This document shows positions 1-64,000 of a DNA stretch of 64,000 nucleotides, one piece after another. How positions within the stretch are numbered: the first letter of the stretch is position 1; the number at the start of each line of letters is the position of its first letter. The notes beneath the pieces were generated by a model, which was given only the letters and a program-made list of their open reading frames with translations, ran no database searches and was not told where the DNA came from. The stretch comes from a candidate division NC10 bacterium CSP1-5 (lineage in GTDB: Bacteria; Methylomirabilota; Methylomirabilia; Methylomirabilales; CSP1-5): positions 337,417-401,416 of the forward strand of contig LDXR01000002.1 in assembly GCA_001443495.1 (NCBI GenBank), read 5' to 3'. A program made the translations under genes and the position numbers.

Positions 1-1
1 G

Positions 2-916
2 TTCGTCGAGCAGCTCGCAGCCGATACGGCAGCGCTGGGGGTCGACGTGCATCGACTGGCGAATGGCACGCGCGTGGTGGACGCCGGCGTCCGCGCCCCC
101 GGGGGTTTCGGGGCCGGAAAGGCCGTCGCCCTGATCTGTCTGGGCGGCCTCGGCGACGTCAGTTTTATCCCGTACGACCTCGGTGGGCTGACCATCCCGG
201 CCGTGAGTGTGACGGTCGACCGGCCTGTGATCGGGTGCATGGCGTCCCAATATGCGGGGTGGAAGATCAGCGTTGGGAAGTTCTTCGGCATGGGGTCGGG
301 GCCGGCCCGCGCCATCGCGGTTGTGGAAAAGCTCTACGCCGAACTCGATTATCGGGACGAGGCCGACGAGGCGGTGCTGGTCCTCGAGACGGATGCGATG
401 CCGACCGAAGAAGTGGCCGCCTACGTTGCGGGAAAATGCGGGCTTGCTCCGGAACGGCTCACCCTGGTCGTGGCCGCGACCACGAGCGTCGTGGGGGGCA
501 TTCAGATCGCCGCCCGATCGGTGGAGACGGCGATGCACAAGATGATGGAGCTGGGGTTCGACCTCCACAAGGTACAGGCGGGCTCCGGGGTGAGTCCTAT
601 CGCGACCCCGATCCGCGACACGCTACGGGCCATTGGCCGGACCAACGACTGTGTGCTGTACGGGGCGACCGCGGCGTTAGTCGTGGATGCAACCGATGAC
701 GAGGTCGAACAGATCCTGGACCGGATCCCTTCCTCTGCCTCTCGGGATTACGGTACCCCTTTTTACGAGCTCTTCAAGCGCTATGGGGACTTCTACAAGA
801 TCGACCCGATGCTGTTCAGCCCCGCGCGGGTGACGATTACCAACGCGGCCACCGGGCGTACCTGGTCCGCTGGCCAGTTGAACCTCGAGCTGCTGCGGAG
901 CTCCCTTGGCGCGTAG
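2..916 (+). CDS. mch: Methenyl-H4MPT cyclohydrolase, 5' end cut by window
   Basis: Interconverts methenyl-H4MPT and formyl-H4MPT in the cytoplasmic H4MPT-linked formaldehyde oxidation path. The frame is open from base 2, and the upstream codons (FVEQLAADTAALGVD...) read like the normal Mch N-terminus. The GTG at 47 is therefore internal and the true start lies outside the window. Family motifs seen: GGLGDVSF near the N-terminus, VYGWK-like QYAGWKIS, SGVSPIATPI and AIGRTNDCVLYG in the C-terminal half. It heads a plus-strand series with the ATP-grasp and CitG-like genes, the order known from methylotroph C1 clusters (mch-orf5-orf7). Identification is by motif recognition and context. Confidence 0.93.
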   Translation, partial: FVEQLAADTAALGVDVHRLANGTRVVDAGVRAPGGFGAGKAVALICLGGLGDVSFIPYDLGGLTIPAVSVTVDRPVIGCMASQYAGWKISVGKFFGMGSGPARAIAVVEKLYAELDYRDEADEAVLVLETDAMPTEEVAAYVAGKCGLAPERLTLVVAATTSVVGGIQIAARSVETAMHKMMELGFDLHKVQAGSGVSPIATPIRDTLRAIGRTNDCVLYGATAALVVDATDDEVEQILDRIPSSASRDYGTPFYELFKRYGDFYKIDPMLFSPARVTITNAATGRTWSAGQLNLELLRSSLGA

Positions 917-964
917 GGCTGGACGCGCCCGCGGCCATCGCTCCCCTTTCCGGTTGCACCTCCG

Positions 965-1837
965 ATGCGGGTAGGCATCCTCGGACACAAGATGGGATGG
1001 CATATCTCGGTCCTGCAACGGGCCTTCGCCCGCCGCGGCGCGGCCGCGGACCACCTGTCGATCACGGCCATCACTGCTGGCGTTGGCATCGGGCGTTCCT
1101 TCGAAGCGGAAGGGCGGGTCCTCGAGGCGTACGAGGGGCTGCTGATTCGCATCATCCCTGACGGCTCCCTCGAGCAGATCATCTTTCGGATGGACGCGCT
1201 CCACTGTCTCGAGGCCAGGGGGATCACAGTCATGAACTCGCCGAAGGCGATTGAGAAGACGGTCGACAAGTTCTACACCTCGAGCCTCCTCGAACACTCC
1301 GGGGTCCCCACGCCCCGCACCGTGGTCACCGAGGACTTCGACGAGGCCATGGCCGCCTTTGAGAAATTCGGCGACGTGATCGTGAAGCCGCTCTTCGGCT
1401 CCGGGGGACGGGGGATGGTCCGGGTGAGCGATTGGGAGGTGGCCTACCGGACGTTCCGCGCCTTGGAAATGGGTCGGTACGTCTTCTATCTGCAGGAGTA
1501 TGTGCCCCACGGCGATCACGATATCCGGGCCTTCGTCGTGGGCGACCGCGTGGTGGCCGCGATGATCCGGCGATCCACCGGGTGGCGGCACAACGTCGCC
1601 CGTGGCGCCCGGGTGGAGGCGTGCCAGCTCGACGGCGAGGCGGAGGAACTTTGTCTCCGCGCCTCGGCGCTCCTCCGCGTCGACTACGCGGGCGTGGATC
1701 TGCTCCGCACTTCCGACGGGCGTACCGTGGTCATCGAAGTGAACAGCATCCCCGGTTGGTCGGGCCTCCAGACCACCACCTCCACCGACATCGCGGACGC
1801 GATCGCCGGCCACCTGGTTGCCTCCCTTCGCCGTTGA
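965..1837 (+). CDS. RimK-like ATP-grasp ligase (H4MPT:glutamate ligase-like, Orf5 type)
   Basis: A 290-residue ATP-grasp ligase of the RimK/MptN group, expected to add L-glutamate to a pterin cofactor in the cytoplasm. Visible features are the N-terminal MRVGILGHKMGWH, the phosphate-binding glycine loop VKPLFGSGGRGMVRV (about residues 140-154), and the metal-binding end VIEVNSIPGWSGLQ (about 258-271), in which E and N ligate Mg2+. It starts 48 bp after mch and is followed within 10 bp by the CitG-like gene, matching orf5 in C1 gene clusters. The glutamate-ligase role is inferred from the archaeal MptN relationship and was not shown for this protein. Confidence 0.85.
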   Translation: MRVGILGHKMGWHISVLQRAFARRGAAADHLSITAITAGVGIGRSFEAEGRVLEAYEGLLIRIIPDGSLEQIIFRMDALHCLEARGITVMNSPKAIEKTVDKFYTSSLLEHSGVPTPRTVVTEDFDEAMAAFEKFGDVIVKPLFGSGGRGMVRVSDWEVAYRTFRALEMGRYVFYLQEYVPHGDHDIRAFVVGDRVVAAMIRRSTGWRHNVARGARVEACQLDGEAEELCLRASALLRVDYAGVDLLRTSDGRTVVIEVNSIPGWSGLQTTTSTDIADAIAGHLVASLRR

Positions 1838-1844
1838 GCCTCAG

Positions 1845-2711
1845 ATGCGGGACCCGCGCGACGTTGCTCTCGCCGCCCAGCTCGCATGTCTCATTGAGGT
1901 GAGCACCCCGAAGCCCGGCAACGTCCATCCGCAGGCCGACTTCGCCGACACCCGCTACGAGGATTTTGTGGCCAGCGCCCTCGCCATCGGAGATGCCATG
2001 GGTCAGGCCCACCGGATGGGCGTCGGGAAGATCGTCTGGGCGGCAGTGCGAGACACTCGGCGCCGGGTCGGGGTGAACACGAACCTCGGCCTAGTCCTGC
2101 TGCTGGCGCCACTCGCCAAGGCAGCGGTGATGCAGGGCGGGGGCGGCCTCCGGACGCGGCTCCGTCGGGTGCTCCAGGGGCTCACGGTTCAGGACGCCCG
2201 CGATGTCTACAGGGCCATCCGCCTGGCCAAGCCCGGAGGCCTCGGGACGGTCGATCGGTGGGACGTGCGGGAAACCCGGGTTGGGGTGAATCTCCTGACG
2301 GTGATGCGGGCGGCAGCCGACCGGGACACGGTGGCCCGAGAATACGCGACCGGCTTCGCGGTGAGCTTCGACGTCGGCCTGCCGTGCCTACAACGCTCCT
2401 TCGACGTGACCCGAGATCTCCGGGCCGCCACCCTCCAGACCTACCTGACCATCCTCGCGACGGTTCCCGATAGCCTGATCGCCAGAAAAGCGGGGCCGCG
2501 GCAGGCCAGCGAGGTTTCACGGGAGGCCGCCCGGATCCTCAGCGCTGGCGGAGCCCAGACGGCGGCCGGCAGACGGTGGTTGGCGAGGTTCGACCGCCAG
2601 TTGCGCCGCCGACGGAATCTCCTCAATCCCGGGACGACCGCCGACCTCACGGGGGCGACCCTTTTCGTGGAGCTCCTTCGGAACGGGATCCGCCGCTTCC
2701 TTGGCCACTGA
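1845..2711 (+). CDS. Triphosphoribosyl-dephospho-CoA synthase-like protein (Orf7 type)
   Basis: A CitG/MdcB-family protein of 288 residues. The family signature ASTPKPGNVHP-like segment (EVSTPKPGNVHP, near residue 20) and the glycine-rich VNTNLGLVLLLAPLA segment are clear. CitG itself makes the prosthetic-group precursor of citrate lyase. No lyase genes are nearby, and the position after mch and the RimK-like gene matches orf7 of methylotrophs, needed for H4MPT-linked C1 metabolism with uncertain chemistry. ATG at 1845 is chosen; an upstream TTG at 1818 would overlap the preceding gene. The 3' end overlaps the convergent beta-RFAP synthase gene by 65 bp. Confidence 0.82.
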   Translation: MRDPRDVALAAQLACLIEVSTPKPGNVHPQADFADTRYEDFVASALAIGDAMGQAHRMGVGKIVWAAVRDTRRRVGVNTNLGLVLLLAPLAKAAVMQGGGGLRTRLRRVLQGLTVQDARDVYRAIRLAKPGGLGTVDRWDVRETRVGVNLLTVMRAAADRDTVAREYATGFAVSFDVGLPCLQRSFDVTRDLRAATLQTYLTILATVPDSLIARKAGPRQASEVSREAARILSAGGAQTAAGRRWLARFDRQLRRRRNLLNPGTTADLTGATLFVELLRNGIRRFLGH

Positions 2712-3657
2712 CCCCCTCGACCGTTGCCCCGTGGTTGTTCGCCCCGGCCGTGAAAGTCATGACCTTTCCTCTCCGCTCGAGCGCCTCTCGAAGACGTGCC
2801 TCAAGGCGCCATGCTATCTCCGCTCCGCCGACGAGGCCATACACCGCCGGACCCCAAGAACTCTGGCCCCCTCCGGCTGCCCCCTCGGCCACCATCAGCG
2901 CCAGGATATCCTCAGCCATCGCGGTGGCGTAGGTCCCCCGCTGGATGGGAGCGAACCAGCGCCCGATGATGCGCTGGATCGCGGTGAGCGCCTGTCCGAA
3001 GGATCCCAGGTCTTTTTCGATCAGCGATGGCAGGAGCTGCATGAGAACCACGTGGCAGACGGCGGCGACCTCCTCCTGGGGGGGACTTGCCAGCTGACCA
3101 AATGCCTTCTCCTCCGCTGCACCATGCAGCGCCTCCCCGAGGTCCGGCACCACGACGACAAATCGCCACTCCTCAGGAAACGGGTGACGGAAGATGACCG
3201 TCGGGATGTCGCTGACCTTCCCTCCGCCGCTGTCGAGGATAAAACCCCCGCGCGCAAAGGCAGTCACTCCGATCCCGGAACGCCTTCCCCGCCCGGTCAG
3301 ACGGGCCAGCTCTGCAAGGGTGACGTCCAGCTTGAACAGGCGGGCGACCGCCGTCGCGACCGCGAGACTGAGTTGTGTCCCCGAGCCGAGCCCCACGTGC
3401 GCCGGGATCGTCTCGCGACAGTGAATTGAGACACCTTGATCGAGGGCGAAATGTCTCAAGAGACGCCGAAGGAGAGGCTCTACCCGGCCGTCAAGGTCAC
3501 CCTCGACGCTGACTGTCGGGGCGGTCCGCGCTTCGAGCACAAGCTGGGGCGTATCGATCGCGACGCCGAGGCTGCCAAAGCGGCGCCCCAGAGACCCGTC
3601 GGGGTCGATGAATCCCAGGTGAAGTCTGGCTGGGGCAGTCACGACGACGCTAGCCAT
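2647..3657 (-). CDS. beta-Ribofuranosylaminobenzene 5'-phosphate synthase (Orf4/MptG type)
   Basis: Committed step of methanopterin synthesis: condenses PRPP with 4-aminobenzoate (or 4-hydroxybenzoate) with loss of CO2. It is a GHMP-kinase-fold protein. Visible are the N-terminal ARLHLGFID, the glycine-rich GLGSGTQLSLAVA nucleotide-type loop (near residue 95), and RRSGIGVTAFARGGFILDSGG (split as RRSGIGV / FARGGFILD), characteristic of archaeal and bacterial beta-RFAP synthases. Start ATG 3657 is preferred over an in-frame GTG at 3666; both overlap the end of the DUF447 gene. It is the last gene of the minus-strand operon starting near 7.5 kb. The C-terminal 25 residues are G/S/R-rich and probably variable. 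Confidence 0.88.
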   Translation of the reverse strand: MASVVVTAPARLHLGFIDPDGSLGRRFGSLGVAIDTPQLVLEARTAPTVSVEGDLDGRVEPLLRRLLRHFALDQGVSIHCRETIPAHVGLGSGTQLSLAVATAVARLFKLDVTLAELARLTGRGRRSGIGVTAFARGGFILDSGGGKVSDIPTVIFRHPFPEEWRFVVVVPDLGEALHGAAEEKAFGQLASPPQEEVAAVCHVVLMQLLPSLIEKDLGSFGQALTAIQRIIGRWFAPIQRGTYATAMAEDILALMVAEGAAGGGQSSWGPAVYGLVGGAEIAWRLEARLREALERRGKVMTFTAGANNHGATVEGVSGQGSGGSRSEGAPRKGSPP

Positions 3658-4207
3658 GGGACCCACTCACGTGTTCGGAAAGATACCTGAAGGCGGCGTG
3701 CTCTTGCTCCCCGCCCGTCTTGTCGACGATGAGGCGGAGCCGTTCGAACTCCTTCAACACGTGCTCCCGGCCCAGGAATCTTAGCCGCGTGGCAACGATG
3801 GCGGCCTCGATGACTGCGTTCTGGGCGCGGTTGAACCCGATGAACTCGCGCAGGACACCCTTTTTGACCACGGCGCAGACGAAGCGTGCGCGCTCCCCTT
3901 CCTCCTGCAAGTCCCGGACGGTGCACTCATAGTACATGCAAGCGTCTTTGAGGACGAGGCCGTCAACGCGTTCAGCGGGGATCGCGGGAAACTGGGGCCG
4001 TCCCACTGCCCCCTCGGCAAACAGCAGGACGTTATCGGTCAAATTAATCACGGCCTGTCCTGTCGCGACAAGGTTCACGTACGTTGTGGTTTCCTTGTAC
4101 GGGCGCAGGAGGATCGGTTCCCGGTCGAAGGTGACGCCCATGGGGGCGAAGTTCGGGAGGCCGCTCTGGTCTTGCGTGATGACGATGCTCTCGACGATGA
4201 AGGGCAC
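3650..4207 (-). CDS. DUF447 family protein of H4MPT cluster
   Basis: A 185-residue protein of the DUF447 (COG2457) family, a split-barrel flavin-reductase-like fold with no proven reaction, recurrent in archaea and in H4MPT-using bacteria. Recognised from the N-terminus FIVESIVIT followed by NFAPMGV, the segment RPYKETTTYVNL, and ECTVRDL further on. GTG at 4207, preceded by AAGGGGGA, is chosen; a TTG at 4228 overlapping the upstream stop is possible. It lies in the methanopterin operon between the decayed gene and beta-RFAP synthase, which suggests a role in cofactor synthesis or a cofactor-linked redox step. Confidence 0.8.
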   Translation of the reverse strand: MPFIVESIVITQDQSGLPNFAPMGVTFDREPILLRPYKETTTYVNLVATGQAVINLTDNVLLFAEGAVGRPQFPAIPAERVDGLVLKDACMYYECTVRDLQEEGERARFVCAVVKKGVLREFIGFNRAQNAVIEAAIVATRLRFLGREHVLKEFERLRLIVDKTGGEQEHAAFRYLSEHVSGSHG

Positions 4208-4224
4208 GACTCCCCCTTGGTCCC

Positions 4225-4489
4225 TCAATGCTTCCGGGTCACTGTGACGAAGCCACCGTCTGGAAGGCTGGCCGCCCCCACCACGAGCCGGGGTGCGGCC
4301 CCGGTGGCCGTTTCCACTTCCCCGCGGGCAACAATCCTATCTCCTGGATCGGCCGCATTACAGTACAGCCCCTCGAACGAAACCAGGGTTTCCACATCGC
4401 TGGCAGCCGGGTGGGTGGAGGTAGCCGACGACACAGAAGATCAACCCCTCGATCGTCTCAAGAAAGTCTCGGTCCTTCGGACGCCTCAT
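4225..4489 (-). pseudogene. Decayed H4MPT-cluster gene (COG1665-like remnant)
   Basis: An ATG overlapping the upstream stop (ATGA, 4489) opens a frame reading MRRPKDRDFLETIEGLIF CVVGYLHPP, which stops after 43 codons at 4358. A second frame, ending at 4225, continues from about the same point with LVSFEGLYCNAADPGDRIV and VVGAASLPDG. From memory these resemble the first and last parts of a roughly 300-residue predicted nucleotidyltransferase (COG1665) found in methanopterin gene sets. If so, about two thirds of the gene is deleted and the remnant is frameshifted. The family match is tentative; the two-frame structure is directly visible. Confidence 0.55.
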
Positions 4490-5436
4490 ATCTCGATCCA
4501 GTCAAGAACCCGCTCTGTCGTGTCTCGAAGGCCCAGATGGTCCACGAGTCCCTGAAACTGACCCCCCGCGATCCCATCCGCAAGGATGGCCGCCCCGAGC
4601 GCTGCCTCGAATCCCTCCCCATCCTCCAAAGGGAGCTCCATCGGATAACGCTTCTCGAGTCGCTCCATCACCGCTTCTTTCCGCCGGCCCGCCACGAGGA
4701 TGCGCCGGAGGCCGTAATAGTTGAGAAAGAGGACGATCTCCTTCTCAAGCCCCTCCCAGAAGGCGTCGTGACCGTATTGGCCGAAGCGCGCTTCGATGTC
4801 GAGCGCCCCCCCACGGTACACCATCGCCTTGCTGAATGGGTACAGACACGCCAGCTCGCCATCGATCGCGCCCCGGGCCCTTGGCCCGAGATGTCCCGCC
4901 GTTCCGCCGAGACCGTCCACGACCCGGCCGCCGCGGACGACAAGGATCGCCTTGAAGCCTTCCCCGACCTCCACGCTCAGGAAATCCTGGGTCTCCAGGG
5001 ATTCGCCACGGGCCATCTGAAGGTGGAGCAGGCACGCCACGGCGCACAGCTTATCAGCCGTGCCCATGTCGATCCGGTTCACCTTGCGATGGACCGGAAC
5101 CGACCGTAACAACTTGACCGACGGGATGCAATAGGCGCGCAGGTCGCTTTCGCGCAGCCTGGAGAGGAACTGTCCCAGTCCTTTTTCGCTCGGATCACCT
5201 CGGCGGAGCGTCATCTCGAACAGGTCCCGGTCATCCACCTCCTGAATGCGCCTCAGGGGGATCCCGAAGCCGGAGGGGAGAACTATCGGGAGATGGGGGT
5301 ATGTTCGGGTTGTCTCCTCAAGCATGGGGTACAGCTCGGCGGGATCAGGAAACCACTTCAGGGCAAGGACCCGGGGGCCCTCGATGAGGGCGAATTTCCA
5401 CGAGCCGGTCCCATAATCAATCCCCAGGGAGGCCAT
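4486..5436 (-). CDS. DUF1464 family predicted acyl kinase
   Basis: A 316-residue ASKHA-fold kinase of the DUF1464/COG2441 family ('predicted butyrate kinase'). N-terminal LGIDYGTGSWKFALIEG is the phosphate-1 loop. GGLGGTAGHLGPRARGAIDGEL is the phosphate-2 region, given here as GTAGHLGPR. LRRILVAGRRKEAV and AALGAAILADGI form the adenosine motif. The gene overlaps the end of the DHPS-like gene by 20 bp and the decayed gene by 4 bp, so it is translationally coupled within the methanopterin operon. Substrate is unknown; a small carboxylate or hydroxy intermediate of the cofactor path is a reasonable guess only. Confidence 0.8.
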   Translation of the reverse strand: MASLGIDYGTGSWKFALIEGPRVLALKWFPDPAELYPMLEETTRTYPHLPIVLPSGFGIPLRRIQEVDDRDLFEMTLRRGDPSEKGLGQFLSRLRESDLRAYCIPSVKLLRSVPVHRKVNRIDMGTADKLCAVACLLHLQMARGESLETQDFLSVEVGEGFKAILVVRGGRVVDGLGGTAGHLGPRARGAIDGELACLYPFSKAMVYRGGALDIEARFGQYGHDAFWEGLEKEIVLFLNYYGLRRILVAGRRKEAVMERLEKRYPMELPLEDGEGFEAALGAAILADGIAGGQFQGLVDHLGLRDTTERVLDWIEI

Positions 5437-6760
5437 GGGTGAGATACCCCCAGTCCAGGTCCTCCTCCTGGATGTACTTCTTGCCGAGCCTGAGCGCGAT
5501 CTGTGCCTTCATCAGCTCGCGCCCGAGATAGAAGGCATGGGACACAGGATTCGGCCCCAACTCACCGGCGATCTGGTGGAACATGCGCTGGATGTCGGTG
5601 TCCTTGATGAATCGGTCCTTGTTGAAGAGGTAGATGCTCTTCCCGTCGATCATGATCCGGAAATTGGGGTCGGTGATGCGGCGCTGCAATGCACGGACCT
5701 CCTCTTCCGTCGGCCAGTCGACCTTGCGGTCCTTGATGGTGAGGAGGCTGTCGTCGATGTCCTTCGGGAGGACTCCCCGGCTCCGGGCATAGTGCATCAA
5801 CCGCCGGGCCCGGTCCAGTTCGCGGACCGTGCCCCGCGTCCAGTGGGCGACCTCTGTCGTGAGCACGTAGCGGATGTCCAGTTCAGCCATGACCCCGACC
5901 ATGAGGGCGTTGATCCCGGTGCTATCAGCATCGATGAGTTCGGTGAGGTTGCCCACGCCGATGAGCATTTCGGCCTTTGGGTACCGCTGGCGGACCTCAT
6001 ACAGCCGGTGGAGAAAGCGCGTGAAACCGAAGTTAAGCGGATCCAGGATCGGGTCCACCAGGTACCGGGTGATCCCCATCTGTTCGAGCGCGGCGATGTT
6101 CCGTTCGAGCGATTCAATCCCGGCGCCGAAGTCCGGGATGACGACGGGGATACAGGACAGCTCCGGGGCCAGGTGGATATTCTGTCCGTTGAGACTCAGC
6201 AGAAAATCGACACCGGCCTTGTTCGCCTGGCGGATCTCCTCTTCGTTAAAGGTGTCGACGCTGACCGTGAATCCCTCCGTTTTGAGCCGCGCCACGATCT
6301 CTCCCACGTTGTCGGCCGTGCGGCCCGGCGTGCATCCGATGTCGATGATATCGGCACCGCAGGTCTGGTAATACTTGGCCTTTTGCAGGATCGCCTCCCA
6401 CGAGAGCAGGGGGGCATCATTGATCTCGGCGAGGATCTGGATGGTGTACTGACCATACCCCTCGCGCTTTCGCTCGACGCCAAAGTGATAGGGGATGTCG
6501 CGGAGATCCCGCGGGCCCTTCTCGACCCGCACCCCGAGGGCTTCGGTCAACAGGCCGGGCTCGGCCTGACACAGGCCGGGGATCATGATCAGATCGCAGG
6601 GGCCAGGTTTGAGGGAGCGGAGGATAAAAGGGTTGGTCATCAGGGCCGCGACGCTGATCCGCAGGGTGGCCACCTCGTACGCGAAATCGGGGCGCATCGC
6701 CTCCAGGGTTTCCCGAAGCGCCCGGTCTGCCAGCTTTCCCGTCACGAAAAGGACCTTCAC
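5417..6760 (-). CDS. Dihydropteroate synthase-like protein (DUF6513 + pterin-binding)
   Basis: A 447-residue two-domain protein. The N-terminal ~110 residues (MKVLFVTGKLADRALR, then DLIMIPGLCQAE) match the extra domain seen in methanopterin-type DHPS-like proteins. The C-terminal TIM barrel carries pterin-binding features: AEINDAPLL, GADIIDIGCTPGRT, FTVSVDTFN, LIGVGNLTEL. It is expected to join the hydroxymethylpterin diphosphate to the beta-RFA-P intermediate, the H4MPT counterpart of folate synthesis. It is 17 bp downstream of the SDR gene and overlaps the DUF1464 gene. Confidence 0.87.
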   Translation of the reverse strand: MKVLFVTGKLADRALRETLEAMRPDFAYEVATLRISVAALMTNPFILRSLKPGPCDLIMIPGLCQAEPGLLTEALGVRVEKGPRDLRDIPYHFGVERKREGYGQYTIQILAEINDAPLLSWEAILQKAKYYQTCGADIIDIGCTPGRTADNVGEIVARLKTEGFTVSVDTFNEEEIRQANKAGVDFLLSLNGQNIHLAPELSCIPVVIPDFGAGIESLERNIAALEQMGITRYLVDPILDPLNFGFTRFLHRLYEVRQRYPKAEMLIGVGNLTELIDADSTGINALMVGVMAELDIRYVLTTEVAHWTRGTVRELDRARRLMHYARSRGVLPKDIDDSLLTIKDRKVDWPTEEEVRALQRRITDPNFRIMIDGKSIYLFNKDRFIKDTDIQRMFHQIAGELGPNPVSHAFYLGRELMKAQIALRLGKKYIQEEDLDWGYLTHGLPGD

Positions 6761-6777
6761 TTTCGTGTCCTCGCCCC

Positions 6778-7539
6778 TTAGACGAACAGGCCTCCATGGA
6801 CGTGGAGGACCGCCCCGGTGATATATCGGGCGTCGTCAGAGACCAAGAAGCTGACCGCGCCGGCCACGTCACCTGGCCGACCGAAGGCCCCCGCGGGGAT
6901 CAACCGGGCCCAGCGGGCCCTTTCGGCCTCCGAATATTTAGCGTACTCTTCCGTTTCGATGAAGCCGGGACTCACCGCATTCACGCGGATCTTGAAGGGG
7001 GCCTCGGAGTGGGCAAGCCATCGCGTTAGCATCATGAGACCGGCCTTCGCCACGTAATACGCGGGCGCCTCAAAAACCCCCATCTGGAGCGCCTCGGTGT
7101 TCAAGGCCCCGATGTTGATGATGCTGCCCCGCTGACGGGCCCGCATCGACGGCAGGGCGGCCCGGCTGCAGTAAAAGGCGCTCCCGAGGTTGCCCTCGAG
7201 TGTCTCCCGCCATTCGCGATCGCTGGTCTCCACGAGGGGCTTGACCAGAAAGGGCCCGACGTTATTCACGAGCACATCGAGACCCCCAAAGGTCTCCATC
7301 GTCCTCCCGATGAGGGTTTCCGCCCCCTCCGGTGTCGAGACGTCGGCCTGCACGGCGATAGAGAACGGGGAGGCCGGCCGGATTTCCTCAAGGACCGATG
7401 CCGCCGCGCTCTCGTCCGTCCGGTAGTTCACCACGACGGTGTACCCGTCACGGACGAGCCGCAAGGCGATGGCCCGGCCGATGCCCCGACTACCACCGGT
7501 GACGACGGCCACCCTGTCTGTTGCCGATTTATGCACCAT
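6778..7539 (-). CDS. SDR family oxidoreductase in methanopterin operon
   Basis: A 253-residue short-chain dehydrogenase/reductase. TGGSRGIGRAIA (near residue 13) is the NAD(P) glycine motif, NNVG is present, and the active-site Tyr/Lys lie in AYYVAKAG. The usual Ser thirteen residues before the Tyr appears to be Thr (IGALNTEA). ATG at 7539 is chosen because it sits 14 bp after a strong promoter; longer versions would start inside or upstream of that promoter. No Shine-Dalgarno is visible before it. First gene of the operon running to 2647. A pterin reductase role (reduction of dihydro- to tetrahydromethanopterin) is attractive but unproven. Confidence 0.85.
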   Translation of the reverse strand: MVHKSATDRVAVVTGGSRGIGRAIALRLVRDGYTVVVNYRTDESAAASVLEEIRPASPFSIAVQADVSTPEGAETLIGRTMETFGGLDVLVNNVGPFLVKPLVETSDREWRETLEGNLGSAFYCSRAALPSMRARQRGSIINIGALNTEALQMGVFEAPAYYVAKAGLMMLTRWLAHSEAPFKIRVNAVSPGFIETEEYAKYSEAERARWARLIPAGAFGRPGDVAGAVSFLVSDDARYITGAVLHVHGGLFV

Positions 7540-7552
7540 GGAAATTACACGG

Positions 7553-7581
7553 ATTCTATGGGCTCCCCGGGACACTGTCAA
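7553..7581 (-). promoter_or_regulatory. Sigma-70-type promoter of methanopterin operon
   Basis: Read on the minus strand: TTGACA (7581-7576), 17-bp spacer, TAGAAT (7558-7553). Predicted start of transcription is about 7546, only some 7 bases before the SDR ATG at 7539, with no Shine-Dalgarno, so the mRNA would be nearly leaderless. Confidence 0.75.
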
Positions 7582-7764
7582 GCAACGCACCCCCGCAGTG
7601 GCCGCTTTGACGCCTTCCGCCACGTCCGGAGGGAGATGGCTAGAAAACTGCTTGACCCGGGGGGCGGGCCACGGAAGAATGTGACATTACAGTTAGTCAG
7701 GTTCTTTCTTGTCTAATCCTCCTTGTGCGAAACCACCGGCGCAACGTGTGTGTTTGGAGAGGGA

Positions 7765-8436
7765 ATGAGGGCAGGGGAAAACTTGGTACCGGCACGCACC
7801 GCTGTGGATCATTTGCTGCTGGGTACCGCTGATCTCGAGCGTGGAATCGCATGGGTTGAGCGCAGGACCGGAGTGAAAGCCGTCAGAGGCGGAAGCCACC
7901 CGGGCGTCGGCACGCAGAACGCGCTCATTTCGCTCGGCCGCAGGCAGTATCTTGAAATCATTGCGCCCGATCCGGCGCAGACGGTGTACACCTTTCCCAT
8001 TGATGTGCGAACACTGACCGAGCCTCGATTGATGACATGGGCGGCTGTGACAGGCGACATCAATGCCCTGGCGAAGACCGCTCGCGAAGCCGGTCATCAC
8101 ATCCTCGGCCCTCGCGACGGTTCTCGCGCAAGACCTGATGGAAAAGTGCTCAAGTGGAAGATCCTCGGAGTGCTGAACACATTGGGCCTACAGGGCGTGG
8201 AACCGATTCCATTCTTCATCGAATGGTCTACTGATTCGTTGCATCCATCGCAGGATTCGCCAACAGGGTGTGAGCTTCAGTCGTTTGAAATCGAACATCC
8301 GGATCCTGCACGCGTGATAGACGCGCTGAAAGGGCTGGGCATCGAAGCACAAGTAAAGCGGGCAAGACACGTCAAACTCAACGCGACGCTCAAAACGCCG
8401 AAAGGCGAGGTAGAATTGATTGAGGCGCTCGGCTGA
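7765..8436 (+). CDS. Glyoxalase-like (VOC) domain protein
   Basis: A 223-residue protein of the glyoxalase-like VOC superfamily (Glyoxalase_3 type). Segments typical of the family are VDHLLLGTADLERGIAW at the N-terminus, GTQNALISLGRRQYLEIIAPDP, and PTGCELQSFEIEHPDP beginning the second half. ATG 7765 follows GGAGAGGGA. The DNA is less GC-rich than its neighbours and the gene sits between two parts of the cofactor cluster, so it may be an insertion unrelated to C1 metabolism. Substrate unknown. Confidence 0.8.
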   Translation: MRAGENLVPARTAVDHLLLGTADLERGIAWVERRTGVKAVRGGSHPGVGTQNALISLGRRQYLEIIAPDPAQTVYTFPIDVRTLTEPRLMTWAAVTGDINALAKTAREAGHHILGPRDGSRARPDGKVLKWKILGVLNTLGLQGVEPIPFFIEWSTDSLHPSQDSPTGCELQSFEIEHPDPARVIDALKGLGIEAQVKRARHVKLNATLKTPKGEVELIEALG

Positions 8437-8458
8437 TTTCAAGGCAGGGGCAAGCGAG

Positions 8459-9205
8459 ATGAAACTCTTGGTCAGTGTCGTGGATCCGCTTGAGGTGGAA
8501 GAGGCGGTCCTGGGCGGGGCAGCGATCATTGACATCAAGAATCCGCGCGAGGGGTCCCTCGGAGCGCAGCCACCCCGAAAGATCAGGGAGATCGTGGGGG
8601 CAATTCCTCCAGGGGTCGAGTCCAGTGCGGCCATCGGCGATGTCCCCAACCTGCCTGGGACGGCGGCCCTCGCGGCAGCCGGAGCAGCCCAGTGTGGGGT
8701 TGACTATGTGAAGGTGGGGCTCCTTCACGTGACCGCGGAGGCCGATGTCGTGCGCCTTCTGACCGAAGTCCGCTTCGCGGTGCAGGCCTGTAGTCCAACG
8801 ACCCGGGTGATCGCCTGCGCCTACGCCGACACGATACTCAGGGGAGGCTTTCCGCCTCTCGAGCTACCGGCAGTGGCGGTACTCGCTGGTGTAGATGGGT
8901 GTATGCTCGACACGGCCCACAAGGACGGGAGAAGCCTGCGGAAATGGCTCGGGACCGAGCAACTGCGGGACTTCGTCGCCGCCTGCCGGCAGGCCTCACT
9001 GCTGTGTGCACTCGCGGGATCGCTGCAGGCGACAGATTTTGAATGGGTGCGTGGGCTCAAGCCCGACGTCGTGGGAGTCCGGGGCGCCGCCTGTACGGGA
9101 GACCGGGTCACGGGCCGGATCTCTTCGCTTCGGGTCCGACAGCTTCGGGAGGCCCTACTGGTCCCGAGTGTCGACCTCCGTCCCCATAGTCTGCCCAGAG
9201 CGTAG
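8459..9205 (+). CDS. mfnB: (5-formylfuran-3-yl)methyl phosphate synthase
   Basis: Makes the furan ring of methanofuran from two glyceraldehyde 3-phosphate molecules (MfnB, DUF556/COG1891). Recognisable motifs are MKLLVSVVDPLEVEEA, GAAIIDIKNPREGSLGA (active-site Lys in the IKNP element), YVKVGL, and TAHKDGRSLR. Length 248 residues, near the family's usual size (about 235). ATG 8459 is chosen by family N-terminus; a longer frame from 8420 overlaps the preceding stop. It converges with mfnE, overlapping it by 51 bp. Together with mfnE, mfnF and mfnD this makes a near-complete methanofuran assembly set. Confidence 0.9.
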   Translation: MKLLVSVVDPLEVEEAVLGGAAIIDIKNPREGSLGAQPPRKIREIVGAIPPGVESSAAIGDVPNLPGTAALAAAGAAQCGVDYVKVGLLHVTAEADVVRLLTEVRFAVQACSPTTRVIACAYADTILRGGFPPLELPAVAVLAGVDGCMLDTAHKDGRSLRKWLGTEQLRDFVAACRQASLLCALAGSLQATDFEWVRGLKPDVVGVRGAACTGDRVTGRISSLRVRQLREALLVPSVDLRPHSLPRA

Positions 9206-9853
9206 CAGGGTAACCAGTCGGTCGGGGTGCCGTCCGTTCAGGATCCAGCAGCAGCGGAGGCGTGCTGCCTCCCGGGCGAAGGCCGCATCCACACAGGCGT
9301 ACCCCGCCAGGCGGGAGAGGCTGAGGCGGGGGATCAGCACGGCATCCGGATCCTTGCGGGGGTCGGCGGTCAAGATGCCGTCCACGTCCTTCAGGAGGAC
9401 AAGCAGCTCCGCACCAAAAGAGACAGCGAGGTGCGCCGCGATAGCGTCTGAGGTTACCTCCCAGGAGTGGGGCAGTGAGTCGGCCGCAAGTAAGAGCGTG
9501 GAGGGCAGCAGGATCGGGACCGCCCCATCCTGAAGCGCCTCTTCGATCTGTGCAGGGGTCCTGACCGTCCGGGTCGCCTGGCCAAGATCGGCAAGGAGGT
9601 AACCGTACTGGTCCATCGCCAGAATCGCCATCCAGTGAGCCGCCGTCTCCCCGAGGTGAAAAACTGCCGTCTCCGTTCGGACGGCGTCGGCGAACGCACC
9701 GCCCCCGGGCACCACCACGATACGGTGTTCGGCACGTACTGCCTCGAGAGTCTTGAGCAGCGGGCGGAGGACCTCGGGCTTGCCCAAGCTCCCACCGATT
9801 TTGCAGACCAGGTCGATTTTCGAGTCCGCCTTCGCCCCCCGAGGCATCCTCAT
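9155..9853 (-). CDS. mfnE: Amino acid kinase-family furan phosphate kinase (MfnE-like)
   Basis: A 232-residue amino-acid-kinase-fold protein (COG2054). MfnE phosphorylates [5-(aminomethyl)furan-3-yl]methyl phosphate to the diphosphate. Seen: VCKIGGSLG (ATP-phosphate loop), VVVPGGGAFADAVR, ELLVLLKDVDGILTADP (nucleotide-binding strand-loop). Start ATG 9853 forms an ATGA overlap with the end of mfnF; ATG 9868 is an alternative. Third gene of a minus-strand mfnD-mfnF-mfnE operon. Confidence 0.85.
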   Translation of the reverse strand: MRMPRGAKADSKIDLVCKIGGSLGKPEVLRPLLKTLEAVRAEHRIVVVPGGGAFADAVRTETAVFHLGETAAHWMAILAMDQYGYLLADLGQATRTVRTPAQIEEALQDGAVPILLPSTLLLAADSLPHSWEVTSDAIAAHLAVSFGAELLVLLKDVDGILTADPRKDPDAVLIPRLSLSRLAGYACVDAAFAREAARLRCCWILNGRHPDRLVTLLRSGQTMGTEVDTRDQ

Positions 9854-10893
9854 CTCTCCGTGAGCCATTCCGCCAAGAGGTACGCAGCGCCGACGGGAGG
9901 CGTGTGATGGGATGCACCCCTGCCGAGCGAGACGGCGATGTTCTCCACTGGCCAGCCGAGGGTGCGGGCACAGTCGCGCGCCAGAAAGCTCCCGAGACCG
10001 GTCGCGATAACCGGCAACGTACGCCGCCGGTGCCAGCGCACGACCCGCCGCATGGCCTCCACGATCTGAGCACGTTGCGTTTCATGGACAAAGCGCGCCA
10101 TGCCGATCACCTCGCGCTCGGAGAAATCCTTTGCATCAGCGCAGACCATCCTGACCAGCCGCCGGCGGGCGGCCGCCTGGCTCTTTCCTCGCCCATCAGG
10201 AGTGGAGCAGGAGTAGTCGTGGGGCTCGAGGCGGCCCAGGATGCGATAGACGTCTGCACTGATCGCGAAATATTCGCTCGCGACAGGACAGCGCGCATGT
10301 CCCAACGGGAGGACTGCCGTGATGGCGCTGACAGGGGTGCGGAGCACTCCAGTGTAGATCAGTTCTCCAGCGAGGAGCCGATCCGTGTCGCTCCTCCCGC
10401 GGGCAACAATCCGCCCTTCCAGAATCGGGATGATGTCTGTCGTGGTGCTCCCGATATCGACGAGGAGGCAGTTGGGGCGGGACCTGGCGAGGAGCATTGC
10501 CGTGGCCAGCCAGTTAGTGGCCGCCAGGGAGAGAGGATCCTTCAGCGGTCGGCGCAGGTCCAGGAAACCGCCGTCCACATCCAGGCCGTAAATCGGCAGA
10601 TCGGGAAAGGCCTTCCGCACGCATCGGACGACGTACCGGACCCCGTGCGTCTTCGTCGGGAAGACATCGGATAATTCAGCCGTCATGGTTACCGCCATCG
10701 CATCGGCCGGGCCGAGGGCTTTGGAGAGCGTGCGGAGGACTGATGGGAGGCGTTCCTTCCCCTTCCAGATCTCGAAATACTGATCCGCCGTCTGGAGGGT
10801 TTTGATCCTCCGCTGATGATAAACCAATCGAGCCGCCTTCGTGCTGACGCCACCGATGTCCCAGCCGACCGTGACGCACGCGTTTCCTCTCAC
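9850..10893 (-). CDS. mfnF: Methanofuran synthase MfnF-like (COG1548)
   Basis: A 347-residue ASKHA-fold protein of the COG1548 / hydantoinase-oxoprolinase-like family. In methanogens MfnF couples the aminomethylfuran diphosphate to gamma-glutamyl-tyramine. Motifs: VGWDIGGVSTKAA at the N-terminus, GLDVDGGFLDL, CLLVDIGSTTTDIIPI (about residues 158-173). GTG start at 10893 overlaps the mfnD stop (GTGA) and mfnE overlaps its stop, so the three genes are translationally coupled. Confidence 0.85.
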   Translation of the reverse strand: MRGNACVTVGWDIGGVSTKAARLVYHQRRIKTLQTADQYFEIWKGKERLPSVLRTLSKALGPADAMAVTMTAELSDVFPTKTHGVRYVVRCVRKAFPDLPIYGLDVDGGFLDLRRPLKDPLSLAATNWLATAMLLARSRPNCLLVDIGSTTTDIIPILEGRIVARGRSDTDRLLAGELIYTGVLRTPVSAITAVLPLGHARCPVASEYFAISADVYRILGRLEPHDYSCSTPDGRGKSQAAARRRLVRMVCADAKDFSEREVIGMARFVHETQRAQIVEAMRRVVRWHRRRTLPVIATGLGSFLARDCARTLGWPVENIAVSLGRGASHHTPPVGAAYLLAEWLTER

Positions 10894-11927
10894 CCTCGCA
10901 CCCTACCGGTCCCTCGTCCGCGGCCCACGAAGAACCGAACGGGTCCCTTGGGTTCGGGCAGGCTCGGAAGTTCTCCCAAGACGCTCGTCACAATCGCCTC
11001 GGCGAGGTTCACAGAAAAGGCTCGCCGGAGCCCAATGTAGGACGTCGTCAGGCGCGGATTCACCTCGATGAACACCGGCCCGGATCGGCTGAGGACGAGA
11101 TCGACGCCGAAGTACCCCTTGAGGCCCGGGAAGGCCTGTTGAAGATGGTGCGCCACTTCGAAGGCCGCGGACCGGCTCGGGTGGTCGATGCGTACCGTCC
11201 CGCCACGATAGCTGAAGCTGCTCCCGGCGCGGATGTACTGGGTGTTGAGCGTGAGGGGGAGGACGCGCGTCCCATCGGAGAGGCAGCAGAGGCTGGCGGG
11301 GGTTCCCGGGACGTATTCCTGGATGAGGAAACCCTCACGCCGTGTCGCCCGTTGCAGGCGTCGCAAGGCTGGAGGGATTTCCGCCGGACGTCGAATCAGG
11401 GAAATACCTTCGCACCCAGCCCCGTCCACCGGTTTCACCACTGCGGGGTAGCCAAAGGCAGTTACCCGATGGGTCGGCTCGTCGTCGAGGCGAATCCTGC
11501 CGGTGCGCGGGGTTGGAAATCCGCAAAAGCGAAATCGGGCATCGGCCATGGCCTTGTCTCCCGCCGCCGCCACCGCTTTGCTGCTTGAGCCGAGAAGGTG
11601 TTTCCCCGCGCGCTCGACCTCGGAGGAGAGGCGCTCCAGGATCCCATCGGTTTCAGGCGCGATGAGGAGAACCGCCTCGGCCCAGGCGAGAGAGGCGGCG
11701 AAGATTTCATCGTAGCGGTGGCGATCGATGATGGTCACCGGGAGGTTGCTGGGGAGCCAGTTGCTGAGCCGGCTGTCGATGGTCGCACGAATCTCATGCT
11801 CTTTCGAGGCCTGGAAATCCTCAAGGATCGCACGGAGCATCAGGAGCCCTTCACGGGCCATTCCTTTTGGCAGAGGTTTGCCGCTCAGGCCACCGCCGCT
11901 CACATATTCGTGGATGAAAATTCTCAT
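10890..11927 (-). CDS. mfnD: ATP-grasp tyramine-glutamate ligase-like protein (MfnD)
   Basis: A 345-residue ATP-grasp ligase (COG1821). N-terminal MRIFIHEYVSGGGL is a hallmark of this family; VVKPVDGAGCEGISLI is the ATP-binding loop and VFIEVNPRLTTSYIGLR the metal-ligand end. MfnD adds glutamate to tyramine in methanofuran assembly. First gene of the minus-strand mfn operon; its start lies 23 bp from the divergent HisA-like start, too little room for two full promoters outside coding sequence. The C-terminal 25 residues are Arg/Gly-rich. Confidence 0.85.
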   Translation of the reverse strand: MRIFIHEYVSGGGLSGKPLPKGMAREGLLMLRAILEDFQASKEHEIRATIDSRLSNWLPSNLPVTIIDRHRYDEIFAASLAWAEAVLLIAPETDGILERLSSEVERAGKHLLGSSSKAVAAAGDKAMADARFRFCGFPTPRTGRIRLDDEPTHRVTAFGYPAVVKPVDGAGCEGISLIRRPAEIPPALRRLQRATRREGFLIQEYVPGTPASLCCLSDGTRVLPLTLNTQYIRAGSSFSYRGGTVRIDHPSRSAAFEVAHHLQQAFPGLKGYFGVDLVLSRSGPVFIEVNPRLTTSYIGLRRAFSVNLAEAIVTSVLGELPSLPEPKGPVRFFVGRGRGTGRVRG

Positions 11928-11950
11928 GGCCGTGCTAGACTGCGGACGCG

Positions 11951-12724
11951 ATGCGGGTGATTCCGGTCATCGACATCCGGCAAGGAATTGCGGTGCACGC
12001 GCGGCGCGGCGACCGGGACAGGTATGGGCCGGTGCAGAGCTGCCTCGCGCCGAGCGCGGATCCGCTGGTCCTGCTCGAGCGGTTGCACGCAGCCCTCGGG
12101 TGCCAGGAGGTCTACGTGGCGGATCTGGATGCCCTTGAAGAGACCGGCGACAACCTGGTCCTGGTGGCAGCGCTGGTAAATCACGTGGGAGGGGTTCACC
12201 TGCTGGTCGACGCGGGGCTCCGTTCGGCAGCGGATGCGCGCCGTCTCCTCGACATCGGGGTGGGACGCGTCGTCTTGGCATCCGAGTCGAGCGGGGGACC
12301 CCACCAGATCGCCGAGATCGGACGTGCGGTCGGCTTCGAGCATGTAGTCTGTAGTCTTGACCTGCGACAGCGGTCGGTCGTGTGGGGAACTGCGGCGAGT
12401 TCCATCCAGAGCGTAGACGCTGTCCTCACGTCTCTCAGCGCCAGCGGGATCCGGTCCGTAATCATCCTGGAGATGGACCGGATCGGGGCAGAGACAGGGG
12501 TGGATAGCCATTTTTTGGCTCCCCTGATCCAGTGTCATCAGGGGATAGAGATCCTGGTCGGCGGCGGGGTGCGGGACATCCGGGACCTGCTCATCCTGCG
12601 TGACATCGGGGCGGCCGGCGCCCTGGTGGGGACCGCCCTCCATCGGGGAACGATCTCGAGAGAGGACCTGGCGGTCCTTGCGAGGGAGGCCTGCCACGGG
12701 CCAGCTCAGGCGGGATCCTGGTAG
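11951..12724 (+). CDS. HisA/HisF-family TIM barrel protein of C1 cofactor cluster
   Basis: A 257-residue (beta-alpha)8 protein related to HisA: N-terminal VIPVIDIRQGIAVHARRGDR and C-terminal ILVGGGVRDIRDL with GAAGALVGTALH are the phosphate-binding ends. No other his genes are nearby, and HisA-related proteins recur in archaeal and bacterial H4MPT/methanofuran gene sets, so a cofactor-path role is more likely than histidine synthesis. Its 3' end overlaps the convergent PTPS gene by 19 bp. A possible -10 (TAGACT) ends 9 bp before the ATG. Confidence 0.8.
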   Translation: MRVIPVIDIRQGIAVHARRGDRDRYGPVQSCLAPSADPLVLLERLHAALGCQEVYVADLDALEETGDNLVLVAALVNHVGGVHLLVDAGLRSAADARRLLDIGVGRVVLASESSGGPHQIAEIGRAVGFEHVVCSLDLRQRSVVWGTAASSIQSVDAVLTSLSASGIRSVIILEMDRIGAETGVDSHFLAPLIQCHQGIEILVGGGVRDIRDLLILRDIGAAGALVGTALHRGTISREDLAVLAREACHGPAQAGSW

Positions 12725-13206
12725 CGCTCTTCGTACACCGCTGCCTGGCCGAACGATTCTTCGACGCCTACGCGGATCACATCGATGTGCACGATCCGGA
12801 ACCGACGGCTCAGCTCTTCCTTGAACTCCCTGCAGATATACTGGGCCAACAGCTCCGCGGAGGTGTTGTGGATCGGGAGGAGGACCACATCAGCGGCGGG
12901 AAAACGATAGCTGAGATCCCGGAATCGCACCTCAATCGATCGCTCGACCTCGTCAATCTTCAGGTGGGGGTTGTCCTTGGGCAGCAACACCCGATGATCG
13001 AGACGATCGCAAATCGCTTTCATGATCGGCTTGACAGCGAGGAAGTCGAGCACGTAATCGTTCTCAGCAAGGGCCCCCTCCAGCTCGATCCACGCCCGGT
13101 AGTTGTGCCCGTGCACCCGCTCGCACCCTCCGTCATGGAAGAGCAGGAAGTGCGCTGCGCAGAAGACGAACGCGTCCTTTTCCACCCGGATGCTGAACTG
13201 CCCCAT
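12706..13206 (-). CDS. 6-Pyruvoyltetrahydropterin synthase-family protein, dual CExxHGH motif
   Basis: A 166-residue PTPS/QueD-fold enzyme. Zinc His residues are in CAAHFLLF and HGHNY. The active-site stretch GGCERVHGHNY contains both the Cys of CxxxHGH (QueD/PTPS-I) and the Glu of ExxHGH (PTPS-III). The combined form is known from PTPS-I/III proteins able to make 6-hydroxymethyl-7,8-dihydropterin and so bypass FolB. HTSAELLAQY-like NTSAELLAQYI and catalytic His/Asp region LDHRVLLP are also present. With folE at 36.5 kb and a DHPS-like gene at 5.4 kb, it plausibly supplies the pterin for H4MPT. Confidence 0.87.
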   Translation of the reverse strand: MGQFSIRVEKDAFVFCAAHFLLFHDGGCERVHGHNYRAWIELEGALAENDYVLDFLAVKPIMKAICDRLDHRVLLPKDNPHLKIDEVERSIEVRFRDLSYRFPAADVVLLPIHNTSAELLAQYICREFKEELSRRFRIVHIDVIRVGVEESFGQAAVYEERYQDPA

Positions 13207-13325
13207 GCGACTCTCCTCTTTCGTCTCTCTTGCTCAGGGCGGGCAAGGCTTGTGGGAACGATAACACATGCCTTCTGCCGCGGTCAAGACGCGGGGCAGG
13301 CGTATTCACGGGCCGGAGCCAGCGA

Positions 13326-14459
13326 ATGAGAATCCTCATTACGGGCGTGAGTGCCAGGGCGCTGGCGGAGTCTGCCTGTCGGGCCGGATGGACCCAGCGC
13401 ATCGTGACTGTCGACTATTTCGGGGACTGGGATCTCCAACGCTCGTGCGAGAACTACTCTCTCCGACGCGATGCCCGTTGCCGGTATAGCGTACGCCGCC
13501 TCCTCGAGGCCTGTCGCCGATTCCAGTGGGACACGGTCGTCTATACTGCCAACCTCGAAAACTACCCGGACGCGGTGAGCCGTGTGGCGGCGGCGGGACA
13601 CCTCTTGGGGAATTCTCCGACGACCCTGGCTGCAGGGCGGAATCCGCAACGGTTTCTGGATTGTCTGCAGCGCGCCGGCGTCCCCGTCCCTCGCATGCCC
13701 GCTTCGTCCGAGGACCGCGGCCTTGCTCCAGCAGTGCTGGAGAAACCCAGGCGGGGAGGAGGGGGGCAGGGGATCGCGGTGGTTTCATCGCGGGCGCGCC
13801 GGCGGCGGGGCACCTATCTTCAGGAGTACGTCCCGGGTCTCCCCTGTGGCGTTGCGTTCGTCGCAGATGGACGCCGGGCCACACTCCTCGGCGTGTCGCA
13901 GCAACTGATCGGTGATGCCGCCTTCGGGGCGAAAGGGTTCCAGTATTGCGGCAGCCTCCTCGGCAAGGACCTGCCCGGCCTCTTCGGCTTCGACCGCCTT
14001 CTCAGCCGGCTCGAAGAAATCGTCAACCACCTCACATTTACTTTCCATCTCGTGGGTGTCAATGGGATGGACTTCATTCTCAATGAGGGCGAGATCTATC
14101 CCCTCGAAGTCAACCCGCGTTACACCGCCTCGATGGAACTCATCGAGATGGCCTACGGACTCAATATCTTTTCGATCCACCTCGACGCCTGCCATGGGAC
14201 CCTCCCGCCCTTTGATGTGCGAAACGCGCCAGACGCCTACTGTGGTAAGGCAATTCTTTTTGCGGAACGGGCCGCCGTCGCGCTAGCGACTGAAGGCTGG
14301 TGGGAGCGGGGGATTCGCGATATCCCCTTTCCCGGCGAGCGAATCCGGGCCGGCAGCCCGATCTGTACCCTCCTGGTCAGCGGTTCCAGCCTGGAGGCCT
14401 GCTACGAGGCCCTTCGAGAGAAGGCGGACTCGATCCGTCAGGAACTGCAGTGCCTTTAA
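13326..14459 (+). CDS. ATP-grasp carboligase-like protein (COG2232 type)
   Basis: A 377-residue ATP-grasp protein. N-terminal MRILITGVSARALAESA, then SPTTLAAGRNPQRF, LEKPRRGGGGQGI (ATP loop), YLQEYVPG, and the metal end EVNPRYTASMELIE. This matches the COG2232 group found in H4MPT gene sets. A role as one of the cofactor glutamate or amide ligases is inference. ATG 13326 gives the family N-terminus; an upstream GTG-led extension (13230) reads through low-similarity sequence. Divergent from the PTPS gene with a 119-bp gap. Confidence 0.78.
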   Translation: MRILITGVSARALAESACRAGWTQRIVTVDYFGDWDLQRSCENYSLRRDARCRYSVRRLLEACRRFQWDTVVYTANLENYPDAVSRVAAAGHLLGNSPTTLAAGRNPQRFLDCLQRAGVPVPRMPASSEDRGLAPAVLEKPRRGGGGQGIAVVSSRARRRRGTYLQEYVPGLPCGVAFVADGRRATLLGVSQQLIGDAAFGAKGFQYCGSLLGKDLPGLFGFDRLLSRLEEIVNHLTFTFHLVGVNGMDFILNEGEIYPLEVNPRYTASMELIEMAYGLNIFSIHLDACHGTLPPFDVRNAPDAYCGKAILFAERAAVALATEGWWERGIRDIPFPGERIRAGSPICTLLVSGSSLEACYEALREKADSIRQELQCL

Positions 14460-14486
14460 CGCCCAGGACGGCCTGAAGAATGGCCC

Positions 14487-14515
14487 TTGACAGCGCCTTC
14501 GATCCTGCCTAGAAT
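14487..14515 (+). promoter_or_regulatory. Sigma-70-type promoter of DUF4440-type gene
   Basis: TTGACA (14487-14492), 17-bp spacer, TAGAAT (14510-14515): five of six matches at -10 and six of six at -35. The gene ATG follows at 14582 behind GGAGGA (14569-14574), leaving a leader of about 60 bases. Confidence 0.78.
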
Positions 14516-14581
14516 CCTCGCCGATTCCCCCGACCTTCGTCTCAGTACGGGTCACTCAACCTCACACCGGAGGACCGAGCC

Positions 14582-15076
14582 ATGAAATCACCCGTGTGCC
14601 TTGTCTCGAAAAGCCGCATCTCCCATGTTTTGATCCTTTCCCTCCTGCTGTTGGGCATTGCCGGGGCGGCGTGGGCCGGGGACAAGGAGGACGTCGCCGC
14701 CGCGATGGACATGTGGAGGGATAACCTCGCCGCGAGCAATGCCGAAAAACCCGACAAGGTCGTCTCCCTCTATGCCCAGGACGCCGTCCTCTGGGGAACG
14801 ATATCCCCCACTCTGCGCGCGACGCCGGCGGAGATTAAGGACTATTTTGTGAACGCCCTTCAAAAACTCCCCAAGCTCACGGTGGCGTTCAAGGATCCCC
14901 ACATACGGGTGTACGGCAATACCGCGATTAATTCCGGCTATTACACGTTCTCGTACCTGAAGGATGGCAACCCCACAACGCTTCCCGCGCGGTATAGTTT
15001 CGTCTATGTGAAGCGTGACGGAAAGTGGCTCATCGTGGATCACCACTCGTCCGCCATGCCTGCACCGGCCAAGTAA
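14582..15076 (+). CDS. Secreted SnoaL/DUF4440-type (SgcJ-like) protein
   Basis: A 164-residue exported protein with an NTF2-like fold. A basic N-terminus and the hydrophobic stretch VLILSLLLLGIAGAAWA end in a cleavable AWA-GDK site (about residue 32). The mature part shows family elements LYAQDAVLWGTISP, EIKDYFVNAL, YTFSYLKDG and DGKWLIVDHHSS. Such domains bind small ligands or act as association domains; enzymatic role unknown. It is a single-gene unit with its own very good promoter and a downstream hairpin, suggesting high expression in the periplasm. Confidence 0.8.
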   Translation: MKSPVCLVSKSRISHVLILSLLLLGIAGAAWAGDKEDVAAAMDMWRDNLAASNAEKPDKVVSLYAQDAVLWGTISPTLRATPAEIKDYFVNALQKLPKLTVAFKDPHIRVYGNTAINSGYYTFSYLKDGNPTTLPARYSFVYVKRDGKWLIVDHHSSAMPAPAK

Positions 15077-15102
15077 GAGCAGAGCCGCGAGCAACCAAAA
15101 GG

Positions 15103-15130
15103 GGGGGGTGGCCCGCATGGGTCATCCCCC
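15103..15130 (+). terminator. Hairpin after DUF4440-type gene
   Basis: Twelve-base stem 15103-15114 / 15119-15130 (GGGGGGTGGCCC with GGGTCATCCCCC, two G-T wobbles), loop GCAT. No run of T follows, so termination is likely but not certain. Confidence 0.5.
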
Positions 15131-15309
15131 GCGCACCTTCGCCCGCCAATCTCCGCTCCCGGATCTCTTCCGCCCGAGGTCGCTGCCCGCCTTCTTCCCA
15201 CGCTGCATCCGACAATTTCATTGACAGGAGAGGCCTCCAGAGCTAGAAAAAGAGCACAATCGGCGCCGTCCCGAAGCGGCGGCACGCGGGAATCCGCGAG
15301 GAGGCCAAG

Positions 15310-16167
15310 GTGTTGATTCCGAATATCCTGCAACTGGGATGGGGGGCGATCCGAGAAAAACTGCACGGGCAGGGGTGCGATACGATCCTTATCCCCATCG
15401 GCAGCTGTGAACGCCACGGGAATCCCTATACACCGCTCGGACTCGATGGGATGGTGACCCTGCGCGTGGTCGAGCGGGCGGCCCGCCGGGCCGACGTCCT
15501 GCACACCCCACTGATGCCCTTCGGGTACGCCCCGCATCATATGGGAAGGGTGAACGAGGGAACCGGCACCGTGTCGCTGTCGGTCGAGACCTACCGGAGG
15601 GTCCTCCTGGACATCGGCCGCAGCCTCATCTACCACGGCTTCAATAAACTCGTCTTTGTCTCCTTCCATAGCTTCAATGTCACCAACGCGGAGGAGGTCC
15701 TCTTCGCGCTGCGACATCGGACCGGGGCCTTCGTGGCCTTCTACGGGGGGCGGGAGACTCCCGAGGCGCAGCGGATCCTGGGATGTCCGCCCGACCAGAT
15801 GGCGGGTGATCTGGAGGCCTCGTTGGCATTGGCCCTTCTGGAGCCGGACGCGGCCGGGCGGCCGGAGGATTACGCTCGGACCTTTACCATCCATGCCCCG
15901 GAGTGGCTTGGTCCCGCCTTCTCGAAGCGGCCGGGGACAGGGATGGCCGTGGGTTTTCAAGGGGAGGAGAACATCTGGGTCGCCATGGAAGACTACGAAT
16001 TCGTTGAGCCACCGGGGGAGGAGAGGGAGAGGGCCTCCCTGGCGAGCCGTGAAAAGGGCGTGCGGGTGCTCGACGCCTTGGCGGAGCACCTCGCTCTGTT
16101 CGTGCTCGAAGTGAAGAAGTTGGCCATCACGGCGGAAAACCGGGATTTCCCTGATCGGGTCCGGTAG
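15310..16167 (+). CDS. Creatininase-family amidohydrolase
   Basis: A 285-residue protein of the creatininase/MftE family, zinc-type hydrolases of cyclic amides and peptides. The metal motif appears as PIGSCERHGNPYTPLGLD (Glu, His, Asp ligands; usual form GSxEQHG..LPLGTD), and FVSFHSFN replaces the common NGHGGN element, so the second part of the metal site is altered. GTG 15310 starts after GAGGAGGCC. No signal peptide. Substrate unknown; proximity to cofactor genes is the only clue. Bases 15131-15309 upstream hold nothing I could assign. Confidence 0.78.
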   Translation: MLIPNILQLGWGAIREKLHGQGCDTILIPIGSCERHGNPYTPLGLDGMVTLRVVERAARRADVLHTPLMPFGYAPHHMGRVNEGTGTVSLSVETYRRVLLDIGRSLIYHGFNKLVFVSFHSFNVTNAEEVLFALRHRTGAFVAFYGGRETPEAQRILGCPPDQMAGDLEASLALALLEPDAAGRPEDYARTFTIHAPEWLGPAFSKRPGTGMAVGFQGEENIWVAMEDYEFVEPPGEERERASLASREKGVRVLDALAEHLALFVLEVKKLAITAENRDFPDRVR

Positions 16168-16225
16168 CCGCCCCCGCACAGCCCGCGCTGGCCTCCCTCC
16201 GGTGATTTGAGGACGCCATACGGAC

Positions 16226-17692
16226 ATGACGTTGCGGCGGAAGCTCCTCGTGGCCTTTTCCATCATGACCGTCCCCCTACTGGTCATCGGAGGCCTGACG
16301 CTGTGGAACATCCGAGAGGAGAACCAGGCCCTGAGGGCGCTGGAGGAGGGCCTGGGGAGGGTCCGGATCTTCGCGGAGCTCGAGTCGGCAGTCCATCGGC
16401 AGGTCCTGAAGATCCGCGATTACCTCACTGGATGGGACAGGGGGGCCAAGCGGGAGTTTGACTGGCTGGACCGCGTGGTCCGTGAGCTGGCGGAGGAATG
16501 GAAGGGGGCCGTTTCGCATCCCGAGGATGTCCAACTCGCCGAGGACTTCGATCGTCTTTACAGGGAGATCAAGGATCTCGCCGAGAGGGCGTTCAATGCA
16601 TACGACGGAGGGAGGAGGGATGAGGCGATTCGGCTCGTTCAGCAGGAGCTCGACGGCCGGCTGTTTGCCGACCTCGACAGAAAGATCAAGGCCATCTACC
16701 GGTCGTCCAGGACCCACAATGTCAAGAGTGCCCTCGACCGGCTCGAGGCCATCCAGGGTTTCACGAGGATGTTTCTAATCGTGAGTGTCCTCTCGTCCGT
16801 GGTGTTGGTCGCCCTGTCGTCCATCCTGATCTCCCGCAATCTCGCCCGCCCGGTCGAGGAGCTGAAGCGGGCGATGGATATCGTGGGGGCAGGGCGCTTG
16901 GACGCGGCGATCGAGGTGCGCTCCCGGGACGAGATCGGCGACCTCGCCCGCTCCTTTATCGACATGACACAAAAGCTGAAGGAAACGCAAGATCAGTTGA
17001 TCCAATCCGAGAAGCTAGCCTCCCTGGGACAGATGGCGGCGGCGGTCGCCCACGGGCTGAGAAATCCCTTGGCGAGCATCCGGGCAGCGACCCAGCTCAG
17101 CCTCCGTCGCGTGCCTCGGGAAGATCCGCTGCGTGAGCAGCTCGGATCTGTCATCGGCGAGGTCGACCGCCTGGAGAAACGCATCACACACCTCCTCGAT
17201 TTCACCAAGCCATCGCCGTACCGTCCGGTTACCGAGAAGCCAGAGCAATTGTTCCAGGACGTCTTACCCACTTTCTCGGAGAAGTTCACGCAGCAGGAGA
17301 TCCAGCTCCGGGTCGATTATGCCGGGGACCTCCCGGAGGTCTGGGTCGATCCCTTCCAGATCGAGCTGGCACTGCTCGAGGTCATCGCCAACGCCGTGGA
17401 AGCGATGCCCAAAGGAGGCATGCTCACCATCTCCGCGTGCCGTCGTGAGCAGGGAGGCTCAACACACGGGGGCACCGACGTCGAAATCGTCATCGTGGAC
17501 ACGGGAGGGGGGATCCCCGAAGACGTGCGCACACATGTCTTTGAACCCTTCTTCACCACGAAGGCGGACGGAACGGGCCTCGGTTTGGCCATCGCCAAGC
17601 GATTGATTGAGCAGAATAAAGGCACCCTGACCATTGCCAGTACAGGTGGACAGGGGACGTCGGTGCGGATCACCCTGCCTATAGCCTCCTGA
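16226..17692 (+). CDS. Membrane sensor histidine kinase (NtrB/AtoS-like)
   Basis: A 488-residue kinase. Transmembrane segments lie at about 8-28 and 178-200, enclosing a ~150-residue helical extracytoplasmic sensor. HAMP follows (LARPVEELKRAMDIV), then the H-box AAAVAHGLRNPLASIR with the phospho-acceptor His. ATPase boxes are N (IANAVEAMP), G1 (DTGGGIPE), F (FEPFFTTK) and G2 ([10 protein letters not shown]). It is 16 bp upstream of an NtrC-type regulator and almost certainly phosphorylates it. The stimulus is unknown; a chemotaxis-like four-helix sensor suggests a small soluble ligand. Confidence 0.92.
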   Translation: MTLRRKLLVAFSIMTVPLLVIGGLTLWNIREENQALRALEEGLGRVRIFAELESAVHRQVLKIRDYLTGWDRGAKREFDWLDRVVRELAEEWKGAVSHPEDVQLAEDFDRLYREIKDLAERAFNAYDGGRRDEAIRLVQQELDGRLFADLDRKIKAIYRSSRTHNVKSALDRLEAIQGFTRMFLIVSVLSSVVLVALSSILISRNLARPVEELKRAMDIVGAGRLDAAIEVRSRDEIGDLARSFIDMTQKLKETQDQLIQSEKLASLGQMAAAVAHGLRNPLASIRAATQLSLRRVPREDPLREQLGSVIGEVDRLEKRITHLLDFTKPSPYRPVTEKPEQLFQDVLPTFSEKFTQQEIQLRVDYAGDLPEVWVDPFQIELALLEVIANAVEAMPKGGMLTISACRREQGGSTHGGTDVEIVIVDTGGGIPEDVRTHVFEPFFTTKADGTGLGLAIAKRLIEQNKGTLTIASTGGQGTSVRITLPIAS

Positions 17693-17708
17693 CAGGAGCT
17701 CTCTCCGG

Positions 17709-19115
17709 ATGGCACATTTCACCGTCCTCATCGTAGATGATGAAAAGACGCTGGCCCGATCCATCAAGCTCTTTCTCCTCGAGCAGGGCTACGAGGCGGA
17801 GGTCGCCGAGGATGGCGAAGCGGCCCTCAGGCTCCTTTCGGAGATCCATCCCGACCTGGTCTTCTTGGATGTCCGGCTGCCCAAGGTGACCGGGATCGAG
17901 CTGCTGAAAAGGATCCGGGAGTTCGACCCGCACATCTACGTCGTCCTGATGACGGCGTACGGCTCCATCGAAGGGGCGGTGGAGGCCATCAAGCTGGGCG
18001 CCTACGACTACCTCAAGAAGCCGGTGGATCTCGAGGAACTGAAGATCTTGCTGGAGCGGGCTCAGGAGGACTGCCGCCTCAGGCAGGAGCTCTCGTATTA
18101 CCGCGAGCGACAGACGCGGACGTTACCGCTCTCCTTTGAGGGCCTCATCGGCAAGTGTGACGCCATGCGACAGGTCTTTGAGCGGATCCAACAGATCGCG
18201 TCGGTGGAGGAGTCCCCCACGGTCCTCATTACCGGGGAGACGGGTACAGGAAAAGGGTTGGTGGCCCGGGCCATCCACATGCAGAGCCCCCGGGCCTCGG
18301 GACCCTTCATTGAAGTCGACTGCACTGCCCTGCCCGCCACCCTGGTCGAGAGCGAGCTGTTCGGCCACGAGAAGGGGGCCTTCACCGATGCCCGGGAATC
18401 AAAAATAGGGCTTGTGGAGGCCGCCGATGCGGGAACCTTGTTCCTCGACGAGGTCGGGGACCTGGAGCTCCCCCTGCAGGGGAAGCTCCTCCGCGCGATC
18501 GAGGAGCGCAAGGTTCGCCGGATTGGAAGCGTGAAGGATCGCACGGTCGACGTGCGGATCACTGCGGCGACCAATAAGGATCTCGGGGCGGAGGTCACCA
18601 GGGGCACCTTTCGGAAGGAACTCTACTACCGCCTCGCCGTGCTGACCATCCATCTCCCCCCTTTACGGGAGCGGGGCGAGGACATCCCTTTGCTCGCGAC
18701 GCACTTCGTGGAGCGGTTCAGTACGAAATACGGCAGGCCAAACGCAAGGCTCAGCGAGGGAGCCATGAGAGCCCTCTCCGAGTACCACTGGCCGGGGAAC
18801 GTGCGGGAGCTGAAGCACGTGGTGGAGCGCGCGATCATTTCAAGCCCGCAAGAGGTCATCGACCTCGACGGGCTCTCCGTCGGGGGCCGGTCGGCCTCCG
18901 GGAATAAGACACTGCTCGAAGAGACGCCGCACGGACTCAAGGTCCAATTCCCCCCTGAAGGCATCGATCTTCGGCAGTGGGAGAAGGTGTTGATCGAAAA
19001 GGCCCTCCAATCGACGGAAGGAAATCGTACTCGCGCAGCACAACTCCTGGGTATCAGCAGGTATGCCCTCCGATACCGGATGAAGAAGCTTAGGATCCGA
19101 GAACGCACACCTTAA
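17709..19115 (+). CDS. NtrC-family sigma-54-dependent response regulator
   Basis: A 468-residue regulator. The receiver (1-120) has DDEK, phospho-Asp in LVFLDVRLPK and YLKKPVD. The AAA+ domain (about 143-375) has Walker A GETGTGKG, sigma-54 contact loop GAFTDA (GAFTGA is the norm), and Walker B TLFLDEVGDL. The C-terminal Fis-type helix-turn-helix is RTRAAQLLGISRYALRYRMKK. It activates sigma-54 promoters after phosphorylation by the upstream kinase. A sigma-54-like site with a tandem repeat lies immediately downstream (19117-19217), which makes the following operon its probable target. Confidence 0.93.
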   Translation: MAHFTVLIVDDEKTLARSIKLFLLEQGYEAEVAEDGEAALRLLSEIHPDLVFLDVRLPKVTGIELLKRIREFDPHIYVVLMTAYGSIEGAVEAIKLGAYDYLKKPVDLEELKILLERAQEDCRLRQELSYYRERQTRTLPLSFEGLIGKCDAMRQVFERIQQIASVEESPTVLITGETGTGKGLVARAIHMQSPRASGPFIEVDCTALPATLVESELFGHEKGAFTDARESKIGLVEAADAGTLFLDEVGDLELPLQGKLLRAIEERKVRRIGSVKDRTVDVRITAATNKDLGAEVTRGTFRKELYYRLAVLTIHLPPLRERGEDIPLLATHFVERFSTKYGRPNARLSEGAMRALSEYHWPGNVRELKHVVERAIISSPQEVIDLDGLSVGGRSASGNKTLLEETPHGLKVQFPPEGIDLRQWEKVLIEKALQSTEGNRTRAAQLLGISRYALRYRMKKLRIRERTP

Positions 19116-19116
19116 G

Positions 19117-19150
19117 TGGGCCAAATCGCACACTGGGCCAAATCGCACAC
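19117..19150 (+). repeat. Perfect 17-bp tandem repeat, candidate activator sites
   Basis: TGGGCCAAATCGCACAC occurs twice head to tail (19117-19133 and 19134-19150) without mismatch, two bases after the response regulator stop codon. The distance to the sigma-54-like element (about 55-85 bp) and 17-bp period suit enhancer-type sites for the NtrC-family regulator. Confidence 0.7.
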
Positions 19151-19202
19151 TATTTCATATTCATCAAGCTTTTGAATTCAATGACTTAACTGCTCTCTGG
19201 GT

Positions 19203-19217
19203 TGGCACGAAGCGTGC
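19203..19217 (+). promoter_or_regulatory. Sigma-54-like promoter before LLM operon
   Basis: TGGCACG-AAGC-GTGC: the invariant GG (19204-19205) and GC (19216-19217) are exactly 10 bases apart, and only the first T of TTGC is changed. A perfect TATAAT (19218-19223) follows, but I find no -35 box 15-19 bp upstream of it. First gene of the operon starts at 19345. Confidence 0.6.
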
Positions 19218-19344
19218 TATAATGTTAACTGTTAGCTTGTCTCCATCGGGAGCCATGCGACCTGGGCAGGCGATTCCTCGGCCGTCCGGTGGTTGATACC
19301 GTCAGATCCAACGTTTCCCGCAGAGGCAGAAAAGGGAGGGCTTC

Positions 19345-20343
19345 ATGAAGATCGGTTTCTACGCAACCGGATCCGGGACGTCTACCCATGTGGATCTGCT
19401 GAGGCAGATTGAGTACGCGGACGAGACCGGTTTCGATTCCGCCTGGCTCCGGGAGCGCCACTTTCATCCTGATCATCAGGGGCGGAACTTCTTTACGTCA
19501 CCGCTCGTGGCTGCCTCATACATCGCCGCCCGGACCAAGCATATCCGGATCGGCATCGCCTCGCGGATCCTTCCCCTGGACCATCCGATTCACATTGCGG
19601 AAGATGGTGCGACTGTCGATGTGATCAGCGACGGACGGTTGGATCTGGGGATCGCCCGGGTGGGCGAAAACGAGCTCTACCAGCTTGCCTTCGGGGTAAC
19701 GACGGAGGAGACGCGAGGCCGGTTCGAGGAGGCCGTGGAGATCCTCATCAAGGCGTGGACGTTGCCGCAGTTTTCATACCACGGTACCTATTACAGCATT
19801 CCCGATATCTCGGTGTATCCCAAGCCCGTGCAGAAGCCGCATCCCCCGATCTACCTTGTCGGCATCAGCAGCGGAACCTTCAAATTTGGGGCAACGCGCG
19901 GCTTTCCCCTCATCCTCGCAGGCGCGCAGCCGGTTGCGATCGTGAAACGGACCCAGGAGGAGTATTACCGGCTCCTCTCGGATCACGGGTTTCCCGCGCG
20001 CGAGATCGAGCTTCCAGTGAATCGGTTTCTGTATGTCGCTGAGTCGAACCAGCAGGCCATCGACGAAACCCGGGAGGCGCTCAACACGTTCATCCATCGC
20101 GGCGCGACGGCGATCAGGGACTATCTGTTCCGCGCGCCCGAGGAGATCACGCCCGAGTGGCTCTATGACGAGGTCTGTATCTTTGGCGATCCGGACACCT
20201 GTGTCAAGAAGCTCAACGAGCTTAAGCAGGCCATCGACCTCCGGCACATCATCTGTACCTTCAACTACTACACGATCGATCATGAGCGGTGTCGAAAATC
20301 GATGGAGCGCTTCGTGAAATACGTCCTACCCTACGTGCGATGA
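19345..20343 (+). CDS. LLM-class flavin-dependent oxidoreductase 1
   Basis: A 332-residue luciferase-like TIM-barrel monooxygenase/oxidoreductase. N-terminal MKIGFYATGSG, SAWLRERHFHPDHQG, IRIGIASRILPLDHPIHIAEDGATVD, and DLGIARVGENEL are typical of flavin- or F420-binding LLM proteins. Good Shine-Dalgarno GGGAGGG. Its neighbour at 20400 is a paralogue with the same motif order (tandem duplication), followed by NMT1-like and FAD genes, all within 60 bp or overlapping. Cofactor (FMN or F420) and substrate cannot be decided from sequence alone. Confidence 0.88.
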   Translation: MKIGFYATGSGTSTHVDLLRQIEYADETGFDSAWLRERHFHPDHQGRNFFTSPLVAASYIAARTKHIRIGIASRILPLDHPIHIAEDGATVDVISDGRLDLGIARVGENELYQLAFGVTTEETRGRFEEAVEILIKAWTLPQFSYHGTYYSIPDISVYPKPVQKPHPPIYLVGISSGTFKFGATRGFPLILAGAQPVAIVKRTQEEYYRLLSDHGFPAREIELPVNRFLYVAESNQQAIDETREALNTFIHRGATAIRDYLFRAPEEITPEWLYDEVCIFGDPDTCVKKLNELKQAIDLRHIICTFNYYTIDHERCRKSMERFVKYVLPYVR

Positions 20344-20399
20344 CAGGGAATTCTCCGTCGCAGCGTGATGGACGGATGAAACAGGAAGAGGGGATGGTG

Positions 20400-21434
20400 A
20401 TGCGGTTCGGCCTGTTCATCATGGGAACCGAGTCCGGGACGTATCAGGACATCTTGGAACAGGTCCAGGTCGCCGAGGAGCTCGGCTTCGACGGTGTCTG
20501 GCTGGGAGAGCGCCATTTCGAACACGGCCAGCTCCTGTACTCTTCCCCTTTCCACGCCGCGGCGGCCATGGCGGCGAAGACCAATCGGATTCGAATCGGG
20601 ACGGCAGGGCGCATTCTCGCCCTGGACCATCCGATTCATGTTGCGGAGGACGCGGCCACCCTGGACATCCTGAGCGGGGGGCGCCTCGACCTCGGGGTGA
20701 CCCGGGCCGGCCTGGACGAGCGGTTCCATCAGATCTTTGAGCGCCCGGTAGAGGACACACGACAGGGCCAGTTCGAAGAGGCGTTGGAGATCATCGTGAA
20801 GGCCTGGACCTGTGAGCGGTTCGCCTATGAAGGCCGGTACTACCAGATCCCTGAAATCTCCGTCTTGCCAAAGCCGCTCCAAAAGCCGCGCCCGCCGATC
20901 TACGTCGTTGCCGTAAGCCGCCTGACCATGGCCTTCGCGGCCCAGAAAGGATATCCGGTCTTTATCGGGGCGCTCCAAACTCCCCGAGAACTGAAAGAGA
21001 CCCTCACCTTTTACTGGCAGACGTTCCGGGAAGCCGGCCATAATGGGGTCGCCGTCGATCTCCCGGTGAACCGGTTCCTGTGCGTTGGCGAGTCGAATGC
21101 CAAGGCACGGGAGGTGATCGCGGAGCCCTTCTGGTCGTTCATTCAGCATAAGGCGCCGGATCTGAAGCTGGCCCTTCAGGGGAAGTATGGCGAGAAAGGG
21201 TTCAGGTTAGAACGATTTCTGGAGGATTTCTGCATCTTTGGTGACCCCGACCTGTGCGTCACGAGAATCAAAGAGCTGCAGGACATCGGGGTCACCTACC
21301 TGATGTGTACCCTGAACTTCATCACTATGGAACACAAGCTCTGTCTCAAGTCGATGGAGCGGTTTGCCACAGAGGTGATGCCGCATTTCAAGGAGGCACC
21401 GCACGGTGAGCTCCTCGCAGGCGTGACCCGGTGA
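20400..21434 (+). CDS. LLM-class flavin-dependent oxidoreductase 2
   Basis: A 344-residue paralogue of the preceding gene: MRFGLFIMGTESG, GVWLGERHFEHGQ, IRIGTAGRILALDHPIHVAEDAATLDI (split as IRIGTAGRILALDHP and AEDAATLDIL), DLGVTRAGLDE. ATG 20400 lies nine bases after GGAAGAGGGG; earlier in-frame ATGs (20376, 20394) are possible. The two LLM proteins may form a heterodimer, as bacterial luciferase does; this is inference from tandem pairing. The stop overlaps the next start by 4 bp. Confidence 0.87.
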   Translation: MRFGLFIMGTESGTYQDILEQVQVAEELGFDGVWLGERHFEHGQLLYSSPFHAAAAMAAKTNRIRIGTAGRILALDHPIHVAEDAATLDILSGGRLDLGVTRAGLDERFHQIFERPVEDTRQGQFEEALEIIVKAWTCERFAYEGRYYQIPEISVLPKPLQKPRPPIYVVAVSRLTMAFAAQKGYPVFIGALQTPRELKETLTFYWQTFREAGHNGVAVDLPVNRFLCVGESNAKAREVIAEPFWSFIQHKAPDLKLALQGKYGEKGFRLERFLEDFCIFGDPDLCVTRIKELQDIGVTYLMCTLNFITMEHKLCLKSMERFATEVMPHFKEAPHGELLAGVTR

Positions 21435-22393
21435 GCAAACTCCCGCTCACATTAGCCTGCCTCGACTATGACCGGGTCAAGCCGCTGATGCTGAGGCAGG
21501 TGGAGCCGGCCGGTATCGACCTGAACATCCTGCCGTACTCCCCTGACGATTCCGTCTGGCCGATGGTCCGGTACGGGGAGTTCGACGCCTCGGAGATGAC
21601 CCTCGCCACCTACGCGATCCTCCGCACACGGGGCGAGGCACCCTATATCGCCATTCCCGTCTTCGTCTCACGAGCGTTTCCCCACGGCGCGATCTTCGTC
21701 CACACAAAGGCGGATATCCACCAACCCCAGGATCTTAAAGGAAAACGGATCGGCTCGGGGCAGTTTCAGATGTCGATCGCGGTGTGGGCACGGGGCATCC
21801 TACAACACGATTACGGGGTGGATCCCAGGGAGGTGCACTGGTATACCGGCCGGGCGGAGGTGGGGCTCAATCTTCCGCCGGACTTTAAGGCGACCCTCTT
21901 CCCGCCGGGGAAGATGCTGGCAGATCGGCTCGAGGAGGGGGAGCTTGATGCCCTCATTGTTCCCACCATCCCCGCAAAATTCCGGGGCAACCATCCCCAC
22001 GTTCGCCGACTCTTTCCCGACCCGAAAGCCATCGAGCTCGAATACTTTCAGCGGACGCGGATTTTTCCCATGTTGCACCTCATCGTCATCAAGCAGGAAG
22101 TCTACGACAAGCACCCCTGGGTCGCCTCGAGCCTCTACCGCGCGTTCGTGCAGGCCAAAGAGATCTGCTATCGGGATCTGAGCGAGACCATGGAGCGGTT
22201 GCGCTATACAGTCCCATGGTTGGATTCGCATGTGGAGGACCTGTGGAGGACCATGGGGCAGGACTTCTGGCCGTACGGTCTCAAGGCAAACACGCACGCC
22301 CTCGAGACCTACATCCAGTACCTTTCCGAACAGCACCTCATCGATCGAAAGCCCGCGTTCGAGGAGCTGTTCGCCCGCAATGCCTTGGATTGA
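21431..22393 (+). CDS. NMT1/dihydroxyphthalate decarboxylase-like protein
   Basis: A 320-residue periplasmic-binding-protein-fold protein without signal peptide, of the group often annotated 4,5-dihydroxyphthalate decarboxylase. Characteristic strings are LACLDYDRVKPL, FDASEMTLATY, DLKGKRIGSGQF, ALIVPTIP, and FPMLHLIVIKQEVYDKHPWV. GTG start overlaps the preceding stop. No ABC permease is nearby, so import is unlikely; an intracellular enzyme or binding protein acting with the LLM flavoproteins is more plausible. Confidence 0.8.
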   Translation: MSKLPLTLACLDYDRVKPLMLRQVEPAGIDLNILPYSPDDSVWPMVRYGEFDASEMTLATYAILRTRGEAPYIAIPVFVSRAFPHGAIFVHTKADIHQPQDLKGKRIGSGQFQMSIAVWARGILQHDYGVDPREVHWYTGRAEVGLNLPPDFKATLFPPGKMLADRLEEGELDALIVPTIPAKFRGNHPHVRRLFPDPKAIELEYFQRTRIFPMLHLIVIKQEVYDKHPWVASSLYRAFVQAKEICYRDLSETMERLRYTVPWLDSHVEDLWRTMGQDFWPYGLKANTHALETYIQYLSEQHLIDRKPAFEELFARNALD

Positions 22394-22436
22394 TCCTCCC
22401 TCGGTAGATCCATCCCAAGGTTTCCACGAGGCAGCA

Positions 22437-24083
22437 ATGCAGGTGAGACACCCATGTGACGTGCTCGTCATCGGAGGCGGGGGAGCCGCGCTGAGGGCCG
22501 TGATCGCGGCGAAAGAGGTCGTCTCCGACGTGGTGGTGTGCTGCAAGGGAGAGGCGGGGCGGAGCGGGAGTACCATGTACGCTGGCTGCTCGATGATCGC
22601 TGCGCTTCCCACCGACCCCCCCGAGGCCGTTCAGAGCCACTTCAAGGACACCATGGTCGTCGGGAAGTTCCTCAACGACGGGGCCCTTGTCGAGGAACTC
22701 GTGACTCACGCCGGCGTGGAGATTCCGCGCCTAGAGGGTTTTGGCGTCAAGCTCCACATCAAGAAGGGAGACTTCCTCCTGGGCAAGGGCCCTGACGCCG
22801 TCCTGCCGAGTGGGGTGGAACCGGACTACACCGGCTACGACTTTGCCGTGCGGGGATTGGCCCTCACGCAGCCCCTGGCGGTCGAGGCCGCTCGGCGCGG
22901 CGTTGAGATTCTCAATCAGGTCGCGGTGATCAGGCTGGTTCTTTCCCACGGGGAGGTTTTCGGGGCCCTTGGGGTGGATCTTGCGACGGGAGAACTCCTC
23001 CTCTTCCCCGCAAAGGCGGTCGTCCTGGCAAGCGGTGGTGGGGGATGGCTGTATGCCCAGACCTCGAACAGCCCCGACCTCACTGGCGATTCTTTCACCC
23101 TTGCCCTCGAGGCCGGGGCTACCCTGCGCGACATGGAGTTCGTGGAGTTTAATCCCTGTCGCCTCCTGTATCCTGACATGCCGACGAATCTGCCGCCTGA
23201 CCTCTTTAGCTACGGAGGGGTCTTGCGGAACGCGGAGGGGGAGCGCTTCATCCTGAATCACAACCCGAAGGGAGAAGAGGCCTCGTTCCGCGAGGAGATG
23301 CCGCGCCTCCTCGCACGGGAGGTCGAAGAGGGCCGGGGCGTGAGGGGCGGGGTCTGGCTTGACGCCACCATGGTTCCCCCGGAGGTCTGGGAGGATCGGT
23401 ACCCGTTTCTCTACGCGGCCCTCAGGCAGCACGGTGTTGATCCGCAGAAGGAGTTCCTCGTCTTTGGTGTACGGGCCAACCTCTTCGCAGGCGGGGTAAA
23501 GGTGGGGATTCGAGGGCGGACGGAACTCCCCGGTCTTTTCGCCGCCGGAGAGGCGGTCGGTGGGGTGCATGGTGCTAAGCGTTTTGGCGGAAACTCCGTA
23601 GCACACGCCATCGTGTCCGGGGCGCTTGTTGGGAGAGAAGCCGCCGAGGAAGCCAAGGGGCCGAGGCGTGTCCCGGATCTTTCCGCAACGCCCGTGCCCC
23701 GCTTCGTCCAGCGCGCGGGTGCCATACGGATCCCCGATATTGAGGGTGAACTCCGCAGGGTGATGTGGGAGGACGTGGGGTTGATCCGATCAGCGAATTC
23801 CCTTGGATTGGCCCTCGAAAAGATCGAGTCGTGCCAGAAGGCGTTGGCGGAGTGCGACCTTTCATCACGGCAGGACCACATCAGGGCCTTCACGCTCCAC
23901 AGTATGCTTCTGACGGCCGAAGGGGTGACGCGATCAGCCCTCCTCCGGCGGGAAAGTCGCGGACCCCATTACCGGGACGATTTTCCGGCCCAGGAGCGGT
24001 CCTGGCTCGGGAGCGTTGACGTGCGGCAATCGCCATCGGGATTGGATGTAGCCTTTAAGGCGAAGGAGAAGAGGGAATCATGA
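22437..24083 (+). CDS. FAD-dependent oxidoreductase (fumarate reductase flavoprotein type)
   Basis: A 548-residue FrdA/AprA-like flavoprotein: VLVIGGGGAALRAVIAA dinucleotide fold, GRSGSTMYAGC, AVVLASGGGGWLY, and C-terminal FAAGEAVGGVHGAKRFGGNS. The C-terminal helical region has the usual capping elements. ATG 22437 directly precedes the Rossmann motif; an ATG at 22380 would overlap the previous gene. No Fe-S or membrane-anchor subunit is adjacent, so it is not a respiratory complex II. It likely oxidises or reduces a small acid or amine of the pathway encoded by the operon. Confidence 0.87.
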   Translation: MQVRHPCDVLVIGGGGAALRAVIAAKEVVSDVVVCCKGEAGRSGSTMYAGCSMIAALPTDPPEAVQSHFKDTMVVGKFLNDGALVEELVTHAGVEIPRLEGFGVKLHIKKGDFLLGKGPDAVLPSGVEPDYTGYDFAVRGLALTQPLAVEAARRGVEILNQVAVIRLVLSHGEVFGALGVDLATGELLLFPAKAVVLASGGGGWLYAQTSNSPDLTGDSFTLALEAGATLRDMEFVEFNPCRLLYPDMPTNLPPDLFSYGGVLRNAEGERFILNHNPKGEEASFREEMPRLLAREVEEGRGVRGGVWLDATMVPPEVWEDRYPFLYAALRQHGVDPQKEFLVFGVRANLFAGGVKVGIRGRTELPGLFAAGEAVGGVHGAKRFGGNSVAHAIVSGALVGREAAEEAKGPRRVPDLSATPVPRFVQRAGAIRIPDIEGELRRVMWEDVGLIRSANSLGLALEKIESCQKALAECDLSSRQDHIRAFTLHSMLLTAEGVTRSALLRRESRGPHYRDDFPAQERSWLGSVDVRQSPSGLDVAFKAKEKRES

Positions 24084-25021
24084 CCGAGCCCAAGATTTTC
24101 CGAGGTGCGTTCGAGACGACGGGGACGCCCCGGTTCGTTATGTACACGATCCAGAAGCTGGGACTGGACAAGAAGCACGGCTTCACGCTCCAGATCAGCT
24201 ACGCCGTCGATCAGATAGAACGGTCGCTCGAATCGGTCGAGATCGCGCTCCAGAAGGGGACCGCGGACCTGATCGACATTGACTGGATCTCCATCGCCCG
24301 CGAGCGCGCCCACGGCGCCCCCATCGTCGCTTTCTTCCCCTACGGTCAGACGGTCGGGTCTTTGGTCGTTCGCGCCGACTCCTCGATTCGGGACCTCCGG
24401 GACCTGAAGGGCCGGCGCGTCGGTGTTGTCCGGATCATGGACAAGAACTGGGTCATTGCCCGAGCCTACTGCCGCAAAGTTCACGGCTTTGATCCCCAGG
24501 AGGAGGTGAGCGTCGTCGAGGCCTTGTCGAAGGCGAGGCTGAGCCATCTCCTGGAGCAGGGGGAGGTGGAGGCCGGCTTTCAGTTCTGGCAGATGGTCCC
24601 CCCGCTGGTTCTCACCGGAAAATTCCGGACGGTCGTGGATGTGGCCGATCTCATCCAGGAGCTGGCCGGGACGGCAGCCCGGGTTCCCATATCGGCATTC
24701 ATCACCAGGGATGAGGTCCTGCGGGATCACCCCGAGGTCCTGCGGGGATTTGCGCGCGCCTTTCGTGAGGTGGCCGCCTTCATGACCTCGAATGATCAGA
24801 TCTGGGATGAGCTGGGACAGGTCATGATGGGTGGGGCCGACCGGGCACTCGTCCACGCGATCCGAGATGGGTGGCGCCGGATGGTCATGACGGAGTGGAC
24901 GGAAGAGACCATCCGCGGGATCGAGCAGCTCTTCCGCGAACTCCTGGCGGTGGGGGGGAAGGACGTCCTGGGGGTCGACCGCATTCCTCCCGGCACCTTT
25001 ACCACCTCCGTTTCCGGATGA
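24080..25021 (+). CDS. NMT1-like substrate-binding-fold protein, cytosolic
   Basis: A 313-residue NMT1/THI5-like protein. ALQKGTADLIDIDW, RDLKGRRVGVVRIMDKNW, GEVEAGFQFWQM and FITRDEVLRDHPEVLRGF are typical of NitT/TauT-type binding proteins. There is neither a signal peptide nor a lipobox. Its start overlaps the flavoprotein stop (ATGA), so it belongs to the same operon. Function unknown; two such soluble proteins in one operon without a permease argues for an intracellular role. Confidence 0.78.
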   Translation: MTEPKIFRGAFETTGTPRFVMYTIQKLGLDKKHGFTLQISYAVDQIERSLESVEIALQKGTADLIDIDWISIARERAHGAPIVAFFPYGQTVGSLVVRADSSIRDLRDLKGRRVGVVRIMDKNWVIARAYCRKVHGFDPQEEVSVVEALSKARLSHLLEQGEVEAGFQFWQMVPPLVLTGKFRTVVDVADLIQELAGTAARVPISAFITRDEVLRDHPEVLRGFARAFREVAAFMTSNDQIWDELGQVMMGGADRALVHAIRDGWRRMVMTEWTEETIRGIEQLFRELLAVGGKDVLGVDRIPPGTFTTSVSG

Positions 25022-25195
25022 GTTGGACAGCTTCGCTGGAGTCGAGTCCACCCAGTACTCTGCAACTAGATCCTCTTAAGCCCATCAAGCAAGGGACATA
25101 AATCTCCCCCCATGCCCGTCTATGGGGGACCCAAAAGACCGGTTGCTTTGCTCTGGAGACCCCGTTTCCATTGTGGCGAGAGGTCCGGTTTACGC

Positions 25196-25224
25196 TTGAC
25201 AGCGCGCATGCGTATTTGGATAAT
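25196..25224 (+). promoter_or_regulatory. Strong orphan promoter in 580-bp intergenic region
   Basis: TTGACA (25196-25201), 17-bp spacer, GATAAT (25219-25224). No plausible protein start follows within reach, but a Rho-independent terminator lies about 200 bp downstream. Upstream, 25107-25128 holds a 7-bp hairpin (CCCCCAT/ATGGGGG) after the previous operon. Confidence 0.65.
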
Positions 25225-25230
25225 CTGCTC

Positions 25231-25440
25231 GCGATATTTCGCGTTATCGAGTGTGTGATCGATCGGGATCTACGGTATAAAGAACTTGCTTGCCTCCTTG
25301 CCCGTGCTCGGGGCACTAGTCGAGGTAGTGAAAAGTTGAACCGGGGTGACCATAGCCTTCGCGCCCACATCGGGCTCAAGCGACGGCAGACCACAGAGCG
25401 AAACGCCTTCCCCGGTGCAGTTTGGCCGAGAAGGCGTTTT
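25231..25440 (+). ncRNA. Candidate small RNA of about 210 nt (6S-like?)
   Basis: The interval lies between a strong promoter and a Rho-independent terminator and has no credible ORF. Its ends pair: the 5' segment TGCCCGTGCTCGGG (near 25300) can pair with CTCAAGCGACGGCA (near 25374-25387) with one bulge and one mismatch on each side. That gives a long interrupted hairpin around an AT-richer centre containing TTGAACCGGGGTGACC. A long bulged rod with this kind of core recalls 6S RNA, but I cannot run a covariance model; the transcription unit is better supported than the family. Confidence 0.45.
25400..25440 (+). terminator. Rho-independent terminator
   Basis: GAAACGCCTT (25400-25409) pairs with AAGGCGTTT(T) (25431-25440), 20-odd-base loop, followed by TTTTC. 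It ends the candidate small RNA unit. Confidence 0.65.
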
Positions 25441-25518
25441 CATTTTCACAGCACCCATTCGCGGAAACCGTGACACAATGCGATCCCCTGGTTCGTCACA
25501 AACACCGGAGGGAGACTT

Positions 25519-25542
25519 TCGGTGGGCGTATCGGTGGGCGTA
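25519..25542 (+). repeat. 12-bp perfect tandem repeat
   Basis: TCGGTGGGCGTA occurs twice head to tail (25519-25530, 25531-25542), 59 bp before the cyclic-nucleotide-binding gene. It could be a regulatory site or the scar of a small duplication. The remaining bases 25441-25600 show nothing else I can assign. Confidence 0.5.
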
Positions 25543-25600
25543 AATGGTGATTGGCGAATGGGATCCGAGCTAACCTGAGCGGCAAAGGCGGAGGCGGGTC

Positions 25601-26176
25601 ATGGAAATTATCTCGAGGAAAGAGAAGATCAAGGACGGTGAAGCCATCCTAGAGGAAGGCACCTGGGCCTATTATGCCTATGTTCTGAAGGCTGGCAAGG
25701 CAAAGGTGTTCAAAAATATCGATGGCAAGCCAGTACTGTTAGGCACACTAAACCAAGGAGATATCTTCGGGGAAGTTGCCTTCCTTGGGGGAGCCAAGAG
25801 AACCGCGTCGGTGATCGCGGACGGCGATGTAGAAGTAGACATGATCCCCAGGGATAGCTTTTTCGACGCCCTGAATCAGCTGCCCCGGGGCCTGCGATCA
25901 AAGCTAAACGCCTTAGTCAGTGATCTGACATTCATGGATGAAGTCAGGGGCCGTTTAACGGCCTTCCTCCATGAACTGCAGAACGTGCGGGCGAAGATGA
26001 TCGATCTGAAGTCTTTCGAAAGAGAAGTCGAGAACATGCCCGAGCTTCTGCGCCGTGTGGTCATCGCGTTTGCTAAACGTCTCAATGCATCCGTTGAAGG
26101 CTGCACCGAACTCGGGGCCCAGGCCGAAGAAACGGTGAAGGTGATCGACTCGCTCTCGTTGCCGTTAACAAAATAA
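25601..26176 (+). CDS. Cyclic-nucleotide-binding domain protein
   Basis: A 191-residue cytosolic protein. The cNMP-binding beta-roll occupies residues 5-100, with the phosphate-binding cassette GDIFGEVAFLGGAKRTASV (Gly-Glu and Arg are the ligand contacts). Residues 110-190 are helical with no DNA-binding helix-turn-helix, so it is not a CRP-type activator. It probably signals through its helical tail. It lies upstream of a GAF kinase, a CheY-like protein and a receiver-cyclase, so it is a candidate receptor for that cyclase's product. Confidence 0.85.
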   Translation: MEIISRKEKIKDGEAILEEGTWAYYAYVLKAGKAKVFKNIDGKPVLLGTLNQGDIFGEVAFLGGAKRTASVIADGDVEVDMIPRDSFFDALNQLPRGLRSKLNALVSDLTFMDEVRGRLTAFLHELQNVRAKMIDLKSFEREVENMPELLRRVVIAFAKRLNASVEGCTELGAQAEETVKVIDSLSLPLTK

Positions 26177-26214
26177 ATGCAGCAACACCGCTGTCCTAGG
26201 CGACCCGCTTAAAG

Positions 26215-26384
26215 GTCGACTGTTCCAGCACCCGGCAAAAGGGCGGGACCGGCCTTGGGCTTGCCATGGCCAAGAAGATCATCGAGCTACATGGAGGGCG
26301 CATCTGCGTGGAGTCGAGCCCGGGACAGGGTCCATCTTCTGGCTCATGCTGCCGATTCGCGTTGAGGGGCAAACGGAGGCGTAG
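26215..26384 (+). pseudogene. 3' fragment of a histidine kinase gene
   Basis: Reads [39 protein letters not shown], then needs a one-base shift to continue as [12 protein letters not shown]...stop. This is the HATPase G2 box and end of a kinase, and closely resembles bases 28580-28752, the end of the intact kinase just downstream. No start or upstream domains remain. It looks like the leftover of a tandem kinase duplication or of recombination that also trimmed the downstream kinase's N-terminus. Confidence 0.8.
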
Positions 26385-26427
26385 GCGAGGGCGAGACCCG
26401 TCGTATGGCTGAAATAAGAGGGCTACC

Positions 26428-28752
26428 ATGAGAAACGACATCACCGAGCGCAAGATGGCGGAGGAGACCTTCCAGGTCCTATACCAGGCGAGCCTTCAGA
26501 TCCAGGAGCCGCTGGGGCTTAAAGAGCGGCTCGACCGCTTCCTCCAGACGGGCCGGGAGGTTCTCCACTTGGACCGGCTCAACATCCTTCTCGCCGATCC
26601 CAAGGGCCAGTGGCTTCAGGCGGTGGCGAGCACCGAGACTAAGGACGCTTTGGAGGCGATCCGGGTCCCGATCGGGCCGGAGGGCGGGGGGCTAGCGCAG
26701 GCCTACCTCACCCAGCAGCGGATCATCTCTGATGGCCACGCCCCGGTGCCGGAGGATTTCCGGCTCAAACCTCCCTATGACCGGATCGAGGCCTTCCGGT
26801 CTCGGGTTTTCGCCATCATACCCCTGGTCGTCCAGGGCCGGGCGATCGGGGTCCTGGGGGCGGATCGGAAGCAGAGCCGTCGGCCCTTCGAGCCGGCCAC
26901 GCTGGAGCTGCTCCAGCTCTTAGCGACCCAAGCGGCCCTAGCCATCGAACACGACCGGCTCTATGCGGCGGCCGCCCAGCAGGCGGCCCGGTGGGAGGCG
27001 CTCTTCCGGCTGGGTCAGCTCCTGAGCCGGTCCCTTGAGCTCACGGAGGTCTACCCGGCCTTTGCCGAGGCGGTTAAGGCGAACCTCCCCTACGATCGGA
27101 TCGGGGTGGTGGTGCCGGAGGGGGAGCAGCTGGTTATGGCCCTGTCGGTGGCCGAGCCGCCGCTTCCCTCCTGGCAGGGGGCGTCATGGCTCCAGACGGA
27201 GGGGACCGCCGTCGGGTGGGTGCTGGACCAGAAGAGCCCCCGCGTCGTCCGAGATCTGGCGACGGAGCAGACCTTTTCGGATGAGGGGTTTATCGCCCGA
27301 GAGGGGGTCCGCGCGACCCTGATGCTCCCCTTGCTGGTCGGGGGGGAGGCAGTCGGGGTCTTCTTCCTGGACAGCCGGACACCGGGCGCCTATGCGGAGC
27401 GGGACCTGGAGCTGCTGGGCCCCTTGGCCGAAAAGCTTGCCCTTGCCCTCCAGAACGCCCGCCTGTTCCAGGAGCTGCAAGCGCGGACCCGCGAACTGGC
27501 TCGATCCGTGGAGGAACTGAAAGCCTTGGGGGAGGTCGGCCAGGCGGTCAGCTCCACCCTGGACCTCCAGAAGGTACTCACTACGATCGTTGCCCATGCG
27601 GTTCAGCTCTCGGGCACAGACGGGGGGGCGATCTATGAGTTCGATGAGACAACCCAGGAGTTCCAGCTCCGGGCGACCCATCAGACGAGCCAGGAACTGA
27701 TCGAGGCACTCCGAGAGGCGCGGATCGGCCTCGGGGGACACACCACCATGGGTCGCGCGGCCCTGAACCGTGTGGCGGTGCAGATCCCGGACATCCTGAA
27801 CGAGCCAGCCTATCCCTTTCGGGAGACCATGGAGCGGGCCGGTTACAGGGCCTTGCTGGCGGTCCCGCTCCTGCGCGAGGACCGAATCATCGGGGCGCTG
27901 ATCGTCCGGCGAAGGGCGCCTGGCCAGTTCCCAAAGGAAACGGCGGACCTCCTTCAGACGTTCGCGACCCAGTCCGTCCTCGCCATCCAGAACGCGCGGC
28001 TCTTCCGCGAGATCGAGGACAAGAGCCGCCAGCTCGAGGCCGCCAGCCGCCACAAGTCCCAGTTCCTCGCCAACATGAGCCACGAGCTCCGGACTCCGCT
28101 GAACGCCATCCTGGGCTACACCGAGCTGATCCTGGACAACATCTACGGCGAGGTGCCCGGGAAGATCCGGGACATCCTGGAGCGCCTGGGCAAAAGTGGG
28201 CGCCATCTCCTCGGCCTGATCAACGACGTCCTCGATCTGTCCAAGATCGAGGCGGGGCAGCTCACGCTCTCCCTGACCGACTACTCCATGAAGGAGGTCG
28301 TGCAGATGGTCATCACTGCGGTGGAATCCTTGGCGGCGGAGAAGAGCCTCGCGCTGAAGGTCGCGCTGCCGCCGGACCTGCCCCTGGGCAGAGGCGACGA
28401 ACGGCGGCTCACCCAGGTGCTCCTCAATCTCGTCGGCAATGCGATTAAGTTCACCGCGGTCGGCGAGGTCCGGGTGGAGGTGCGGGCATCCGACGGGGCC
28501 TTCCTGGTCTCGGTGGCCGACACCGGCCCGGGCATCGCAGAGGCCGACCAGCAAAAGATCTTCGAAGAGTTCCAGCAGGTCGACAGTTCCAGCACGCGGC
28601 AAAAGGGCGGGACCGGCCTCGGTCTCGCCATCGCCAAGAAGATCATCGAGCTCCATGCAGGGCACATCGGGGTGGAGTCGAGCCTCGGGAAAGGATCCAC
28701 GTTCTGGTTCTCGCTGCCGATTCGCGTCGAGCGACGGCCGGAGGCGACATGA
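26428..28752 (+). CDS. Multi-GAF sensor histidine kinase
   Basis: A 774-residue soluble kinase. It opens with [16 protein letters not shown], the typical end of a PAS/PAC module, but the rest of the PAS domain is absent. Three GAF domains follow (about 20-185, 190-345, 370-530). HisKA has its acceptor in [19 protein letters not shown] (near residue 556), and HATPase has [30 protein letters not shown] and [13 protein letters not shown]. No transmembrane segments. Stop overlaps the CheY-like gene. The truncated PAS and the kinase fragment upstream suggest a rearranged locus. Start codon is less certain than the domains. Confidence 0.9.
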
Positions 28753-29114
28753 GCAAGCGGATCCTGGTGATCGAGGACCAAGAGGATAACCGGCGCATCG
28801 TGCGCGACCTCCTGACGAGCGTCGGCTATGAGCTGATCGAGGCGGTCACCGGGGAAGAGGGGGTGGCCATGGCGGAGATGCATCGCCCCGAGCTGATCCT
28901 CATGGACATCGAGCTCCCGGGCCTTGACGGGTACGAGGCGACGCGTCGGATTAAGGCCAACCCGGCACTGCGCCAGATCCCGATCATCGTGGTGACCTCG
29001 TATGCGCTGAGCGGCGACGATATCAAGGCGCACGACGCCGGCTGCGATGCCTACATCGCGAAGCCCTTCAGCCCGCGGGTCCTCTTGGCGAAGATCCGCG
29101 AGTACGTCCCTTAG
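28749..29114 (+). CDS. CheY-like single-domain response regulator
   Basis: A 121-residue receiver: IEDQEDN acidic pair, phospho-Asp in LILMDIELPGLDG, VVTSYALSGDD, and Lys in YIAKPFSP. Its start overlaps the GAF kinase stop by 4 bp, so it is the kinase's likely first target. No output domain; it may relay phosphate to the next gene product or act by protein contact, as in DivK-type regulators. Confidence 0.92.
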   Translation: MSKRILVIEDQEDNRRIVRDLLTSVGYELIEAVTGEEGVAMAEMHRPELILMDIELPGLDGYEATRRIKANPALRQIPIIVVTSYALSGDDIKAHDAGCDAYIAKPFSPRVLLAKIREYVP

Positions 29115-29132
29115 GCGATTCCTCGGGAACTC

Positions 29133-30272
29133 ATGGTGAGAACGCCGCCACAAATCCTCATCGCGGACGACAACCCCGAGAACCTGGACATCTTCCAGAC
29201 TCGCCTCGCCGTCCACGGCTACGAGATCCTCACGGCGACCGACGGGGAACAGGCGCTTGCTATCGCCCGAGAGAAGCAGCCAGACTTGATCTTGCTGGAC
29301 GTTATGATGCCCAAGATGGACGGGATCGAGGTCTGCCGACGCCTCAAAGCAGACCCCTCCTTCCCGTTTGTACCGATCATCATGATCACCGCGAAGGCGG
29401 GCTCGCAGGACGTCGTCGCTGGCCTCGAGGCGGGCGCCGACGAATACTTGACGAAGCCCGTGGACCATACGGCGCTGGTCGCCAGGGTCAAGTCGGTGCT
29501 GCGGATCAAGGCGCTCCACGATAGCGTCCAGGAGCAGGCCGCTCAACTCGAAGCTCAGACGGTTCAGCTCGCAGAGTGGAACAGGACCCTGGAGCAACGG
29601 GTCCAGGAGCAGGTGGCCCAGCTCGAGCGCCTAGGGCGGCTCAAGCGTTTTTTCTCGCCCCAGCTTGCCGAGCTGATCGTGGCTGGCGGGGCCGAGGACC
29701 CCCTCAAGAGCCACCGTCGGGAGGTGACGGTGGCCTTCCTGGATCTCCGGGGCTTTACCGCCTTCGCCGAGACCTCCGAGCCCGAGGAGGTCATGGGGGT
29801 CCTCCGGGAGTACCATGCCGAGATGGGCAAGCTGATCCTCGCCTACGAGGGGACCCTCGAGCGCTTCACCGGCGACGGTATGATGATCTTCTTCAACGAC
29901 CCGGTACCCACGCCGAACCCGGCGGAACGGGCGATTCGCATGGCGCTGGCGATGCGGGACCGCGTGGCGGAGCTGATCGTCAAATGGCGCAAGCGAGGGT
30001 ACGAGCTCGACTTCGGCGTCGGCATTGCCCAGGGCTACGCGACTATCGGCGCCATCGGCTTCGAGGGACGCTGGGACTACGGAGCGATCGGCACGGTCAC
30101 CAACCTCGCCGCGCGCCTCTGCGGCGAGGCCAAACCCGGCCAGATTCTGATCCCGCAGCGCCTCTTGGGAACGGTGGAAGCGCTGATAGAGGTGGAGCCC
30201 GTCGGCGAGCTCACCCTGAAGGGTTTCCAGCGCCCCGTCACCACCTACAACGTCCTGCGCCTGAAAGCGTAA
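29133..30272 (+). CDS. Receiver-adenylate/guanylate cyclase response regulator
   Basis: A 379-residue protein. The receiver (about 5-125) has IADDNPEN, LDVMMPKMDG and YLTKPVDH. A coiled coil (130-175, Q/E-rich) leads to a class III nucleotide cyclase domain (about 190-375). Catalytic features are VAFLDLRGFTAFAE (first metal Asp), ERFTGDGMMIFFNDP (second metal Asp), DFGVGIAQGYATIGAIGF, and GTVTNLAARL with Asn and Arg transition-state residues. Phosphorylation probably controls cyclase dimerisation. It ends 44 bp before fhcB, which may be cotranscribed. Confidence 0.9.
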   Translation: MVRTPPQILIADDNPENLDIFQTRLAVHGYEILTATDGEQALAIAREKQPDLILLDVMMPKMDGIEVCRRLKADPSFPFVPIIMITAKAGSQDVVAGLEAGADEYLTKPVDHTALVARVKSVLRIKALHDSVQEQAAQLEAQTVQLAEWNRTLEQRVQEQVAQLERLGRLKRFFSPQLAELIVAGGAEDPLKSHRREVTVAFLDLRGFTAFAETSEPEEVMGVLREYHAEMGKLILAYEGTLERFTGDGMMIFFNDPVPTPNPAERAIRMALAMRDRVAELIVKWRKRGYELDFGVGIAQGYATIGAIGFEGRWDYGAIGTVTNLAARLCGEAKPGQILIPQRLLGTVEALIEVEPVGELTLKGFQRPVTTYNVLRLKA

Positions 30273-30316
30273 AGGCCAGCCCTGCCTGTCTCACATCCTC
30301 TCCGGAAGAAGAACTG

Positions 30317-31738
30317 ATGATGAATGCCGTCCAGAGCGAAGGCCAGTCTGGTCGGGGGCCTGATCCCCAGAGGACGGGACCGATCGTCGTTCGGGACGTC
30401 ATCTGTCCTGGGTGCGCCGATCTGTGCGATGATCTGGAGCTCACCATTGAGGGGGATCGGATTGTCGGCATGCAGATCGACTGTCCAGGGGCCCGGGAAT
30501 TTTTTCTGGATTACCGGATAGAGCAAATAAGCCCCATAGTACGGGGGAACGAGGTCACGTCGGAGGAGGCGTTGGAGGAGGCCGCGAGGATTCTCGCCAA
30601 AGCGCGATACCCTCTCATCATGGGACTCAGCGCGACCGCCGCCGAGGCGCAGCGCCGGGCCGTCGAGCTGGCTGAGGCTCTCGGCGGTTGCCTCGATGTC
30701 CCCTATTCCGCCTTTTACGGCGCGAGGGCGCTGGCCCTCCAGGAAGTTGGGGAGTCGACGTGCACCTTGGGCGAGGTCAAGAACCGGGCCGATCTGGTCG
30801 TCTTCTGGGGCTCGGAGCCCCGTGACACGCATCCTCGCCATTTGGCCCGGTATGCAGTCCATCCGCCTGGGATGTTTCTGCCTCATGGCCGGACAGATCG
30901 AACACTCATCGTCGTGGATGTGCGACAGACCCCCACGGCCGAGGAGGCCGACCTCTTTCTCGAGGTGCGCCCCGGCGAGGATTATGAGATTCTCACCGCA
31001 CTCCGGGCCAGGCTGAAAGGGAGGGAGCTGGACAGGGCCGAGGTCGCCGGCGTCCCTCTCAAGGAGCTGGAATCCCTCCTCGCGCGGATGAAGCGGTGCC
31101 GGTACGGGATCGTCTTTTACGGGACAGGCCTCAGCATGTCCCGGGGCTGGGAGCAAAACATCCACGAGCTCCTGCTCCTCGTGAGGGAGCTGAATGCCTT
31201 TACGCGATTCTCTGTGATGGCGATGCGGGGGCCGTTAGCCCACGGGAACGCGGCCGGGGCCTTCAAGGTCCTTTCCTGGCAAACGGGATACCCTTTCGCT
31301 CTGAGCTTTGCCCGCGGCTTTCCCCAGTACAACCCTGGTGAGTTCACCGCCTCCGAGCTCCTGGACAGGGGAGAGGTTGACGCCGCCCTCGTGGTCGGCG
31401 CCGATGCGTTGAGTTTTCTTCCCCCCCGGGCGGCTGCTGCCTTGAGAGAGCTTCCGACCATCGTTCTGGCCCCCCGGCTCCACGCGACGGCCCAGATCGC
31501 CACGGTCTTCTTCCCGACGGCCACCTACGGGATTGGCGCGAAGGGCACCATGTTCCGCATCGATCGGATCCCGCTCCGGGCGCGGCGGGTGGTTGATTCT
31601 CCTCTCCCCACCGACGAAGCGGTCTTGCTTGAGCTTCTCTCCCGCCTCCGGGATCGCCATGTGAATTTGGCGCCCACGGCGAGAGATGAGCTCCGAGTGT
31701 CCCTCCGGCACTTGAAAGAGATGAGAGGCCTGCGTTGA
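30317..31738 (+). CDS. fhcB: Formyltransferase/hydrolase complex subunit B
   Basis: A 473-residue homologue of formylmethanofuran dehydrogenase subunit B. In bacteria FhcABCD hydrolyses formyl-methanofuran to formate, the last H4MPT-path step, without redox chemistry. Seen: VRDVICPGCADLCDDLELTIEGDRI (split as ICPGCADLC and DDLELTIEGDRI), SGAREFF-like PGAREFFLDY, LVVFWGSEPRDTHPRH, and GAKGTMFRIDRIPL near the end. ATG 30317 follows GGAAGAAGAA. fhcA, fhcC and fhcD are not in the window, so this is either an orphan or the genes are split in the genome. Confidence 0.88.
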   Translation: MMNAVQSEGQSGRGPDPQRTGPIVVRDVICPGCADLCDDLELTIEGDRIVGMQIDCPGAREFFLDYRIEQISPIVRGNEVTSEEALEEAARILAKARYPLIMGLSATAAEAQRRAVELAEALGGCLDVPYSAFYGARALALQEVGESTCTLGEVKNRADLVVFWGSEPRDTHPRHLARYAVHPPGMFLPHGRTDRTLIVVDVRQTPTAEEADLFLEVRPGEDYEILTALRARLKGRELDRAEVAGVPLKELESLLARMKRCRYGIVFYGTGLSMSRGWEQNIHELLLLVRELNAFTRFSVMAMRGPLAHGNAAGAFKVLSWQTGYPFALSFARGFPQYNPGEFTASELLDRGEVDAALVVGADALSFLPPRAAAALRELPTIVLAPRLHATAQIATVFFPTATYGIGAKGTMFRIDRIPLRARRVVDSPLPTDEAVLLELLSRLRDRHVNLAPTARDELRVSLRHLKEMRGLR

Positions 31739-31791
31739 AGCATTCCGGCAATCCGCGCCGGGCGGACCTCTTCGGGCCATGAAAAAGACTC

Positions 31792-31823
31792 TTGATCCTT
31801 ACCTCTAGGGCAAGGTTTACCCT
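31792..31823 (+). promoter_or_regulatory. MerR-type promoter with operator in 20-bp spacer
   Basis: -35 TTGATC (31792-31797) and -10 TACCCT (31818-31823) are separated by 20 bp, the over-long spacer used by MerR activators. Inside lies the dyad CCTTACC-TCTAG-GGCAAGG (31797-31815, one mismatch), close to copper/mercury MerR operators. It precedes the merR gene itself, indicating autoregulation. Confidence 0.7.
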
Positions 31824-31843
31824 GGCATCCGGGAGGAAACAAA

Positions 31844-32383
31844 ATGGGCGAAGGGACGCTCAGCATCCGGCAGGTAGCCCAGAAAGCGGGAGTCTCGTCG
31901 AAGACCCTCCGCTATTGGGAGTCCCAGGGGCTCATTGCCCCGGCCGGGCGGACGCATACCAACTACCGCCGTTACACGCAGGCCCACCTAGAGCGGGTCC
32001 TTTTCATCCGGAAGGCCCAGAGCCTCGGTTTCACGCTGGCCGAGATACGACAGGTGTTCGAGCTCGCCCGGTCCCGACAGGCTCCCTGCGACGCCGTCAT
32101 CCGATGGGCGGGAGAGAAGGCCCGCGAATTAGAAGGGCAGATCCGGATGCTACAGGATCTAAAGGCGCGGCTTCAAAGGTATCGGCGACGTTGGGTGGCG
32201 GAAAAGAGGCCCTCTACCCTCGGCCCGGATGAGGTCTGCCGATGCATCGAGTCGGTCGCTCTCGAGGACCTGCGCGAACCCCTATCGCCCCTTCCCGGAA
32301 AAGGAGGTGAAAAAAGTGGAAGCCAAACAGATCGTGAGTCTTTGCCCCGCCTGCGACGCCTGTCCGGTCGTCGAGGTCTATGA
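31844..32383 (+). CDS. MerR-family metal-type regulator
   Basis: A 179-residue regulator. The N-terminal winged helix reads LSIRQVAQKAGVSSKTLRYWESQGLI, with YRRYTQ and VLFIRKAQSLGFTLAEI following, then a long dimerisation helix. Cys at about residue 81 (APCDAV) and the pair EVCRC (about 128-130) resemble the sensor cysteines of MerR/ZntR-type proteins, though the middle Cys group is missing. The C-terminal 35 residues are extra and overlap the small downstream gene. Shine-Dalgarno GGGAGGAAA. Likely a thiophilic-metal or thiol-stress sensor controlling its own two-gene operon. Confidence 0.85.
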   Translation: MGEGTLSIRQVAQKAGVSSKTLRYWESQGLIAPAGRTHTNYRRYTQAHLERVLFIRKAQSLGFTLAEIRQVFELARSRQAPCDAVIRWAGEKARELEGQIRMLQDLKARLQRYRRRWVAEKRPSTLGPDEVCRCIESVALEDLREPLSPLPGKGGEKSGSQTDRESLPRLRRLSGRRGL

Positions 32384-32489
32384 GGAGGGAGTCCGGATAG
32401 GTGAGGCAAACAATCAGGTGGACCTCGCCAAGGCCGCGTGGAACGCCCTCGTCGAGGCGATCCTGGAGAATAAACTGACCAAACTTTGA
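32316..32489 (+). CDS. 57-residue CxxCxxC mini-protein
   Basis: Starts at GTG 32316, seven bases after a full AAGGAGGTGA Shine-Dalgarno embedded in the end of merR. Sequence begins MEAKQIVSLCPACDACPVVEV; Cys residues 10, 13 and 16 form CPACDAC, a possible soft-metal or Fe-S ligand set. The rest is an acidic helix (NQVDLAKAAWNALVEAI). I recognise no family. Coupling to a MerR regulator suggests a metal chaperone or sink. A terminator follows. Confidence 0.75.
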   Translation: MEAKQIVSLCPACDACPVVEVYEEGVRIGEANNQVDLAKAAWNALVEAILENKLTKL

Positions 32490-32520
32490 CGGCCAGGATT
32501 GGGGCGAGACAAATCACTTA

Positions 32521-32557
32521 AACGCCCTCCCCGTCTAATGTGGGCTGGGAGGGCGTT
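32521..32557 (+). terminator. Rho-independent terminator after merR operon
   Basis: AACGCCCTCCC (32521-32531) pairs perfectly with GGGAGGGCGTT (32547-32557), followed by TT. Reading from the minus strand, the same hairpin also lies beyond the permease gene end (32585), so it may be bidirectional. Confidence 0.85.
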
Positions 32558-32584
32558 TTGCTTCATCGATCCCACGAAAGGGGG

Positions 32585-33376
32585 TTAGCGGGCGGCGAGA
32601 CGGACCAGGCGAGCCTCCTTGTCGAAGAGACTCGTCGCCGCGGCGATGGTGACGGCGGAGAAGGCCACGAGCACGCCGAGATTCGAGGCCAGGGGGAAGT
32701 CCGGGCCGAGGGTCATCGCCTCGACGGGGAGGAGGGCGTGCTTGAACAGATCAATCCCGTAGGCGAGGGGATTGACATAAATTACCCACTGGAGCGTGGC
32801 CGGGAGGAGCTTCACCGGATAGAGGCCGCCGCTCAGGAAGAACATGGGGAAGACGACGAAGTTCATCACCCCCGCGAAGTTTTCCAGGGAGTCAATGCGG
32901 GAGGCGAGGAGCATCCCCACCCCCGTAATGGCCACTGCCGTCAGCAGCACATAGACGGTGAGCAGGAGGATCTGCCCGAGCCCCAAGGGAAGGCCGATCA
33001 GCGGCGCCAGGCAGAGGAGGATGGCTGCCTGGAAGAGGGAGAGCAGCGAGCCGCTCGCGACCTTGGCGCTCACGATCGTGAGCCGCGAGATGGGCGCCAC
33101 GAGGATGAGGCGCATCACGCCGAACTCCCGGTCATAGACGGTCGACAACGCGGAATGAATGGAGCTGAAGAGCACGACCATCCCGAGGACGCCGGGGAAG
33201 AGGAACTGCAGGTACGAGACCCCGGCGGGTGTCTCGACGATCCGGGTGATACCGGTCCCCAGGATGAAGAGCCACAGCAGGGGCCGGGCGAGCGCGCTGA
33301 GGAGGCGTCCGCGCTGCCGGAAAAATCGCTTGAATTCCCGGACGACAATGCTCTGAATGGGGCGGAGCGGGATCAT
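32585..33376 (-). CDS. ABC-2 type transporter permease
   Basis: A 263-residue inner-membrane permease with about six hydrophobic segments: cytoplasmic start PIQSIVVREFKRFFRQR, then LLWLFILGTGI, FPGVLGMVVLFSSIHSA, ILLCLAPLIGLPLGL, VMNFVVFPMFFLSGGLYPV and the C-terminal NLGVLVAFSAVTIAAA. The family signature AxxREFG (STVYDREFGVMRLILVAP) is present. ATGA overlap with the ATPase gene. Together they form an exporter; resemblance to the PedC-type permease of PQQ-alcohol dehydrogenase systems is possible, given the aldehyde dehydrogenase in the same operon. Confidence 0.87.
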   Translation of the reverse strand: MIPLRPIQSIVVREFKRFFRQRGRLLSALARPLLWLFILGTGITRIVETPAGVSYLQFLFPGVLGMVVLFSSIHSALSTVYDREFGVMRLILVAPISRLTIVSAKVASGSLLSLFQAAILLCLAPLIGLPLGLGQILLLTVYVLLTAVAITGVGMLLASRIDSLENFAGVMNFVVFPMFFLSGGLYPVKLLPATLQWVIYVNPLAYGIDLFKHALLPVEAMTLGPDFPLASNLGVLVAFSAVTIAAATSLFDKEARLVRLAAR

Positions 33377-34302
33377 GGCTTAAATTCCCGTCCCGTGAGA
33401 TGGAGGAAGACTTCGTTCAGGGATGGGCGCTGGATGTTGATGCCCGCGATCTGGTCCCCGAAGCTCCGGATCAGCATCGGCAAGAACGCCTCTCCGTCCG
33501 TGACCTCCAGGAGGAGACCTCGGTCGGTCACCTGGGGCGAGAGTTGGAATTCCTCGCGAATCGCCCGGGCCAGCTCGTTCAGCCGGTCGCTTCGGATCTG
33601 GACCACGTCCCCTTTAAATACCTGTTTGAGTTCCTCGGGGGTATCGAGGGCAATGAGGCGGCCGTGGTCAATGATCCCCACCCGGTCACAGGTCTCTGCC
33701 TCCTCCAGATAGTGCGTGGTCACGAAGAGGGTCGTCTCCTCCTGCCGGCGCAGCGTGTCGAGGAATTGCCAGATCTGTCGACGGGCCTGCGGGTCGAGGC
33801 CGACCGTCGGTTCATCGAGGAAGAGGATCCGCGGCCGATGAAGCACCCCGCGGGCGATGTCGAGTCGCCGACGCAGACCGCCGGACAGATGCTTTGTCAT
33901 GTGATCCTTCCGATCGGTCAGCTCGAAAAGCCGGAGAATCTCGGCAATCCGCTCGGTGGCGACGCGGGACGTCAGGTTTTGCAGGCAGCAGGCGAACCAG
34001 AGGTTTTCGTACGCCGTCAGGTCTTTGTCGAGGGTGCTCTCCTGAAAGACGAGCCCGATGGCCCGCCGGACCGCCCAGGCCTCCTTCACGCAATCATGAC
34101 CCGCGACGCGGGCGGAGCCGGCGGTCGGCCGAAGCAACGTGCACAGCATGTGAATCGTGGTGGTCTTCCCGGCGCCGTTGGGGCCCAAGAAGGCGAACAG
34201 CTCTCCCGGACGGACCTCGATGGTGAGCCCGTCCACCGCAGTGAGATCGCCAAAGCGTTTGACCAGATTTTCTGTCACGATGGCGGGCACGCTTTTCCTC
34301 AC
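33373..34302 (-). CDS. ABC transporter ATP-binding protein
   Basis: A 309-residue DrrA-type ATPase: Walker A FLGPNGAGKTTTIHML, Q-loop FQESTLDKDLTAYENL, signature HLSGGLRRRLDIARGV, Walker B RILFLDEPTVGLD, His switch VTTHYLEEA, plus a ~70-residue C-terminal DUF4162-like extension. GTG 34302 overlaps the aldehyde dehydrogenase stop (GTGA) and its own stop overlaps the permease start, so the genes are translationally coupled. Confidence 0.92.
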   Translation of the reverse strand: MRKSVPAIVTENLVKRFGDLTAVDGLTIEVRPGELFAFLGPNGAGKTTTIHMLCTLLRPTAGSARVAGHDCVKEAWAVRRAIGLVFQESTLDKDLTAYENLWFACCLQNLTSRVATERIAEILRLFELTDRKDHMTKHLSGGLRRRLDIARGVLHRPRILFLDEPTVGLDPQARRQIWQFLDTLRRQEETTLFVTTHYLEEAETCDRVGIIDHGRLIALDTPEELKQVFKGDVVQIRSDRLNELARAIREEFQLSPQVTDRGLLLEVTDGEAFLPMLIRSFGDQIAGINIQRPSLNEVFLHLTGREFKP

Positions 34303-35768
34303 ACCCCCCACGAGACCAGTTTCGTTTCCAGAAAACTCTCGAGACCCATCTGACCCCCCTCCTTGCCGATCCCGCTCGCCTTCCATCCGCCAAAGGGGGC
34401 CTGGGGGGTTCCCGGGAACGGGTCGTTGATCCCTACCACCCCGAACCGGAGCTGCTCCGCCATGCGAAAGACCCGGCTGACGTTCCGCGTGTAGCAATAA
34501 GCGGCCAGCCCGTACGGCGTGGCGTTCGCCGCCGCGATCACGTCGGCTTCCCCGGAAAAGGAGAGGAGTGGAGCGACCGGACCAAAGGTCTCCTCTTGCA
34601 TGATGACCATCTGGTCTGTCACTCCGGTAAGTACGGTTGGCTCGAAATAAAATCCTCCGGCGAAGGCTCCGCCCGTGAGGCGGCGCCCTCCGCAGAGGAC
34701 TGTGGCTCCCTTGCCGCGGGCGTCTTCCACGTGGTGCGCGACCTTTTCGTAGCCCTCCTTGTTGATTAACGGTCCAACCCTGACCGTCTCGTCCTGGGGA
34801 TCCCCGACATGCAGCGCGCGGGCCAGCTCGGTGAATCGCGCCGCAAAGGGCTCGAAGATTCGCTCGTGGATGTAGATCCGGTTCGCGCAGATGCACGTCT
34901 GTCCGGCGTTTCGGAATTTGGATGCCACGGCGGCCTGGACGGAAGCCTCGGGGTCCGCGTCGTCAAAGACGATAAAAGGGGCGTGTCCCCCGAGCTCCAG
35001 GGTAAGTCGCTTGACCCGGTCGGCGGCATGACGCATCAAATATCGTCCGACTTCGGTCGAGCCGGTAAAGTTGATTTTCCCGACGGCGGGATGCTCCAAG
35101 AAGGCCTGTCCGATCGCCGGGGCATCTCCCGTCACGAGGTTCAGCACTCCCGGCGGCAGCCCGCTCTCCTGGAGGGCCTCGCAGACTGCTATGGCGCTGA
35201 GGGGTGTGCGCTCATCCGGTTTGACGACGACGGTGCACCCGGCGGCCAAGGCGGGGGCGACCGGTCGCGTGATGGCCGCCGCGGGAAAGTTCCAGATGGT
35301 GATGGCGGCAGCGACGCCGATGGGGTGCCGCAGCGTCAGGAGGCGTTTGGAGGGGGAGGAGGCGGGGATCGTTCGTCCCCCGATCCGTTTGCACTCTTCG
35401 GCGGCGAACTGCAGAAAACCAGCAGTGTATGCGATCTCGCCCCGCGCCTCGGTGATCGGCTTGCCGGCCTCGGCCGTCAGAAGGCGAGCCAGGCGTTCGC
35501 GATCGGCGAGGAGCCGGTCAGCCGCGCGCTGCAGAAGACCTGCGCGCTCTGCTGCCGGGCGTTCCGCCCAACCCGGAAAGGCTTTCTGGGCTGACTCAAT
35601 GGCTCTTCCCGCCTCTGCGGCTCCAGCATAGGGGACTTCGGCCAGCCGCTCGCCGGTGGCCGGATTGATCACCGGGAACGTGCGACCGCCCTCCGCCGGG
35701 AGCCACTCGCCACCGATCAACATCCGCTGGTGACGGCCCACCCATTTTGCGTATGGCACGTCAGTCAT
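34299..35768 (-). CDS. NAD(P)-dependent aldehyde dehydrogenase (succinate-semialdehyde type)
   Basis: A 489-residue aldehyde dehydrogenase of full length: Asn in TIWNFPAAAITR, NAD site FTGSTEVGRYLM, general base Glu in LELGGHAPFIVF, nucleophile Cys in NAGQTCICANR, and EETFGPVAPL. Closest to the GabD-type branch. It could oxidise aldehydes produced by PQQ alcohol dehydrogenases such as XoxF, but the true substrate is unknown. Sits between an SRPBCC gene and an ABC exporter, all with 4-bp overlaps. Confidence 0.92.
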   Translation of the reverse strand: MTDVPYAKWVGRHQRMLIGGEWLPAEGGRTFPVINPATGERLAEVPYAGAAEAGRAIESAQKAFPGWAERPAAERAGLLQRAADRLLADRERLARLLTAEAGKPITEARGEIAYTAGFLQFAAEECKRIGGRTIPASSPSKRLLTLRHPIGVAAAITIWNFPAAAITRPVAPALAAGCTVVVKPDERTPLSAIAVCEALQESGLPPGVLNLVTGDAPAIGQAFLEHPAVGKINFTGSTEVGRYLMRHAADRVKRLTLELGGHAPFIVFDDADPEASVQAAVASKFRNAGQTCICANRIYIHERIFEPFAARFTELARALHVGDPQDETVRVGPLINKEGYEKVAHHVEDARGKGATVLCGGRRLTGGAFAGGFYFEPTVLTGVTDQMVIMQEETFGPVAPLLSFSGEADVIAAANATPYGLAAYCYTRNVSRVFRMAEQLRFGVVGINDPFPGTPQAPFGGWKASGIGKEGGQMGLESFLETKLVSWGV

Positions 35769-36160
35769 TGCGATTCCAAAACGGACTTCAAGATTTGCAG
35801 TTCTTTCCGAACGTTTTCAACGAGGGTTTCGAACAAGCCAGGCGCAGCACCAGGGGGCTCGAACTGCGTAAAGATATACAGGACCCCGTCCCCGGTTCGG
35901 AAGAGTCGGCTTGGGGAGCACCGATACTGCCCATCCCGGCCGAAATGGAAGTCGATCACTCCCGTGTCGTGATCTGCCCGGATAAATAGATCCAGTTCAC
36001 CGCGGGGGGTCCGCACCCGAAAGGTGTCCCCGCGCGGCTCAGGTGGGGCGAGCGCGAAATCGACCGTCCAGAGGTGCAGACTGGTGGGGTCCGTAAGAAA
36101 GGCCCAGGCCCGATCGAAGGGAACTTTCATGGCGATGGATAGAGTTTCTGACCGCTCCAC
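35765..36160 (-). CDS. SRPBCC (START-like) family protein
   Basis: A 131-residue small-molecule-binding fold. LSIAMKVPFDRAWAFLTDP is the typical first strand and helix of polyketide-cyclase-like SRPBCC proteins; DGVLYIFTQFEPPG and a C-terminal amphipathic helix complete it. GTG 36160 or ATG 36130 could be the start; GTG has AAGGGGACAG upstream. First gene of a four-gene overlapping operon with aldehyde dehydrogenase and ABC exporter. Ligand unknown. Confidence 0.75.
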   Translation of the reverse strand: MERSETLSIAMKVPFDRAWAFLTDPTSLHLWTVDFALAPPEPRGDTFRVRTPRGELDLFIRADHDTGVIDFHFGRDGQYRCSPSRLFRTGDGVLYIFTQFEPPGAAPGLFETLVENVRKELQILKSVLESQ

Positions 36161-36320
36161 AGTTCTGTCCCCTTGCCGGGGATCGCCCAGGCAGTTTGCG
36201 GCCTTCGCGCCCGCACCGCCTGCAGGTCAATGCGGGGCAGTGAGGCCTGACGACGACTATAGCGGACCGATGCCCCCAAGGCAAGCTGTCCAGCGGCCGG
36301 CTGGCAGCCGTCCGCACACA

Positions 36321-36453
36321 GTGCTGAGGACTGAGGGCTGAGGGCCGAGCCGGAGAACAGGACTGAGGACTGAGTGCCGAGGTTTGAGCCTCAGTCCTCA
36401 TGGCTGCCCTTGGCTCAGTCCTGAGATGGCTGACTGCTTATTGCTGACTGCTA
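36321..36453. repeat. CTGAGGACTGAG-rich intergenic repeats
   Basis: The 290-bp gap between the SRPBCC and folE genes contains no gene. The word TGAGGACTGAG occurs at 36325-36335 and 36364-36374, and its exact reverse complement at 36390-36400, with further degenerate copies and GCTGACTGC words to 36453. Similar GCTGACTGCTGAC words appear at 40630-40645. This looks like a dispersed intergenic repeat family rather than a binding site. Confidence 0.6.
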
Positions 36454-37062
36454 CGGGGTGGGCCGGTCGGAGATCAACTGGATCAGTTGATTTCGAGTGG
36501 TGGGGTCGCTTCGGAAGACGCCCAACATGGTGCTGGTGACGGCTTGGGCATTAGCCTTCTCCACCCCACGCATCATCATGCAGAGATGGGCAGCCTCGAT
36601 CACCACCGCCACCCCGCGCGGTCTGGCCATCTCCCACAGGCTTCTGGCAACTTGGGCGGTCAGCCGCTCTTGAACGTGCAGCCGGCGGCAGAGGCTATCG
36701 ATCAAGCGGGCCACCTTCCTAGGACGCAAGACCTGCCGGTTGGGGATGTACGCGACGTGACACCGCCCGAAGAAGGGGAGGATGTGATGTTCACAGAGGC
36801 TTGCAATCGGGATGTTGCGGACGAAGATCATCTCGTTCCGCCGCCCACTCTCGAGCTTCGCAGGAAGGGTTACCTTGACGCCCCGCAGGCCTCCACTCGT
36901 CAGATGCTGCAGAGCCCGGACAAACCGAGTCGGAGTCTGTCGAAGGCCTGCACGGTCTGGATTTTCCCCCAGGGCCCCGATGATCTTTCGGACCAGTGCC
37001 TCCATACTATTCCCGCGGGCACGGATACGCGACGATCGGGCGGATTTGCGTCTGGCGTTCAT
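36451..37062 (-). CDS. folE: GTP cyclohydrolase I
   Basis: Converts GTP to 7,8-dihydroneopterin triphosphate, first step of pterin synthesis. Zinc and catalytic motifs: IASLCEHHILPFFG, RLHVQERLTAQVA, and AAHLCMMMRGVEKANA (second zinc Cys). Also EDPDRAGL-like GENPDRAGLRQTPTR at the start of the domain. About 203 residues. ATG 37062 is used; a GTG two codons upstream is possible, and Met at 37005 would trim a basic leader (RRKSARSSRIRARG). It likely feeds the PTPS and DHPS-like enzymes of the H4MPT cluster. Confidence 0.93.
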   Translation of the reverse strand: MNARRKSARSSRIRARGNSMEALVRKIIGALGENPDRAGLRQTPTRFVRALQHLTSGGLRGVKVTLPAKLESGRRNEMIFVRNIPIASLCEHHILPFFGRCHVAYIPNRQVLRPRKVARLIDSLCRRLHVQERLTAQVARSLWEMARPRGVAVVIEAAHLCMMMRGVEKANAQAVTSTMLGVFRSDPTTRNQLIQLISDRPTP

Positions 37063-37099
37063 ATCCACGGTCCACCGATGGGGATCGCACTCGTTGGCA

Positions 37100-37858
37100 T
37101 CACGGCCTCACGCCTGGACGAGGCTTCCTCCTCCCCAAGGGTTCGACGTCCTTCCCGGACATCTTGAGGATTCGCAAGAAGGCGGTCGGATCACTCAGGT
37201 CTGATAGAAGATGATCAGGATTCGCAGCCGCCAACGTCTCATAGGAATCACCCCCGCTCGCCACTGCCACGGTACTGATCTTCAACCGCTTCCCCGCGGC
37301 GATGTCGAGGACCGTATCGCCCACAAGGATGACTCTGATCGGATGGCGCCGGCGCGGCAGGAGGGCCCTTCCGCGATCGATCGCCAGCCGCACGAGGGTT
37401 TCCCGATCTGCCGCATCCGACCCGAAGGCACCGAACCGGAAGTACGCAACGAGGCCGGCACGCCGGAGTTTCAATCGTGCGGCCCCTTCGAGGTTGCCCG
37501 TGGCCAGGCCCAGGGCGATCTTCGGGTCGGCGGTCAGCGTGTCGAGGAGGTCCGGGACGCCGGGCAAGACCTGGAAACCGGGCGACGCGGTCAGCTCCTC
37601 CTCCAGGTGGGCAAGGTAGCGACTATACAGCAGCCGGCGTTCAGTGCCGCGAAGAGATGTGCCGAGGCGCGCGCGGACAATCCCCTCGATGATCTCTGGA
37701 TCGGTCCGGCCATGGACCCGCAGGCCATCAACGGCCGCATCGACCCCCCAGAGCTCTCGGAAGGCGCGTAGCAGCGCCCGCCGGTCGGCCCCACCCGTCG
37801 TTACCAGGGTCCCATCCAGATCAAAAAGGACGAGCACTTCGAGGGTCACTCTGGACAT
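37100..37858 (-). CDS. HAD-superfamily hydrolase (phosphoglycolate phosphatase-like)
   Basis: A 252-residue HAD phosphatase: motif I LFDLDGTLVTTGG, motif II in LATGN (Thr), motif III Lys within AADRET/RHPIRV region, motif IV VILVGDTVLDIAAG. A C1-type cap lies between motifs I and II. ATG 37858 places motif I at the N-terminus as in the family; the longer upstream frame is unrelated in composition. It is 31 bp upstream of folE on the same strand. A phosphoglycolate or pterin-phosphate substrate is possible; the latter would replace the missing step after GTP cyclohydrolase. Confidence 0.85.
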   Translation of the reverse strand: MSRVTLEVLVLFDLDGTLVTTGGADRRALLRAFRELWGVDAAVDGLRVHGRTDPEIIEGIVRARLGTSLRGTERRLLYSRYLAHLEEELTASPGFQVLPGVPDLLDTLTADPKIALGLATGNLEGAARLKLRRAGLVAYFRFGAFGSDAADRETLVRLAIDRGRALLPRRRHPIRVILVGDTVLDIAAGKRLKISTVAVASGGDSYETLAAANPDHLLSDLSDPTAFLRILKMSGKDVEPLGRRKPRPGVRP

Positions 37859-37935
37859 GAGGCGCACAGGCGATTCCCCCGCGGCGAATGCATGTATAGC
37901 TGGTATCGCCTCACCGCGAGGATGATGTATGGGGA

Positions 37936-37966
37936 GCCCACGCACCGCGGCGGCGGGTGCGTGGGC
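37936..37966 (-). terminator. GC-rich hairpin after PhoX-like gene
   Basis: GCCCACGCACC (37936-37946) pairs perfectly with GGTGCGTGGGC (37956-37966). It lies 12 bp beyond the PhoX-like stop on the minus strand. No T run, so the terminator call is moderate. Confidence 0.55.
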
Positions 37967-37977
37967 CCCGGAAGCTT

Positions 37978-39921
37978 TTAGGTGCCGATGAGCCCTCCAT
38001 CCTTCTTGCGGATGACGATGGTGGCCGAGCGCGGACGGCCACCATCGGGCCAAGAGCTGACACCCGTGGGATTGGCCGGGTCATTGCGGGCCGGATGCGG
38101 CTGGACCCCCTCGCCAGGGTGCTGGATGTTCACGAACAGGTGCCTCCCGTCGGACGTGACAAACGCCGCGGTGATCTCGCACCCGTTCGGTCCGGTCAGG
38201 AAGCGGCGGACCTCGCCGGTACTTGGATCAGCGGCCAGCATCTGATTGTTCCCGATGTTGACCCAGTCTTTCGTCCCCATGCTTGCTGCCGAGGAGTCGG
38301 TCTGGATCCACAGGACCCCACGCGGATCGATGACCAGGCCGTCGGGACATGCGAACGCCACGCCCCCCTTGACGTTGCCCCGCTTGTCGGGATCGCTATG
38401 CTGCGGGTCGCCGGCGAGCAGGAAGACGTCCCACTCGAAGCGGGTGGAGGTGGGGTCGTTGTTGGCCTCGCGCCAGCGGATCACGTGGCCGAATATGTTA
38501 CTGGCCCTGGGGTTCGCCGCATCGGGGCCCCGCTTTCCCGGCTTGCCGCGGTCGCTGTTGTTGCTGAGGGCGGCATAGACCTCCTGCGTCGCGGGATGGA
38601 CGGCGAACCACTCCGGGCGGTCGCACGGGGTAGCCTTGACCGTGTCGCCCGCGCCACGGCTGTTGATCAGGACCTCGGCCTGCGAATTGAACCCGTTGGC
38701 CGGGGTCAGGCCGTTCTTCCCGTACGTGAGCTCGATCCACTCCCCGGTGCCGTTGTCATTGAACTTGGCCGCGTAGAGTTTTCCCACGTCGAGGACGTGC
38801 CTGTTGGCATCGAAGTCCCCACCCGGGATGTAGGGGATGTCACTCACGTACTTGTAGATGTATTCGAACTTGGTCCGGAAATCGTCATCGCCCATGTAGT
38901 ACACCACGCGCCGGTCGGGGGCAATGGCGAGCGCCGCCCCCTCGTGGGCCATGCGCCCCAAGGCGGTGCGCTTGATGGGCGCGCGGGTGGGCTCATAGGG
39001 ATCGATCTCGACCACCCAGCCGTGGCGGTTCGGTTCATTTGGGTGCAGCGCGGCGTCGAAGCGGGGGTCGAACTCGTGCCAACGGAAGCCCCAGGTCTTC
39101 GCGTCGACGCCGTACCGATCCTGGAGGGGCGGGATCTTCTCGGACTTGTTGATGAAGTAGGGGGTGACGTTCTCCTCGCAAGTGAGGTAGGTCCCCCAGG
39201 GGGTCACGCCATGGGCGCAGTTGTTCCAGGTCCCCAGGGCCATCCGGCCGGTGGGGTCGAGGGCGGTCCGCACCAGGGGATGGCCGGCCGCCGGACCCGA
39301 GAGGAACATGGGGGTATCGGCGGTGATGCGCCTCGCGTACCGAGAGGGACGCACCACGGACCACTTCTCCCCTTTCCGGCGGACCTCGATCACGCCGATC
39401 CCGTGCGCGTTCTTGGACTTCTGGACCTTTTCGGCCGACCAGGTTTTCATTCCGTCCGCATGGAGGAGCCCGTCATCGGTGTACTCGAAGTTGATGGCCA
39501 GCAGCCCTCGGTCGGTCAAGGGTGCCCCTTTGGGCAGGGGGAACAGGTGCATCCCGTCGTGGGCCATCCCGGCCTGCACGGCCTGATCTGCGGCCGAGTT
39601 GCTGGCATCGGCCTTCAGCTCCGGCCCGTCGGAGATGGGATCCCCCCAAGCGAAGAGCACGTCATAGGCATAGCCGGGCGGCAGGTGGACCGCGTCATCT
39701 TTGGAGACCGGAACGCTGGTGAAACCGAGCAGGGGACTCGCGGCAAGGACCTGGCTTACGAAACGACCCGGTCCGCCCAGGAAGGTGACGATGCCGGCGC
39801 CCAGGGCGCCTTTGAGGACCTGGCGGCGTGAAAGGTGCTTGACGGCCAGTGCTTCGAGCGGACTCACCTGTATACCTCTTGGCTCGTTGACATTCACGTA
39901 TGTTTTCTGTCTCTTCACCAT
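37978..39921 (-). CDS. PhoX-family (DUF839) Tat-exported phosphatase
   Basis: A 647-residue PhoX-like beta-propeller protein, the calcium-dependent alkaline phosphatase family. Tat signal SRRQVLKGALGAGIVTFLGG at about residues 31-50. Family strings: GLLAINFEYTDD, CAHGVTPWGTYLTCEENVTPYF (split as AHGVTPWGTYL and TCEENVTPYF), HGWVVEIDP, and FACPDGLVIDPRGVLWIQTD near the end. ATG 39921 follows AAGGAGAACCGAG. Expected in the periplasm, scavenging phosphate from organic esters; no Pho-box was identified. Confidence 0.87.
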   Translation of the reverse strand: MVKRQKTYVNVNEPRGIQVSPLEALAVKHLSRRQVLKGALGAGIVTFLGGPGRFVSQVLAASPLLGFTSVPVSKDDAVHLPPGYAYDVLFAWGDPISDGPELKADASNSAADQAVQAGMAHDGMHLFPLPKGAPLTDRGLLAINFEYTDDGLLHADGMKTWSAEKVQKSKNAHGIGVIEVRRKGEKWSVVRPSRYARRITADTPMFLSGPAAGHPLVRTALDPTGRMALGTWNNCAHGVTPWGTYLTCEENVTPYFINKSEKIPPLQDRYGVDAKTWGFRWHEFDPRFDAALHPNEPNRHGWVVEIDPYEPTRAPIKRTALGRMAHEGAALAIAPDRRVVYYMGDDDFRTKFEYIYKYVSDIPYIPGGDFDANRHVLDVGKLYAAKFNDNGTGEWIELTYGKNGLTPANGFNSQAEVLINSRGAGDTVKATPCDRPEWFAVHPATQEVYAALSNNSDRGKPGKRGPDAANPRASNIFGHVIRWREANNDPTSTRFEWDVFLLAGDPQHSDPDKRGNVKGGVAFACPDGLVIDPRGVLWIQTDSSAASMGTKDWVNIGNNQMLAADPSTGEVRRFLTGPNGCEITAAFVTSDGRHLFVNIQHPGEGVQPHPARNDPANPTGVSSWPDGGRPRSATIVIRKKDGGLIGT

Positions 39922-40032
39922 CTCGGTTCTCCTTGTAGGAATCAGAATCATTCCCGACACCCAACGTGTCGAACAGGAAGCCTCAGATCCCCCCTTTCCT
40001 AAAGTTTTTCGGCAAGCGGACCTGATGGGGCA

Positions 40033-40569
40033 TTAGCAGCACAGGCGGGCTAGAGTCGGAACCGGAAATCGACTCAAGATCCAGCCATCCAGGCCCCAGG
40101 TGCGTCCGGCCCTGGACGCGACGAAGACGATCATACACATAATGAGGAGAAGGTGGAAGCCCTGCGGGCCAGGGCCCATCCAGAAGGTGGCCAGAAAGTA
40201 GATCACCATCATGACCAGGCCGATCAGCCCCGCCAGCACTGACAGGAGGCCCAGGGTAAGCCCCACGCCGGCGCTGAATTCCCCCCAGGCGGTGAGACCG
40301 GCGAAGAGCTTGGGGTTGTGCAGGACCGTCCCCTCGAGGAATTCCTTGACCCACTCGATGGGATTGCCGCTGGCGAACTCGGCTATTCGCTTGGGCATGA
40401 AGCCGATCCACCGGTCGGTCGCCGTGGGGAGCGGCAGGAAGCCGCCCCAGAGGACAAAGGTGACCTTGCGGGTCCCCCCATGCAGGAACCAGAGGCCCAC
40501 GGCGATCCGCAGCAGGGCCAGCCAGCGGTCAGGATGTCTCATGCCTGCGGCGCCGTTCTGGAAATGCAT
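40033..40569 (-). CDS. DoxX/DoxD-family membrane protein
   Basis: A 178-residue four-helix membrane protein: ALLRIAVGLWFLHGGTRKV, LFAGLTAWGEFSAGVGLTLGLL (as GEFSAGVGLTLGLLSVLAG), LVMMVIYFLATFW, and FHLLLIMCMIVFVASRAGRT-WGLDGW near the C-terminus. The GEF and WGLDxW elements are typical of DoxX/DoxD (small subunit of thiosulfate:quinone oxidoreductase and relatives). It ends in a CC pair. Function here is unclear; no thiosulfate genes adjoin it. Confidence 0.83.
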   Translation of the reverse strand: MHFQNGAAGMRHPDRWLALLRIAVGLWFLHGGTRKVTFVLWGGFLPLPTATDRWIGFMPKRIAEFASGNPIEWVKEFLEGTVLHNPKLFAGLTAWGEFSAGVGLTLGLLSVLAGLIGLVMMVIYFLATFWMGPGPQGFHLLLIMCMIVFVASRAGRTWGLDGWILSRFPVPTLARLCC

Positions 40570-40706
40570 CGCGATGACCTCCTCTGGTGACGCCTGTCAG
40601 CCGTCAGCTGTCGGCTTTGTACTGTTCGGGCTGACTGCTGACCGCAGCATTCTAGCCCGACTCCCCCTCCCGAGGCAAGGGATCGAGCCCGAGACAACAA
40701 AAGAAA

Positions 40707-40730
40707 AGGCAGGGCCGGAAGGCCCTGCCT
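40707..40730 (-). terminator. Rho-independent terminator of porin-like gene
   Basis: Perfect 10-bp stem AGGCAGGGCC/GGCCCTGCCT with GGAA loop. On the minus strand it is followed by TTTTCTTTTGTTGT and lies 22 bp after the porin-like stop. Confidence 0.85.
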
Positions 40731-40751
40731 CTTGATGGACTAGCCCCTCGC

Positions 40752-42563
40752 TCAGAATGCGGCCGAAAACTCCACGCCGGCGGTGAAGGCCGTTTCTTTG
40801 TCAATGGCTGTTCCCGTGGTCCCGAGGAATGCCTTGTTGATGGCTCCCACGCTCGACCCCGGGACGAACACGCTGAAGAAGGGCTGGATCCGGAAGTTGT
40901 TGATGTTGTACCCGATGTTGCCGTTGATCTCGAAGCCCATATAGCTTTTGTCCAAGTCGGGCAGCGCATTCTTGATCGTAGTCTGGTTGGCGATGACGGT
41001 CGCATCGGTGCGGGGGTCACCCGCGACGCAACCGAAGGTCCCAAAGGCGGTACAGTTCTGGGCCGCCTCGGCTACGTTCGCCTCGGTCTTGTCCCACCAT
41101 AAGAGGTTGAAGCCAAAGTGGGTGTCCCAGTTCTTGTCGATCTTCCCCAGCACGCCGCCAGAGACCTTCATGAAGCCCGGGTTGCCGCCCTTCCCGCCCC
41201 GGTTGTTGAAGCACTGGGGGTCGGCGCCGGCGCAATTGACGCCCAGCGTCTCGTCCGGGACGATGGTACCCAGGGTCGGCCCCGTGCCTCGACCGGTCAC
41301 GTCAAAGCCCCAGCCATCCTCGGAGTTGGCCCCAAGGCTCGCTGGGCCAAAGCTCGAGATCGACTGGCCTTTAAAGCCGTCCTTCCGCAAGGCCGCCGTG
41401 AGGTTTGAGACCGGCACGTAGCCTTCATACTTATCGTCAAACGCGTCGCCGTCGCCTCTGTGCCACTCGAAGCTGACGTATGGGGTCCAGCCGGGTGCCC
41501 CGATCGCTGCGCCATCGAGGGCCAGCTCGAAGAAGATGGCGAAGGATACGAGGTCGTAATCATCTTTGTTTGTCGGCCCAGGGGCCAAAAGCGTGTTCGG
41601 CGCGGATTTACCCAAGAACCCGGCACCCACGTTCTCGATCTGGCCCAGGAGGCCCGCGGCCTCAGCTGTCAGGGTCACCGGACCACCACCGAAGTTGCTT
41701 TTCACCACTACGGCAGGCCGGAACTGATCACTTGTCGACGTACTAGCATTGGCGGTGGGAAAGCCTCCAAGCCCTCCCACGGGAGCCGAGAACTCGTTTT
41801 GGAGCTCGGACTGCGGCACGTGACGTCTGTAATAGACGATCATGGGGGCGATGGTCGTGCCCTTAATTACGTTGATGTTGACTCGGCCCATGAAGAGTTG
41901 GGCATTCTGACTCGAGTCCAAGTCGGCAGAACCACCCGCACCAGGGAGGCCGGTCAACGTGGTGGGGCAAAATGCCGAGTTGCCCGTGAAGAGGGATCCT
42001 CCCCGGTCGCAATTCGACACGTAGTGCCACGCGACGTCCCATGACAATGAATCGCCGCCCCCGATCAGCCAGATTCCGGGATGCTCATCCGTCCAGATGA
42101 GCCCCCCTTCCGGGTCGAAGGCGTGGACATCGTATCCGACTCCCAAGGTCCCGACCTCCGGGATCTTGTAGTACAGGGCGAACCGTTCCATGTTGACGTT
42201 GTTCTGATCCACGGAGTTCGCGTCGATGTTAACCTCGATCTCGAGGTTGGCGTGGATCCGGAGGGGGCCCCTCTCCAAGGTGAATAACAGGTTGTTGTAG
42301 TTGAGGATACCCCAGTCCTGGTCCCCGAGCGCTGTGTCCGGCGAGACGAAGCTCCGGAAGTTGCCAGTCGGAAGGCCGAGACGGTTTGTTCCCTCGCTGA
42401 TGAGATCCAAGCCCTGCAGCGTGAACGGCACGAACTTGGTACTCATCCCGAACTTGAATTCGGTGCCGTCGGCCGCCTTGATGAGTGAAACGTCGGCCCA
42501 CGCCGACAGCGGTAACGCCCCTGAAAGGCCTATGATCAGGAGGAAGAGCAATCGTTTTTTCAT
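40752..42563 (-). CDS. Outer-membrane porin-like beta-barrel protein
   Basis: A 603-residue secreted protein. Signal peptide MKKRLLFLLIIGLSGALPLSAWA-DVS (about 23 residues). The mature part is built of alternating strands (for example LRIHANLEIEVNID, LGVGYDVHAF, WDVAWHYVSN, MGFEINGNIGYNI) and ends in GVEFSAAF, a C-terminal aromatic as required by the BAM complex. No plug or periplasmic domain. It follows the VCBS-repeat gene on the same strand and shares the control region opposite xoxF, so a role in uptake of substrate, lanthanide or calcium is conceivable but unproven. Confidence 0.75.
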   Translation of the reverse strand: MKKRLLFLLIIGLSGALPLSAWADVSLIKAADGTEFKFGMSTKFVPFTLQGLDLISEGTNRLGLPTGNFRSFVSPDTALGDQDWGILNYNNLLFTLERGPLRIHANLEIEVNIDANSVDQNNVNMERFALYYKIPEVGTLGVGYDVHAFDPEGGLIWTDEHPGIWLIGGGDSLSWDVAWHYVSNCDRGGSLFTGNSAFCPTTLTGLPGAGGSADLDSSQNAQLFMGRVNINVIKGTTIAPMIVYYRRHVPQSELQNEFSAPVGGLGGFPTANASTSTSDQFRPAVVVKSNFGGGPVTLTAEAAGLLGQIENVGAGFLGKSAPNTLLAPGPTNKDDYDLVSFAIFFELALDGAAIGAPGWTPYVSFEWHRGDGDAFDDKYEGYVPVSNLTAALRKDGFKGQSISSFGPASLGANSEDGWGFDVTGRGTGPTLGTIVPDETLGVNCAGADPQCFNNRGGKGGNPGFMKVSGGVLGKIDKNWDTHFGFNLLWWDKTEANVAEAAQNCTAFGTFGCVAGDPRTDATVIANQTTIKNALPDLDKSYMGFEINGNIGYNINNFRIQPFFSVFVPGSSVGAINKAFLGTTGTAIDKETAFTAGVEFSAAF

Positions 42564-42679
42564 TTCCCTACCTCCCTGTGTGTCAGAGTCATGAGGCGGG
42601 TGAACCCACTTCCCTCTTCACCGTTCCCTCACTTCATCGGCATCCCTCCCTTCCTCGAGTTATTTCTTATTTCCCGGAT

Positions 42680-44698
42680 TTATTTCCCGGCCTCCGACCG
42701 GGCGCTCGCCGCCGGCCGGAGCAGAAAGAGGTTTAAGGTGGCCCGGTCCTCGAGGGCCGAGAGGAGCACAACATCCCGGCGCCCGTCGCCGTCGAAATCA
42801 CCGAGCGCCACGTCCCGGGCCCCGCCCTCGACCGGCGTGGTCTCCCAGTTCTTTTCAAACTTGTCCCCGGAGCTCACATAGCCCACGACCGAGGCGGCCC
42901 CTGCCGGCTCGCCGAAGAGGCGGATCTGGAGGCCAAGATGCACCCGGTTCGCCACGGTGATGAGCTCGATGTTTCCGTCCCCGAAGAGGGGCGGTCCGGC
43001 AATGACCCGGCGGGACAGGACGCGCCGCTCTGCGATCTTTTCGGCTTGTGGCTGCGTCGCGGCGCGAAGCGTTTCGGGAAGCCTCAGAGCGCGGGGGGTC
43101 TGCAGGAATCCGGCGTGGTCCACCTGTCCCAGGCTCTCCTTCCCTGTCCAGATTTCCTCCCCGTTTCGAGAGACCAACAGATGACCCTTCCAGTTTATCG
43201 AGGTGACGGCGGCTGAACCCTTGTCCCCAACCTCAAGGATGGCGAAGTCATAAAGCCACGCGTTCTTTCCGGGCAGGGGCAGGGGGCCTTCCTCGACATA
43301 CTGCTTCCCCTTCCAGGCCATTTTGAGGATTGGCCCCCCGATCGGCTCATGGGTCCCCATCTGCTGGGCGAGGAGGAGTGGCCGGTCCCGACCCGGGATG
43401 CGCTCGACCCGGAGAAAGTATGGCAGCCTGCTTGCCACCGGCTTGAGCGCGCGACCGTCAAGCTCCAGGGCGAGGGACTGGAGGCGGTTCCGCATCTCGA
43501 CGCCGGCCGGAACGCTGGAGATGGCCGTGACAAAGATCTCCTCCCGGCCGTTGCCGTTGATGTCAGCGGCATCCACCGCGAGGTACCGGACGAACTTCTC
43601 GTTCTCCAGATGCCCGGCTTGCAGGGTGAATCCCTTGTCCGTCCACCGGTACACAAAGACCCCGGTCTCGGAGATCCCGACCAGCTCAGGCCGCCCGTCG
43701 CCGTCCACGTCCGCCGCCGTAATCGCAATCAGCGTCTCGGCAACCTCCTTCCGGATCGGACCACCCTTCTCCCCCTCCCGGACGATCTCGCCAGGCTCCC
43801 TCTCCTTTCTCGTGATGACAAAGCCGGGCGGGGCTCCGTCAGCCTTATCCGGAGGTGTGGGGGCCGGCGGGATTGCCGGTTTCTTTCCGGTCCATTCGGG
43901 AGGGGGGACGAGCTTCTCTGAAGGAGGGGTCGGCGGGGGAGAGGGCTGGGCCACTGTTGGGGCGAGCGAGAGCGCCTCGGCGTACGTAGCGGTCGTCTGG
44001 CCCGAGAGGACCGAGCGAGCCTTGACCGCGAGCCGCACCCCGCCAGGAGCAGGGAGGAGTACGGGTTCGAGGAAGAGGCCGATCTCGCCAGCCGCCTTCA
44101 ACCGCTTTGCCACCTCATCTGCATCAGGAGGGCCAGGCAGGCGAACCACGCGGAGCCGCGGCTTGCGACTCAGCGCGAGCTCGAGTGCCTGGTCCACTAC
44201 GGGTGCGCTCGCCTCGGGGTGACGCGCGAGGTCGCTGGCCGGGACGAGGAAGATAGTGATGCTGGGCGGGTGGACCACGCGGTCTCCGGGACGAGGGGCG
44301 GTCTGCGACCAGACGACGATGCCCCGGGCGACATCGTCCCGAACCTCGGTCAGGCGAACGGCGCCGATCACGACGGGAAAGGCGGTCCGGGGTTTGTCCG
44401 GCTCGCGCATCAGGAGATACTCCGAGTCCGGACGGGCCCCGCTCCGGTCGAACTTGACCACGACCCCCGTGGGAGGAATGTCAAACGTGACCCGACCCCC
44501 GACTTCCGGGCCTTTCGAGAGATCGGCCGTAAATTGTTCGGCGATCTTGTCTGCGGCGCTCACCAGCTGAGAGGCATCGGCAGCGAGACCTGGCGGAGGG
44601 TGGATGCAGAGCGATGCAAGGAAGATGAGGAAAGAGACCAGAACACTAAAACCCAGTTCTGATTTATGGCCCTTTCTTCTCACCTCTTGTGTCCTCAT
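42680..44698 (-). CDS. Secreted VCBS/FG-GAP repeat protein
   Basis: A 672-residue exported protein. Signal sequence FSVLVSFLIFLASLCIHPPPGLA-AD; N-terminal ~200 residues resemble FlgO/CsgG-like surface assembly folds (ADKIAEQFTADL, then ALELALSRKPRLRVVRLPG). A Pro-rich linker (about 265-310) leads to FG-GAP/VCBS repeats with Ca2+ motifs DVDGDGRPEL, DINGNGREEI and DFDGDGRRDV. ATG 44698 is used; an ATG at 44749 is an alternative. Divergent from xoxF across a dyad-containing promoter region. Metal-binding loops of this type could hold calcium or lanthanide; that is speculation. Confidence 0.75.
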   Translation of the reverse strand: MRTQEVRRKGHKSELGFSVLVSFLIFLASLCIHPPPGLAADASQLVSAADKIAEQFTADLSKGPEVGGRVTFDIPPTGVVVKFDRSGARPDSEYLLMREPDKPRTAFPVVIGAVRLTEVRDDVARGIVVWSQTAPRPGDRVVHPPSITIFLVPASDLARHPEASAPVVDQALELALSRKPRLRVVRLPGPPDADEVAKRLKAAGEIGLFLEPVLLPAPGGVRLAVKARSVLSGQTTATYAEALSLAPTVAQPSPPPTPPSEKLVPPPEWTGKKPAIPPAPTPPDKADGAPPGFVITRKEREPGEIVREGEKGGPIRKEVAETLIAITAADVDGDGRPELVGISETGVFVYRWTDKGFTLQAGHLENEKFVRYLAVDAADINGNGREEIFVTAISSVPAGVEMRNRLQSLALELDGRALKPVASRLPYFLRVERIPGRDRPLLLAQQMGTHEPIGGPILKMAWKGKQYVEEGPLPLPGKNAWLYDFAILEVGDKGSAAVTSINWKGHLLVSRNGEEIWTGKESLGQVDHAGFLQTPRALRLPETLRAATQPQAEKIAERRVLSRRVIAGPPLFGDGNIELITVANRVHLGLQIRLFGEPAGAASVVGYVSSGDKFEKNWETTPVEGGARDVALGDFDGDGRRDVVLLSALEDRATLNLFLLRPAASARSEAGK

Positions 44699-44860
44699 TC
44701 CTTCATTGGACTCAGGAATTTCATTACGATGGGACTCTGGACGACGCATTCATCAACGAGTCGCTTCCGGGCCGCCACGGGATGGCGCCCTGGCGAAAAA
44801 CCGGCAACGGCCATGGGTGAGCCTAATTGTGCTGCTTCTTTAATCCGGAACGGGGCACTC

Positions 44861-44892
44861 TGTCAAGAAGTTTTTTAAAAATTCTCTTGACA
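44861..44892. promoter_or_regulatory. Inverted repeat joining divergent -35 boxes
   Basis: TGTCAAGA (44861-44868) and TCTTGACA (44885-44892) are exact inverted copies separated by a 16-bp A/T-rich centre. Each contains a perfect TTGACA -35 element, one pointing to xoxF and one to the VCBS gene. The arrangement would let one regulator contact both promoters, but it could also arise simply because two -35 boxes face away from each other. Confidence 0.6.
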
Positions 44893-44915
44893 AGGGGAAA
44901 GGCCCTGGATAGATT
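44887..44915 (+). promoter_or_regulatory. xoxF promoter
   Basis: TTGACA (44887-44892), 17-bp spacer, TAGATT (44910-44915). The leader to the xoxF ATG is about 170 bases and contains strong Shine-Dalgarno-like AGGAGGAAGGGAGG at 44984-44997 far upstream of the start, where a 19-codon GTG frame (44997-45056) could be a leader peptide. No known riboswitch was recognised. Confidence 0.72.
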
Positions 44916-45092
44916 TGGGCCCTACGCGGAAAGTAAAAAGTCGTTCTTTTTTCCTCTCGATGTGTATCAGCGGCAAAATAATCAGGAGGAAGGGAGGTGA
45001 CAGATTCGGAGGCACTGCTGCCAAGTCAAAGGGAATGTCCGGGAAGTGTGGCTTGACCGAATGTGTGTGCGCAACTCTGAGGAGATTCGACT

Positions 45093-46880
45093 ATGAAGCG
45101 CAGTGGAGTGCTCTTTCTGATACTGCTTTTACTCCCCTTTTCGGTTTCTGCCAATAAGGATATCCTCACGCTCCAGCAGGATAACAACCAGTGGGTGCTG
45201 CAGCGGCAGAACTACTCCGCCCAGGGGTACAGCACCCTGAACCAGATCACCACGGAGAACGTGAAGAACCTGAAGGTCGCCTGGTCCTTCTCACTCGGGA
45301 CCCTCCAGGGGCAAGAAGGGGGGCCGCTGGTTGTCGGCAGCACGATGTACGTCCACAGCTCCTTTCCGAACAACGTCTACGCCCTCGATCTGACGAAACC
45401 GGGGGCGCCCATCATCTGGAGCTACCACCCCAAACAGGATGCGAAAGCGCCCCCGGTCGCCTGCTGTGACCTCGTCCACCGGGGCTTGAACTATGCCGAG
45501 GGCAAGATCGTCATGAACACCCTCGATGCCCAGGTGATCGCGCTCGACGCCAAGACGGGCAAGGAGCTCTGGAAGATCCGGAATGGCGATCCGGGCAAGG
45601 GTGAGACGTACACCGGGCAGGGCATGATCATCAAGGACAAGTTTATCACCGGGATCTCCGGGGGTGAGTTTGGGGTCCGGGGGTGGGTGGTCGCCTACGA
45701 CCTCAACACCGGCAAGCAGATCTGGAAGGCCTACAGCATGGGGCCGGATGAAGACCTCCGCCTGGCAGCCGACTTCAATAATGCCAACCCCCACTTTGGC
45801 CAGAAGGGCGAGGGGACCAAGACCTGGCCCGGCGAGCAATGGAAGATCGGTGGCGGCACGACCTGGGGCTACTGGTCGTACGATCCTGAGCTCAACCTCT
45901 TCTACTACGGGACTGGGAACCCCGGGACCTGGAACCCCACGCCGCGCAAAGGGGATAACAAGTGGTCCATGACCATCTGGGCCCGCAACCCCGACACCGG
46001 CGAGGCGAAGTGGGCCTACCAGATGACCCCCTGGGACGCGTGGGACTACGACGGGGTTAACGAAGGAATCCTCAGCGAGCAGACCATCAATGGCAAGAAG
46101 TACAAGACCATCACTCACTTCGACCGCAACGGCTTCGGCTACACGCTGGACCGGACCAACGGGACCCTCCTCGTTGCCGAGCCCTTCGTGTACGTGAACT
46201 GGGCCACCGGGATTGACAAGAAGACTGGCCGGCCCATCGAGGTGCCCGCGAAGCGGACCAAGCAGGGGGCCGACACCAAGAACATCTGCCCCTGCGCCAT
46301 GGGGGGTAAGGACCAGCAGCCCGCCGCCTACTCCCCGAAGACCAACCTCTTCTACGTCCCGACCAACAACATGTGCATGAACTATGAGGGGGTCGAGGTC
46401 AAGTACACGGCGGGGGCGGCCTACGTGGGGGCGAACGTCCTCATGTTCTCCGGCCGCGAGGGGAAGGATAACTACCTCGGCGAGTTCATCGCCTGGAATG
46501 GCGCCACTGGGAAGCGGGCGTGGGCGATCAAGGAGAAGTTGCCGGCCTGGAGCGGCGCCCTGGTGACCGCCACGGATATCGTCTTCTACGGTACCATGGA
46601 TGGGTGGTTCAAGGCGGTGAGTGCCAAGGACGGCAAGGAGCTCTGGAAGCACAAGGTCGCCTCCGGCATCATCGCCGTCCCGATGACCTTCGTGGGTCCG
46701 GACAAGAAGCAGTACGTCGCCGTCTACTCCGGGGTCGGCGGCTGGTTCGGCGCCCCGGTGTCGCTCGACCTGCCCCAGGACGATCCCTTCGGCGCCCTGG
46801 GCGCAGTGGGGGTCGCCAAGGAAGCGGGGCTCCACAAGGCCACGACCAAGGGCGGCGTCCTCTACGTGTTCGGGCTGTAA
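45093..46880 (+). CDS. xoxF: Lanthanide-dependent PQQ methanol dehydrogenase
   Basis: Periplasmic oxidation of methanol (to formaldehyde or formate) with PQQ; electrons go to a dedicated cytochrome c. 595 residues, signal peptide ending VSA-NKD (residue 20). Vicinal Cys124-Cys125 (VACCDLVHRG), metal ligands in GGEFGVRG (Glu192) and GTGNPGTWNP (Asn276), catalytic Asp318 and the extra Asp320 of WDYDGVN. Asp320 replaces the Ala of calcium MxaF and marks the lanthanide type. Tryptophan-docking propeller repeats are present throughout. Followed by two terminators, then xoxJ and cytochromes c; no mxaI is present. Confidence 0.96.
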   Translation: MKRSGVLFLILLLLPFSVSANKDILTLQQDNNQWVLQRQNYSAQGYSTLNQITTENVKNLKVAWSFSLGTLQGQEGGPLVVGSTMYVHSSFPNNVYALDLTKPGAPIIWSYHPKQDAKAPPVACCDLVHRGLNYAEGKIVMNTLDAQVIALDAKTGKELWKIRNGDPGKGETYTGQGMIIKDKFITGISGGEFGVRGWVVAYDLNTGKQIWKAYSMGPDEDLRLAADFNNANPHFGQKGEGTKTWPGEQWKIGGGTTWGYWSYDPELNLFYYGTGNPGTWNPTPRKGDNKWSMTIWARNPDTGEAKWAYQMTPWDAWDYDGVNEGILSEQTINGKKYKTITHFDRNGFGYTLDRTNGTLLVAEPFVYVNWATGIDKKTGRPIEVPAKRTKQGADTKNICPCAMGGKDQQPAAYSPKTNLFYVPTNNMCMNYEGVEVKYTAGAAYVGANVLMFSGREGKDNYLGEFIAWNGATGKRAWAIKEKLPAWSGALVTATDIVFYGTMDGWFKAVSAKDGKELWKHKVASGIIAVPMTFVGPDKKQYVAVYSGVGGWFGAPVSLDLPQDDPFGALGAVGVAKEAGLHKATTKGGVLYVFGL

Positions 46881-46890
46881 CAACTAGGCA

Positions 46891-46934
46891 GACCCCGGCG
46901 CCGGTGAGCACCTCTCCGGCGCCGGGTCTTTTTT
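46891..46934 (+). terminator. Rho-independent terminator 1 after xoxF
   Basis: GACCCCGGCGCCGG pairs with CCGGCGCCGGGTC (one bulged C), loop of 11, then six T. Confidence 0.9.
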
Positions 46935-46958
46935 CCCTGTTTCCCTGACAGCTCGATG

Positions 46959-46987
46959 ATCACCCCGCTCCGGCGGGGTGATTTTTT
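46959..46987 (+). terminator. Rho-independent terminator 2 after xoxF
   Basis: Perfect 10-bp stem ATCACCCCGC/GCGGGGTGAT, loop TCCG, then TTTTT. Two consecutive terminators isolate xoxF from xoxJ, so the two genes are probably transcribed at different levels. Confidence 0.9.
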
Positions 46988-47101
46988 CGGTGCGGTGTTT
47001 TCGAATGCATTTCAGTGATCAAAGGTGCAGAATAGGGCGGGTGCGTGCGACGTCTGATGAAGGAGGCAGAGGATGGGGAACGTAGGCCCGGAGAGGGGGG
47101 G

Positions 47102-47998
47102 ATGAGCAGAAAGGTGCGACACCTCGCCGGAGCGCTCCTGCTCCTGATCCCCTCCGTTCTTGTCGGGGAGGCCCAGGGGGCCGAGGTGAAGGAATTGCGC
47201 GTCTGTGCCGATCCCAATAACCTCCCCTACTCGAATGAACGACGGGAAGGATTCGAGAACAAGATCGCCGAACTAGTCGCGAAGGAGTTAGGCGCTAGCC
47301 TCACCTATTACTGGTGGCCGCACCAGCGGGGGCTGGTGAGGAATACGCTGAGCGCCGATCGGTGCGATGTCCTGATCGGGATTCCCAAGGATTACGATCC
47401 GGTCCTGGCAACAAAGCCCTATTACCGCACGGGCTATGTCATCGCCTATCGAAAAGATCGCGGCTTCCAGATCAGATCCCTGGATGATCCGATCCTGAAG
47501 AAAATCAAGATCGGTGTCCATAGCGACACCCCGCCCCACCAGGCGTTGGCCCAAAGAGATCTTATCGGCGACAACCTGGTGCAGTATTCCCTCTTTTACG
47601 GCTGGGCTCACCCGGAGGAGCAACTCGCGAAACCTATCCAGGATCTTATCGGCGGCAAGATCGACGTGGCGATGGTCTGGGGCCCGACCGTCGGATACTA
47701 TGTCAAGAACTGGTCCGCTTCGTTCTTGGAGGTGGTGCCACTCCAGGGGGATGATCCCCACATCCCGCTCGCCTTCGAGATCTCCATGGGGGTCAGAAAG
47801 GCCGATAAAGAGCTCAGGGCCCGGTTGGACGAGGTGCTGAGCACGAGACAGGCCGAGATTAGGAAAATCCTGGAGGAGTACGGCGTGCCGTTGCTGGCTA
47901 CTGGATCCCGGGTAGCATTGCCTCCGGAGGAAGAGCAGCCAGGTCAGATCGAATACCGTCGTTTCGAAAGGGAAGAACTCGCCCCGTCTCCGAGGTAA
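47102..47998 (+). CDS. xoxJ: Periplasmic XoxJ/MxaJ-like solute-binding protein
   Basis: A 298-residue substrate-binding-fold protein. Signal peptide LAGALLLLIPSVLVGEAQGA-EVK. Typical XoxJ strings: LRVCADPNNLPYSNERREGF, YYWWPHQRGLVRNTL, DVLIGIPKDYDPVLATKPYYRTGYV (as KDYDPVLATKPYYR), and VAMVWGPTVGYYVK. XoxJ is thought to help mature or activate XoxF. ATG 47102 follows GGAGAGGGGGG. A short promoter could lie in the 100 bp after the second terminator but was not clear. Confidence 0.9.
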   Translation: MSRKVRHLAGALLLLIPSVLVGEAQGAEVKELRVCADPNNLPYSNERREGFENKIAELVAKELGASLTYYWWPHQRGLVRNTLSADRCDVLIGIPKDYDPVLATKPYYRTGYVIAYRKDRGFQIRSLDDPILKKIKIGVHSDTPPHQALAQRDLIGDNLVQYSLFYGWAHPEEQLAKPIQDLIGGKIDVAMVWGPTVGYYVKNWSASFLEVVPLQGDDPHIPLAFEISMGVRKADKELRARLDEVLSTRQAEIRKILEEYGVPLLATGSRVALPPEEEQPGQIEYRRFEREELAPSPR

Positions 47999-48049
47999 GA
48001 CTACGGGGCCGAGGATGAGAGCAACGATCGCGCAGGAGGAATCTTGACG

Positions 48050-48445
48050 ATGCGGCAGAGGCGGTGGATTCTTGTTGCCCTCGTCGCGGGACTGATCCTC
48101 GGCCAGCCCGGAAACGTACCGGCCCAGGACCAGGCGGTGAAGAAGCTGAACCCCTTCACGGGGAATCCCGAGGCGATCACGGAAGGGAAAAGACTGTTCT
48201 CTCTGTACGGGTGTCCCGGCTGCCACGGAAAGGAGGGTGGCGGCGGGATGGGCCGGCCCCTCCTGGACGACGAGTGGCAGTTTGGCAGCGACGACGGGAC
48301 CCTTTTCAAATTGATCCGAGGGGAAATTCCGGGGCAGACGATGCCCGATGTGTTTGGGAAAGCGATGAAGGATGAGGAAATCTGGCAGGTCATCGCCTTC
48401 ATCCGCACGCTATACAAGGGGGATCCCAGTCGGATCAATTGGTAG
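48050..48445 (+). CDS. Cytochrome c, XoxG-like copy 1
   Basis: A 131-residue monoheme cytochrome c. Signal peptide ILVALVAGLILGQPGNVPAQ; heme motif CPGCH; distal Met in GQTMPDVF. ATG 48050 lies nine bases after CAGGAGGA. Position after xoxJ makes it the likely electron acceptor of XoxF. Its C-terminus (IRTLYKGDPSRINW) is identical to that of the next gene, with nearly identical DNA, showing a recent tandem duplication or gene conversion. Confidence 0.87.
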   Translation: MRQRRWILVALVAGLILGQPGNVPAQDQAVKKLNPFTGNPEAITEGKRLFSLYGCPGCHGKEGGGGMGRPLLDDEWQFGSDDGTLFKLIRGEIPGQTMPDVFGKAMKDEEIWQVIAFIRTLYKGDPSRINW

Positions 48446-48544
48446 ACAGGACATGGGCGACGACGACGGTCTTCGCTGCGACGTGCTGGTGGAAACTTCG
48501 CTCTCCTGTCAGAGGGGGCGGCGTTTTATCTAGGAACATTGAAG

Positions 48545-48949
48545 ATGAAAGACAGCAGGTGGCTCCTTGTCGCCCTCATCCTGGGCCTTATCCTCGGCCA
48601 GCCCGGAAACCTATCGGCCCAGGATCAACCGAAGGCGAAAAAGCTCAACCCCTACACGGGCAATCCCGAGGCGATCGCGGAAGGGCGGAAAGTATACTTT
48701 CTGTATTCCTGTAACGCGTGCCACGGAGGAACGGGGGGAGGCGGGATGGCCGGCCGGCCTGGCATCCTCTATGACGATAACTGGGTGTATGGCAGCGACG
48801 ACGAGAGCCTCTTCAAGTTGATGCGGGGACAAATTCCGAACCAGACCATGCCGGCGGTCGGCCAGTCGATGACGGATGATGAGATCTGGAAGGTCCTCGC
48901 CTGGATCCGCACGCTATACAAGGGGGATCCTAGTCGGATCAATTGGTAG
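48545..48949 (+). CDS. Cytochrome c, XoxG-like copy 2
   Basis: A 134-residue paralogue of the preceding gene: signal LLVALILGLILGQPGNLSAQ, heme motif CNACH, Met in NQTMPAVG, same end IRTLYKGDPSRINW. ATG 48545 eight bases after AGGA. The surface around the heme differs (PGCHGKEGG versus NACHGGTGG), so the copies may serve different partners or redox potentials. A terminator follows. Confidence 0.87.
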   Translation: MKDSRWLLVALILGLILGQPGNLSAQDQPKAKKLNPYTGNPEAIAEGRKVYFLYSCNACHGGTGGGGMAGRPGILYDDNWVYGSDDESLFKLMRGQIPNQTMPAVGQSMTDDEIWKVLAWIRTLYKGDPSRINW

Positions 48950-48987
48950 GCTCCGCCGGACACCCTTTCACCGACCTGCCCGTTGAC

Positions 48988-49020
48988 ACGCCGCTTTCCT
49001 GCCACAGGGGGTGGCGTTTT
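48988..49020 (+). terminator. Terminator of xoxJ-cytochrome unit
   Basis: ACGCCGC (48988-48994) pairs with GTGGCGT (49011-49017) with one wobble, inner stem CCTG/CAGG, then TTT. A degenerate version of the same sequence follows the first cytochrome gene near 48500-48528. Confidence 0.75.
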
Positions 49021-49090
49021 GTCTTTGCTTGGTTTCCAAATGACCTTTCGAAGCGGCCTCCACGAGGCCTGACGTCGAATCAGCCGAATC

Positions 49091-49119
49091 TTGACAACCA
49101 AGGTGGAAAAGGATAGAAG
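49091..49119 (+). promoter_or_regulatory. Promoter of PCP_red/oxidase gene run
   Basis: TTGACA (49091-49096), 17-bp spacer, TAGAAG (49114-49119). First ATG at 49227 behind GGGAGGAG. No terminator was seen from here to 59656, so all genes in between may be one transcript. Confidence 0.68.
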
Positions 49120-49226
49120 AGGGGACCGAGTCTCAGTCCTCGCAGAAGATCCTCAGGGATCCCCGCGCCTCCCGGCACGGGTGATGCGGGGACACGTCGG
49201 TCCACTCCAGGGAGGAGCTGCCGCTC

Positions 49227-51125
49227 ATGTACAAGACGATCTACGTCCCGGTGGATAACTCCGAGCATTCTAACGCCGCCATCGAGGTAGCGGTCGCCCT
49301 CGGGAGGGCGTTCGGCGCCAATCTCGTCGGAAGCCATGTGTACGCGGCCAGGATGCACGACTACCGGTTCCGCCAGATGGAGTACACGCTGCCGCCCGAG
49401 TACCAGGGCGAAGAGGAGATGGAGAAGCAGCGGAGGATTCACGACTCCCTGATCACTATGGGCCTGCAGCTCATCTCTGACTCGTACCTCGAGGTCATGG
49501 CGCAGAAGGCTGCTGCCGAGGGACTCACTTGCCGAAAGGTGATGATCGACGGCAAGAACTACGCGGAGCTGGTCCGGGACATCCGGGGATCGAACTACGA
49601 CCTGGTTGTGATCGGGGCGTTAGGAATGGGAGCGGTCAAGCCGAGCAGCCTGGGCAGCGTCTGCGAGCGAGTCGTCCGCCGCATCGAGACGGATACCCTC
49701 GTCGTGAAGTCCGTAATCCCGCCCCACGCGCTCCCCGAGGCGCCGATCGTGGTCGGCATCGATGGGAGTCTGCAATCGTACGCCGGCCTGCAAGCGGGCA
49801 TCGCGCTCGGGAAGGCCTTCGACCGCCGGGTGGAGGCGGTGGGGGTGTACGACCCCGTCCTGCACTACACGGTCTTCCACAGCCTCGCCGACATCCTGAC
49901 AGAGAAGGCTGCCAAGGTCTTCAAGTTCAAGGAGCAGGAGCAGCTTCACGAGGAGGTCATCGACACCGGTCTGGCCAAGATCTACCAGTCGCACCTCGAA
50001 GTGGCCAGGGAGGTCGCCCGCGACCAAGGGGTGGACCTGAAGATCACCCTGCTCGACGGGAAGGCCTACGACCGGATCCTGCGGTACGTGCGCCAGACGG
50101 AGGCCTGGATGCTGGTGCTGGGCCGGATCGGCGTCCATAGCGATGATAGGCTGGACATCGGCTCGAACACCGAGAACCTGCTGCGGCTGGCGCCTTGCCA
50201 TGTCCTGATCACGAGCCGGAAGTTCTATCCCCCCATGGACGTCAAGGCGGAGGCCAGCATCGCCTGGACGCCCGAGGCAGAGCAGCGGATGGAGAAGGTG
50301 CCGGGCTTCGTGAAAGCCATCGCCCGGACCGCGGTCCTGCGCTTCGCAATGGAGCGGGGGCACTCGGTGATCACCAACGCCGTGATCGAGCAGGTGATGG
50401 ACATCTTCATGCCTCGCCGAACGGCCGAGAAGGCCCAGAAGCTCGCCTTTGAGTTGGCGGTGGAGCATGTACGCGAATCGGAGATCCCGGCGTACATCTG
50501 TCGGGCGTGTGGGCATACGGTGCGGGGTGTGCAGCCGGCGGTCTGCGTCGTTTGCAACGCGGAGGCAGCGGAGTTCGAGAAGGTGGACAAGATGGCGGTG
50601 GAGGCGCTGGCGGCCTCCGAAGGCGCCATCCGGGACGAGGAGACCTTCGACGGGGTCAAGCTCCGCTGGACGGAGGAGGCGAACCGCGTCTTGCGGATGG
50701 CGCCCTCCGGATACATGCGCCGTCGGGCCAAGGCCCGGATCGAGAAGCTCGCGCGCGTGCAGCAGCTCGAGGTCATCAGCAAGGAGCTGGCGTGGCCGAT
50801 CGTGGCGGAGGTCGTTGAGGAGCAGATGCTGATGCAGGATCGGGATAGCCTGACGCCAGAGCAACACATGCTCCGCGCCACGCGCGCCACGGGCCGAACG
50901 GACGATCTCTTCACCTGGACCGAGGAGGCAGTGGCGCGGCTCCATCGAGTCCCCGAAGGGTACATGCGGGACATGACGAAAAAGCGAGTGGAGGAAGTGG
51001 CCGTGGAGCGCGCGACGCGGGAGATCACGCTGGAGATTGTCGAGGCCGGCATCGAAGCGGGGAAGAAGATCATGTCCGAGCTGATCGAGGCATACAACCG
51101 GACTGGGCAATCGCCCCGGCAGTAG
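49227..51125 (+). CDS. Tandem universal stress protein fused to three PCP_red domains
   Basis: A 632-residue cytosolic protein. Two UspA domains (about 1-160 and 172-330), with VIGALGMGAVKPSSLGSV and ILVxLGRIG-type ATP-loop remnants. Then three copies of the ~45-residue PCP_red domain (C-terminal part of the BchB-type protochlorophyllide reductase subunit) at about 345-395, 468-520 and 563-615: WTPEAEQRMEKVPGFVKAIA, WTEEANRVLRMAPSGYMRRR, WTEEAVARLHRVPEGYMRDM. A rubredoxin-like CRAC...CVVC zinc/iron ribbon (about 423-445) sits between copies 1 and 2. No photosynthesis genes are near. First gene of a run ending in a bd-like oxidase. Confidence 0.85.
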   Translation: MYKTIYVPVDNSEHSNAAIEVAVALGRAFGANLVGSHVYAARMHDYRFRQMEYTLPPEYQGEEEMEKQRRIHDSLITMGLQLISDSYLEVMAQKAAAEGLTCRKVMIDGKNYAELVRDIRGSNYDLVVIGALGMGAVKPSSLGSVCERVVRRIETDTLVVKSVIPPHALPEAPIVVGIDGSLQSYAGLQAGIALGKAFDRRVEAVGVYDPVLHYTVFHSLADILTEKAAKVFKFKEQEQLHEEVIDTGLAKIYQSHLEVAREVARDQGVDLKITLLDGKAYDRILRYVRQTEAWMLVLGRIGVHSDDRLDIGSNTENLLRLAPCHVLITSRKFYPPMDVKAEASIAWTPEAEQRMEKVPGFVKAIARTAVLRFAMERGHSVITNAVIEQVMDIFMPRRTAEKAQKLAFELAVEHVRESEIPAYICRACGHTVRGVQPAVCVVCNAEAAEFEKVDKMAVEALAASEGAIRDEETFDGVKLRWTEEANRVLRMAPSGYMRRRAKARIEKLARVQQLEVISKELAWPIVAEVVEEQMLMQDRDSLTPEQHMLRATRATGRTDDLFTWTEEAVARLHRVPEGYMRDMTKKRVEEVAVERATREITLEIVEAGIEAGKKIMSELIEAYNRTGQSPRQ

Positions 51126-51146
51126 GACTCAGGGTCCGAGGCATCT

Positions 51147-52466
51147 ATGGCCGCCTCTACCCCGTATACCATCTCCTGGAACCTGACCCAGCGCTGCAAC
51201 CAGCGATGCGCGCACTGCTACCTGAGCGCGTTCCCGGGGGCGAGTGCCGCGGAGGAGCTAAGCACCGAGGAATGCTTCCGGGTGGTAGACGAGATCGCCG
51301 AGGTGAACCCGGATGTCTTGCTGATCCTGACCGGCGGCGAGCCACTGCTGCGGACAGACCTGTTCGACCTAGGTGGCTACGCGGCGGACAAGGGATTCAC
51401 CGTCGTCCTGGGGACCAATGGGTTCCTGCTGAAGCAGCAGCACGCCAAGGCGATGCGGCAATCCGGGATCCAGGGGGCGAGCATCAGCCTCGACTCCACC
51501 GACCCCGCCCGCCACGATGCCTTCCGCCGCCTGCCAGGGGCGTGGCGGGGAGCAATCCAGGCCACCGAGGTGCTGCGCGCCGAGGGGCTCCCATTTTCCC
51601 TCCACATGAGCGTGATCGAGTGGAACGTGGAGGAAATCCCGGCCATGATCGACCTCGCTCGTGACCTGGGGGCGCGCGTCCTCAACCTCTTTTTTCTCGT
51701 GCGAACGGGGCGAGGGGAAGGGCTCGTGGACATCACGCCAGCGCAGTACGAGCGGATCCTGACCGACGTCGCCCGGGCGCAAGGGGTTGGCTCGGATGAC
51801 GGCAGCGCCGATGATCCATGGGGCGCGGCGGTGGGGCGGGCAGGGGAGATGCTGATCCGGGCCAAGTGCGCCCCCTTCTTTCGGCGCATCCTCTACGAGC
51901 TCGACCCGGCCTCGCCGCTCTTGAAGAATTTCTCCGAGGGAAGCTGTCCGGCAGGGCGGCATTACTGCCGCATCATGCCGGACGGTGACGTCACTGCGTG
52001 TCCCTATATGCCCGTGGTCGCCGGCAACCTGCGACGGATTCCGTTCGGCACCCTCTGGCGGGACGCACTCCTGTTCACCGACCTGCGCGGTGGGCGCCTG
52101 GGAGGCCGGTGCGGCGCCTGCGAGTTCGCGAAGGTGTGCGGGGGGTGCCGCTGCCGCGCCTATGCCACGTACGGCGACTACCTGGCGGAGGATCCGGCCT
52201 GCGTCTATCAGCCCGGAACCTACGGGGGTCGTGTGATCGAGCTTGCGGCGGATCAGACCTTCGGGATTGCCGCGGAGCCAACACTCACCTGGACCACAGA
52301 GGCTGAGGCCCGACTCAAGCGGGTCCCCGGTTTTGCCCGGGGAATGGTCATCCGGGTCGTGGAACGCGAGGCCCGTGCGCGTGAGCTCGGCGTCGTGACC
52401 GCGGAGCTGATGCAGGAGGTGCGGCAGCGCATGGTGGGCCGCTTCCCCTGGTTCGCTGGCAGATGA
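51147..52466 (+). CDS. Radical SAM/SPASM protein with C-terminal PCP_red domain
   Basis: A 439-residue radical SAM enzyme: NLTQRCNQRCAHCYLSA holds the 4Fe-4S Cys 17, 21 and 24; TGGEPLLR follows. A SPASM-type auxiliary cluster region carries CPAGRHYCRIMPDGDVTACPY (as CPAGRHYCR and DVTACPY), CGACEFAKVCGGCRCRA. The overall pattern resembles NirJ/AhbC/AhbD heme-modifying enzymes. The last 50 residues (LTWTTEAEARLKRVPGFARG) are a PCP_red domain. Twenty-one bp after the stress-protein fusion. A tetrapyrrole or peptide substrate is inferred, not shown. Confidence 0.87.
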   Translation: MAASTPYTISWNLTQRCNQRCAHCYLSAFPGASAAEELSTEECFRVVDEIAEVNPDVLLILTGGEPLLRTDLFDLGGYAADKGFTVVLGTNGFLLKQQHAKAMRQSGIQGASISLDSTDPARHDAFRRLPGAWRGAIQATEVLRAEGLPFSLHMSVIEWNVEEIPAMIDLARDLGARVLNLFFLVRTGRGEGLVDITPAQYERILTDVARAQGVGSDDGSADDPWGAAVGRAGEMLIRAKCAPFFRRILYELDPASPLLKNFSEGSCPAGRHYCRIMPDGDVTACPYMPVVAGNLRRIPFGTLWRDALLFTDLRGGRLGGRCGACEFAKVCGGCRCRAYATYGDYLAEDPACVYQPGTYGGRVIELAADQTFGIAAEPTLTWTTEAEARLKRVPGFARGMVIRVVEREARARELGVVTAELMQEVRQRMVGRFPWFAGR

Positions 52467-52475
52467 GACAGGAGC

Positions 52476-52868
52476 ATGACGTCGCGGGAGTTGAAGTTCC
52501 GCCACGCAGCCTGGGCCTACGCGATCTACGGCGCGTGTTACCTCGGAGGGGCAGTCTACCTCGCCGCCATGGGCGTCGCCCCTCGTGCCCTGACGTCCCG
52601 GGACTGGATCTGGTTTGCCCTGGGCGGCATGATCCTGATCCTTTTTCCGTGGCTGCTCTGGCGGGGGTACACGTGGTTCGCGCGTCTGCTGGTTTTCCTC
52701 ATGGCCTTGCGCGCCTTCGAGGTGTTAAAGATTGCCCTCGCCCCGGGCGTCAAGGACGTGGCCTTGCCCGGGGGCGGGTCGATTCCCATGACCTATGGCG
52801 CGTTGGCGTTCTTCCTGCTGACGGTCGGCGCCGCGGCCGTCGTAGCGCGGGCCGCCTGGGACCTGTGA
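52476..52868 (+). CDS. Small four-helix membrane protein
   Basis: A 130-residue inner-membrane protein with hydrophobic segments at about 12-32, 46-64, 67-85 and 106-126 (for example AWAYAIYGACYLGGAVYLAAM, shortened AYAIYGACYLGGAVYLA; WFALGGMILILFPWLLW). I do not recognise a family. It lies 9 bp after the radical SAM gene and 34 bp before the Mrp gene, so it may anchor the maturation proteins to the membrane where the oxidase resides. Confidence 0.7.
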   Translation: MTSRELKFRHAAWAYAIYGACYLGGAVYLAAMGVAPRALTSRDWIWFALGGMILILFPWLLWRGYTWFARLLVFLMALRAFEVLKIALAPGVKDVALPGGGSIPMTYGALAFFLLTVGAAAVVARAAWDL

Positions 52869-52902
52869 GGTCCCGACAGATGGTTCTCAGGGTGGGATAA
52901 CG

Positions 52903-53793
52903 ATGAAGACATACTGGGACATCGTGGGGGATGGTGGCTCGAACGTCGCCGCGCAAGTCGAGGCGCAAACGGCGCGCCTGCGCGGCCGGATGGCGCATGT
53001 CCGGCGAAAGGTCGCGGTGGTGAGTGGCAAGGGTGGTGTCGGCAAGAGCACCGTGACGGCGAATCTGGCGGTGGCGCTCGCCATGGATGGCCTGCGTATC
53101 GGGGTGCTGGACGCGGACGTGAACGGCCCCTCCATGGCGAAGCTCTTGGGCGTCCGTGGCCGCCCGCTGCGGGCGGGCCCCGATGGGATCCTGCCCCCCG
53201 AGGGACCGATGGGGATCAAGGTGGTGTCCATGGACTTGCTGCTGCCGAGCGACGAGACGCCGGTTGCCTGGCACGGGCCGGCTCAGCAAGAGAGCTTCAT
53301 CTGGCGAGGGATGATAGAGGTGAATGCCCTGCGAGAGTTTCTGGCCGACACCGCATGGGGGGAACTCGACCTCTTACTGGCAGACCTCCCACCGGGAGCA
53401 GACCGGATCAGTCACCTGACCGGCCTGCTTCCTGATCTCACCGGCTGCCTCGTCGTCACTGTGCCATCCGAGGTCTCGCACCTCATTGTCAAGAAGGCGG
53501 TGAGTGCCGTGCGCGACGCCCGGTGGGCGCCGACCCTGGGGCTGGTCGAGAACATGGGGCGATTCACCTGCAAGCACTGCGGCGCTCCCGAGGCGATGTT
53601 CCCGGGGGGCGACACGCGCGCGATGGCGACCGCCATGGGGATCCCATTTCTCGGCAGCATCGACTTCGATCCCCGGCTCGCCGCCGCGTCGGATCGTGGC
53701 GTCCCCTTGGTGCTGAGCCATCCCGATACGCCGGCCGCCGAGGCGCTCGTCCGGATCGCACGGACGATTCACGGCTGGGTGGAGGCCGTATGA
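52903..53793 (+). CDS. Mrp/NBP35-family Fe-S carrier ATPase
   Basis: A 296-residue ParA-like ATPase: deviant Walker A VVSGKGGVGKSTVTANLA (residues 40-57), VLDADVNGPSMAKLLG, LLADLPPGADRIS, and the C-terminal CxxC ENMGRFTCKHCGAPE that bridges a 4Fe-4S cluster between subunits. Such proteins deliver Fe-S clusters. A 30-residue N-terminal extension replaces the usual MIP18-like domain. Overlaps the next gene by 4 bp. In this context it may load clusters into the radical SAM enzyme or another product of the run. Confidence 0.92.
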   Translation: MKTYWDIVGDGGSNVAAQVEAQTARLRGRMAHVRRKVAVVSGKGGVGKSTVTANLAVALAMDGLRIGVLDADVNGPSMAKLLGVRGRPLRAGPDGILPPEGPMGIKVVSMDLLLPSDETPVAWHGPAQQESFIWRGMIEVNALREFLADTAWGELDLLLADLPPGADRISHLTGLLPDLTGCLVVTVPSEVSHLIVKKAVSAVRDARWAPTLGLVENMGRFTCKHCGAPEAMFPGGDTRAMATAMGIPFLGSIDFDPRLAAASDRGVPLVLSHPDTPAAEALVRIARTIHGWVEAV

Positions 53794-54422
53794 AACTCCT
53801 CTGTGTCTCGTGTGACACGCAGATGAAGCTCGAGGAGACCACGGGGCCAGTGGAAGGGTCTCTCAGCGTGAGCTTCGCCTGTCCGAGCTGCGCCCACCGG
53901 ATCGCCCTCCTCACCAACCCGGGGGAGACCCAGCTCGTCCGGGCCCTGGATGTGAAGATCGGCGGCCGCAGCAGTCCAGCGGAGCCCTGGGAGTTCGTCA
54001 GGACCATGCTGGCGGCCAGGGGCGAGGATGTGGGGGCACGCGAAGAGGGCTCTACCGCCTCGGCTGAGCCTGCGTCCCGAGACTTCGGCGAGACTTCGGC
54101 GAGCGGTTCGGCCGAGCAGTTCGGCCCTGAGCTCACTGCCGAAGGGCTCACCGTCGAGGCCTCAGTCGAGTCGCTCAGTCGAGACGCTCAGGCCGAGGGG
54201 CTCGGCGCAGGTCCCCGGTGCCCCTTCTCGGCCGTGGCCAATCGCGCGGCCGAAGCGGCCTCCCTGACGTGGGACCCCTCGGCGGAGAAGCGCCTTGAGC
54301 GCGTTCCCGACTTCATTCGGCCGATGGCCCGCCAGGGCATCGAACGCTTTGCCGCCGAGCGCGGATTCACGCGGATCACCGAAGAGGTCATCGACGAGGT
54401 GCGAGGCACCCTCGGCTTCTGA
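53790..54422 (+). CDS. Zinc-ribbon protein with C-terminal PCP_red domain
   Basis: A 210-residue protein. N-terminal ribbon LLCVSCDTQMKLEE with FACPSCAHRIALL; middle ~70 residues are low-complexity (Ala/Glu/Ser, encoded by repetitive DNA including an exact 11-bp tandem repeat at 54079-54100); C-terminal PCP_red domain LTWDPSAEKRLERVPDFIRP with FTRITEEVIDEV. ATG 53790 overlaps the Mrp stop. Two-CxxC head plus the shared tail suggests a metal or cofactor adaptor that works with the Mrp ATPase. Confidence 0.8.
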   Translation: MKLLCVSCDTQMKLEETTGPVEGSLSVSFACPSCAHRIALLTNPGETQLVRALDVKIGGRSSPAEPWEFVRTMLAARGEDVGAREEGSTASAEPASRDFGETSASGSAEQFGPELTAEGLTVEASVESLSRDAQAEGLGAGPRCPFSAVANRAAEAASLTWDPSAEKRLERVPDFIRPMARQGIERFAAERGFTRITEEVIDEVRGTLGF

Positions 54423-54497
54423 TCCCGCGCCTGGGGGGCCGCCATAGCCGAGGCGGCAGTCGTGCAGCTCGACGTGATAAAGAGCCCGAGCGGCCCA

Positions 54498-56213
54498 ATG
54501 AGAAATTTCCAGACGCGCGCCACCTTGCTCCTTGCGGGAATCCTCCTTGTGGTCGCGGGGCCGGCCTGGGCGCAGGGGACCCCGGGGGGCCAGACCGAGG
54601 CCTATCGGAGCTTTCCCCTGATCGGGAGCCGCCTGGCGGTGTGGGGCGCCGCGCAACTCCACTTGTACTTCGCGGCGTTCATCCTCGGTGTCCCCATGTT
54701 CGCCATCATCGTCGAGTTTATCGGCTGGCGGACGCAGGATACGCGCTACGATTGGCTCGCCCGGCAGTTCATGAAGCTCACCTTCGCCGCCTACTCCGCC
54801 ACCGCACTGCTGGGAGGCCTTCTCACGTTTATCTTTATCACCCTGTACCCCCGCTTCTTTGGCTACCTGGTCGAGATCTTCGGGCCGACCATGTGGATGT
54901 ACGCCGGCCTCTTCTTCGTCGAGACGTTCACGCTCTACCTCTATTACTATGGCTGGGACTGGCTCAGCGGGCCGCGGAAAGGGATCCACCTGGGCCTGGG
55001 GGTCCTCCTCAACATCTGGGGGACGATCCTCATGTTTGTGGCCAACGCCTGGCTCACGTTCATGATGTCACCCAGCGGGGTGGACGAGGCGGGCAAGCTC
55101 ACCAGCCTGTGGGGTGCGATCTATAACCCCACGTGGATGCCGATCAATGTCCATCGGCTGATCGCCAACATCACCTTCGGGGGCGCCATTGTGGCCGCCT
55201 ACGCCGCGTTCCGTTTCCTCGGGGCCCGCACCGACGAGGAACGCGCCCAGTACGACTGGATGGGGTATGTGGGGAACTTCGTGGCGGTCTCGTCCCTGCT
55301 CTTTCTCCCCTTTGCCGGCTACTGGCTGGGCCGCGAGATCTACGCCTTCAACCAGACGATGGGCATCACGATGATGGGCGGATTCATGTCCTGGCTCTGG
55401 GTGGTCCAGGCCATTCTGATCGGGGTGCTCTTTATCGGTTCAAACTACTACCTCTGGCTCGGGATGGAGCGGATCCCCGGCTCGGAGCGCTATCGACCGT
55501 ATATTCCATACCTGGTCATGATCCTGGCAGCGGGGTTTATCGTGTGGGCCACACCCCGGAGCATGGTGGCGACCCTCGAGGAAACCAGGGCCATGGGAGG
55601 GACTCACCACCCGGTCCTCGGCGTGCTGGGCGTCATGTCGGCCAAGAACACCGCCGTCAATTTGATGATCCTGACCACTTTTGTGTCGTTCCTCCTCTAC
55701 CGGCGGGCCAACCGCGTCGCCACCGTATCCTGGGTCCGGTCCGGCATGACAGCCCAATGGATCATCATGGGGGTGGCCGCGGCGGTCGTGACCTTCTACG
55801 GCGTGTACGGTTACTTCGTGGAGTCCATTGTCCGGATCGGGTTCTCCGTCTACCAGGTGCTGTCGGTGCTGGCGGCCATCGTCTGTGTCATGGCCATCGA
55901 CTTCCCGATGTTCCGGCGAGCGCGCTCCACCGGAGCGATCCGCTGGGGGCAGATCGCCCCGCGCTCCCAGTACGTCTTGATCCTGCTGGCCGTCAGCTTC
56001 ACATGGCTCATGGGACTTATGGGTTTCGCCCGCTCGGGCATCCGCCAACACTGGCATGTCTACGGCATCCTCCGGGACACCTCCCCCGAGGCGGTGACGC
56101 CGGCCTTGGGGTACGCGGCCAACATGATCACCGCCGTCACGGCGATCTTCCTCGCCTTCGTCGTCCTCATCTTCTGGTTGGGGGGGCTCGGGGAAAGGGG
56201 AGCGAAAGGATAG
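54498..56213 (+). CDS. CydA-like bd-type oxidase subunit I with signal peptide
   Basis: A 571-residue polytopic membrane protein. Unusual cleavable-looking N-terminus ATLLLAGILLVVAGPAWA-QG (a GTG at 54462 is an alternative start). CydA core: His55 in AAQLHLYFAAFILGVP (b595-type ligand), Glu142 in FFVETFTLYLYYYGWDW (aligns with E. coli Glu107; the Glu99 position is not acidic), His219 in NVHRLIANITFGGA (b558-type ligand). About 13-14 helices. The long periplasmic Q-loop of quinol oxidases is not evident and no cydB follows; instead three cytochrome c genes do. Best read as a non-canonical, cytochrome-linked bd-superfamily member. Confidence 0.85.
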   Translation: MRNFQTRATLLLAGILLVVAGPAWAQGTPGGQTEAYRSFPLIGSRLAVWGAAQLHLYFAAFILGVPMFAIIVEFIGWRTQDTRYDWLARQFMKLTFAAYSATALLGGLLTFIFITLYPRFFGYLVEIFGPTMWMYAGLFFVETFTLYLYYYGWDWLSGPRKGIHLGLGVLLNIWGTILMFVANAWLTFMMSPSGVDEAGKLTSLWGAIYNPTWMPINVHRLIANITFGGAIVAAYAAFRFLGARTDEERAQYDWMGYVGNFVAVSSLLFLPFAGYWLGREIYAFNQTMGITMMGGFMSWLWVVQAILIGVLFIGSNYYLWLGMERIPGSERYRPYIPYLVMILAAGFIVWATPRSMVATLEETRAMGGTHHPVLGVLGVMSAKNTAVNLMILTTFVSFLLYRRANRVATVSWVRSGMTAQWIIMGVAAAVVTFYGVYGYFVESIVRIGFSVYQVLSVLAAIVCVMAIDFPMFRRARSTGAIRWGQIAPRSQYVLILLAVSFTWLMGLMGFARSGIRQHWHVYGILRDTSPEAVTPALGYAANMITAVTAIFLAFVVLIFWLGGLGERGAKG

Positions 56214-56220
56214 AACCCCC

Positions 56221-57066
56221 ATGCGCGTGCCGCTCATCGTCAAAGTTGGGACCTTCGCGTTAGCGGTGATGGGCGTCTATGCCTACTATGCGAACTCGAT
56301 CCCCCAGATCCAGTCCACGCTCCCCGAGGAACTCTCCCTGGAAGGCGGAAATGTGACGCCGGAGCAACTCGTCAAAGCGGGCGAGGGAATCTTCAAGGGG
56401 AAGGGGACGTGCGAGATCTGCCACCGGATCGGCCAGAAGGGGACCCGTGCCCCCGACCTGGCCGGGATTGGGGCGGCGGCGGCCAAGCGGAAGCCTGGGA
56501 TGAGCGCGAAGGCCTACATTATCGAGTCCCTGCTCGATCCTGGGGCTTATCTGGTGGAGGGCTACCCCGGCATCATGCCGAAGGTGGACCGGCCTCCCAT
56601 TGGGCTGAACCGCTCCGAGCTGTGGGCCACTGTCGCCTTCCTCCAGTCCATGGCCGGGACGGTGGACGTGAAGCTGGACGACATCCCGAAGACCGCTGGT
56701 GCGGTCGTTGGGGCCGAGGGGGCCGCCCAGGGTGCCGAGCTGAAGCTGCCCGGCGATCCCAAGGCCGGCCAGGTGGTCTTCATGGGGAAGGGCGCCTGCA
56801 TCGCCTGCCACAAGGCCGGCGCCATCGGCGCCTCACCCATTGGACCGGACCTCTCCCAGATTGCCAAGATCCAGACCCCCGAGTACATCATGGCCAAGAT
56901 CCTGGACCCTGCCGGGATGGGAACGGTGGCGGGCTATCCGCCCAACCTGATGCCCCCGACCCTCGGCCAGACCCTGACCGCCAAAGAGTATATCGACCTG
57001 GTTTCGTTCCTCCTCACCCTCAAGGGTGAGGCTTCCGCTCAAGCCCCCGCCGCGAGCAAACGATGA
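56221..57066 (+). CDS. Membrane-anchored diheme cytochrome c
   Basis: A 281-residue protein with one N-terminal transmembrane anchor (VGTFALAVMGVYAYYA), then two class I cytochrome c domains: CEICH (64-68) with Met in PGIMPKV, and CIACH (193-197) with Met in PNLMPPT. A flexible Ala/Glu-rich linker joins them. Seven bp after the CydA-like gene and overlapping the next by 4 bp, so it is a likely stable subunit passing electrons to the oxidase. Confidence 0.92.
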   Translation: MRVPLIVKVGTFALAVMGVYAYYANSIPQIQSTLPEELSLEGGNVTPEQLVKAGEGIFKGKGTCEICHRIGQKGTRAPDLAGIGAAAAKRKPGMSAKAYIIESLLDPGAYLVEGYPGIMPKVDRPPIGLNRSELWATVAFLQSMAGTVDVKLDDIPKTAGAVVGAEGAAQGAELKLPGDPKAGQVVFMGKGACIACHKAGAIGASPIGPDLSQIAKIQTPEYIMAKILDPAGMGTVAGYPPNLMPPTLGQTLTAKEYIDLVSFLLTLKGEASAQAPAASKR

Positions 57067-59246
57067 TCCTCCTCCGGTCGAAGTTTCTCCGGGCGGTACT
57101 GGTTCTGGTGCTCACGTTCCTCTTTTTCCGATTCGGGATCCGGCCGCCCGCGCCCTGGAGCGTGCTCAAGCTCTACATGGCGATCGTGTTGGTCGCGGTT
57201 TTGGTCTATGTCTCCTCCGATTCCGATTCGTGGCGGGCCTTCCTCGCCCCCGTCCGCTCCACGCTGGCGGACGATTCGAGGCGCCCGATCCGGTTTGCCG
57301 TGATGGTCCTGCTGCCGAGCTTCTTCGGGTACTACGCCTACACGCAGGCGGCGGGGAAGGTCGAGGCGCCTGCCGAGCTCCGCGCGGTCCATCCGGCCCC
57401 CCCGGCCTCGATCTCGTTCAGGGGGAAGACCATCGACATCCAGGGGCTCGAGAACCCCCTTCGGAAGGACGCCGCCAACTTCAACAAGTATGTGGCGGAG
57501 GGCGCGGTGATCTACGCCAAGAACTGCCTGTTCTGCCACGGCGACAACCTGGATGGTGCCGGCCACTTCGCCCACGCCTTCAACCCGCCCCCTGCCAACT
57601 TTACGGACCCGGGGACCATCGCTATGCTGCAGGAGGCCTTCCTCTTCTGGCGGATCGCCAAGGGAGGACCGGGGCTGCCGAAGGAGTCCGCGCCCTGGAA
57701 CTCGGTCATGCCCGCCTGGGAGGATCGGTTGACCGAAGAAGAGATCTGGAAGGTGATCCTGTACCTGTACGACGCCACGGGCTACCAGCCGCGCCGCTGG
57801 GAGACTCAGGCCTCTGCGGCCGGGCGCCTGGGCCCAGCGGTGGCGGAGGCCCAGCAGCCCGGCGATGCCACCGCGGGGAAGGCGATCTACGAGAAGAAAT
57901 GCGCCGTCTGCCACGGCATCGAGGGGAAGGGGGATGGCCCTGCGGCGGGCCAGCTCGATCCCAGGCCGCGCGACTTCACCAGAGGCCTGTACAAGATCCG
58001 CACGACCCCTTCGGGGAACCCGCCGACGGACCAGGACCTGTTCAGGGTCATTACGGAGGGCATCCCGGGAACATCGATGCCGGCGTGGACTGTCATTCCT
58101 GAAAAGGACCGGTGGAACCTGGTCGCTTACCTCAAGATCTTTGCACCCGACAAGTTCAAGGAGCCGCCGAGGGTGGCGGATCTCCCAAAGGAGGTTGTCT
58201 CCTCCAAGGAGTCCATCGCGCGAGGCAAGGAGATGTTCGAGGCGATTGAGTGCAACAAATGCCACGGCAACGGGGGGCGTGGGGACGGCCCTTCAGCGCC
58301 CGAGCTCAAGGACGACTGGGGAAACCCCATTCGTCCCGCCACCCTGACCAAGTCCTGGACGTTCCGGGGAGGGGCGAGCACCAGGGAGATTGCCACCCGA
58401 CTGGCGACCGGCCTGATGGGGACCCCCATGCCGTCATTTGCGGACGCCGTTGAGGACCCCGAGGACATTTGGCACCTCGCCAATTACGTGAGGTCGCTTG
58501 GGCCGGAGGGACCCAATTTCGCCACGATCCTCCTGGTTGAGGCTGTGCAGGGAGAGATCCCCGATGATCCCACCGCGTCGTTCTGGCTGCGCCGAGTCCC
58601 CACCACGTTCCCACTGGGCGGCCAGGTGATCGTGGACCCTCGGAACTTCAATCCCTCCATCGACATGATCGCGGTGCGGGCGGTCTATTCTGAGACCGAG
58701 ATCGCCTTCCACCTCACTTGGGATGACCCCACAGCCTCCAAGCCGGCTCCGCGGGGCAAGACGTTCGCAGACCAAGTGGCCCTCCAATTTCCGGCCCGGC
58801 TGCTGGAGGGGACGGAGCGTCCGTACATCCTCATGGGGGCGAGCGCCAATCCGGTCTACCTGTTGCGTTGGAACTCAAAGGGTGGAGTGGGGGAGGCGAA
58901 CGCCACCGGGATAGGCAAGCTCGTCCCACAGAAGGGGGACGCGGTCCAAGCCAAGGGGAAGGTCCTGTTCATGGACGGTCAGTACCGCCTGGTCATCAAA
59001 CGCCCAAGAGTGACCAAGGACTCGAACGACCTCGAGTTTCCGGTCGGGCGGTTCCTCTCGGTGGCCTTTATGGCCTGGGATGGGGATAGCGGGGAGGCTG
59101 GGAGCAAGATGTCACTCTCCTCCTGGTACTATCTTCATCTCGAGCCACCGCCATCCAGGGCGCGCTGGGTCTATCCGCCTCTGGTGGCCCTTGGCGTCCT
59201 CGGGCTCGAGTTGTGGGGGCTCCGGTGGGCCCGGCGTCGGGCGTAG
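57063..59246 (+). CDS. Triheme cytochrome c fused to EB_dh heme b domain
   Basis: A 727-residue membrane protein. Three N-terminal helices (about 10-26, 35-52, 76-94), then three cytochrome c domains with CLFCH (155), CAVCH (280) and CNKCH (397). Next comes an ethylbenzene dehydrogenase gamma-like (EB_dh) domain (about 495-700; FHLTWDDPTASKP, FLSVAFMAWDGDSGE) that usually binds heme b, and a C-terminal helix WVYPPLVALGVLGLELWGL. One polypeptide could carry four hemes along the outer membrane face. Similar heme-b gamma domains occur with nitrite oxidoreductase and related molybdoenzymes, but no molybdoenzyme is encoded here. Confidence 0.88.
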   Translation: MILLRSKFLRAVLVLVLTFLFFRFGIRPPAPWSVLKLYMAIVLVAVLVYVSSDSDSWRAFLAPVRSTLADDSRRPIRFAVMVLLPSFFGYYAYTQAAGKVEAPAELRAVHPAPPASISFRGKTIDIQGLENPLRKDAANFNKYVAEGAVIYAKNCLFCHGDNLDGAGHFAHAFNPPPANFTDPGTIAMLQEAFLFWRIAKGGPGLPKESAPWNSVMPAWEDRLTEEEIWKVILYLYDATGYQPRRWETQASAAGRLGPAVAEAQQPGDATAGKAIYEKKCAVCHGIEGKGDGPAAGQLDPRPRDFTRGLYKIRTTPSGNPPTDQDLFRVITEGIPGTSMPAWTVIPEKDRWNLVAYLKIFAPDKFKEPPRVADLPKEVVSSKESIARGKEMFEAIECNKCHGNGGRGDGPSAPELKDDWGNPIRPATLTKSWTFRGGASTREIATRLATGLMGTPMPSFADAVEDPEDIWHLANYVRSLGPEGPNFATILLVEAVQGEIPDDPTASFWLRRVPTTFPLGGQVIVDPRNFNPSIDMIAVRAVYSETEIAFHLTWDDPTASKPAPRGKTFADQVALQFPARLLEGTERPYILMGASANPVYLLRWNSKGGVGEANATGIGKLVPQKGDAVQAKGKVLFMDGQYRLVIKRPRVTKDSNDLEFPVGRFLSVAFMAWDGDSGEAGSKMSLSSWYYLHLEPPPSRARWVYPPLVALGVLGLELWGLRWARRRA

Positions 59247-59287
59247 CGTGACGGGGTGTCGTTCTTCATAACACGGGAGGGAGAGAA

Positions 59288-59656
59288 GTGCGCATGAGCT
59301 GGATTGTTTGGCTGGTCGTCGCAGTGGTCCTGCTGCCGGGAATCGCGTGGGGTGCCGGAGACGCGGCGAAAGGGAAGGAGAAGTACCAGGAGCTCTGTGC
59401 GGCGTGTCACGGGGCCTCGGGCAAGGGCGACGGCCCGGCGGCGCCCGCCCTGCCGACCACGCCCCGTGACCATACTGACGTGGCCTACATGGACAAGCTC
59501 ACGGATGAGCAAGTGTTTAACATCATCAAGACCGGTGGGGCAGCCGCCGGGAAATCACCGCTGATGCCTGCGTGGGGAGGCCCACCCCCCAAGCTGAGCG
59601 ACCAACAGATCGAGGACCTGGTTGCCTATATCCGGACTCTGGCCCGTGCCAAATAG
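59288..59656 (+). CDS. Monoheme cytochrome c
   Basis: A 122-residue exported cytochrome: signal IVWLVVAVVLLPGIAWG-AGD, heme motif CAACH (about residue 37), Met ligand in SPLMPAWG, C-terminal helix IEDLVAYIRTLA. GTG 59288 is seven bases after GGAGG; ATG 59294 is the alternative. Forty-one bp after the triheme gene; soluble and small, so a candidate shuttle between upstream dehydrogenases (for example XoxF) and the membrane cytochromes. Confidence 0.9.
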   Translation: MRMSWIVWLVVAVVLLPGIAWGAGDAAKGKEKYQELCAACHGASGKGDGPAAPALPTTPRDHTDVAYMDKLTDEQVFNIIKTGGAAAGKSPLMPAWGGPPPKLSDQQIEDLVAYIRTLARAK

Positions 59657-59702
59657 TCGGGTCAATTCTGGGCCCTGGGGGCTTCCACCCCGGAGGATGG
59701 CT

Positions 59703-60941
59703 ATGAACAGGCGGCACTTTCTTCGCGCGCTCGCCGCGAGCCTCGCGGCGGCACCGGCCTTCGTACGACGGCAGGCGTGGGGGGCAGAGGAGGTAGCCAT
59801 CGGGCTGCTGGTCGGTTCGGGGGAATCGGGCCGGTACGTTGTACCGGCAGCGCAGCTTGCTGTGGAAGAGGCCAACTACATCGCCGGTGCCTTCGGCAAG
59901 GTCGTCCGTCTCTTGACCGAGGTAGCCACCTCTCCTGACGACGCAGACAAGAAGGCAACGAAGCTGGTTCGTCAGGGTGGAGCCAAAACCCTCCTCGGCG
60001 GCGGGGATGATCGCCTCTCTGGTGCCCTTCAGGCGGCGAGCACCCGGGAGGGGATCATCTATCTGAATACCATGTCCCGGTCCGAAGCGGTCCGGGGCGC
60101 CCCGTGTCATCGGCTCACCTTCCATGTGGAGGCGAGCCTGGCCATGTACGCTGACGCGATCGGCCAGTGGTTGGTGCGGGGTGCGAAGAAGACACGGTGG
60201 GGCTACTTGACACCGGAGACCGAGGCGGGGGCCGAGATCGAGCGCATGGTCGAGCGGGCGCGTAAGCGACAAGGGGGGACCACGGTCGGGCGCCAGGTGG
60301 TCTCTGCGGGCACTCGCGATTACCGGGCCGCCCTTACCACATTGGCGAAAGCTGGTCCCGATGTCCTCGTGATCAACCTGGACGGTTCATCTCTTCTTGC
60401 CGCGCTCGCCCAGGTCAAGGAGCTTGGACTGCAGGTCGAGGTCGCCGGCGTCGTCATGGAGGCGTTCGAGTTCTGGCAAGCGGAGCCAGCCAAGCTCACC
60501 GGCGTGTGGCCCGCCCTCTGGTTTCACGGATTTTCCCGCTACAGTGGGCGCGAGTTGAACAAGCGGCTGGCCGAGGCGCTCGGCCAGCCGGCCGAGTCCC
60601 GCGCGTGGGCCACCTTCACCGCGGTGAAAGCCGCGTGGGAGGCGGTCCTCAGGGGTGGGCGGACGGACACGGCCGGGCTGGTTTCGTTCTTCGAGAAGGG
60701 ACGGGGCATGGACGCCCACAAGGGCCAGCCCCTGACCTTTCGGCCATGGGACCATCAGCTTCGTCAGCCCCTGATGGTGTTGCGGTCCAAGGTCCCGGCC
60801 CCAGAATCTCCACGGTGGGACATCTTCGAGCTGCTTGGTGAAGTTCCCTTGCGGGGAACCCCCGGCAAGAGTCAGGAGGAGATCCTCGATACGCTCGGCC
60901 TCTCCGAAGCGGAGAGCGCCTGTCGGCTTGGTGCGCTGTAA
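59703..60941 (+). CDS. Tat-exported branched-chain-type substrate-binding protein (PQQ system-like)
   Basis: A 412-residue type I periplasmic binding protein. Tat signal MNRRHFLRALAASLAAAPAF; body has VAIGLLVGSGESGRYVVPAAQLAVEEAN (as AIGLLVGSGESGRY and AAQLAVEEAN), HRLTFHVEASLAMYADA, RDYRAALTTLAKAGPDVLVI. No permease adjoins it. Proteins like this, together with a YVTN propeller (next gene), are known as PQQ-alcohol-dehydrogenase-associated (TIGR03863/TIGR03866 type). ATG 59703 behind GGAGGA. Confidence 0.8.
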   Translation: MNRRHFLRALAASLAAAPAFVRRQAWGAEEVAIGLLVGSGESGRYVVPAAQLAVEEANYIAGAFGKVVRLLTEVATSPDDADKKATKLVRQGGAKTLLGGGDDRLSGALQAASTREGIIYLNTMSRSEAVRGAPCHRLTFHVEASLAMYADAIGQWLVRGAKKTRWGYLTPETEAGAEIERMVERARKRQGGTTVGRQVVSAGTRDYRAALTTLAKAGPDVLVINLDGSSLLAALAQVKELGLQVEVAGVVMEAFEFWQAEPAKLTGVWPALWFHGFSRYSGRELNKRLAEALGQPAESRAWATFTAVKAAWEAVLRGGRTDTAGLVSFFEKGRGMDAHKGQPLTFRPWDHQLRQPLMVLRSKVPAPESPRWDIFELLGEVPLRGTPGKSQEEILDTLGLSEAESACRLGAL

Positions 60942-60968
60942 AGTAAACGCACTAAGTGCGTTTACTTT
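60940..60968 (+). terminator. Hairpin overlapping stop codon
   Basis: Thirteen-base perfect inverted repeat AAAGTAAACGCAC / GTGCGTTTACTTT with a TAA centre; it includes the stop codon of the binding-protein gene. Acts probably as a bidirectional terminator, though the tiny loop would force the top pairs open. Confidence 0.65.
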
Positions 60969-60969
60969 G

Positions 60970-61057
60970 GAGCAATGGAGCAGTGGAAAAATAGAGCAAT
61001 GAATTTGGAATCGCAATGCTCCATTGCGGTCTAATGCTCTAATGCTCCATTGTCACA
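60970..61057. repeat. GAGCAATG/TGCTCCATT intergenic repeats
   Basis: Words GGAGCAATGGAGCA at the left and ATGCTCCATTGC, CTAATGCTCTAATGCTCCATTG at the right are repeated in inverted and direct orientation. The region is AT-rich for this genome and non-coding. It can fold into a long imperfect hairpin; a small dispersed repeat element is the simplest reading. Confidence 0.5.
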
Positions 61058-61124
61058 AGATTAAATGCGTTCGTATTAGTCCAATCTGCGCATAGGAATG
61101 TCGTATGTCATGGGAGGAGGGGTG

Positions 61125-62090
61125 ATGCGTCTCGCTCGCATTCTTCTGGGTGTCGGCCTCGCGGGCCTTTGGCTTGTAGTCGGCAGTGCCGCCGAGGCCG
61201 GTCCGCGGCTCTACGTGAGCAACGAGTTTGCCAATACGGTGACGGTGATCGATCTGGAGAAAGAGAAGACGGTGGCGACGATCCCGGTCGGGAAGCGGCC
61301 CCGGGGGATCAAGGCAAGCCCGGACCGCCGCCGCGTCTATGTCGCTCTCGGCGAGGAGAATGCCATTGCGGTGATCGACACCGCAAAGAACAGCGTCATC
61401 GAGAAGATTCCCGCGGGTGACGATCCGGAGGCCTTCGACCTCAGTCCGGACGGCCGGTTTATCTATGTCTCCAACGAAGAAGCCCACATCGCCTCCTTGA
61501 TCGATATCGCGAGTCGGAAGGTGGTAGCGACGGTCAAGGTCGGCGTTGAGCCGGAGGGGGTCGCGGTCAGCCCGGACGGGAAGTGGGTCTATGTATCGAG
61601 TGAGACCTCGCACACAATCTCCGTCGTCGACGCCGCCTCCTTCAAGGTCGTGGCGACCGTCCTCGTCGGCGACCGCCCCCGGGGCATCGCCTTCTCGCCC
61701 GATGGGACCCGGGCCTACATCGCGGCGGAAGTGGGGGGTACCGTCTCCGTCCTGGACGCCAAGACCCACAAGCTCATCGACACGATTCCGGTGCTCCGCG
61801 ACGATGAGAAACCCATGGGCGTGGCCGTGATGCCGGACGGCAAAAAGGTCTACGTGTCCAACGGGCGGGGCGACAACGTGGCCGTGATCGATGCCGCGAC
61901 CCACAAGATACTCCAGTATATCCCGGTGGGGAAGCGGGCCTGGGGCATCGCGATCACCCCGGACGGCAAGCGCGCCGTGACGGCGAACGGGGTCTCTGAG
62001 AACGTCTCGGTCATCGATACGGCGACAGACAAGGTGATCGGGACGCTGTCGGCGGGGAAGGGGGCCTGGGGGATCGCGATTGTCTGGTAG
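61125..62090 (+). CDS. YVTN beta-propeller protein, PQQ-catabolism-associated type
   Basis: A 321-residue periplasmic seven-bladed propeller. Signal IIL-type LARILLGVGLAGLWLVVGSAAEA; then ~42-residue repeats, each with a core like VSPDGKWVYVSSE / IDxASxKVVATVKVG / GxxPxGIA. The arrangement fits the PQQ-dependent catabolism-associated propeller family (TIGR03866). ATG 61125 follows GGGAGGAGG; upstream ATGs are in frame. Ends 27 bp from the convergent unknown gene. Possible partner of the preceding binding protein. Confidence 0.85.
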   Translation: MRLARILLGVGLAGLWLVVGSAAEAGPRLYVSNEFANTVTVIDLEKEKTVATIPVGKRPRGIKASPDRRRVYVALGEENAIAVIDTAKNSVIEKIPAGDDPEAFDLSPDGRFIYVSNEEAHIASLIDIASRKVVATVKVGVEPEGVAVSPDGKWVYVSSETSHTISVVDAASFKVVATVLVGDRPRGIAFSPDGTRAYIAAEVGGTVSVLDAKTHKLIDTIPVLRDDEKPMGVAVMPDGKKVYVSNGRGDNVAVIDAATHKILQYIPVGKRAWGIAITPDGKRAVTANGVSENVSVIDTATDKVIGTLSAGKGAWGIAIVW

Positions 62091-62117
62091 GGATTTCTCG
62101 GCCCTAGCGACGAGGAT

Positions 62118-63050
62118 CTACCACTCCCAGACCAGGCGGTGGCGGGCTCGATGGGCAGGGTTCTCGATCTCCCAGGTCAACGTCGGCCTGCCATCCTCCG
62201 TCTGACCCTCGACGATGGCGTTTGGCTCCTCCTGGAGTCCGCTGGCGAGGCCTCGGTCGTCCCCAGGGGCGCCGCCGCGCAAGGCCTGGTACTGGCGATA
62301 GGAGCGCTCGGACGGGAAGACGACCTCGAGGCCGGTCCGTCCCTTGCGAGGGAACTGGACGAAGTCGACCACGTATTCGACCTGATTGCGGAAGGCATCG
62401 ACCCACTCGAGGGTCAGGACCACGTCGCGGGTTTCATGGAGCCTAAAGGGGGGATCAAAGGCCTGCGTCACGTTGAGCCCGCCCACGACGCGCTCCTCGG
62501 AAACCTTCCGGCCAGGAGTCACCACTACCTTCTCAATCCTGCCGTCGGCCCGCATTGCGTGGACGAATGTCTTGAGATCGGGCTCCAGGGCTTTGAGCCG
62601 AGTCCGTCTCGTCACCCGGGCCAGACGGCCCTGAGCGTCTACCAACTCGACCCGGGAGCGCAAATCCTCCATTAACCAGGGGCTCTTGATCTTGCGCGCG
62701 TAGGCCTCGATATCCTGGTCTTCGAGAACACCGAAAACCTCTCCTCGGACGAGTCCCAGCCGGAGCGGGTTCTCCCCGGCCTCGGCCAATTGGCGCAGGC
62801 GCTGGTTGAGGGTCTTCTTGTGGGCGCTGAACGTGTTACTCAGGAGCTGCACGCGTGTGTCCTGCAGGGCCGACTTGATCTGTTTGATCTCATGCCGCCA
62901 CACGGTCCGGATGATCCTCCCTCGCTGAATCCGATTGGGAATTTTTCCGCCCTCATACACTCCTCGGACTGCGAGGAGAATCTGGTACGGCTTCCCTTCG
63001 CCGTAGCGCTCCCGATACTTGACGATCAGCGCATCCAGTTCCGCCAGCAT
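62118..63050 (-). CDS. Unrecognised 310-residue cytosolic protein
   Basis: I recognise no family. No signal peptide or membrane segment. The N-terminal ~130 residues are helical and basic (KYRERYGEGKPYQILLAVRGVYE, shortened YRERYGEGKPYQILLA; WRHEIKQIKSALQDTRVQLL). The C-terminal half is strand-rich with FRLHETRDVVLTLEWVDA and TLTWEIENPAHRARHRLVWEW (as TWEIENPAHRARHRLVWE). It has its own promoter overlapped by twin TGAAATTTCA palindromes, so its expression is tightly controlled. Shine-Dalgarno GGGGAGGCG. Coding quality (GC3, length) is normal for the window. Confidence 0.75.
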   Translation of the reverse strand: MLAELDALIVKYRERYGEGKPYQILLAVRGVYEGGKIPNRIQRGRIIRTVWRHEIKQIKSALQDTRVQLLSNTFSAHKKTLNQRLRQLAEAGENPLRLGLVRGEVFGVLEDQDIEAYARKIKSPWLMEDLRSRVELVDAQGRLARVTRRTRLKALEPDLKTFVHAMRADGRIEKVVVTPGRKVSEERVVGGLNVTQAFDPPFRLHETRDVVLTLEWVDAFRNQVEYVVDFVQFPRKGRTGLEVVFPSERSYRQYQALRGGAPGDDRGLASGLQEEPNAIVEGQTEDGRPTLTWEIENPAHRARHRLVWEW

Positions 63051-63082
63051 GGCTCGCCTCCCCGATTTCCCTCAATACAGAA

Positions 63083-63121
63083 GATATAATGAAATTTCAT
63101 CCCTGTTCAAGTGAAATTTCA
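63083..63121 (-). promoter_or_regulatory. Promoter with twin TGAAATTTCA operators
   Basis: Minus-strand promoter TTGAAC (63110-63105), 16-bp spacer, TATATC (63088-63083). The perfect palindrome TGAAATTTCA occurs at 63090-63099, inside the spacer, and at 63112-63121, just upstream of -35. Centres are 22 bp apart, two helical turns, as expected for cooperative binding of two repressor dimers on one DNA face. The regulator is not identified. Confidence 0.7.
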
Positions 63122-63213
63122 CAAACGCTCTTCCGGCGGGGTGATTTTTTTGAGTAGGTGGTGTAAGATGGGTTGGTACGCGTAAAACAACTGAGATTCC
63201 TCACGGAGGTGAG

Positions 63214-63588
63214 ATGAGAAGGCTGCTGATCTTTTCTTTGACGTTTCTCTTGCTCTGGCCGAGTATCGCTCCGGCGTTCCACGACAGTATGCCAGAAGAG
63301 ATCTACGGGAAGCTACAGGGATTTGGTGTCACCTTTCTCGAGTACGATGGGCCGGTACTGGAGAAGCAGGGGTGCTCCCACGTGCAGCAGACATTGTTGA
63401 AGTCGGGGTCGCTCGGCAAGAGTCTGGGAATCGCCTTATTTGCGCTTGACCAAGGTGGCACCTCCCAGCGCCTCATCGGTGTCGAGGTGAGGGACGCCGA
63501 TCGTAACCCCGTATTCTTGTGGCGCGCATCCGACTTTTGGCAGATAGCGGCCTGCCATTTCCCGGATGAATACGGAGGGAAGGGTTGA
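63214..63588 (+). CDS. Small exported protein of unknown function
   Basis: A 124-residue protein with signal peptide LLIFSLTFLLLWPSIAPA-FHD. The mature ~103 residues contain two Cys (QGCSHVQQ, IAACHFP), perhaps a disulfide, and no CxxCH heme motif. Shine-Dalgarno GGAGGTGAG. Its stop overlaps the TTG start of the DsbA-like gene, so the two are coupled and this protein may be a thiol-exchange partner. No family recognised. Confidence 0.75.
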   Translation: MRRLLIFSLTFLLLWPSIAPAFHDSMPEEIYGKLQGFGVTFLEYDGPVLEKQGCSHVQQTLLKSGSLGKSLGIALFALDQGGTSQRLIGVEVRDADRNPVFLWRASDFWQIAACHFPDEYGGKG

Positions 63589-64000
63589 ACCCTACCGCGA
63601 GACGAGTCGGGTGGGGGCTCTCTGCGCTGCTGGCGTTTGCTCCCATCGCCCTCGCCCAATCTCCCGGACCGGAGGAGATTGTCACCCTCCTGGCCAAGGG
63701 ACCCGCCCGGGGCGCGCCCAACGCCCCCGTCACGATCATCGAACTCTCCGATTTCCAGTGTAGCTTCTGCGGGAAGTTCTGGAAGGAGACGCTTCCCCGC
63801 CTCGAAGCAGAGTACGTGAGGCCGGGCAAGGTCCGTCTCGTCTATCGTCACCTGGCCATATTGGGAACGCAGTCGGTTGCAGCGGCCCAGGCAGCGGATT
63901 GTGCCGGAGAGCAGGGCAGGTTCTGGGAATATCACGATCGGCTCTTTGCCTCGATGGGCCCCTTTGCCCTGGCCAACGGAAGGCTCAAGGCGTACGCCGG
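63585..64000 (+). CDS. DsbA-family thioredoxin-fold protein, 3' end cut by window
   Basis: Starts at TTG 63585, overlapping the previous stop (TTGA), behind GGAGGGAAGG. Signal-like LSALLAFAPIALAQS, then a thioredoxin-like fold: GAPNAPVTIIELSDFQCSFC with the redox pair CSFC, FWKETLPRLEAEY, VRLVYRHLAILG, and AAQAADCAGEQGRFWEYHDRLF (as AADCAGEQGRFWEYH). A periplasmic oxidase or isomerase of disulfides, possibly serving cytochrome c maturation. It runs off the end; at least 138 codons are present. Confidence 0.87.
   Translation, partial: MNPTARRVGWGLSALLAFAPIALAQSPGPEEIVTLLAKGPARGAPNAPVTIIELSDFQCSFCGKFWKETLPRLEAEYVRPGKVRLVYRHLAILGTQSVAAAQAADCAGEQGRFWEYHDRLFASMGPFALANGRLKAYA

Follow-up and report, generated by a model that had tools for sequence, protein, structure and literature searches.

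The C-terminal domain of BchB/ChlB, a small helical domain known as PCP_red (PF08369), belongs to the DPOR system of chlorophyll synthesis, in which BchB partners the P-loop Fe-S ATPase BchL and acts on a tetrapyrrole. In the literature that we searched, mostly papers outside subscription, one paper mentions PF08369 and none was found to use the terms ‘PCP reductase’ or ‘PCP_red domain’. Nitrite-oxidising and comammox Nitrospira have a terminal oxidase of the bd-like group; to our knowledge no route for the assembly of this oxidase has been described. The O2 affinity of the Nitrospira enzyme has been described as unknown (PMC12342949). Here we analyse a locus of the candidate division NC10 bacterium CSP1-5, in which genes for PCP_red proteins immediately precede a bd-like oxidase gene (Table 1). 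All positions refer to the window, i.e. the whole stretch of 64,000 nt that was analysed.

The Pfam profile search found five PCP_red domains in three co-directional proteins: three matches in a 632-aa Usp fusion (97.9 bits in all), one at the C-terminus of a 439-aa radical SAM/SPASM protein (52.5 bits) and one at the C-terminus of a zinc-ribbon protein. All three proteins exceed the Pfam cut-off of 32.5 bits, while the middle repeat of the Usp fusion, scored singly, reaches 32.2 bits, slightly below it. The profile matches thus bear out an earlier note on this DNA, made from the letters alone, which had placed three copies of the domain in a stress-protein fusion and one each at the C-termini of the other two proteins. 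A search of the whole 2.77 Mb genome returned these five domains only, within a span of 4.1 kb; with no further PCP_red frame in the genome, BchB is absent.

Between 49227 and 59246 all genes share one direction, with intergenic gaps of at most 75 nt. A terminator-like hairpin lies upstream of the module and none was found in the gaps between these genes; judged from this layout, a single transcript from the PCP_red module into the oxidase is plausible. The start of the zinc-ribbon gene was set, from the sequence and its homologues, at the ATG (53790) that overlaps the Mrp stop codon rather than at the mechanically assigned GTG (53523). Each Usp domain of the fusion carries the motif G-2x-G-9x-G[ST]. 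The 130-aa membrane protein had no family match in the profile searches. A PQQ-dependent dehydrogenase of the methanol/ethanol family and a MoxJ-like binding protein are encoded directly upstream of the module (45093-47998), and this order is retained in two other loci (L036 and L038).

Table 1. Features of the PCP_red module and of the oxidase genes that follow it (window positions)
Feature	Position	Strand	Evidence
Terminator-like hairpin; would terminate the cytochrome c unit ahead of it	48988..49017	+	11-pair stem and T-rich tail, consensus match only
USP3P: two Usp domains, PCP_red, rubredoxin-like CxxCG..CxxC ribbon, PCP_red, PCP_red	49227..51125	+	PF00582 and PF08369 x3 above cut-off; PF21349 below cut-off
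Radical SAM/SPASM enzyme with C-terminal PCP_red	51147..52466	+	PF04055, PF13186 and PF08369 above cut-off; NirJ2/AhbD-like, below cut-offs; own clade
130-aa membrane protein, recurs in module	52476..52868	+	About three hydrophobic segments; homologues between radical SAM and Mrp genes
Mrp/NBP35-type P-loop ATPase with CxxC (FTCKHCG)	52903..53793	+	PF10609 245.6 bits; motifs
Zinc-ribbon protein with C-terminal PCP_red	53790..54422	+	PF08369 57.8 bits
Cytochrome bd-like oxidase subunit I; start GTG 54462 or ATG 54498	54462..56213	+	PF01654 66.2 bits; alignment to CydA 5doq; invariant His columns
c-type cytochrome, two heme-binding domains, oxidase partner	56221..57066	+	PF00034 in two stretches; recurrent order
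Membrane protein, three cytochrome c domains and ethylbenzene dehydrogenase gamma-like domain	57063..59246	+	PF13442 x3, PF09459; TIGR03477 below cut-off
Small cytochrome c; possible last gene of unit	59288..59656	+	PF00034

The CydA-like protein is subunit I of an oxidase of the cytochrome bd superfamily: its H55 is aligned with the first-helix His of CydA (5doq), and H55 and H219 are invariant among homologues. The three-cytochrome fusion encoded two genes downstream resembles heme subunits of the nitrite oxidoreductase type.

A profile built on the repeated segment was run against one genome per species and gave 226 confirmed loci; the 80 listed come from Methylomirabilota, Rokubacteria, Entotheonella, KSB1, Nitrospirota and soil Chloroflexi. 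PCP_red was found in 33 of 60 relatives, mostly in five copies, and the relatives' loci that were read contain the same three architectures. Conservation of the neighbourhood, which the earlier note had proposed to search for, therefore reaches far beyond the source genome. The profile matches and this recurrence rule out chance or a local artefact as the origin of the cluster; remnant photosynthesis was rejected on the absence of BchB and on the architectures common to five groups. Proteins that combine PCP_red with Usp are encoded in Methylomirabilota/Rokubacteria, Entotheonella, KSB1, soil Chloroflexi and Nitrospirota, comammox organisms among them. Nitrospira genomes have 11-12 copies spread over several proteins. 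In the soil Chloroflexi examined PCP_red is confined to the Usp protein, and a radical SAM protein with the domain was not found among them.

The occurrence of PCP_red follows that of the oxidase. Among 70 Methylomirabilota genomes 46 have both, three PCP_red only, one the oxidase only and 20 neither; contrasts in which PCP_red and the oxidase are together present or absent are seen even within single genera (g1, g14 and g6). Among 148 Nitrospirota genomes PCP_red is present in all 68 that have the oxidase (E 1e-60 or better, a threshold different from that used for Methylomirabilota), 12 have PCP_red only and 68 neither; the oxidase list of 68 was compared by hand with the PCP_red list of 80. 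Fisher P-values, uncorrected for shared ancestry, are 2e-13 for Methylomirabilota and 4e-30 for Nitrospirota. We also took 18 PCP_red genomes, one of an unplaced bacterium and the others behind the KSB1, Entotheonella, Chloroflexi and Nitrospirota loci; every one of them has the oxidase. Two Nitrospirota genomes (G102 and G108) have a Usp/PCP_red–radical SAM pair without a strong oxidase match. Several of the Nitrospirota genomes with PCP_red only have a single copy in a protein of 333-375 aa, so that PCP_red is not always a marker of the module; in some of these (L231-L234) this protein stands in unrelated context and the rest of the module is absent. The co-occurrence with the CydA-like gene that the earlier note had wanted checked is thus very strong in both phyla, and we hold with high confidence that the PCP_red proteins are associated with the bd-like oxidase. 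A control, COX1 of the aa3 oxidase, was present in 55 of 60 relatives, including 24 of the 27 without PCP_red, and so does not track the module.

The PCP_red proteins are also physically linked to the oxidase in several phyla. Rokubacteria and Entotheonella have a common order on one strand (L243, L244): the bd-like oxidase, cytochrome c, cytochrome/EB_dh proteins, coxB, coxA, ctaA, ctaB, cox subunits III and IV, DUF983, Usp/PCP_red and then Mrp, with radical SAM and membrane genes inserted between Usp/PCP_red and Mrp in Rokubacteria. Here the module lies 3′ of the aa3 operon, which had first suggested the aa3 oxidase as its partner; this candidate was dropped, since almost all of the relatives have aa3 and the same cox operon directly follows the bd-like oxidase. 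In KSB1 (L113) the oxidase group is followed by Usp/PCP_red and then the radical SAM gene. In eight Nitrospirota genomes the oxidase is preceded, at a distance of about 1 kb, by a gene for a protein with two PCP_red domains, an order read in L197, L199, L211, L213 and L240. In Chloroflexi Usp/PCP_red is followed by an ABC transporter, two CydA-like genes and genes for a Rieske protein and cytochrome b, the last two identified from their sequences. In Nitrospira the Usp/PCP_red–radical SAM pair adjoins a methyl-plastoquinone methyltransferase gene rather than the oxidase: in L133 (6241-8774) and most Nitrospira loci an MpqE gene and an slr0320-related B12-binding radical SAM gene stand ahead of Usp/PCP_red. 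A gene judged similar by eye stands ahead of a short zinc-ribbon/PCP_red gene in L227-L229.

In a few genomes, four in number, PCP_red genes lie beside heme biosynthesis genes, all of which were assigned by matches above an equivalog cut-off. The order hemE-hemH-zinc-ribbon/PCP_red-3xPCP_red is found in a genome of the same genus (L039), and a Nitrospirota locus (L236) has the order Usp/PCP_red-radical SAM (with three PCP_red)-hemY; a PCP_red gene adjoins hemY in L205 and lies within ∼5 kb of hemY and hemH in L214. The hemE-hemH locus of the window genome itself (L245) has no PCP_red gene. Small DUF4149/CopD-like membrane proteins are encoded beside hemE or within the oxidase cluster (L039:9704-10114, L245:9351-9755 and L115:7590-8120); the L115 protein matches UPF0093 (HemJ) weakly and is a possible protoporphyrinogen oxidase.

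These data bring us to a conserved accessory module that may handle or modify heme for a cytochrome c-linked bd-like oxidase, an explanation that we consider about equally likely to be right or wrong. Its two parts differ in standing: the association with the oxidase is strong, while the heme handling or modification step is one that we infer. PCP_red would be the common docking domain through which the ATP-binding Usp scaffold, the zinc-ribbon protein and the AhbD/NirJ-like radical SAM enzyme could work on one and the same heme, or on a precursor of it; Mrp would drive assembly in the lineages that carry it, and the radical SAM enzyme might make a modified heme, by analogy with NirJ and heme d1. 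This last step would be optional, given the Chloroflexi examined. Against the explanation stand this gap in the Chloroflexi, the CxxC motif missing from Mrp in many Rokubacteria, a PCP_red domain lacking conserved ligand residues, the small number of hem neighbourhoods and the PCP_red-free hemE-hemH locus of the window genome, as well as G102, G108 and the position of the Nitrospira pair next to the methyltransferase gene. The constant part is the Usp/PCP_red scaffold with the oxidase, and the radical SAM, Mrp and zinc-ribbon partners vary, a pattern that fits assembly or heme handling better than a fixed biosynthetic pathway.

The earlier note had suggested PCP_red as a docking or ligand-holding tag. 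The second role finds no support in the alignment of the domain, where W, T, E, R, P and G are invariant and no conserved Cys, His or Met was found. The fold matches solved DPOR PCP_red domains (2kru, Z 8.6; 2ynm_D, Z 7.2, rmsd 1.1 over 49). The search with the three-domain PCP_red model also returned RuvB and MCM chains (Z 7-8), matches that we take as a common helical arrangement.

The radical SAM protein is a member of the radical SAM/SPASM superfamily by its PF04055 and PF13186 matches, and the cysteines of its CX3CX2C motif (C17, C21, C24) are invariant in 40 homologues. Its nearest sequence models are those of the tetrapyrrole-modifying NirJ2 (TIGR04055, 302.8 bits) and AhbD (TIGR04545, 294-298 bits), both with a cut-off of 500 bits. 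Ferrochelatase is present in G000 (278 bits); G008, without ferrochelatase, has a separate AhbD-like protein (467.5 bits); and G040 has ferrochelatase, no PCP_red and no AhbD-like match better than E 1.9e-19. Scores below both cut-offs, together with the coexistence with ferrochelatase or a separate AhbD-like protein, rule out the PCP_red enzyme as a general synthase for bulk heme b. The predicted structure (pLDDT 86.9, pTM 0.87) is compact and matches SPASM enzymes; among the SPASM structures listed the nearest were SuiB (Z 27.6), SkfB (Z 26.0) and PqqE (Z 25.9), i.e. peptide-modifying enzymes and PqqE. This similarity, and a PCP_red domain without ligand residues, would suit an enzyme whose substrate is a peptide or a subunit of the oxidase and not a tetrapyrrole, with PCP_red as a protein-recognition domain; set against the NirJ2 and AhbD models and the hem gene neighbourhoods, we regard this as unlikely.

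Mrp invites another explanation, that the set assembles Fe-S clusters for a respiratory complex, with Mrp as the carrier and the zinc-ribbon/PCP_red proteins as adaptors. The Mrp gene adjoins the zinc-ribbon/PCP_red gene, and the CxxC loop is retained in 22 homologues, including that of the window; against this, the loop is deleted in 39 of 61, and the oxidase and its cytochromes match heme-protein families only, which makes the explanation improbable in our judgement. L051, L055 and other Rokubacteria are among the genomes with the loop deleted, and Walker A is retained in 58 of 60 module copies. With the Mrp motif so often lost and the Chloroflexi PCP_red confined to the Usp protein, neither the Mrp nor the radical SAM partner is universal. 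The suggestion of the earlier note that the module binds or modifies a tetrapyrrole or Fe-S cofactor has gained a tetrapyrrole link, through the hemE-hemH-PCP_red and Usp/PCP_red-radical SAM-hemY orders, and is borne out in part, with either heme or Fe-S as the possible cofactor.

Of all parts of the module the Usp/PCP_red protein has the widest occurrence, and the first ATP-binding motif of its Usp scaffold is present in 101 of 106 homologues. Both facts would agree with a set of regulatory proteins that respond to ATP and redox state, tune the oxidase under stress and have no part in maturation, but the radical SAM and Mrp partners and the hem neighbourhoods would then be left unexplained, and we give this proposal little credence. 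A quinone-related module, suggested by the Nitrospira gene order and by an MpqE match above cut-off in L133, is very improbable, since the module occurs in several other groups while methyl-plastoquinone is reported from a late Nitrospirota lineage only (PMC13386864), and no mpq genes were recognised beside the module in the other loci read, the MpqE model having been run on the Nitrospira copy only.

The heme-accessory explanation can be carried a step further. The oxidases of Nitrospira, Rokubacteria and others might carry a novel modified heme, made by the PCP_red radical SAM enzyme and inserted by the PCP_red scaffold; we regard this as doubtful, and if true it would amount to a second, non-photosynthetic tetrapyrrole pathway with a domain common to chlorophyll synthesis. 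The evidence points to a previously undescribed PCP_red helper system for the heme of the bd-like oxidase. In the two sampled phyla 114 of 115 oxidase-bearing genomes contain the gene set, which offers direct candidates for oxidase assembly or for its cofactor, and a domain classed under chlorophyll synthesis proves to have a broad link of its own to aerobic respiration.

The CydA-like subunit is likened to the Nitrospira bd-like (OR-N) oxidases by identity rather than by tree placement, being 45-47% identical to Nitrospira homologues encoded 3′ of a PCP_red gene. The radical SAM enzyme shares its superfamily with the heme b synthase AhbD and with NirJ and NirJ2, and most of its length is covered by alignment to the AhbD and NirJ2 models; it differs in scoring 180-310 bits against the 500-bit cut-off, in its C-terminal PCP_red domain, in occurring alongside ferrochelatase and in forming, in the tree, a clade of its own (100/100 support) beside AhbD-like proteins of the same order. 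The window Mrp has the Walker A motif and CxxC of the Mrp/NBP35/ApbC Fe-S carriers, and belongs with Mrp/NBP35; it differs in scoring below the MrpORP and ApbC cut-offs, and most Rokubacteria copies lack CxxC. Finally, PCP_red itself is the same small helical domain as that of DPOR BchB/ChlB (2kru, 2ynm), but the full-length BchB model (TIGR01278) gives 58.2 bits against 490, with the C-terminal segment alone aligned: the window proteins are not BchB, and in place of a nitrogenase-like catalytic domain they have PCP_red fused to Usp, a zinc ribbon or a radical SAM enzyme.
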